The notes under the pieces: generated by a model
The model's input: the letters and a program-made list of their open reading frames with translations, nothing else
What the model was told of the DNA's origin: nothing
Databases searched by the model: none
Shown here: positions 1 through 33,591 of the stretch, piece by piece
How the letters are laid out: every line of letters begins with the position of its first letter
How positions within the stretch are numbered: the first letter of the stretch is position 1
Made by a program: the position numbers and the translations under genes
Source: Candidatus Altimarinota bacterium
GTDB lineage: Bacteria > Patescibacteriota > Gracilibacteria > Absconditabacterales > Absconditicoccaceae
Length of the DNA stretch: 33,591 nucleotides
Direction of reading: 5' to 3'
Assembly: GCA_027046965.1 (NCBI GenBank)
Contig: JALTWR010000028.1
Location: 1-33,591 of the forward strand

Positions 1-1853
1 AAAAAGATCAGCAAAAACTTACTCCTAAGCCTAAAAAAGAGTCTTCTAGACCTACTCCATCTAAACCAAAACAAGCTCCTTCAACTTCGCAAACTTTAGT
101 AAAAAAGAGTGAGATTGAAATATGAGACTCGATTACTGTCAAGGAATTTTCTGAAAAGAGTGGTATTCCTCTTAATGAGGTAATGAAAACTCTTTTAAAA
201 AACAAGATAATATTAGCTGCTAATGCTGATATGGACTGGGAAACAGCTTCACTGATTTGAGAAGAGTTAGGAGTAGTTGTTAAGAAAAAAGCCTCTGGAC
301 TAGATGTTGATGCGGTTTTAGAAGGAGACCTGGAAAAAATATTGGCACAAGATAAAGAAGCTGAGAGGCTTGAAATCAGACCTCCTATCGTCACTGTAAT
401 GGGGCATGTAGACCATGGTAAAACTAAGCTATTGGATTACATTAGAAGTACAAATTTGGTAGATAAGGAAGCAGGAGGTATTACACAATCTATATGAGCT
501 TCACAAGTTGAATTAGATGGCAAAAAAATAACTTTTGTGGATACACCTGGACATGAGCTTTTTACTTCTCTTAGAGCAAGATGAGCTAAGATAACCGACA
601 TTGCTATTATTGTAGTAGCAGCTGATGAATGAGTAAAGGAACAAACCAAAGAAGCAGTGGCTCATGCCAAAGAGGCTGGTGTTCCCATTATAGTAGCTAT
701 TACCAAAATTGATAAGCCAGAAGCAAATGTAGAAATGGTTAAATCACAATTATCTGAGATAGAGCTTATACCAGAAGAGTGGGGAGGAGATGTTCCAGTG
801 GTAGGTGTTTCTGCTATTACAGGAGAGGGAGTGCAAGATTTGTTAGAGACTATTCTTTTGCAAGCAGAGATTATGGAACTTAAATACAATCCTGATAGAG
901 CGGGGGTTGGAGTGATATTAGAATCTCAAAAGGATATAAAAAGAGGTGTTTTGGCGTCATTGATAGTAATGACAGGTAAACTTGAGGTAGGAGATGTGAT
1001 AGTTGCATACAATACTTATGGTAAGATTAGAAGGATGATAAACTGGAAATGAGAAGATGTAAAAATTGCTAAATGATGAGATCCTGTAATGATACTAGGT
1101 CTTTCGGATGTGCCAGAACCTGGTAGAATTGTAGAAGAAGTAAACACTGAGAAAGAGGCTCAAAAAAAGATAGCCCTTATCCAAGAAAAAGAAAATCAAA
1201 AAAAGCAAAAGGACGCTTTATCTAACTTTTTGACTCAGCTTAAGGAGAGTGACACGGCCTTGTTAAAGCTTATTTTGAAGGCGGACAGCTGGTGATCTTT
1301 GGAGGCTGTTAAATATGCACTCTCTAAGATTAAATTGCCAGAAAATGTGGAAATTAAAATAATTCATTCTGATGTTAGTGGTATATCCGACTCTGACATA
1401 GTATTGGCTGAGGCTTCATGAGCTTTTGTGATAGGATTTAACTCTCCTTTTGCTCCTTCTTTGAAAAAGAAAGCTGATAAATTATCAGTCCCTATCAGGA
1501 ATTTTAATATTATTTACGAACTTGTAGAATACATCGAGAGGGTGGCTTCAGGATTGGTCCAAAAAGAAGAAAAAGAGGAGGTTATAGGTGCTTTGGAGGT
1601 GTTGGCAGTATTTTATCGTAAATGATCAGATATGATTGTATGAGGTAAGGTAGTAGAAGGTAAATTGATAAATGGAGCTTATTTTAGGCTATATAGAGAT
1701 TGAGAGGAAATAGGAGGAGGAAAAATAACTTCACTAAAAAGAGAACAAGAGAATGTAAACGAAGTGTCTCAGTGATATGAGTGTTGAGTGAGAGTAAAAG
1801 TCAATAAAAAAATCCAACCAGGGGACAAAATGGAGGTATATATTTATGTTTAG
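1..1853 (+). CDS. infB: translation initiation factor IF-2, 5' end cut by the window
   Basis: GTPase that brings initiator fMet-tRNA to the 30S subunit and promotes subunit joining in the cytoplasm. The reading frame is open from base 3 to TAG at 1851-1853, with UGA read as Gly. The visible part starts in a Lys/Pro/Ser/Gln-rich linker, then the IF2_N-like segment ([12 protein letters not shown]), then the G domain with P-loop GHVDHGKT near 400-425, switch II VDTPGHE near 540, and the NKID-equivalent TKID near 700, then domains II to IV. TGA at 495-497 (GGITQSI-G-A), 582-584 (RAR-G-AK) and 630-632 (ADE-G-V) all fall on glycines invariant in IF-2. This is the strongest single proof of the recoding. 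The N-terminus lies outside the window. Confidence 0.98.
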
Positions 1854-1924
1854 ATTTGATTTGCGAATGTCTTTGAATAAAATAAGCCTACCCAAATTTT
1901 TATATAGATAAATAACAAATCGAG

Positions 1925-2893
1925 ATGGAAAATAAAAAGTGAGGATTTGCACAACTACTGTATATGGGAATATTTTTGAATGTAGCCTTGTTAATATTAA
2001 GTGGAATTATACTTTACAAGGTTAAGATAATCAAAGAGGAGGTAAAACAAATAAAAGCTATATCATTGTGGCAGTATGGAGGGGATTATAAATTGGCTAA
2101 AACTTTTTTTGAGAGTGAGCAATTTAAAAAGCAAGCACAAGAAGGGATAAAACAAGCTCTTAAAAGTATTGGAGTAGAGGTTCCATGAGATACTGGTGCA
2201 TCAGGGCAAGCTGATTCTGCTCAAGCTCAACCAGAAGCAGCTCAAGTTGAAGTGGAAAAAGTAAAGCAAAAGCTACAGGGGCTTTTCCCTCAGGGAGAAT
2301 TTAATGGAGGAGTTCTATCTCCAGAGCAGCTTTCCGAAGTGTTTGCAGATATTGAGCTAAAAGGAAATAGTAATGCACCTGTTGTATGGTTAGAGTATTC
2401 TGATTTGGAATGTCCATTTTGTGCTAGGCTTCATAATCAATGAACTGTAAAGCAAGTTTTGGACAAATATGGTGACCAAATAGCTTATGGACTTAAGCAT
2501 TTCCCATTAGGTTTTCATGAAAAAGCATTCCCAGCGGCACAAATAATGGAGTGTACAAGGGATAAATTGGGTAAGGATATGTTTTACAAATTGGAAGAAG
2601 GAACTTTTGCTAGCAAGGATCCTTCGGCTGAAAACATGTACAATTTGTTAAAGCAATATGGAGCTACTGATCAACAAATAGAGGATATAAAACTTTGTGT
2701 TCAAAGCGGTGAATATGATGAAAAAATTAGGGCAAATCAAGCTGAATGAGCGGATGTATTTGGAGTTAGAGGGACTCCTGGAAATGTTATAATTGATACT
2801 CGTACTGGTAAATGGATTTTGATACCAGGAGCTTATCCAGCTCAAGCATTTGAAATCGTTGTTGATAGCTTCCTTAGTGGATGAGAACAATAA
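1925..2893 (+). CDS. membrane-anchored DsbA/DsbG-like thiol:disulfide oxidoreductase
   Basis: 322 residues with UGA as Gly. One N-terminal membrane segment (about residues 10-32) is followed by a charged, Ala/Gln-rich linker (about 80-115) and then a thioredoxin-fold DsbA-like domain. The active site is ECPFC with cysteines 163 and 166, and the cis-proline loop RGTP is at residue 285. These are the two hallmarks of the DsbA/DsbG/Thioredoxin_4 group. It probably forms or isomerises disulfides outside the membrane, where the Cys-rich secreted proteins encoded further along would be substrates (inference). The start ATG at 1925 is the first after infB and gives the membrane anchor; the next ATG (1964) would cut into the helix. 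It lies 71 bases after infB and is followed by a terminator. Confidence 0.92.
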
Positions 2894-2918
2894 GATATTT
2901 TGTTTCCTTAAGTTTTGA

Positions 2919-2944
2919 GCCTGCCCATAGCGGCGGGCTTTTTT
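2919..2944 (+). terminator. rho-independent terminator after the DsbA-like gene
   Basis: A seven-base-pair stem (2919-2925 with 2932-2938, one G-T pair, GC-rich) and a six-base loop are followed by a T run at 2939-2944. The T run touches the stop codon of the convergent K+ channel gene (TAA on the minus strand at 2943-2945). On the minus strand the stem is not followed by a good T run, so it mainly serves the plus strand. Confidence 0.8.
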
Positions 2945-3788
2945 ATAATCTTGCTCCGCACCAATTGCAATAACTAGCTTCTGGAGGATTGGATTTGTGG
3001 CATTGTGGGCATTTTTTGCCGTGCTTGTCTAGCCAAAGTTGTCTTTTGATTCTATCTGTACTCTCTAAAAATATAACCACAGTGAGGGAGGAAAGTATAG
3101 CAATCATTACAGGGCCTAAAAGCATTATAATACCAGCGAACAATCTTCACCAGCTGGTAATAGGGACAATATCTCCATATCCAAGTCCCGTCATCGTAAC
3201 CAAGCCCCACCATATTGCGTCTGGTAGGGAGGCAAATTGGGAGTTAAAGGGGCTTTCTACAATATAGGTCATAGTGGAAATTATTAAAAGTGTAGTTAAC
3301 ATCAACAAAAATATAGCAGCATATTCTGAGCGATGCTTTAAAATTCCATGCCAGAGCTTGGTTAATAACGGAGTATGATCAAAGATCGAAAACATCCTGA
3401 AAACCCTAAAACTTCTCAATAGCGGAAAGTAAGGATGATAAGTTGTGCCTATTAATCCCCGTATAACAAATAAAGGGGCGAATGATAAAAGATCTAATAT
3501 ATTTAGAAAGCTAAATACAAATTGTTTTTTATCTTGTGCTTTGGTAAATCTATAAATATATTCTGCTCCAAACAAAGAAGCTATTACAAAATCTATGGAA
3601 AATATGAAGTGCTGATAGTTTGCTTTTATTTCAGGTATACTTTCCAACATCATCAAAACTATAGAAACAACAACTCCTGTCACGATTATAGTATCTATAA
3701 TGTGAGTTTCTTGTTTGGACAGAGGCACCATATAACTAAAAGGGTTGTAAGATTTGGGAGGATGGATTTTTTTGAATAATTTGAGCAT
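2943..3788 (-). CDS. voltage-gated potassium channel with C-terminal zinc ribbon
   Basis: 281 residues. It has six membrane segments: S1 about 30-50, S2 62-82, S3 90-109, a short S4 with three spaced arginines (LLRSFRVFRMF) about 123-137, S5 155-177, S6 215-242. A pore loop with the selectivity filter TGLGYGD lies near 200. UGA codes the glycine that starts GRLFAG just after the filter, the usual residue in this family. The C-terminus has two CxxC pairs (CPQC and CNWC, about 260-281) forming a zinc ribbon in the cytoplasm, perhaps a regulatory or assembly module. It follows the permease gene by 17 bases on the same strand, so the two are probably cotranscribed. Ion conduction is inferred from the filter. 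Confidence 0.93.
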
Positions 3789-3805
3789 TGGTGGTAATTA
3801 ATAAT

Positions 3806-5560
3806 TTAGATAATAAGTCTTACTCAGCCTAATTCTTCGATTTTGTAAGGGAACTTGTTGCCAGGTGAACCAATAAACATAAAATTAATAGGTATTTTCC
3901 ATTGTTTTGATAGTTGTTTAATAAGCTTTGGTCCAAATTCTCACGGGATTTCTACAAATTCTATTTCCAGTTCAGGATACATTTTATCTAGCACTCTAAG
4001 ATCCCTCTTGAATGATTCTGGAACTTTTTCTCCTGGCTTTACTACACTTACGATTTTTACCTTTTTTGTGTGTTCATTGTTTAAGATGTATAAAATTACT
4101 TTGTTCAAAGTGGCTATATCGTCTCCTTTGGTGAAATATACAAATTCTTGTTTTTTTATGTTTTCTATAGCAGAGGTAATATAGTCGTTGATTTTAAAAA
4201 ATATGTTTTTTATGTATCAAAAGGTAGCTTGAGCAGTGGTTAGTAAAAACCTAAGTAAGGCAACTCTGTTTAACATTATCATCACTAGCGTTAAGGCAGG
4301 AATGAAATAATACAAAAATATTACAATATTTGGCGGCTGACCAGGGTCAGATGGTTTGATCAATATTTGACCTATTAAAGCTAAGGTAACTCATATCAAT
4401 GCTATTGCTAGAGATATTGGTCAAGCCCTTTCGGGTCTGGGTAGGGAAGCACGCTTGACCTTCAAAAGTATATTGGATATAGCAAAAAGTCCCATTACTG
4501 CCAAAAATGATATAGTGTATACTCAAGCCAAGGTCTTAACTTCTCATTTTGATATGAGTAATATGGATATATTCAATAGTAAAAAACCCATTATTATCCA
4601 AGTGTTGGCTCAGTATTTGTTTTTTTTGAGCAAAAATTGTGGTAAAACACGATCAAGCGTCAATCTTTCAAGCAATCAAGACACCCCAATGTATGATGTT
4701 AATACTGCTCCAGAAAGTACCAATACTGCATCTATACTTACAAGGGTTGCCAGCCAGTTTCCTGCTGAAATTTGTCCCATATAAGATAGCAAAGTTGATC
4801 TATGATGTTCTACTTCAGGGATGGGTATTAGAGCTAGTGCCAAAAAAGCCATTAGTGGATTCAATATACTTACCACAAGCCACATATTTCTTAAAGTTTT
4901 TGGAAATACTCCCTTTTTTTGTTCTTCTACGAAGTTAGCACTACTTTCAAATCATGATATTCCGAGCATTGAGGCTGCAAATCCAAAAAAAATGGCTAAC
5001 CATAAACTGCCTTGTGAAGGCTTAAATTGCCAATTTTGCAAAAAAATATCCCATCAGTGGGTGATTATGTAAGTTATACTCAAAGTTGCCAATACAAACA
5101 TAATACTAAGGTGAAACAAGAATATGACAATTGCAACCTTTGCCGATTCTTTGATGCCAAATAAGGTTAATATAGCAAATAAGCTTAAAAGCACTATTGT
5201 AGCTAGTATGACAGGTAGAGAAGGAACTAATGTCTGTAGATAGTGCATAGCCTCATTTCAGCTTATTACAGCAGTTGCCATATATGAAAGAACAGTTAAC
5301 GTAGCTGCCAAAGACGCTAATGACTTGGAAGTGGTATTGAGCAATGCATTGTATACTCAACCATTAAGAGGCAAAGCTCCAACAACTTCTCCATAAATTT
5401 TTCTGAAAGCATATAAAACAATAACTACAATCAAAAGTGTAATCCATGCATAAGGTCAAGCAAAAATAATGGCTAATGCAGCCACATAAAGAACTGATGA
5501 GCTAATATCATTTCAACTTATGGCCGTTGCAGCCAGTTCTCAGAGTTTTGTTTTTTTCAT
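3806..5560 (-). CDS. APC-family amino acid permease with C-terminal soluble domain
   Basis: 584 residues. The first roughly 430 are membrane segments of the amino acid-polyamine-organocation family: an N-terminal glycine-rich GNDISSSV stretch after ELAATAIS, and the family's VEEQKKG...PKTLRNMW loop. The last roughly 150 residues are a soluble alpha/beta domain (segments such as KVKIVSVV, LEIEFVEIP, NFMFIGSPG) that may resemble the universal-stress-like tails found on some permeases. I cannot place it more exactly. Several UGA glycines lie inside membrane helices. It probably imports amino acids, which fits an organism with few biosynthetic genes (inference). The start ATG at 5560 has no Shine-Dalgarno sequence. 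It heads a two-gene unit with the K+ channel. Confidence 0.9.
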
Positions 5561-5673
5561 GATTGTTGTAAAATATCATATATTTAATTTTATTGGTAAA
5601 GCTGTTGATTGTCAAAGTTTTCAAAGGTGTATAGTTGAAAATAGAAGGTAAAAATTTAAACTTAAAGTCAATT

Positions 5674-5679
5674 TATAAT
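5674..5679 (+). promoter_or_regulatory. candidate -10 box of the yidD-fmt gene
   Basis: A perfect TATAAT lies 14 bases before the GTG start at 5694, so the transcript would have almost no leader. No convincing -35 box is seen 16-18 bases upstream. The 133-base divergent gap between the permease and this gene holds nothing else I can name. Confidence 0.35.
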
Positions 5680-5693
5680 ATTGGTCTTTAAAA

Positions 5694-6929
5694 GTGTTGA
5701 AAAAGCTCAATGAGTACTTAGCATTACCCTTGCTGGGGTTAATACGTTTGTATCAATGGACCCTTTCTCCAGATAAAGGATTGCCTTCTTTGTGGCTAAA
5801 ATGAAAGGTGTGTTTACACCATCCTCATTGTAGTCAATATTCGATTGATGTTTTAAAAAGATATGGTTTTGTCCCAGGGGTAGCTTATGCTTTAGATAGA
5901 GTAATTAGTTGTAATCCTATGTCAGTTCGCAAATACCCAACTTTTGATGGTCAAAAAGCATATGATCCTCCTTTTTATAGAGTGGTGTTTTTTAGCTGAT
6001 CTCCTTTGGGAGAACCTTTTTTAAAGCAATTGTTTGATGATCCCAGGTTTGAAATTATGTGAGTAGTAAGTATGCCTCCAAAGCCAGTTTGAAGAGGGCA
6101 AAAAGTTCGTCCCAATACAGTTGCTCAATATGCTAAAAAATTATGAATTTCAAATATTCAGACCCCTTCTAAGCTGTGATTAAAAGCCTCTGAAGGTGTG
6201 CAATTTTATTCTTGGCTTAAAAAGTTAGATCCAGATTTTTTGGTAGTTGTGGCTTATGGGAAAATTATACCCAAGCATATTTTGGATGCGGCTAAAATAG
6301 CTCCAATTAATGTACATTGAAGTTTGCTCCCTAAATATCGTTGAGCATCTCCTTTGCAGCAGGTGTTTTTAGATCAGGAAACCAAGACTGGGATTACAGT
6401 TATGAAAATGAATGAAAAGATGGATGAATGAGAAATTTTGGATAAATTTGAAGTTGCAATCCCCTTTGATTGGACAGTAGAAGACTTGATAAATTGGATA
6501 AAACAATATTGACCTAAGTTTTTGGCAGATACTTTGCGAAATTATGCAAAATGAGAAATCAAATCTGTGGTACAAAATAACACTGAAGCCACCTATACTA
6601 GTAAGATTAGTAAGGAAGATGGTCAAATTGATCCATGGACTTTGCCTTTGAATAAAATTTATGCCAAGTATAGAGCTTATAAAATCTGGCCTTGAATATG
6701 GTTTTTGTTGGATGGGGATTTTGTTCATAAAGATTTGTTGGTTAAAGTAGAAAAGCTGGAAGTTGACCAGAATGAATTTGAGAAATACAAAGATCTCCCT
6801 TTGATTGTAGATAAAATCCAGGGAAAACTAAATCCAGCTATTAGCTTATTGAGAGTAAAACCTGCTGGGAGGTCCAGTATGGATTTTGAAGATTTTAAAA
6901 GGTGATATCGGTTTTTACAAGTGACTTAG
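5694..6929 (+). CDS. fmt: YidD-methionyl-tRNA formyltransferase fusion protein
   Basis: 411 residues in one uninterrupted frame with UGA as Gly. Residues 1 to about 97 match YidD, the membrane-insertion efficiency factor ([12 protein letters not shown], then [11 protein letters not shown], then [10 protein letters not shown] and YDPP). The rest is Fmt, which formylates Met-tRNA for initiation: RVVFFSGSP, a GRGQ loop, catalytic N206 and H208 in NVHGSLLPKYRGASP, and the catalytic Asp in MDEGE. UGA codes conserved glycines in VHGSLLP and YRGASP. The junction is tight ([11 protein letters not shown]). No ATG lies near the start, and an in-frame TAA precedes it; GTG 5694 or TTG 5697 is likely. An internal GTG pair in RVV could start a separate Fmt. 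It is 11 bases upstream of pth. Confidence 0.9.
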
Positions 6930-6940
6930 TTGAAATGGAT

Positions 6941-7483
6941 ATGAAATTAGTAGTAGGCTTGGGCAATCCAGGTCACAAATATGAAAACACAAGACACAAT
7001 ATAGGTTTTGAGATTGTTGATTTATGGGCTGATGAAATATGAGCCACACAATTTTTGTTTGAAAAAAAATTTAATGCTTTGGTGGCAGTGTGAAATTTTA
7101 AAAAATGGAAATTGATATTTTTAAAACCTCAAACGTACATGAATCTTTCAGGGGACGCAGTAAGTAAAGCCTTGAATTTTTATAAGATTACGCCTGACCA
7201 GATGCTTGTCTCTCATGATGAGCTTGATTTACCTTTGGGAGAGATAAAACTTAAGCGAAATGGAGGTCACAATGGTCATAGAGGAGTTAAGGATGTTATT
7301 CAAAAAATTTGAGATAATAAATTTTGGAGACTAAAGATATGAATCTGAAGGCCTAGCAATCCAGAAATTGATATCATAAATCGGGTGTTGAGTAGGTTTT
7401 CTGATGAAGAAAAGCAGAAAATTTTTTCTCAAAAAAAGCTTTTAATGGGAAAGTTGGAAGAGTTTTTGAAATATTCTAATTAA
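6941..7483 (+). CDS. pth: peptidyl-tRNA hydrolase
   Basis: 180 residues, typical length. It releases tRNA from peptidyl-tRNA that drops off ribosomes. It opens with the family signature VVGLGNPG. Catalytic H19 lies in NTRHNIGF, N68 in YMNLSG and D93 in [10 protein letters not shown]; the GGHNGHRG loop follows. UGA is glycine at about six sites. ATG at 6941 puts the signature at residue 4 as in relatives; an in-frame ATG at 6935 would add two residues. It is likely cotranscribed with yidD-fmt, which also acts in translation. Confidence 0.97.
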
Positions 7484-7489
7484 ATGCTA

Positions 7490-7518
7490 TTGACTTTTGT
7501 TGTATAAGTATGTATGAT
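7490..7518 (+). promoter_or_regulatory. near-consensus sigma-70 promoter after pth
   Basis: TTGACT at 7490-7495, a 17-base spacer and TATGAT at 7513-7518. It begins a few bases after the pth stop. It would drive the downstream coiled-coil gene with a leader of about 150 bases, or a short transcript of its own. Confidence 0.6.
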
Positions 7519-7549
7519 AAAGATGGTTTATCTCTTTATTATTTTAATA

Positions 7550-7639
7550 ATGAATAAAGAATTTCCCGGAAGTGAATTAGTAGGTGTTTATAAATTTTCA
7601 TATCCCTTATCTTCAAGTTCATTAGATCCTTCCCAGTAG
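7550..7639 (+). CDS. possible 29-residue leader peptide
   Basis: ATG at 7550 to TAG at 7637-7639, beginning MNKEFPGSEL and ending SSSSLDPSQ. It sits between the strong promoter at 7490 and the next gene at 7676. There is no ribosome-binding sequence and no family I recognise. The sequence ATGCTTTTGGA occurs directly after it (7641) and again at the start of the next gene (7676), a short direct repeat. It could be a translated leader, a small protein or chance. Confidence 0.25.
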   Translation: MNKEFPGSELVGVYKFSYPLSSSSLDPSQ

Positions 7640-7675
7640 GATGCTTTTGGAATTATTTAAAAATTATATTTTGTG

Positions 7676-8695
7676 ATGCTTTTGGACATTTTTGATTTGG
7701 AATCAAGACCTGAAGAGCCTTGTTGGGAATGCCTAAAAGGCATATTTGTGCTTGGTCCTGGATGAGCTGAGGCATTAAACAGTAAGTCTCCATTTTGAGG
7801 TCATGAAGGTCTTGATCTTTCAACATGGAAAGGAAGAGATCCATTGCATATTTTTGCCACAATTTTGGAGTTTTTGGTTAGTACATTAAATCAAGAGGCA
7901 CGTCAATTTTGTGTTAAAACTGAATGAGAGATTTTTGAAGAAATATTGAATTCTTTCAGTTTTTTAGAGGGTTGATTAAGGACGACTATTTTAAGCAAAT
8001 TACAACAAAAGAGGGTAACATCTTGGAATAATCATCCTTTGAAAGCTGATAAGTATAAATTTATCGATGAGATCATAAAGGTAGTAAGTGATCCTTTGAA
8101 TTTAGAATATAATAATTTGCTTAGGCAGCTTTTAGAAGAACTTAAAAGGATAAAGCAAAATTATAGAGCAGAGAATGAAAATATAAAAAAAATCCAAAAA
8201 CATACCAGCGAGCAAATTTCATATTATTTGAATGAGGCTTCTAAGACATCTTTAAGAGTAAATGAAGTGATAGAATTCTTGCAAAAACAAAAACTAGATT
8301 TTCCAAGGTTATTTTATCTTTTGATGCTTTTTTGGTCTGATAAATATCAATCTGATAGGGTCAGGTCTATTTTGGGAAGTTCTTTAGAAATTTCGGAATT
8401 GGGAGAAAATTTTATGGATTTTGCAGTTGAACTATGAAAAAATTATTTTTTAAGAGTAAAAGTGGAGGATATCACAAGATCGGAAGAGTGAAATACCTAT
8501 GAGCTTGCGATCAAAGTTTTTATAGTTCAAGGCCTAGATGAGGGATTATCTCAAGAAACTCCTAACTATGAAGTTACATTGATTTTCCCCTTTGACAAGT
8601 TAGAAGAAATTTGGTTTATTAGACTCCCAGAACAACAACCCACATATTTGGAGGCCGATTTGCAAAGAATAGAAGAGGAAGCTGATGTTGCCTAA
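7676..8695 (+). CDS. unrecognised coiled-coil protein
   Basis: 339 residues with UGA as Gly; no signal peptide or membrane segment. The N-terminus is glycine-rich (about 25-50). A Lys/Glu-rich helical stretch likely to form a coiled coil spans about 140-200 (LEELKRIKQNYRAENENIKK). The C-terminal third is beta-like with alternating hydrophobic strands. I do not recognise the family. ATG 7676 is preferred; GTG 7673 is the only other start after an in-frame TAA at 7658. It has its own upstream promoter, and its stop lies three bases from the convergent ruvB stop. It could be a cytoplasmic structural or DNA-associated protein, but nothing shows this. Confidence 0.85.
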
Positions 8696-8698
8696 GGT

Positions 8699-9643
8699 TT
8701 ACTCACTAAGCATCCTTCCTTGTGGGGTTTTTTGAATTAATCATAGCTTTAGTAACAAGGGCTCAATATCTTCTTCTACTGATTTTTCATTTACTCCAAG
8801 TTTTAAGGCAATCGTTTTAAGTCCTACTGGTTTACCGTTAGCTTCTTGAAGAATTTGCAGGTATAATTTGTGTATCGGAGATAATCATCATTTTTCTAGT
8901 TTAGCCCAATTTTTAAACTCTTCTCGTTTGGTATTATCTAAATTAGAATCCTTATGGTATGATATCAAAAAATCTTTAAGCTGGATAGTAAAATTACTTA
9001 TTTCTCTGGGGGTATCTAGTATCATCTCTACCATATTTTTGAGTATTGATGGAGTTGTATTTATCCCATTCATTGCTAGATATCTTTTTAGTATTTTCTG
9101 TTTTTGGGTATCTGTATAGGGTTGGAAGTGAAATTTGTAGACAAATCTGTTTTTCAAGGGGGATGATAAAGATTCTAGTTTAGTTGTTGCACCAATTAAG
9201 GTAAAGGGAGATATATCAACTCTAATATTGCCTCCTTCTGGCATTACCATATCAATAGCAAAGTCTTCCATGGCAATATAAAGGATCTCTTCAATAGTGG
9301 GTTTAAGTCTGTGTATTTCATCAATAAAAAGGATATCTTTTTCTTCCAATGAGGTAAGGATGCTGATTAGCTCTGCTGGTTTGGATATTGCATATCAGGT
9401 GATTATTTTAATTTGTACCCCCAGTTCTTTAGCTATTATTTGGGCAATTGTTGTTTTGCCAAAGCCAGATGGGCCTGAAAATAGTATGTGACCAATAGGT
9501 AGTCCTGTTTTTTGAGAAGATATTATGGCGCTTTTAAGAGCCTTTTTTATATCATCTTGTCCTATAAATTCATCAAATCTTGTGGGTCTAAAGTTGTTTC
9601 CAGTTTTAATTAGTTTTTGTGTTTTTATCTTTTTTACTTCCAT
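8699..9643 (-). CDS. ruvB: Holliday junction branch migration helicase RuvB
   Basis: 314 residues, slightly short for RuvB (about 330-350). It is a AAA+ motor that drives branch migration with RuvA. Walker A GPSGFGKT is at 57-64, Walker B IDEIH at 107-111, sensor 1 GATTK follows, and SPLKNRF carries the arginine finger. The C-terminal winged helix ends in TPQGRMLSE, the family's TPRGR motif. UGA glycines lie at the ITGYAI, KGLSP and KLGLIQ positions. It is a single gene, divergent from hrcA and convergent with the coiled-coil gene. No ruvA or ruvC is in the window. Confidence 0.97.
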
Positions 9644-9715
9644 AGACTTTAATAGTAGTGATTTAATAATTTTAGGGTACGTTTTTTTCTTGAAAAGTCA
9701 ACTTAAAAGGTTATT

Positions 9716-9734
9716 ATAGCATATAGTAAGCTAT
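9716..9734. repeat. small inverted repeat before hrcA, possible operator
   Basis: ATAGC (9716-9720) and GCTAT (9730-9734) are separated by nine bases and overlap the first possible hrcA ATG at 9733. The nine-base spacing recalls the CIRCE element bound by HrcA, but the arms do not match the CIRCE consensus and are only five bases long. It could be an autoregulatory site or chance. Confidence 0.25.
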
Positions 9735-10437
9735 GGTGATATTTAAATTTCAATCTATTTCAACGATGCTTGATCACAAAATTTTAGGGTTGTTAGAGTT
9801 GGTAGTAGAGAGCTATATTGAAAAATGAGAGCCCATTTGATCAAAATTTCTTAATACCTTAAATTACCAGAGTTGGGCACCTTCAACTCTTAGAAAATAT
9901 TTAAAGGTATTAGAGGATGAGGAATTTGTGTATCAACCATATCATAGTGCCGGAAGAATTCCAACTCTAAAATGATGGGAATTTTATGTTCAAAGAATTT
10001 TAGAAGATGTTGAAACACCTCAGAATGATATTTTAAGAGCTAGAAGTCAGATCAAAGACCTTGTAGAGATGTTAGGAAGTTTAGTAAAGTGAGTTGTGGT
10101 ATGATTTATTGATGGAGACGATTATCATTATTTGTGAATTCAAAATCTTTTGTCTCATCCTACTTTTTTGGATGAACTTGAAACTGTTCAACAGATTGTA
10201 GGGCGAATAGAATCCAAAAAAATTATTGATATGCTCAAGAAAAAAGATATAAAAAGACAACAAGTTAATTATTCTTTTGTTAGTATCAAGGAAGGAAAGC
10301 TTGTGTCGATATTTACTATAAAAATCCCGTTTGGCTGAAGGGAGGGGATTGTGGCAGTGATTTCTCCTGTAAGGACCAATTATAGGCACAATCTGGGGAT
10401 TCTTAAAAAATTATTAGAAGTATATAATTTAGCTTAG
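9733..10437 (+). CDS. hrcA: compact heat-shock repressor HrcA
   Basis: 234 residues, much shorter than usual HrcA (about 340). The N-terminal winged helix is clear: ESYIEKGEPIGSKFL, then APSTLRKYLKVLEDEEFV, then the signature HSAGRIPTLKGWEFYV. UGA supplies the conserved glycines of EKGEPIG and of LKGW. The C-terminus keeps the family's end (VISPVRTNYRHNLGILKKLL). The middle GAF-like dimerisation part is reduced to about 110 residues. ATG 9733 and ATG 9766 are in the same frame; 9766 starts nearer to the conserved region, and neither has a Shine-Dalgarno sequence. No grpE, dnaK or groEL gene and no recognisable CIRCE site is in the window, so the targets are unknown. Confidence 0.9.
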
Positions 10438-10439
10438 TG

Positions 10440-10805
10440 ATGAAAGAAAAAAGAAATTGGGAACGAGAAGGAGTATCTAGAGAAGAGGATGAACTTAATC
10501 CTCTTTTGGAAGAACTTAAGTATCTAAAAAAAGAAATTTCTCAATGTCCTGATTGTAGTGCATTGGAAAAACGTTTATCTCAACTGGAGGGAGCTTCTGC
10601 TAAAGAAAGAGCAGAAGAAATAAAGCGCATAAAAAAAGAATTAGAATCTTTGAAAAAAAGAGCGGCTAGAAGCGGTAAGATAGAAAGACAAAATCCGGAA
10701 ACTAAAACGGTTGAGTTAAAGGCTGAGGCAGACAAATGAAGAGAACAAGCGGCTTCAGCCGTAGAGGAGTTGGTTTACAAAGCCGTACCCAAGTTTTTGA
10801 GGTAA
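10440..10805 (+). CDS. small charged coiled-coil protein downstream of hrcA
   Basis: 121 residues, mostly Lys/Glu helix. One CPDC pair (residues about 37-40) interrupts two coiled-coil stretches (LLEELKYLKKEI and AEEIKRIKKELESLKKR). There is one UGA glycine near residue 100. It has no signal peptide or membrane helix. It starts three bases after the hrcA stop, the position where grpE often lies, but I see no GrpE signature. A GTG at 10437 would overlap that stop. The lone CxxC could bind metal with a partner copy. Function unknown. Confidence 0.75.
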
Positions 10806-10833
10806 ATTTATATTTTAAAAAAACAAAAGAGAG

Positions 10834-11298
10834 ATGGGTAAAGAACCTGTTAAAAGCGCAGGAGGAGTAGTTTATTATATTGATTCAGAAGAGGGAGAGC
10901 CGAAATTTTTACTATTAAAAAGACAAGCATTATCCCACAAAATAGAATGGATTTTACCCAAAGGAAAAATAAAATCATGAGAAACTCCTGAAGAGGCTGC
11001 CAGGAGAGAGGTTAGTGAGGAAATTGGGGTTAGAGAAAAAGATTTGGAGGTTAAAGGATACTTGGGGCAATTGGAAATAAAGCTTCAAAATGAAGGAGGA
11101 TGAAAATATGAAAAGGATATAGACTATTATTTACTCGAATATAATTGAGATCCTTGGAATTTAAATATTATTTCTGGAGAAGGGTATGTAGGGACATTCA
11201 AGTGGGCTAACCTCAAGGAGTCATTGGGTTTGGTAAATTATCAAAATTTGAGACTTTTGATCAAACAAGCTTATGATATGATTGTGGGTAGGAGATAG
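10834..11298 (+). CDS. Nudix hydrolase
   Basis: 154 residues. The Nudix box is complete at residues 44-66: G, five residues, E50, then RREVSEEIGV, with one of the loop glycines (KSGE) coded by UGA. This box binds the Mg2+ that cleaves nucleoside diphosphates linked to another group. The preceding EWILPKGKI and the KRQ stretch resemble the AP4A/MutT-like branch that removes diadenosine tetraphosphate or damaged nucleotides. The exact substrate cannot be read from sequence. It lies in the hrcA-cysS run. Confidence 0.92.
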
Positions 11299-11324
11299 TT
11301 TAAACTCTAAAACATTTTAACATT

Positions 11325-12029
11325 ATGATTAGAGCTATATTTCATTGACATGCATTTGTTGAGATTCAGGGAGAGGATTTTAGTATCTTCATAGATCCTT
11401 TTATAAGTGGTAATCCCAAGGTTGATATTAGTTTGGAAGATGCTACCAACCATTCTCTGCTTAAATATATTGTCTTAACACATGGCCATTCAGATCACTT
11501 AGGGGATACGGTGGATATTGCAAAAGCAAATCCCGATCTTTTGACTATAGCTACTTTTGAGCTAGCCCAATATCTAATGAATGTTGAGGGACTTAAAAAT
11601 GTACATGCTATGCATATTGGGGGAGCTGCTGATTTTGGAGATTTTTGGCTAAAATACACTCCAGCTGTTCATGGATGATGAATTTGAGATTTGAATAGTT
11701 GATATACCACTGTGGCTTGATGAGTTTTGCTGGAAGTAAATGGCAAATATATTTATCATGCAGGCGATACCGCTTTAACTTATGATATGAAGCTTCTCCA
11801 GGATTACAATATAGATCTAGCGTTTTTGCCTATAGGGGATAATTTTACAATGGGATTAGATGATGCAGTTAAGGCTGTTGAATTAGTGAAGCCCAAGATA
11901 GTTGTCCCTATTCATTACAATACTTGGCCTATCATAAGTGCTGATGAATGAGAGTTTGCACGTAAAGTGATGTTAGAAGGTGTGGCAAAACCTAAGATTT
12001 TGAATCCTTGAGATGAAGTGGTTCTTTAG
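11325..12029 (+). CDS. UPF0173 metal-dependent hydrolase (beta-lactamase fold)
   Basis: 234 residues. The metallo-beta-lactamase motif [10 protein letters not shown] is at residues 52-61, giving H53, H55, D57 and H58. Later metal ligands appear in TPAVHG, HAGDTA and PIHYNTWP. It opens with the family's short strand then FHGHAFVEI, with UGA for the glycine. UPF0173 proteins (YtkL type) are conserved cytoplasmic hydrolases of unknown substrate. A run of adjacent UGA glycines lies in the middle (around 11676-11705). The start at 11325 has no Shine-Dalgarno sequence. Confidence 0.94.
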
Positions 12030-12048
12030 TTAAGTGAATTTTTAGAAA

Positions 12049-12441
12049 ATGCAAAAAAAATTAAAATATCAGCTATTTCAACTTGGTTTAGGAATCATTC
12101 TGTGGAGTTTTGTTATATGGTACCTTTATAACTCTCCTTCCGAAAGGACAGCCTTTTTAGCAGGATTTAAAGTTTTGGTGCAAAAGGTTGAGGTTATGGG
12201 GACTAAAGTTGTAAACAAGGAGAGAGGATATTTTTTGCAAGAAAGGCTAGATACCATCACCTATTTGCAAAAATTAGTCCTTATGTACAAAGATTATCCG
12301 TGTCAGGATAAAGTTAAGCAGCTTAAAGATTTGCTCCAAGATATTCAGGATAACAATCTTGATTGGTATATTGAGCATCGTGTGGATCTCTCATCCAAAA
12401 TCCAGATGTTAGAAGCTTATTTTAGACAATGTAACAGTTAA
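12049..12441 (+). CDS. small single-pass membrane protein
   Basis: 130 residues with no UGA codon. One membrane segment at about 10-28 (LGLGIILWSFVIWYLY) is followed by a helical soluble region of about 100 residues with two cysteines (PCQD and RQCNS). With the Lys-rich start, the positive-inside rule puts the N-terminus in the cytoplasm and the helical part outside. It starts 19 bases after the UPF0173 stop and ends four bases before cysS. Not recognised. Confidence 0.8.
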   Translation: MQKKLKYQLFQLGLGIILWSFVIWYLYNSPSERTAFLAGFKVLVQKVEVMGTKVVNKERGYFLQERLDTITYLQKLVLMYKDYPCQDKVKQLKDLLQDIQDNNLDWYIEHRVDLSSKIQMLEAYFRQCNS

Positions 12442-12445
12442 AAAG

Positions 12446-13981
12446 ATGCCCCATCCTAAAAAATTTTTTTTGTTTAATACTATGTCTCGTCAAAAGGAAG
12501 AATTTGTCCCATTAATGGCAGAAGGCAAGAGAAATCAATCTGAAGACCAAGCTTTAGCTCAAGTTGAAGAAAAGGACTTTGTTGGTATTTATAGCTGTGG
12601 ACCTACAGTTTACTCTGATCCCCATATAGGTAATCTTAGGGCTTATGTTTTTGCTGATATTTTAAGGAATGTAATTAAAAATATTTTGGGTTATCCAGTT
12701 CGCCATGTTGTAAATATTACTGATGTTGGTCATCTTACAGATGATGCAGACCAAGGAGAAGATAAGATTGAAAAAGCGGCTAAAAAGGAAAAATTAACCG
12801 CTTGGGATATTGCTCGCAAATATGAGCAAAATTTTAAAAATTACTTAGAGAAATTAAATATTGCACCCTTTGATGTGATGCCAAGAGCAACAGAACATAT
12901 TACTCAGCAAATAGAGCTGACCAAAAGTTTAGAAGAATGAGGCTATACTTACCAAACTGAAGATGGGGTTTATATGGATACTTCCAAAGTACCTGACTAT
13001 GGTAAGTTAGCTAAACTTGATATTGAAGGTCTTAAGGCATGAGCAAGAGTGGATTTGTGACAAAAGCGTAATCCTACGGATTTTGCTCTGTGGAAGTTTT
13101 CTCCTAAGGATCAAAAAAGACAAATGGAGCGAGATAGCCCATGGGGTAAAGGTTTTCCCGGCTGGCATATAGAATGTAGTGCAATGTCTTCTTATTATCT
13201 ATGAAAGCAGTTTGATATCCATACTTGAGGGGTTGATCATATCCCTGTTCATCATACTAATGAAATAGCCCAATCAGAGTGTGGATATTGAGTAAATCCA
13301 TGGGTTAAGTATTGGATGCATGTACAATTTCTTACCTTTAAAGGTGAAAAAGCTTCTAAATCCAAAGGCAATGTAGTTACCTTGCCTGAAATTGAACAAA
13401 AAGGATTTGAGCCACTTGATTTGAGATATTTGTTTTTAACTGCACATTATAGAAGCTTTTTGGATTTTACTTGGGAGATTTTAGAAAAAGCTTCTAAAGC
13501 TAGGAAAAATTTATTGAAAAAGATATCTAAACTCGGTGAGGATAAACTTAGGGAAGTTTTTATTGATGGTCAAAGGGGGATTTTGTTGGAATTTGGTGAG
13601 TTAAAAACTGATGTTGCAAGAAATCTTTACCAAAATATTGAAAGCGGACTGCTTGATGATCTCAACACTCCTATCGTCTTGGCAAATATTCATAAAGTTT
13701 TGGACAATGATCTAGGTTTGGTAGAATTTGAAGAAGTAGTTAGAGTAATAGATTTTTTTGATAGAGGCGTTTTGAGGTTGGACTTGATTAAAGGTGCTTA
13801 TGAGTTTTTGCAAAAAGCTCAAGATATTCCAGAGCACATAAAAAATTTGGCGGAGCAGAGATGGCAGGCTAAACAGCAAAAAGATTGGCAAAAAGCTGAC
13901 GAGCTTAGAGAGCAGATTAGGAGTCAAGGTTATGAGATAATGGATAGCTGAGATTGATATGAGATAATATCTAAGCATTAA
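12446..13981 (+). CDS. cysS: cysteinyl-tRNA synthetase
   Basis: 511 residues with UGA as Gly. It charges tRNA-Cys. The zinc ligands are present: C51 in [14 protein letters not shown] (which also holds the HIGH-like motif), the Cys of WHIECSAM, and the His and Glu of [11 protein letters not shown]. The KMSKS loop is [11 protein letters not shown] codes the first glycine of the family's GG(I/V)D motif (HTGGVDH). The N-terminus has a 25-residue insertion between RQKEEF and the first zinc ligand, rich in Gln and Glu, absent from usual CysRS. The last residues end in a short tail with two UGA glycines. It is the last gene before a terminator. Confidence 0.97.
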
Positions 13982-13992
13982 TTTTCGAAAAT

Positions 13993-14026
13993 AAAAAAAC
14001 TCACTGTATCAGTGAGGGGATTTTTT
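13993..14026. terminator. hairpin terminator between cysS and tRNA-Leu
   Basis: A stem of seven base pairs (14000-14006 with 14010-14016) with a three-base loop, flanked by an A run at 13993-13999 and a T run at 14021-14026. It could end cysS transcription on the plus strand and the tRNA transcript on the minus strand. Confidence 0.75.
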
Positions 14027-14031
14027 AAATT

Positions 14032-14115
14032 TGCCCAGGGAGGGACTCGAACCCTCACGGTGTTGCCACCACCAGATTTTGAGTCTGGCGCGTCTACCAG
14101 TTCCGCCACCTGGGC
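14032..14115 (-). tRNA. tRNA-Leu (anticodon CAA)
   Basis: A class II tRNA of about 84 nucleotides. A seven-pair acceptor stem (GCCCAGG with CCTGGGC) is followed by the D arm with AACTGGTAGACGC, an anticodon stem CCAGA/TCTGG with loop CTCAAAA giving CAA, a long variable arm (TGGTGGCAACACCG), and a T arm with GGTTCGAGTCC. CCA is not encoded. It reads UUG, a common leucine codon in this window. Confidence 0.95.
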
Positions 14116-14139
14116 TTGCTCAAAAATGAAACGTTATAT

Positions 14140-14167
14140 CTTATAACAAAATTTGCATTAAAATCAA
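14140..14167 (-). promoter_or_regulatory. promoter of tRNA-Leu
   Basis: On the minus strand TTGATT (plus 14162-14167), a 16-base spacer and TATAAG (plus 14140-14145), 24 bases before the mature tRNA. The -35 box is half of a perfect 12-base palindrome (14162-14173). Its other half offers a TTGATT to the plus strand for ssb, with a weaker TACTCT at 14190-14195. Confidence 0.5.
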
Positions 14168-14229
14168 TTGATTTTTTGCTAGGTTTGGATACTCTTGGAA
14201 AAGTATTTATATATTTACTAGCAATGCTA

Positions 14230-14646
14230 ATGGACCTAAATAGGGTAATGCTTATCGGTAGAGTGGCTTCAGATATTGAAGTGAGGAAGATGGAGCAGAG
14301 TGGTAATTCGGTGGTAAATCTTTCTATAGTAACAAACCGTAGATACAAAAATAGAGATGGGCAAGCTGTGGAAGAGGCAGAGTTCCATAGAGTTGTGGCT
14401 TATGGGAATCTAGCTGACTTAATTGGTCAATACTTACAAAAGTGAAGAAGGGTTTATGCGGAAGGTAGGCTTAGAACCAGGAAGTGGGAAGATACGGCAT
14501 GAACAACTAGATATTCTACGGAAATTATATTGGACAATATTATATTTTTGGATTCTAAAAATGGAGGGGAGTCTATTCCTTGAAATGATTCTACATCATC
14601 TACTGCTACTCAACCTGAGACAGAAGATGAAGAATTACCATTTTAA
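14230..14646 (+). CDS. ssb: single-stranded DNA-binding protein
   Basis: 138 residues. The OB fold begins DLNRVMLIGRVASDIEVR, with the usual FHRVVAYGNLADLIGQYL and, with UGA as Gly, KGRRVYAEGRLRTRKW. A Ser/Thr-rich linker leads to the acidic tip DEELPF, the standard docking peptide for repair and replication partners. ATG 14230 is chosen because SSB normally starts here; an in-frame ATG at 14224 would add two residues. The frame stays open further upstream by chance. It precedes lepB by 17 bases. Confidence 0.96.
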
Positions 14647-14663
14647 AATAGATCAGTATAAAT

Positions 14664-15296
14664 ATGGTGAATATACCTAAGTTAGAGGCAGACAATACAA
14701 AGCCTTCTAGATTAAAAAACTTTTTATGGGATGTTTTTGATCTTTTTGTTTTTACTCTTTTTGTAGGAGGATTAGTTTTGTTTATTAGATTCTTTGTGGT
14801 AAATCCTTTTATTGTAGTGGGACAAAGTATGGAGCCTACTTTTCATCAAAATGATTTTATAGTTATAGATAAGGTTACTCCAAAGATTAAAGAAAATATT
14901 AACAGAGGAGATGTAATTGTCTTTGTTCCCAAATGAGAGCAATATCCTTTTATCAAAAGAGTTATAGGCCTTCCAGGGGAGAATGTTTTGATTTCATGAG
15001 GTAAGGTATATATTTGCCAATCTCAAGAGTTCTCTTCTTGTGAAGAGTTACCAGAACCTTATTTGGGGAGCTGAGTTGAGACGAAAATACAATGTATATG
15101 AACTAGAGAAAAAAACAAATATTATCCGTTGGAGACTTGATATTTTGTTATGGGAGATAACAGATCGCATAGTGCAGATTCAAGATGTTGTTTTGGGTTA
15201 GGATGCTATTCGGGAAGTAGTTGGGAAGTTACAAAGGATGAAATATTAGGTAAAGTCTATTTGAGGATTTTGCCTCATTTCGATACTAATTTTTAA
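14664..15296 (+). CDS. lepB: signal peptidase I
   Basis: 210 residues. It removes signal peptides from exported proteins at the outer face of the membrane. One membrane segment is at about 26-46. Catalytic S55 lies in GQSMEPTF and the general-base K98 in FIKRVIGLPGE; the box VMGDNRSHSADSR follows. Unusual are cysteine-bearing inserts: YICQSQEFSSC after box D, and CCFGLGCY directly after the SADSR box, which may form disulfides or bind metal. UGA glycines occur throughout. It may process the secreted repeat protein encoded at 17471 (inference). Confidence 0.95.
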
Positions 15297-15314
15297 ATCT
15301 TTTATTGATATTTT

Positions 15315-16610
15315 ATGAACCCGTGGCTGGTAGTGATTTTGCTTTTAGCTCTTTCTGCTTTTTTTTCGGGCTCAGAAATTGCCATTATGTCCACGCCTTT
15401 GTACAAATTAAAGTTACTTAAAAAACAATTAAAAACTAAATCGGTAGATATATTTTATAAGCTGAGGACCAATCCTGAAAAAACGTTGATAGCAATACTT
15501 TTGGGAAACAATTTGGTAAATGTTATGCTTTCCATCTATGCTTCTAAAATTTGAGATGAATTGTTAAAAGGCATAGCCTTGGGGTGAGCTATAGGGTTTT
15601 TTATAATCTCGATGTGAATTACAATATTGATCCTGCTTTTTGGAGAGATTTTTCCCAAATTGTTTGCAACTAGGTTTTCGGTTGTTTTTTGACTTTTTTC
15701 TGCACCGATTATAAATTTTTTGATAGCCTTGTTTTATCCCATCATATGGATGCTGGAAGCTTTGGTCAAATTTTTTGAAAAAATATTAACATCTCAACAA
15801 TCTGAAAAACATTCTACGAGGGAAGAAGTTGAGATATTTGTAGAAGAATGAGAAAAAAATGGAGTTTTCAGCGAGATGGAAGCGATGATCATTAAAAACT
15901 TTTTGGAATTTCACGAAAGAGATGTGGAAAGCATATTGACTCATAGACTAGATATATTTAGCTTGCCATCAGACATTAGTCTTAAGGATGCTATTAAAAA
16001 GGCTTTGAATGAACCATTCTCAAGAATTCCTATTTATGAAGGAGACAAGGAAAATATAATATGATTTGTTACATTAAGGGATTTGCTAGAACGGGCTAAT
16101 GAAGACAAAGATAATCTATCTAAGCCGATTCGTAAATTTAAAATTAGAGAGATACTAAAAATTCCTGTAACGGCCAATATTTTTGATGTATTTTTAAAGA
16201 TGAAGAGATCATGAGACCATATAGCTTTGGTTGTGGATGAGCATTGAGGAACAGAGGGAATTATTACCTTGGAGGATATCCTTGAAGATATGGTATGAGA
16301 TATCAAAGATGAAACAGATCATGATGGTCATGATATCAAAAGAAAGTCTTCTACGGAATTGGAAGTTAAAGGGGATGTTTTACTTAGAGAGGTCTTAAGG
16401 GAATTGAAGTTGGAGGAGATTAAGCTGCCTCAAGATATGGAATTGGATGATTTTGAAGACACAACCCTTTCTTATCTTGTCCTAGCTTATCTCAAATCTT
16501 TTCCCAAGAAATGAGAAAAAATATATTTCCCTCCTTTGGAAATTATAGTGGAGGAGCTTGGTGATAATTGAGTTATCGAAAAGCTAAAGGTTAAAAAGAA
16601 AAAGGATTAA
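15315..16610 (+). CDS. CNNM/CorC-type membrane protein with CBS pair
   Basis: 431 residues. An N-terminal DUF21 (CNNM) membrane domain spans about 1-150 (SAFFSGSEIAIMS, LLGNNLVNV, FGEIFPKL). A CBS pair follows (FSRIPIYEGD...FVTLRDL and [29 protein letters not shown]), then a CorC_HlyC-like C-terminal domain. UGA codes the glycine of EHGGTEGI and of MVGDI, both conserved. Relatives are linked to Mg2+ or cobalt homeostasis; the older name is hemolysin-like protein. It is single standing, 18 bases after lepB. Confidence 0.94.
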
Positions 16611-16638
16611 TCTGATTTTAGATTCTAGTTTTTGACAA

Positions 16639-17406
16639 ATGCGAGCAATTACTTGGGTATCAATTAAAGAGTTTGTTAGGAACAAGATATTGTTGGGTAT
16701 AATTTTTATGGCAGTGGCCATAATTTTTGGTAGTGTGGTGATTAGTTCTCTGGCTCTTTCAGAATGAGAAAAAATTATAGTTGATTTTAGTTTTTCAGCT
16801 ATGGAATTTTTCGCCTTGATAACCACACTCTTTTTGTGATCCTATCTTATTTGGAATGAATTGAACAAAAACACTATATTGCTGATTTTGAGCAAGAATC
16901 CTTCTAGAAAAGATTTCATTATTGGGAAATTTTTTGGTTTTTCTGCATTGTTGTTAACAGAGTTGATAGTTATGTTTCTTGCTTTTTTGGTGGTTGCCTT
17001 ATTGTATAATATTCCACTGAACATTTATTATCTAGTTGGAGTGTATTTTATCTTTTTGAAAATGGAAGTTATTTTGGCTTTTGTTTTATTTTTTTCTACA
17101 TTTGTTTCTCCTTTTATTGCTCTTTTCGGGGCTATTTGAATTTATTTTGTGTCGCATTCTACTTCTTTTATTAAATTTTTTGTTTATGAATTTAACAAGT
17201 GATGAGCCCTAGAGCGTGGCATAACATCAGCTCTTTATTATATTTTTCCCAACTTTCAGGCACTTTCTTTAAAAGAATATTTTTTATCTCCGTATTTAAA
17301 TAACTACAATTGGATACGTGTTTGAATGAGTAGTTTGGAGGCTATGTTTTTTATCCTAGTATTGCTGATATGAGCTATTTGGATTTTCAATCAAAGAGAG
17401 TTTTAA
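16639..17406 (+). CDS. ABC-2 type transporter permease
   Basis: 255 residues with about six hydrophobic segments. It starts with a short cytoplasmic amphipathic N-terminus (RAITWVSIKEFVRNKILLGII) typical of ABC-2 permeases, followed by an ILSKNPSRKDFIIGKFFG coupling-helix-like loop, also typical of this family. The ATP-binding subunit is not adjacent and must lie elsewhere. The substrate is not readable. It lies directly upstream of the secreted repeat protein gene. Confidence 0.85.
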
Positions 17407-17470
17407 AATTTGATAAGGCAGCTATAGTTGAGTATAATTTGAATATGAATTTTAATTTTTGTAAACCTTG

Positions 17471-19807
17471 ATGAAGTTCCTAATAAGAGGAGTGATTTTG
17501 ATTGTAATAATTGGAGCTAACCGAGTAGGAGCGATTAATTTTGAAAATAACCTAAAAAAGTTTGGAGTGGACATAAAAAAAATTGAGGCTAAAAAAGGAA
17601 TTAGTCGTTATGAGGCTACGTGGCTTGCTAATTTCCTGAATTGTTTTGAATGTTTCAATCCTCCTCAAACTTATATTGATACCCATACTTCTGGTTGGTG
17701 GAAAAAATTCAAATCTAAACCTGGAAATTATTTTAATGATATAACCTATCCCCAAGCTTATTTTAGAGGAACCAACTATTTTTGGTGTGTTGCAAAGGCA
17801 GCTGAGGATGATATAGTAAATTGATATGCTCCTTCAAACTGGGCTTGTGGATGAGAGTTTTGTGGTGGTAATATTTTGAATGAGTGAGAATTGTTGCAGA
17901 TAATCTTTAATATAGTAATGCCCTATAACCTGGATAAATTTTTGGTCAATTGGCAAGATGTATTTTCCTGGGCAAATGAAAATCCTAATTTAGTTCCAAA
18001 ATACTTGTTGAATCAAATAACTAACTCTTTTCAAAAATGTAATAATAGAGCCTGTCCTCTTCAAAGTATGGATGAGGCTAGGGCTTATAGTATCTACTGT
18101 AGTTGGAATCCAGATAAGTGTTGAAATAAAGCTTTATCTATGTTGCCAAGGGGACATTGGGCATTGTGAAATTTTCTGTTGTTGGAAAAAATTGGAGGAG
18201 TAGATAAACAGGATTTTGAAAACTTTAATCCTTCCAATAGTGTTTCTGGTAGGAAACTCATCAGACGGTTTAGAAAAGCAGATCATCTTGTAAGATGTGA
18301 AATAGATATAGATTATGATAAAGATTGAGTGTTAAATCCAGATGATAACTGCTTGTATATTCCCAATGCTAATCAATTTGACTGTGACGGGGATGGAATA
18401 GGAGATAGATGTGATGAAGATCTAGATGGGGATGGTATTCCTAATTCCCAAAAGATGGTTGATGATTTTGGTAGAGTAATCCCTAAATATTGGTTGTCTT
18501 CACAGGATAAGGATTTGTGTGTGTCTTCTCTGAAGGCTTTAAAATTGCTATGAACTCCGCTGGCAGGATATAATAGTTTAAATGTAAAATTTGATCTGCA
18601 AAAAATTTGAACGTGAAGGGTCGTGATGGATTTTGATGATTGAAATATTGAGTATAACTTTGACTCTTTGAAGTTTTCTCATATGTATAAAGTATGAAAT
18701 TTTGTGCCTCAAGCCTATAACAACCTTAATCCTGCTATTAGATCTAGTCTGCAAGTTCAGGTATTATCCCAATTTGATGGTGATATTGGAAGTTGAATCT
18801 TAAGGGTAAAACCTTTACAGGGGTATGTGGGTGAAGTATTTAAATTTTTTACTATCTTGGATGGTATTAAAAAAGATGATATAACTTATATCTTGCGAGA
18901 TTTTGGAGATTTTAAGGTTGCTAATTCGTCACTTTCTCTAAATAAATTTTATGAAAAACCAGGTAGATACCAGGTGATACAAACCATACTCTTAAAAGAC
19001 GGTGGTGAGATAAAAAGTAATGTATGGGTGTGAGTCAATCAAAAACTTGATAATTCTAAATGAATTTTTATGGATGTGGAGCCTCTTGGCGGTAAGATTG
19101 GAACCATATTTGAATTTAAGCTGGTCCCATTTTTTAAACCAGAACTTATCAAGCAAGTAAAATGGAATTTTGGGGATGGTAGTCAGCTTTTGACCACAGT
19201 TCTTGACGCTAAGCATATATACAATTATGGATGATCCTATCCAGTAAGAGCTGAAGTGCTTCTTAAAGATTGAAGCAAGCTCTATCCATCTCTAACAGTA
19301 TGGGTAGAGGGTTCTAGTGTTTGTATAGAGGCTAAAGATTCCCTCAGATGTGATATGGATAAAGATTGAATTCCTGATATGTGTGATGATGATATTGACT
19401 GAGACGGAGTACCTAATTTGCCAAATATATTGGCTGGAGAAGCCACTGATTGTAGGATTACACAAGAGATGATAAATCAAGATGTTTTGAGCGAAGAAAT
19501 CTTGTATGCTCAAAAAGGTCAACAAATAGATAATTGTCCTTTTGAAGTTAATCAGGACCAACTTGATCTTAATGGAAATGGAATAGGAGATAAATGTGAT
19601 GTTGAGCAACCTGAGAGCAGCTGGAATTGAGCTACCCAAGTAGAAGAGGGATTCAATTGCTATGGAAAATGTGAGTCTGTATCACCTATTTGACCAGGAA
19701 GCAAAATTAGGGCAGTCTTAGTTGATAAAAACAATTCTATAGTTCAGGTAATTAGTAATCCCATTGATATTTCTTGGGATTTAATTAAAAAATTATTGTT
19801 TAAATAA
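17471..19807 (+). CDS. large secreted protein with thrombospondin type 3 and PKD repeats
   Basis: 778 residues with about 20 UGA glycines. A signal peptide ([19 protein letters not shown]) precedes a Cys-rich domain of about 250 residues I do not recognise ([28 protein letters not shown]). Two thrombospondin type 3 Ca2+ blocks follow (around 18306-18450 and 19350-19600; [38 protein letters not shown]). Between them are two or three PKD-like domains, the clearest with WNFGDG. UGA supplies calcium-loop glycines. There is no sorting motif or C-terminal helix, so it is probably released or held at the surface by partners. A role in adhesion or host-cell contact is inference. ATG 17471 is chosen because it starts the signal peptide. 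Confidence 0.92.
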
Positions 19808-19818
19808 GAGGAAAGGCT

Positions 19819-19965
19819 ATGAGGAGGGTAAAGGAAGTTTTTAGATTTTTAATTAGAGATTATCCAGCTTATTTATGGTCCAAACCATCTTTAAAGCGTG
19901 TGTTGCAGTTCCCTTTTTTGTTTTTTTACGTGTTGGTAAAAGGATATAATGGAAAGAATACTTAA
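19819..19965 (+). CDS. 48-residue membrane-associated protein
   Basis: A short gene starting MRRVKEVFRFLIRDYP, basic and aromatic, with one hydrophobic stretch FPFLFFYVLV near the end. A GAGG seven bases before the ATG is one of the few Shine-Dalgarno sequences in the window. It starts 11 bases after the repeat-protein stop and overlaps the next gene by 17 bases. Not recognised. Confidence 0.6.
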   Translation: MRRVKEVFRFLIRDYPAYLWSKPSLKRVLQFPFLFFYVLVKGYNGKNT

Positions 19966-20737
19966 AAAAGTAATTTTGTTGATTATAATTTTTGTTGTAT
20001 TGTGGTATCTTGGGGTTTTTGGCAAAATGATTGACTTTGTAAAAAATTCTTTGAAGGTCTCTAATGTCAAAACCCAGGAATTGGATGATGTAGAAGCCTT
20101 GAAAGGTGTAGATAAGGATATAGCCCTAGGGGTTGTTTTTGTTAATATAAATATTTTGGATGGAAGGTTTGAATGAGATATTGTGCTAAAAAAAGCTTTG
20201 GGGTTGTTGGTTCAAAACAAAGCATATGTATATACCAATATTTTGACTCTTTTGAAAAGTGCAGATGATCCCAAAGTGGTATTAAATCATTATATCTCTA
20301 GACTGAGGAAATTGTTAAGTGAAACTGATGCTATGTTGGTGATGTTGTCGTCTTATTATTCTCAATATCAGTCCAAATCTCAAAATTGTAGAATGCTTAA
20401 ACTTCAGGGAGACAAAGAATTTTTTGATGGGGTGTCTCTACCAAATGAAGGAATAGCTCTAATGGGACTTAGTAAATCGTTGGATAATGCAGATTGTTAT
20501 ATTAAAAACAGAATTAAGGCTAATGCTTACAAGTATATCAATTATAAGTTGTTAAACTATAGAAACTTTTTGTCTCAAAAATTAAAATTTCTGGAAACAA
20601 ATACAGACTTGCTTTCTTCCAATTTTTCACTTTTTGAGGGGCAGTATTTGGAGCAACTTTTGCAGATCAAACAGCAACTTAAAGCCTTTGATTTATATTC
20701 TCGTCAAGAATTCCAGACACTATGGCAAAATTATTAA
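19949..20737 (+). CDS. anchored helical protein of unknown function
   Basis: 262 residues, one UGA. An N-terminal membrane segment at about 6-22 (KKVILLIIIFVVLWYLGVF) is followed by a mostly helical extracytoplasmic region. Two cysteines (QNCRM and ADCYI) could form a disulfide. It starts inside the end of the 48-residue gene and overlaps the DedA start by 16 bases, so the three are cotranslated. Not recognised; the placement suggests an envelope role. Confidence 0.85.
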
Positions 20738-21498
20738 AAATTTTGAAAAGCATATTTGTTAAACTCTTGATGTTTTTGTCTTACGTTTTTATTTTGGGGC
20801 TAATTTTTGTAGCTTTTTTTCGTCCTGATATTATATCTTGACTAATTGAGTATTTAAAACAAGCCGTCTTAAGCCTTGGCTGGCGTAATCGGGTTATATT
20901 GTCTTTTTCAACTTTTGGTGAATCAATTCCGGTACTGGGAAGTCTCTTGCCTGGACAGACAATTATTTTAATAGTTGGGGGAGTGTTGGGAGGTATAAAT
21001 TTTCTTTTAGTTTTGATGGTGGTTATAGCTTTTACTTTGGCAGGTAATATAGTAGGGTTTTTGCTTGGGAAAAAATATGGCAAGAAACTGATAGATAAAT
21101 ATGGGCATCTGATAGGGATATGAGAGACAGAATTAAAATATCTCAAAAGAGGGACAGACAAATATGGTCCTTATATTATAGTTTTGGGTAAATTTCATGG
21201 CAACCTTAGGTCTTTCATACCATTTGCTGTGGGTATGGGTGAGTTTCCATTAAATAATTTTATACTTTGGAATATAGTTGCATCTGTACTACGGGCTACA
21301 GTAATGCTAGTACTTGGGGTATTTTTAACTCAGTATTATGAGGTATTTTTTAGGTATCTTAGTCGAGGTTTTTTGGGGTTGTTTTTGATTATTTGAGTTT
21401 TGGTGCGGTATCGCAAGCCTGATTTTTTTAAAACCTATATACGTGAAAAAGAAAAAGAGCTAAGTGTTAAAAAAATATCTCCTGATTTGAAGGAGTAG
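20722..21498 (+). CDS. DedA-family membrane protein
   Basis: 258 residues with about five membrane segments. The family hallmarks are FGESIPVLGSLLPGQTIILIVGG, then GNIVGFLLGKKYG, then a KFHGNLRSFIPFAVGMGEF loop (the FxRxxPxxR-like segment, with HGNLR replacing the more common R(F)xPxxR) and NFILWNIV. DedA proteins are linked to membrane lipid transport (undecaprenyl phosphate or phospholipid flipping). The 3' end overlaps the convergent gene by 32 bases. Confidence 0.9.
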
Positions 21499-22141
21499 GA
21501 GTCTTGTTGAACTTAACCTCTAAATTAAATATTTCCAAAAGCTTGCTGAGGGTTTGTTTGTCGTAATTTTGTCCTTGAAAATACAATATATTGTCTTTGA
21601 GTTTAGTTTGAAAACCCAATTGATTTATTTTTTGCTGGAGATTTTGCAGTTTTTGAATATCAGGAAAGATTGTTTTGCCAGATATTTTTTGATTTTCAAC
21701 ATTTATTTCATAATAAAGCTTTTTACCATTTATGTTTAATTCATTTACTATGTGGAAATAAGCTCCTTGCTTAGGTATTAGATTGATCTTAAAGTTTTCT
21801 TTTAAATCTGGTGTAAGCATAGATTGAAATTGTCTTTCTATTTGCTTTTGAAGTTTTTCAAATTGATCCAGATCAGACCAAAACAAATTTAGCGGATCTG
21901 TTTTCAAAAGCTCATCAGGGATCGGTTGTTTGGTTTCTTGAGGCTGTGAAGTCTGATTTTTTGCAATAGCTTTTTCCTGAGGTTTGGCTATAGGTTGTTG
22001 AGTTTGTTGGGAGGTTTTAAGGTTTAAAACATATCCCAGGGTTACTAAATTGGTAGTTAATAGTATCACTACTATAGTGTTTAATATTTGCACTTTTTTG
22101 CTCAATTCCATTTTGAAGTTTAGATTTATGTAAAAGCTCAT
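21467..22141 (-). CDS. anchored hypothetical protein with Gln/Pro linker
   Basis: 224 residues with no UGA. A membrane anchor at about 18-40 (ILNTIVVILLTTNLVTLGYVL) precedes a low-complexity Gln/Pro/Lys/Thr linker (about 43-75) and a soluble domain with beta strands. The start ATG at 22141 has no Shine-Dalgarno sequence. It is convergent with dedA, with the 3' ends overlapping, and divergent from the glycosyltransferase gene. Not recognised. A periplasm-facing domain is inferred from the anchor. Confidence 0.8.
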   Translation of the reverse strand: MSFYINLNFKMELSKKVQILNTIVVILLTTNLVTLGYVLNLKTSQQTQQPIAKPQEKAIAKNQTSQPQETKQPIPDELLKTDPLNLFWSDLDQFEKLQKQIERQFQSMLTPDLKENFKINLIPKQGAYFHIVNELNINGKKLYYEINVENQKISGKTIFPDIQKLQNLQQKINQLGFQTKLKDNILYFQGQNYDKQTLSKLLEIFNLEVKFNKTPTPSNQEIFF

Positions 22142-22245
22142 TAATAATTATAGTTTTATCTTTAAAATCAAGAGGTGAACTTAAATATTGAAGTTAGTCT
22201 ACAAATATTTATAACACTTTTAACTATATTGTTATTTTGTATATA

Positions 22246-23355
22246 ATGTCGCTTTTGCAATTTTTGCTTATATTAGCTGCACTAGTGTTTGTATTGTTGG
22301 CAATTGATGCATACAAAAGAAAAAAGCTCAACTTGATTCATTTTTTGGTATTTTTTGTTTGAAGTGCATTACTTTTGATTTTTTCGATAAATGTGGATTG
22401 GCTAGATAGATTTGGACAATTTTTTGGAGTAGCAAGGGGTGCTGATTTGGTGGTATATATTTCTATAATTTTGTTATGATGGTTTTACTTGGAGCTGGTA
22501 AATAAAATAGTTAAAGAAGATATTACTTTTTCCAAATTTGTGACTCTAGATGCTATAGATAACTTGGTAGAATTCCGTAAAGGTAGAGATGAAGAATTTT
22601 TTAAAAATATTAAGACTACTTGATGAAATTTGGCAGACTTTTTAGTTGTTGTCAGGGCATATAATGAACAAGAAAGTATAGGAGCAGTACTTGATAAGCT
22701 TTTTGAGTATTGATTTGATAAAATTTTGGTAGTGGATGATTGAAGTGAAGATCAAACTCCAAAGATTGTAGCTCAAAAGCAAAAAAAAGCTAAGGCACTA
22801 GGGAAAGTATTACTTTTGTTATCTCATTTAGTTAACAGATGAGGAGGTGCAGCCAATAAAACTGCCTTTGAGTTTATAAAAAGATATGCAGATAAATTAG
22901 GTATTAGTTGGGTTGTGACTTTCGATGCAGATGGTCAAATGGATGTGGCAGATTTCGCAAATTTTGCAAAAGTGCTGTCAAAACAGAGCAAAGAGATTTA
23001 TTTAGGTTCTAGATTTATTCCTTGAGGTGAGGGGAAAGGGATTCCCTGGGAAAGGAAAGCAATTTTGGCGGGTAGTAGGGTTGTTACCAGAGTTTTGAAT
23101 TGAGTTAGTGTGACAGACCCTCACAATGGATATAGGGTTTTGCCTGTAGAATTTGTACAAAAAGCCCATATAACTAGTGATGGTATGGCATATGCCTCAC
23201 AGCTTTTGGAAGAGGCTCATAGATTAGGATTCAAGATTATAGAGGTACCGGTTAAAATAGAGTATACTCCTTATTCTCTTAAAAAGTGACAAAAAAATGT
23301 CAATGCTTTTAGGATATTATTGGAATTAATTTACAAAAAGTTTTTCTTTAGGTAA
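22246..23355 (+). CDS. DUF2304-glycosyltransferase family 2 fusion
   Basis: 369 residues. The N-terminal roughly 110 residues carry three membrane segments of DUF2304 type (QFFGVARGADLVVYI). The rest is a GT2 domain of the dolichyl/polyprenyl-phosphate sugar synthase type: VVRAYNEQESIG, VVDDGSEDQT (UGA glycine), NRGGGAANKTA, the metal-binding FDADGQMD and GSRF. DUF2304 genes often neighbour such transferases; here they are fused. It probably loads a sugar on a polyprenyl phosphate for cell-surface polymers, which fits the flippase gene at 26217. TATAAT overlaps the start (22242-22247), so the promoter is unclear. Confidence 0.92.
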
Positions 23356-23410
23356 AAATTTATCAGGATTGCTTTTGTAAAGATTATAATATAAAAAACA
23401 CAATTTTCTA

Positions 23411-23438
23411 TTGACATCAGCAATCAAAAATCTATAAT
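23411..23438 (+). promoter_or_regulatory. consensus sigma-70 promoter of the 99-residue gene
   Basis: A perfect TTGACA (23411-23416), 16-base spacer and perfect TATAAT (23433-23438). It is the best promoter in the window. Confidence 0.8.
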
Positions 23439-23446
23439 CTCAAGCA

Positions 23447-23463
23447 CCTCGGAATCACCGAGG
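23447..23463 (+). promoter_or_regulatory. hairpin in the 5' leader of the 99-residue gene
   Basis: CCTCGG (23447-23452) pairs with CCGAGG (23458-23463) around a five-base loop. It lies at the predicted transcript start and directly precedes the purine-rich ribosome-binding region (23463-23476). It could protect the 5' end or modulate translation. Confidence 0.5.
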
Positions 23464-23481
23464 AGAAAGGAGAGAGTGGTG

Positions 23482-23781
23482 ATGAACCAGGAGATGTGGG
23501 ACAAGTTAGTTACTCTTGTTGGTGAGCAAGCAGCTGAAGAGGTCAGAGAAATTTATAACAATCATGGGGGGACAACTCGAAAAGGTTTGGAGGAGCTATT
23601 AGAATTTTGCCCCAAAGATCGTTTAATAGGTCGGGCGGAAGCTAAGGGGGGACGCCTGCTATTCGGTGCTCCTTTTGGGGAGAGTGGGGGGCGGTGGATT
23701 ATTGATTCTGCAAAAGGAACATTGACTTATGAGCATGATTCAGGGGAAGAGAAAAAGTGGCCCCTATCGCAGCTATCATAA
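23482..23781 (+). CDS. 99-residue soluble protein in a GC-rich stand-alone cassette
   Basis: Begins MNQEMWDKLVTLVGEQ, an amphipathic helix, then a Gly-rich beta-like half (RLIGRAEAKGGRLLFGAP, SGGRWIID) and a short acidic/basic tail. I do not recognise it. All 13 glycines use GGN codons, none UGA, and the gene is visibly more GC-rich (GGG, GCC, CGC codons) than its neighbours. A good Shine-Dalgarno (AAAGGAGAG, nine bases before ATG) is present, unlike most genes here; GTG codons at 23476 and 23479 are alternative starts. It has its own promoter, leader hairpin and terminator. Either acquisition from a standard-code donor or strong selection for expression would explain this. Confidence 0.8.
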   Translation: MNQEMWDKLVTLVGEQAAEEVREIYNNHGGTTRKGLEELLEFCPKDRLIGRAEAKGGRLLFGAPFGESGGRWIIDSAKGTLTYEHDSGEEKKWPLSQLS

Positions 23782-23789
23782 ACAACTAT

Positions 23790-23815
23790 AACCCCACGGT
23801 TATCCGTGGGGTTTG
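23790..23815 (+). terminator. terminator of the 99-residue gene
   Basis: A ten-base-pair stem with CCCCACGG (23792-23799) opposite CCGTGGGG (23804-23811), extended by two A-T pairs, and a four-base loop. Only a short T run follows (23812-23814). It lies eight bases after the stop. On the minus strand it is also downstream of korB. Confidence 0.65.
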
Positions 23816-23855
23816 TCATAACTTTAAAAAATGTGTTCAGATATTAATTTATTAT

Positions 23856-24447
<592 letters not shown>

Positions 24448-24458
<11 letters not shown>

Positions 24459-26085
24459 GAGAAATATTTAAATCTGCTAAAATATCTTCAATAAATATTG
24501 GATAACTTTGATATCTCCTTATAGAGGAGATTTTTTGTTTCCAAGGCTCACAGTTAAGATTTAGATGAGAAGATAGATGATATTCAAATTGTCCTGAATA
24601 ATTCATTTCCACAAATACTAGTTTTTTAATATGCTTTTCGTTGTCATCTAGCCATTGTTTTAATCTGGGATCTAATGGCTGCAAGACTTTAACTATTATA
24701 GCTCACCGCTCTGAATTATCTTGTAAAAACGCTTCTATTACCTTCCTATTGAAACCAAAACTTACAAAAAACTTATCTGCCTTCTTGTTTATAATCTCAA
24801 ATCCCCAAAAATCTTCATTAAATTCTTGATTAATAAGAGTTTGTATCTTTTGCCATCTTTTATCCGTTTGTTGTTTTTTGATTTCAGGATCTTCACTTGT
24901 TGCTCCTGATTCTTCATGTTCGTAAGAAGGAGCAATAAATTCTCAGTTTAGTGTCCCAGGTATTGTATAAGGGCTAATGCCATCATCTGTTAACTTGTAT
25001 CTCAAAAAATCTTCTGAAGGGTTTATCTCAAGTTTCCCTCTATTTGCCGGTTCTGGCTTCAGTTTTTCAGTATTAATTGGCAAATAACTTTCAGCAAATT
25101 GCTTGTCTTCCAAAAACACTACAGGATGTTGGTAAATATCAGACCAATTCAGTGCTTTACCTATAAATGTGTATCCTTCTTCATAATCACTTGGTGCGAG
25201 TACTATAGGTTTAGTATCACCAAAACTAGCATTTAAGGCAAAGAGTATATCTCATTGTTCAGTAAAAGTTGGAGTTCAAGTACTAGGTCAAGCACGTTGA
25301 GCCAATACCCATACTCATCATATTTCTGCCTGGTTTGAATAACTTATAGACTCACTCATCAATGCAAACCCTCATCATGAGGTACCACACATTGCTCTTT
25401 TTCCTGCAAATTTAGCTCCTAGCATAGCCATACTGACTGCTATTTCATCTTCTCATTGAAAAAAAGTAACCTTGGGGTTTTGGGTAATATAATTTATCAA
25501 ACTAGAGGCTGGAGTCATTGGGTATGCACTGTAAAATTCTAGTCCACTATCCATAGCTCATTGAGCAATCATATAATTACCAGTCAAAAACTTGATGTTA
25601 GGATTAGGTTCTTTCAAGAGTTTTTTTAGATTAATTTCATTTTTTTCTAAAGCATCGTATCCAAATTTAGCACTAGCAATATTTTTTTGTAAGATTTCTC
25701 AGTCAAAGCGTTTTTCAAATATTTGAATAAGATCCTCCAGAGGTAACCCTAAGTATTTAAACGCCATTCCAAGAGCAATAGTATTTTGAAATAGATCTTT
25801 TTGTTTTGGCACTTCTATTGTTTGGTTGAGCTTGTATATCTTTTGATTTTTTTTGATGCCATATTTATCTAGTGCAAAAAACACATCTATTTCTTTGCTA
25901 ATTGTGGGAATTTGGGTGTCTGAAATATAATTAACAAAAAGATTATTATCTCATTTGATAATAGATGCGTATTCTTTGTCTCATAATACGTTTAGTCATC
26001 TTTGGACCAGATACTCTCACAAAAATATTCCTGCTGTGTTAATACCTGTTCCTGCTGCTCCTGAAAACGCTACTGATAATTTCAT
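24448..26085 (-). CDS. korA: 2-oxoacid:ferredoxin oxidoreductase alpha subunit with fused gamma domain
   Basis: 545 residues. The N-terminal roughly 170 are the gamma domain (FSGAAGTGINTAG), followed by the alpha pyrimidine-binding part (YPMTPASSLINYI, EDEIAVSMAMLGAKFAGKRA, CGTSGGGFALMSE, QRAGPSTGTPTFTEQGD). UGA codes many of these invariant glycines, including those in RAGPSTGTP. With KorB it would oxidise a 2-oxoacid (pyruvate or 2-oxoglutarate) with CoA and reduce ferredoxin; the substrate cannot be read. No ferredoxin-like delta subunit is next to it. It is the first gene of the two-gene unit; no Shine-Dalgarno. Confidence 0.95.
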
Positions 26086-26216
26086 TTTAAGCTTTACAAG
26101 TATAAACTGCCTTTTAGAGTAATTATTTAGTACTTGTTTTCAATTTCATTTCCTTTTGTTGTAAAAAGCTTTGATATCTCTAATATTACAGGAGTATTTA
26201 ATACCATATTTGTATT

Positions 26217-27752
26217 ATGACACTATTTAAAGAGGAAACTTTGCAGCATAAATTGATTTTTAAAGGAGCTACTTTGGTAATCCTTTCTTTTTTGATCGCT
26301 CCAGCTGGTTATATCATTAGGGCAATAATCTCCAATGATTTGAGTGTAGAAGAAGTTGGGATTTTTTATTCCATATTGGGTTTGATATCTATATTGCTAG
26401 CTTATAGTTGATTGGGATTAAATGAATCATTCAAATATTTCTTTCCAAGATTCTGGATACAAGATCAGAGACAAAAGGGTAAAGTCTTACTTGTGCTATT
26501 TTTTTTGTCTCAAATATTAATGGCAATTGTATTCGCTGCTTTGATGTGGTGGGGTAGTAGTTGGCTGGCACAGCATTATTTCCGTTTCCCTCAGGCTCAG
26601 GATACTATCAAGCTATTTGCTATCTTTTTGATTGTTGTAAGATCTTTGAATGTGTTGACTTATTTTTTTGAAACAATTCAAGAGGTTTTTTGGTCAAAGT
26701 TTTTTGAGTTCGTTAGGATGTGGGTGAGTGTAGTAGGTGTTATCTATGTATGGCAAAGATGATTTGGTTCTCTTTTTGATTATTCTTTTTGGCGGGTAAT
26801 AGGCGGGGTAATTGCACTTTTGTGAGCTGTTTTGGTTTTTAAGTTAAAGTATCGGAAATATTTTGAAGGAGTTACTTATCCATCTTTAGTTCAAACCACA
26901 GATTTGTTTAAAAAAGTATTTAAATATGGTCTTTATTCCTTGGCTGCGGTACAAGGTTCTGTTTTTTTGGGAAGCATAGATCAGCAGGTCGTTGTTTACT
27001 TTTTGGGTTCCAAGGCAGCTGGGTATTATACGACTTTTTTGAGTATACTGTTTTTGTTTACAATTGTTACAGGTCCTCTATTTTCTTTTTTGTTTCCATT
27101 AACTTCGGAGCTTATATCCAAAAAACAAACGGATAGGCTAAAGTTGCTTTTGAGCTTACTTTACAAATATTTTACGATTTTTGGTATTTTTGTGGGATTA
27201 TTTTATTTTTTGATGGGTAAGACTATCATTTTTTCTCTTTTTGGTGAAAAATATTTGCCTGCAGCCCATCTGCTAAAAATAGCCTCTTTGTTTGTCCTTG
27301 TTAATATTATTATTTCAATCAATTTTAGTATATTGAGCTGACTTGGGAAAGTTAGAGAAAGAGCTATAATAATCTGGCGAGTGGCCTTGTGGAATGTGGT
27401 ATCAGATTTAATCTTTGTTTATCTTTGGTGATTGAGGGGAGTTGTTTATTCTACTTTGGTAGGGTGGTTTATATTTTTAATATGGACTTATACTCTTGTA
27501 TCCAAGGAATTAAAGCGAACTTTTAGGCCTGATTGGTCTTTTTTTGGTGTTAATTTTTTGGGGTTGTTTTTGCGAGCTATATTGGTCCAAAAAATATGTG
27601 ATTGAATTAGCTGTGAAAGTTTTTGAAGATTGATGAGTTTTGAGTATATTGTACTTGTAGGCTTGAGTTGAGTTATAGTATTGGGGCTGATTAATTTTAA
27701 GGGATTGATTCATATAAAAAATTTAATTTTAACTAATAAAAAATGAAATTAA
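26217..27752 (+). CDS. polysaccharide flippase (Wzx/MATE-like)
   Basis: 511 residues with about 12-14 membrane segments. It has the layout of oligosaccharide flippases of the MOP superfamily: an N-terminal GATLVILSFLIAPAGYIIRAII helix, DLSVEEVGIFYSILGL (the ...EVGIY.. motif of this family), a central AAGYYTTFLSIL repeat of the same motif, and FGEKYLPAAHLLKI. It probably moves lipid-linked sugars across the membrane, in line with the glycosyltransferase at 22246. Its last ten bases overlap the next gene. Confidence 0.92.
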
Positions 27753-28291
27753 AAGATATTAAAAAAGTTGGAGTAGGGAGTCAAAATCCTGTGAAAGTTA
27801 CAGCTGTTAAAAAAATATTTGATTGGTTAGGTCTAAATGTTGAAGTGGTAGGCTTCAGTGCTCCCTCGTGAGTATCAGATCAGCCTAGATGAAAAGATGA
27901 AACAATTAAAGGAGCATTTAATAGAGCTAAGCGAGTATTGGAGCATAATCCTGACATAGATATAGCTTTAGGTCTTGAAGGGGGAGTAGAGGACATTGTA
28001 ACTCCAGTTGGTCAAAGAATGTTTTTGCAAGGGTGGACAGTTGCTATAGATAGAGACGGCAAAGTTGGTATAGGTGCTTGAAATTATGTGGAATTACCAG
28101 ATGAAATAGCTGAAGGTCTTCGTGGAGGTGAGGAGTTGGGGCCTTTGATGGATAAACTTTTAGGCACTAAAGGTATTAAGCATGGAAGCTGAACGGTGGG
28201 TTTACTTACCAAGGGTTATTTGGATAGGACAGAGGCATTTGCATTGCAAGTAATTATGGCATTGAGCAAATGGGTATCAGATCTTTGGTAA
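27743..28291 (+). CDS. YjjX-like inosine/xanthosine triphosphatase
   Basis: 182 residues of the NTPase_1/DUF84 family, which hydrolyses ITP and XTP or other non-canonical purine nucleotides. It starts VGVGSQNPVKVTAVKKIF, then SDQPRGKDETIKGAFNRAK and the acidic LGLEGGVED. UGA codes the glycine of QPRGKDET. It is in the flippase-nth-ligA run and overlaps the flippase end. Together with the Nudix enzyme it suggests nucleotide-pool cleaning. Confidence 0.92.
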
Positions 28292-29047
28292 GCTAATATT
28301 AAAATGTCATGAAAAGGAAAAAATGGGCTTCACAAGATATTAAAAACTTTTTTGAAACATTAAAGAATTTATTTCCAAATGCTAAAGTTGAGTTGAAACG
28401 GGATACCCCTTTTCAGCTTTTGTTGGCGGTTTTGCTTTCAGCTCAGGCTACAGATAAACAAGTTAACAAAGTTAACAAGATTTTTTTCAAGTATATAAAA
28501 AGCCCTGAAGATGTTCTTCACTATTGTGATGTTTCTCAATGATATGAATGTAAATGGCTGGAGGAGCAAATTAAATCTATAGGTCTTTATAAATCTAAGG
28601 CTAAAAATATTGTTAAATTGTCTGAAATTTTAAGCAAGATTTCTAGAGTGGGGGAGAAATCATTGGAAAGATATTGTCACACATCTAAATGTAAGGAAAT
28701 TTACAAAGAGTATGGGTATATTATTCCTGATAAATTAGGCGAGTTAACCAAGTTGCCGGGTGTTGGTATGAAAACAGCAAAAGTTATATTAAATGTACTG
28801 TATTGAGAGGATGTGGTACCGGTTGATACTCATATTCATAGAGTTGCCAACAGGCTTGGGTGGGTCAGTACTAAAGACCCTAAAAAAACATCTGTTGCAC
28901 TTGAAAAGATCATTCCCAAAGATTATAAGCAAGATGCTCATAAGTTGTTAATTTTTTTTGGTAGATATCATTGTAAAGCTCAAAATCCCAAATGTGCGTC
29001 TTGCCCTTTTAAAGATATTTGCCCATTTTATCTTAAACAGCAAAAAA

Positions 29048-31456
<2,409 letters not shown>

Positions 31457-31466
31457 GACGGCTAAT

Positions 31467-31961
31467 ATGAACAAATTTCAAATTTGATTTTTGGTGTTAG
31501 GATTGTCCCTTTTGCCAGTATGGGCTATTTTGTGATGGTGGCTTTGGTCTAGCAGCTGATACAAAGAGCTTGATAAATTAACCAGTCCTTTTTATTTTCA
31601 AACTTGAGCTGATGAAAATTTAAAAGTTGGTGAGGTGTTAAATATTAATTTAAGTGGTAAAGTTGTTTGTAGCAAAAATAGATGCTGGAAAGTAAAATTA
31701 GCTACTAACCCTTGAGAATGGAAAAAATGATTACAATGAGTAGATTTTTTATCTCCTAGTAGTTGAATGCTTTTTGTTTTTCCGGTTCAAAAAGAATGGT
31801 GATTTTGGATGAGCGGTACTTTGATTCCCCTTGATATTATTTGGATAAATCAGGAGTGAGTTGTTACCAAGATTTGGAAATGAGCAAAACCATGTAAAGC
31901 TATGCCTTGCGAAATTCAAAGGGGCATAGGTAAATATGTTTTGGAAATTAGATCTAGATAA
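31467..31961 (+). CDS. membrane-anchored DUF192 protein
   Basis: 164 residues. An N-terminal membrane segment (FLVLGLSLLPVWAIL) is followed by the DUF192 core: GMLFVFPVQKEWGFWMSGTLIPLDIIWI, then a Cys pair (PCKAMPCEI) and a C-terminal RGIGKYVLEI. UGA codes the glycine before MLFVF and others. DUF192 proteins are small extracytoplasmic proteins of unknown function. It follows ligA by ten bases. Confidence 0.9.
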
Positions 31962-31971
31962 AATTTTCTTA

Positions 31972-31999
31972 TTGACTTTTTGTGTTATGTAATTATATT
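31972..31999 (+). promoter_or_regulatory. sigma-70 promoter of the 65-residue gene
   Basis: TTGACT (31972-31977), 16-base spacer and TATATT (31994-31999), starting ten bases after the DUF192 stop. Confidence 0.65.
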
Positions 32000-32018
32000 G
32001 TGGTCGGAGGTGATTGTC

Positions 32019-32216
32019 ATGAGTAGGGAGAAGCTTTGGTGGATGATGGTCGTTTTTGGTGTTTTGGGATTGGTGGTGCTTTCTGTGCCTGAGTGGCAAG
32101 AAGATTTTTTAAACTCTTTTGGTGTGTGGGTCCCCCGGATTTGGGGGATCCTTGTGGCGGTTACTGTTATCGGATTGTGGCGGCTTAGGCCGCCACGGAA
32201 TCACGAGGGACCTTAA
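32019..32216 (+). CDS. 65-residue two-helix membrane protein in a GC-rich cassette
   Basis: Two hydrophobic helices (about 7-23 and 41-56) separated by an acidic loop (PEWQEDFLNS) form a membrane hairpin with a basic C-terminus. It has a GGAGG Shine-Dalgarno eight bases before ATG 32019, six glycines and no UGA, and GC-rich codons (GTG, CGG, CCG). It carries its own promoter and terminator. Small two-helix proteins include holins, toxins and regulatory peptides; the sequence does not choose between them, and I do not recognise it. Confidence 0.75.
   Translation: MSREKLWWMMVVFGVLGLVVLSVPEWQEDFLNSFGVWVPRIWGILVAVTVIGLWRLRPPRNHEGP
32177..32196 (+). other. strong hairpin inside the 65-residue gene
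   Basis: GTGGCGGC pairs perfectly with GCCGCCAC around a four-base loop, within the last third of the coding sequence and before the terminator. No T run follows, so it is not a terminator. It may slow decay or translation. Confidence 0.5.
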
Positions 32217-32234
32217 GCAGTTTATATTTATAAT

Positions 32235-32262
32235 GGGAGGGTTTACCCTCCCATTTTTCTTT
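32235..32262 (+). terminator. rho-independent terminator of the 65-residue gene
   Basis: GGGAGGG (32235-32241) pairs with CCCTCCC (32246-32252) around TTTA, followed by ATTTTTCTTT. Confidence 0.85.
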
Positions 32263-32267
32263 GAATA

Positions 32268-32296
32268 TTGACATTTTGTATAAAATTTGTTAAACT
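32268..32296 (+). promoter_or_regulatory. candidate promoter with no clear gene downstream
   Basis: TTGACA (32268-32273), 17-base spacer and TAAACT (32291-32296). It points into about 150 bases before the convergent gene end at 32448, which hold only a 23-residue reading frame. Confidence 0.4.
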
Positions 32297-32339
32297 TACA
32301 CTTATCCAGAAATTCACTAGTTTTAGTTGTATTGTAAAG

Positions 32340-32411
32340 ATGGAAATGGGTCATGAAACTTTTTGAAAAATAGAAAAAGCATTAAAAGATAGTTCAGATA
32401 ATTTTGAATAG
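32340..32411 (+). CDS. possible 23-residue peptide
   Basis: ATG 32340 to TAG 32409-32411, beginning MEMGHETF with one UGA read as Gly, and ending DSSDNFE. It follows a promoter-like sequence but has no ribosome-binding site. The transcript could also be non-coding. Confidence 0.15.
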
Positions 32412-32447
32412 GGGACTAATCCTAATTTAGCATATGTAATAGGTATT

Positions 32448-33591
32448 TTATTTTACATATTTGATTCAATCATTATATCGCTCTTCACCTTCTATCAACT
32501 CAACCTTATCTGGATCTCAATTTAACTCTAAGTCCATTTTTTGTGCCAATTCTTTTATATATTCATCAAAGATTTTATCAATAGGTGCTCCTACATTTCC
32601 TTTGTAATACATAGGGTATCTAGATATTTTTTTATCATTTCCAATTGTAACTAAAACTCTTCATAATATATTTCATTTTTCATCTGTAATATAAAATACT
32701 CATTTGTTAACATCAATGGCGTTTGTTATTGCTGACCAATAGTTTCATACGGGAGAATAATAACTTAAACAACTTCAATTAACCCAGTTTCACATCATTA
32801 AAATCTTTAATGGATCTGTTTCTTTGTAAATTATGATTTTTTTTGCCTTTTTGGATTTTCTTTGTTTTAATAATTCTCTTATAGAGTCTATTTGTAATTT
32901 AAGATCCTCATATAGATTTTCATTTTTCCCTCTAATTTCTTGTTCTTTCTTTTTTATCACTTTATCAAAGTATGATACAAGTTCTCATCATTTACTCCAT
33001 TCTGTTTGGAAATTATATCATAAATTGTTTATCTCCTGTATCTTGTTCATGGCCACTTGTATGTGATGATTTATACGAGATTCTATATTATCTTCTTTTT
33101 CTCCTTCTTCTTCATTTAATGTTATTTCTTTTTGGTTTTTTGATAGCCATATTTGTTGTTGTTCTGGTGTCAAATGTGTTTCTAACCATTTTTTATTAGC
33201 AGGAGTATTATATTGATTCAAATTTTCTGGTGATAATGGGTTATCGAATTCTCACTTAAGATACTTGATTAGCAATTTATTTATTTGCCTTTCATTGTAC
33301 CCTGGGTTTCTTGACATTTTAAACGCTTCTATGAACAATGGATCTATCTTTTGGCTTCTTAATTGTTTTGGATTCACGCTAATACCCAATTCCCTCATTT
33401 TTTTATTTATTTCTGAGACCACTTTGGTTATTAATTTTTTATCATACAATCTATCAAAGTATTTTATTAATGCATCTACTAGCTCATTTTCTAATCAGCT
33501 TATATTATTATTTTCTATATATCTATCAAAGCTACTTAATTTTTTCTTTATTAACCCTTCTTTTGTTCAAAGTATCCTTAATATTTTACTG
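32448..33591 (-). CDS. unrecognised protein, 5' end cut by the window
   Basis: About 380 residues are visible with many UGA glycines, open to the end of the window and ending in TAA at 32448-32450. The N-terminal half is helical and charged (KMSRNPGYNERQ, a Gln-rich HLTPEQQQIWL, an acidic EEEGEKEDN, and coiled-coil-like KVIKKKEQEIRGKNENL). The C-terminal 110 residues form a distinct domain: WVNGSCLSYYSP, YWSAITNAIDVNKGVFYI, KGNILGRVLVTI. The order (SCL, Ala-rich helix, NK, strand, G-x-I-x-GR) recalls a C-terminal module seen in large bacterial proteins of unknown function, which I cannot name with certainty. No nuclease or kinase motif is visible. Confidence 0.85.

Follow-up and report, generated by a model that had tools for sequence, protein, structure and literature searches.

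Decoding UGA as glycine has been proposed to cut bacteria off from gene flow, and bacteria that lost their anti-Shine-Dalgarno (anti-SD) sequence should handle foreign leaders poorly. The locus described here raises the question of how a compact, GC-rich gene with a strong Shine-Dalgarno (SD) sequence and no UGA glycine came to lie in such a genome. The window, by which we mean the whole 33.6-kb stretch of DNA that was analyzed, is contig C28 of the 855-kb genome G000, which uses code 25 (UGA = glycine) and whose assembly is fragmented into 32 contigs. The gene, here called mini-gene 1, is very likely a single-gene transcription unit acquired from a standard-code, SD-using bacterium or its phage. 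The case for a foreign origin is made by composition and signals rather than by phylogeny.

Anatomy and setting of mini-gene 1

Mini-gene 1 and its signals fill the 500 bp that separate two convergent native genes, both of which are rich in UGA glycines. The features of the locus are as follows.

22237..23355 (+): upstream native gene, glycosyltransferase family 2 / DUF2304, with 10 UGA glycines
23411..23438 (+): sigma-70 type promoter TTGACA-N16-TATAAT, 12/12 match
23447..23463 (+): leader hairpin CCTCGG-AATCA-CCGAGG
23466..23472 (+): SD sequence AAAGGAG, 9 nt before the ATG
23471-23476 (+): AGAGAG after the SD, which could pair with the altered host 16S tail CUCUCU
23482..23781 (+): mini-gene 1 open reading frame, 99 aa, ATG at 23482 and TAA at 23779-23781
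23790..23813: terminator hairpin AACCCCACGG-TTAT-CCGTGGGGTT with a 10-bp stem
23856..24458 (-): downstream native gene, 2-oxoacid:ferredoxin oxidoreductase beta (TPP enzyme C), convergent, with 9 UGA glycines

The initial annotation placed a promoter, a leader hairpin, a strong SD, a 99-residue gene and a terminator within about 400 bases. All of these elements are present, the one reservation being the terminator, whose plus-strand T tail is weak (short and interrupted) and which the terminator scan scores on the minus strand instead; the hairpin may serve the convergent downstream gene as well. The perfect promoter by itself is no foreign mark. Eight perfect sigma-70 type promoters were found in 241 kb of sequence, compared with about 0.7 expected from base composition alone, and native genes carry them too.

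Composition and start signals against the host background

Composition and codon use of mini-gene 1 were compared with a native reference set of 157 genes from 201 kb of G000. The GC content of mini-gene 1 is 47.5% vs. 33.3 ± 2.4% for the native genes (maximum 39.6%), about 6 s.d. above their mean, which bears out the high GC content first ascribed to it and places it above all 157 native genes. The GC3 value of 0.41 is about 4.6 s.d. above the native value (0.26 ± 0.03), and the codon score has a z of -3.75. All 13 glycines are encoded by GGN codons, as had been noted from the sequence, and seven of these are GGG, a codon that accounts for 12% of glycines genome-wide. By relative dinucleotide signature, the 377-bp unit does not stand out, a point against foreign origin. 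G-rich runs were considered as well and proved to be common in native genes.

The absence of UGA, which had been read as a sign of arrival, is real, but it is a weak sign alone because EF-Tu uses UGA for none of its 35 glycines and the UGA share in ribosomal-protein genes is 19%. The probability of finding no UGA among 13 glycines is 0.007 at the genome-wide share of 32% and 0.07 at the ribosomal-protein share.

The strongest evidence for acquisition of mini-gene 1 is its foreign translation signal. AGGAG at -20 to -4 was found in none of the 198 first-ATG native genes. Native genes instead carry, at -23 to -20, a T-rich box that is enriched in TTTAA and that may be the native initiation signal of G000; EF-Tu and the ribosomal operon have the same start pattern as other native genes, without an SD. 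Pairing with the canonical anti-SD averaged -1.5 kcal/mol across 466 G000 genes vs. -8.7 kcal/mol for the leader of mini-gene 1. The tail of the G000 16S rRNA, GACCATCTCTCTAA (3' end given as ...GGATAGACCATCTCTCTAATT), does not contain the CCUCC anti-SD. The AAAGGAG of mini-gene 1 is thus foreign to a genome whose genes have no SD and whose 16S tail has no CCUCC. The CCUCC-less tails agree with a published survey that placed Absconditabacteria (SR1) among the SD-scarce organisms without CCUCC (PMC10783764).

The leader of mini-gene 1 also contains GAGAGAG, whose pairing with the host tail CUCUCUC (-10.2 kcal/mol) is stronger than that of any of the 466 native leaders. The SD of mini-gene 1 may therefore be partly adapted to the host, or the match may be luck. 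The anti-SD region of 16S 3' ends was also seen to differ between genera within the one family. Among the family 16S tails that were read (L072-L101), CCUCC is kept only in L074, and the remaining tails differ from one another (CACCTCTC, CACCATTC, CACCACCC and so on).

These measurements bear on a second reading in the initial annotation, namely that the gene is highly expressed and subject to different codon selection. According to this explanation, mini-gene 1 would be a native, lineage-specific gene from which strong selection for expression removed UGA and in which it raised GC content. The perfect promoter is consistent with such a gene, as are the lack of UGA in EF-Tu, whose GC content is 40%, and the reduced UGA share of the ribosomal-protein genes. 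However, GC3 of EF-Tu and the ribosomal genes mostly lies near 0.2-0.35, GGT and GGA are favored over GGG (EF-Tu has 24 GGT, 7 GGA and 4 GGG), these genes have no SD, the GC content of mini-gene 1 exceeds that of every native gene first measured, and no orthologue was found in the genome samples searched. Codon selection for expression fits the absence of UGA in mini-gene 1, but it fits neither its GC3 nor its SD nor its preference for GGG; it is disfavored because EF-Tu prefers GGT and has no SD, and because selection alone leaves GC content, GGG and SD unexplained together. We consider it improbable. Acquisition from a standard-code genome, which had been proposed as a recent arrival, is supported by the SD, the CCUCC-less 16S rRNA, the absence of orthologues from the family, class and phylum samples and the recurrence of such inserts described below.

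The encoded protein and the recurrence of similar units

The 99-aa protein had been called unrecognised, and the searches concur. No homologue beyond chance was detected in 49 family, 353 class and 380 phylum genomes, in the domain and protein libraries (Pfam, PHROGs, NCBIfam, PADLOC), among PDB sequences and plasmids, or in 50,697 phage records, IMG/VR scans (three peptide sets) and GTDB species genomes. The leader pattern was absent from the viral and genome collections searched, and orthologues at the same locus in relatives, which were looked for specifically, were not seen in the family, class or phylum samples. The flanking glycosyltransferase and KorB genes are not adjacent in the family genomes examined, a sample without a second genome of the genus. 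Two candidate relatives were rejected: the match to L002 is a 14-residue match by chance, and a blastn match to a Neptuniibacter plasmid spans the terminator only. In fold searches, neither PDB nor viral matches reached E <= 0.001, and the best VIA fold comparison (Z 4.3) was under the informative level.

Single-sequence AlphaFold prediction gave a pLDDT of 76.4 for the 99-aa protein vs. 38.8 for a 91-codon antisense open reading frame in the same window, and the predicted fold has three helices and four strands. The model suggests a small soluble helix-plus-sheet protein. This confidence relative to the antisense control also bears on the possibility that the element is a structured non-coding RNA, GC-rich in an AT-rich genome, whose open reading frame is coincidental. 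In keeping with an RNA, the remaining GC-rich tiles of 300 bp in the first sample were RNase P and an unassigned hairpin-rich element, and the minus strand of mini-gene 1 has a folding z of -3.0. The plus strand, however, has a z of only -1.6, no Rfam match exceeded the gathering score, the SD spacing is correct, and a stop-free frame of this length arose in only 0.3-0.6% of dinucleotide shuffles (p = 0.003-0.006). We regard a non-coding RNA as extremely improbable. Mini-gene 1 most likely encodes a real, folded protein rather than an RNA, in agreement with the Rfam and RNA-folding results.

A second unit with the same organization, mini-gene 2, is present in the window and, like mini-gene 1, sits between convergent genes.

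31972..31999 (+): promoter-like TTGACT-N16-TATATT, 10/12 match
32006..32014 (+): extended SD GGAGGTGAT, 9-nt perfect
32019..32216 (+): mini-gene 2 open reading frame, 65 aa, 0 UGA and 6 GGN glycines, GC 51%
32232..32255 (+): strong terminator with a T run

The extended SD GGAGGTGAT is complementary throughout to the canonical 16S end AUCACCUCC, with a duplex energy of -17.0 kcal/mol. The product is probably a small membrane protein. The class search gave one weak match for it, in G037 (33% over 49 residues, E 4e-4); this match (L147, G037:C1:5009-5158) lies inside a 207-aa open frame. The gene at 32448-33449 (-), which adjoins mini-gene 2 and the contig end, has a weak match (E 8e-5, below the cut-off) to LPD37, a polyvalent-protein domain of mobile elements.

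Similar units were sought by screening for SD-bearing, TGA-free, GC-rich open reading frames. The screen covered 682 kb (about 80%) of G000, as separate stretches, and 480 kb of the relative G002, a single 1.13-Mb contig with 27.5% GC in which UGA encodes 74% of glycines. The following inserts were detected.

L117:18322-18624: third GC-rich, TGA-free insert of G000 (contig C26), 100 aa, with a terminator
L127:13243-13635: cytochrome c insert, G002
L128:11625-12467 (-): dapD insert, G002
L132:2332-2718 (-): pilin-like protein insert, G002
L135:14147-14587: lipoprotein insert, G002
L135:16480-16593 (-): 37-aa peptide insert, G002

The L117 insert lies directly 3' of a folB gene (L117:18234-18371) truncated after about 36 residues, and, since its first ATG lacks a clear SD, this insert is the least certain member. 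Each of the five G002 inserts has an SD, a terminator and GGN glycines only. The G002 dapD has a GC content of 59% and 71% identity to E. coli DapD; judged by sequence, it is of the gammaproteobacterial type, with its closest homologue in a distant lineage. The gene has a TGA at its end, and its product would be extended, the terminal TGA being read as glycine under code 25. In G001, of which 240 kb was sampled, no such inserts were found. Mini-gene 1 is one of a recurring kind of unit in G000 and G002.

This recurrence bears on whether mini-gene 1 is an artefact of assembly, with 400 bp of another community member joined into the contig. The G000 assembly is fragmented, and one of its contig ends (L121:7964-8203) holds a tRNA gene and an inverted partial copy of it in a palindromic arrangement of the artefact type. 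However, mini-gene 1 is flanked on either side by native sequence within one contig, its limits are those of a complete transcription unit, and G002, a genome in a single contig, shows the same pattern. A chimera is therefore very improbable in our estimation.

Insert limits, possible sources and known systems

The limits of seven units were estimated by a change-point fit of GC content. In mini-gene 1, mini-gene 2 and the 37-aa peptide unit, the 5' step falls where the -10 box ends; it is 1-6 bases off that position in the dapD, lipoprotein and cytochrome c units and is at the SD in the pilin unit. The 3' step coincides with the terminator hairpin in five of the seven. At -120 to -41, GC content is 53-57% upstream of E. 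coli dapD vs. 10-15% upstream of the G002 dapD, and therefore the insert promoters lie in AT-rich, host-like DNA. Steps near the -10 end in six of seven units, steps at the terminator in five of seven and the host-like upstream DNA would be compatible with inserts that match transcripts and not arbitrary pieces of DNA, and so with capture of mRNA, in which foreign messages would have been reverse transcribed and placed downstream of host-like promoters. Because the promoter boxes are AT-rich, the fit cannot tell whether a boundary lies at the transcription start or shortly before the -35 box, and much the same picture would be expected from a donor promoter that was AT-rich or from drift of the promoter region towards host composition. 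Capture of a host promoter may likewise account for the steps. We consider mRNA capture improbable.

Another potential donor is a phage, either one with the standard code or one compatible with it, in which case mini-gene 1 would be a leftover moron. Phage morons are single coding regions with their own promoter and terminator that lie between two genes and deviate in composition (PMC4378225). Mini-gene 1 resembles them in being one open reading frame with its own promoter and terminator and a composition unlike that of its neighbors, and the small orphan products, including that of mini-gene 2, which resembles a small membrane protein, are in keeping with a moron. Predicted phages of Gracilibacteria and Absconditabacteria include code-11-compatible ones (PMC10746230), and the inserts are likewise standard-code genes without in-frame TGA, readable under code 25. 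Unlike morons, however, mini-gene 1 is chromosomal, lies between metabolic genes outside any phage or prophage context, and resides in a host that uses a different code and lacks an anti-SD. Unlike the code-11-compatible phages, the inserts are isolated single genes rather than phage genomes, and the phage records, IMG/VR scans and PHROGs contained no homologue. The recognisable G002 inserts are cellular genes (dapD, cytochrome c and pilin-like). A leftover moron is unlikely.

For acquisition from a standard-code, SD-using donor, the anatomy, the foreign composition and signals, the lack of a homologue in the collections searched and the recurrence of such units are observed, and we infer the donor type, the route of DNA uptake, transcription, translation and the status of the product as a passenger. 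The unit would have entered the gap between the two convergent native genes, disturbing neither, and would have brought its own promoter, leader, SD, open reading frame and terminator, as a phage moron does. In the related Vampirococcus, ComEC/ComEA and type IV pili have been proposed to function in the uptake of host DNA (PMC8080830). Mini-gene 1 reads alike under code 25 because its frame has no TGA and its stop is TAA, and its transcription would be expected because the sigma-70-type promoter consensus of the host is identical. A canonical SD:anti-SD helix would be impossible in this host, and translation would proceed either without SD guidance or by pairing of GAGAGAG with the tail CUCUCU, whether that match arose by chance or was selected. 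Most likely the product is a passenger that is neutral or of slight benefit to the host.

That these bacteria acquire genes is already known. Vampirococcus, a member of the Absconditabacteria, has 126 acquired genes that were traced by gene phylogenies (PMC8080830). As in that organism, foreign genes were gained here by a recoded, probably predatory CPR bacterium; unlike the Vampirococcus genes, the inserts are complete units with legible foreign translation signals and are mostly without homologues. As far as we checked, what is new is that both marks can still be read and that complete single-gene units recur. Standard-code units with intact SD sequences in two recoded genomes indicate that uptake from standard-code donors continues. 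The combination of no UGA with an SD in an SD-less genome offers a practical filter for recent arrivals in Absconditabacteria and Gracilibacteria, one that works even for orphan proteins beyond the reach of phylogeny. The inserts also are natural test genes for transcription, for translation and for whether a foreign SD is helpful, neutral or mispairing.

Two GC-rich intergenic elements were observed elsewhere in G000, at L041:15970-16225 (contig C2) and L102:2931-3240 (contig C11). Neither had an Rfam match. Both contain long inverted repeats, e.g., GTCGGCACCCAGGG...CCCTGGGTGCCGAC, and they are possibly undescribed structured RNAs of the lineage.
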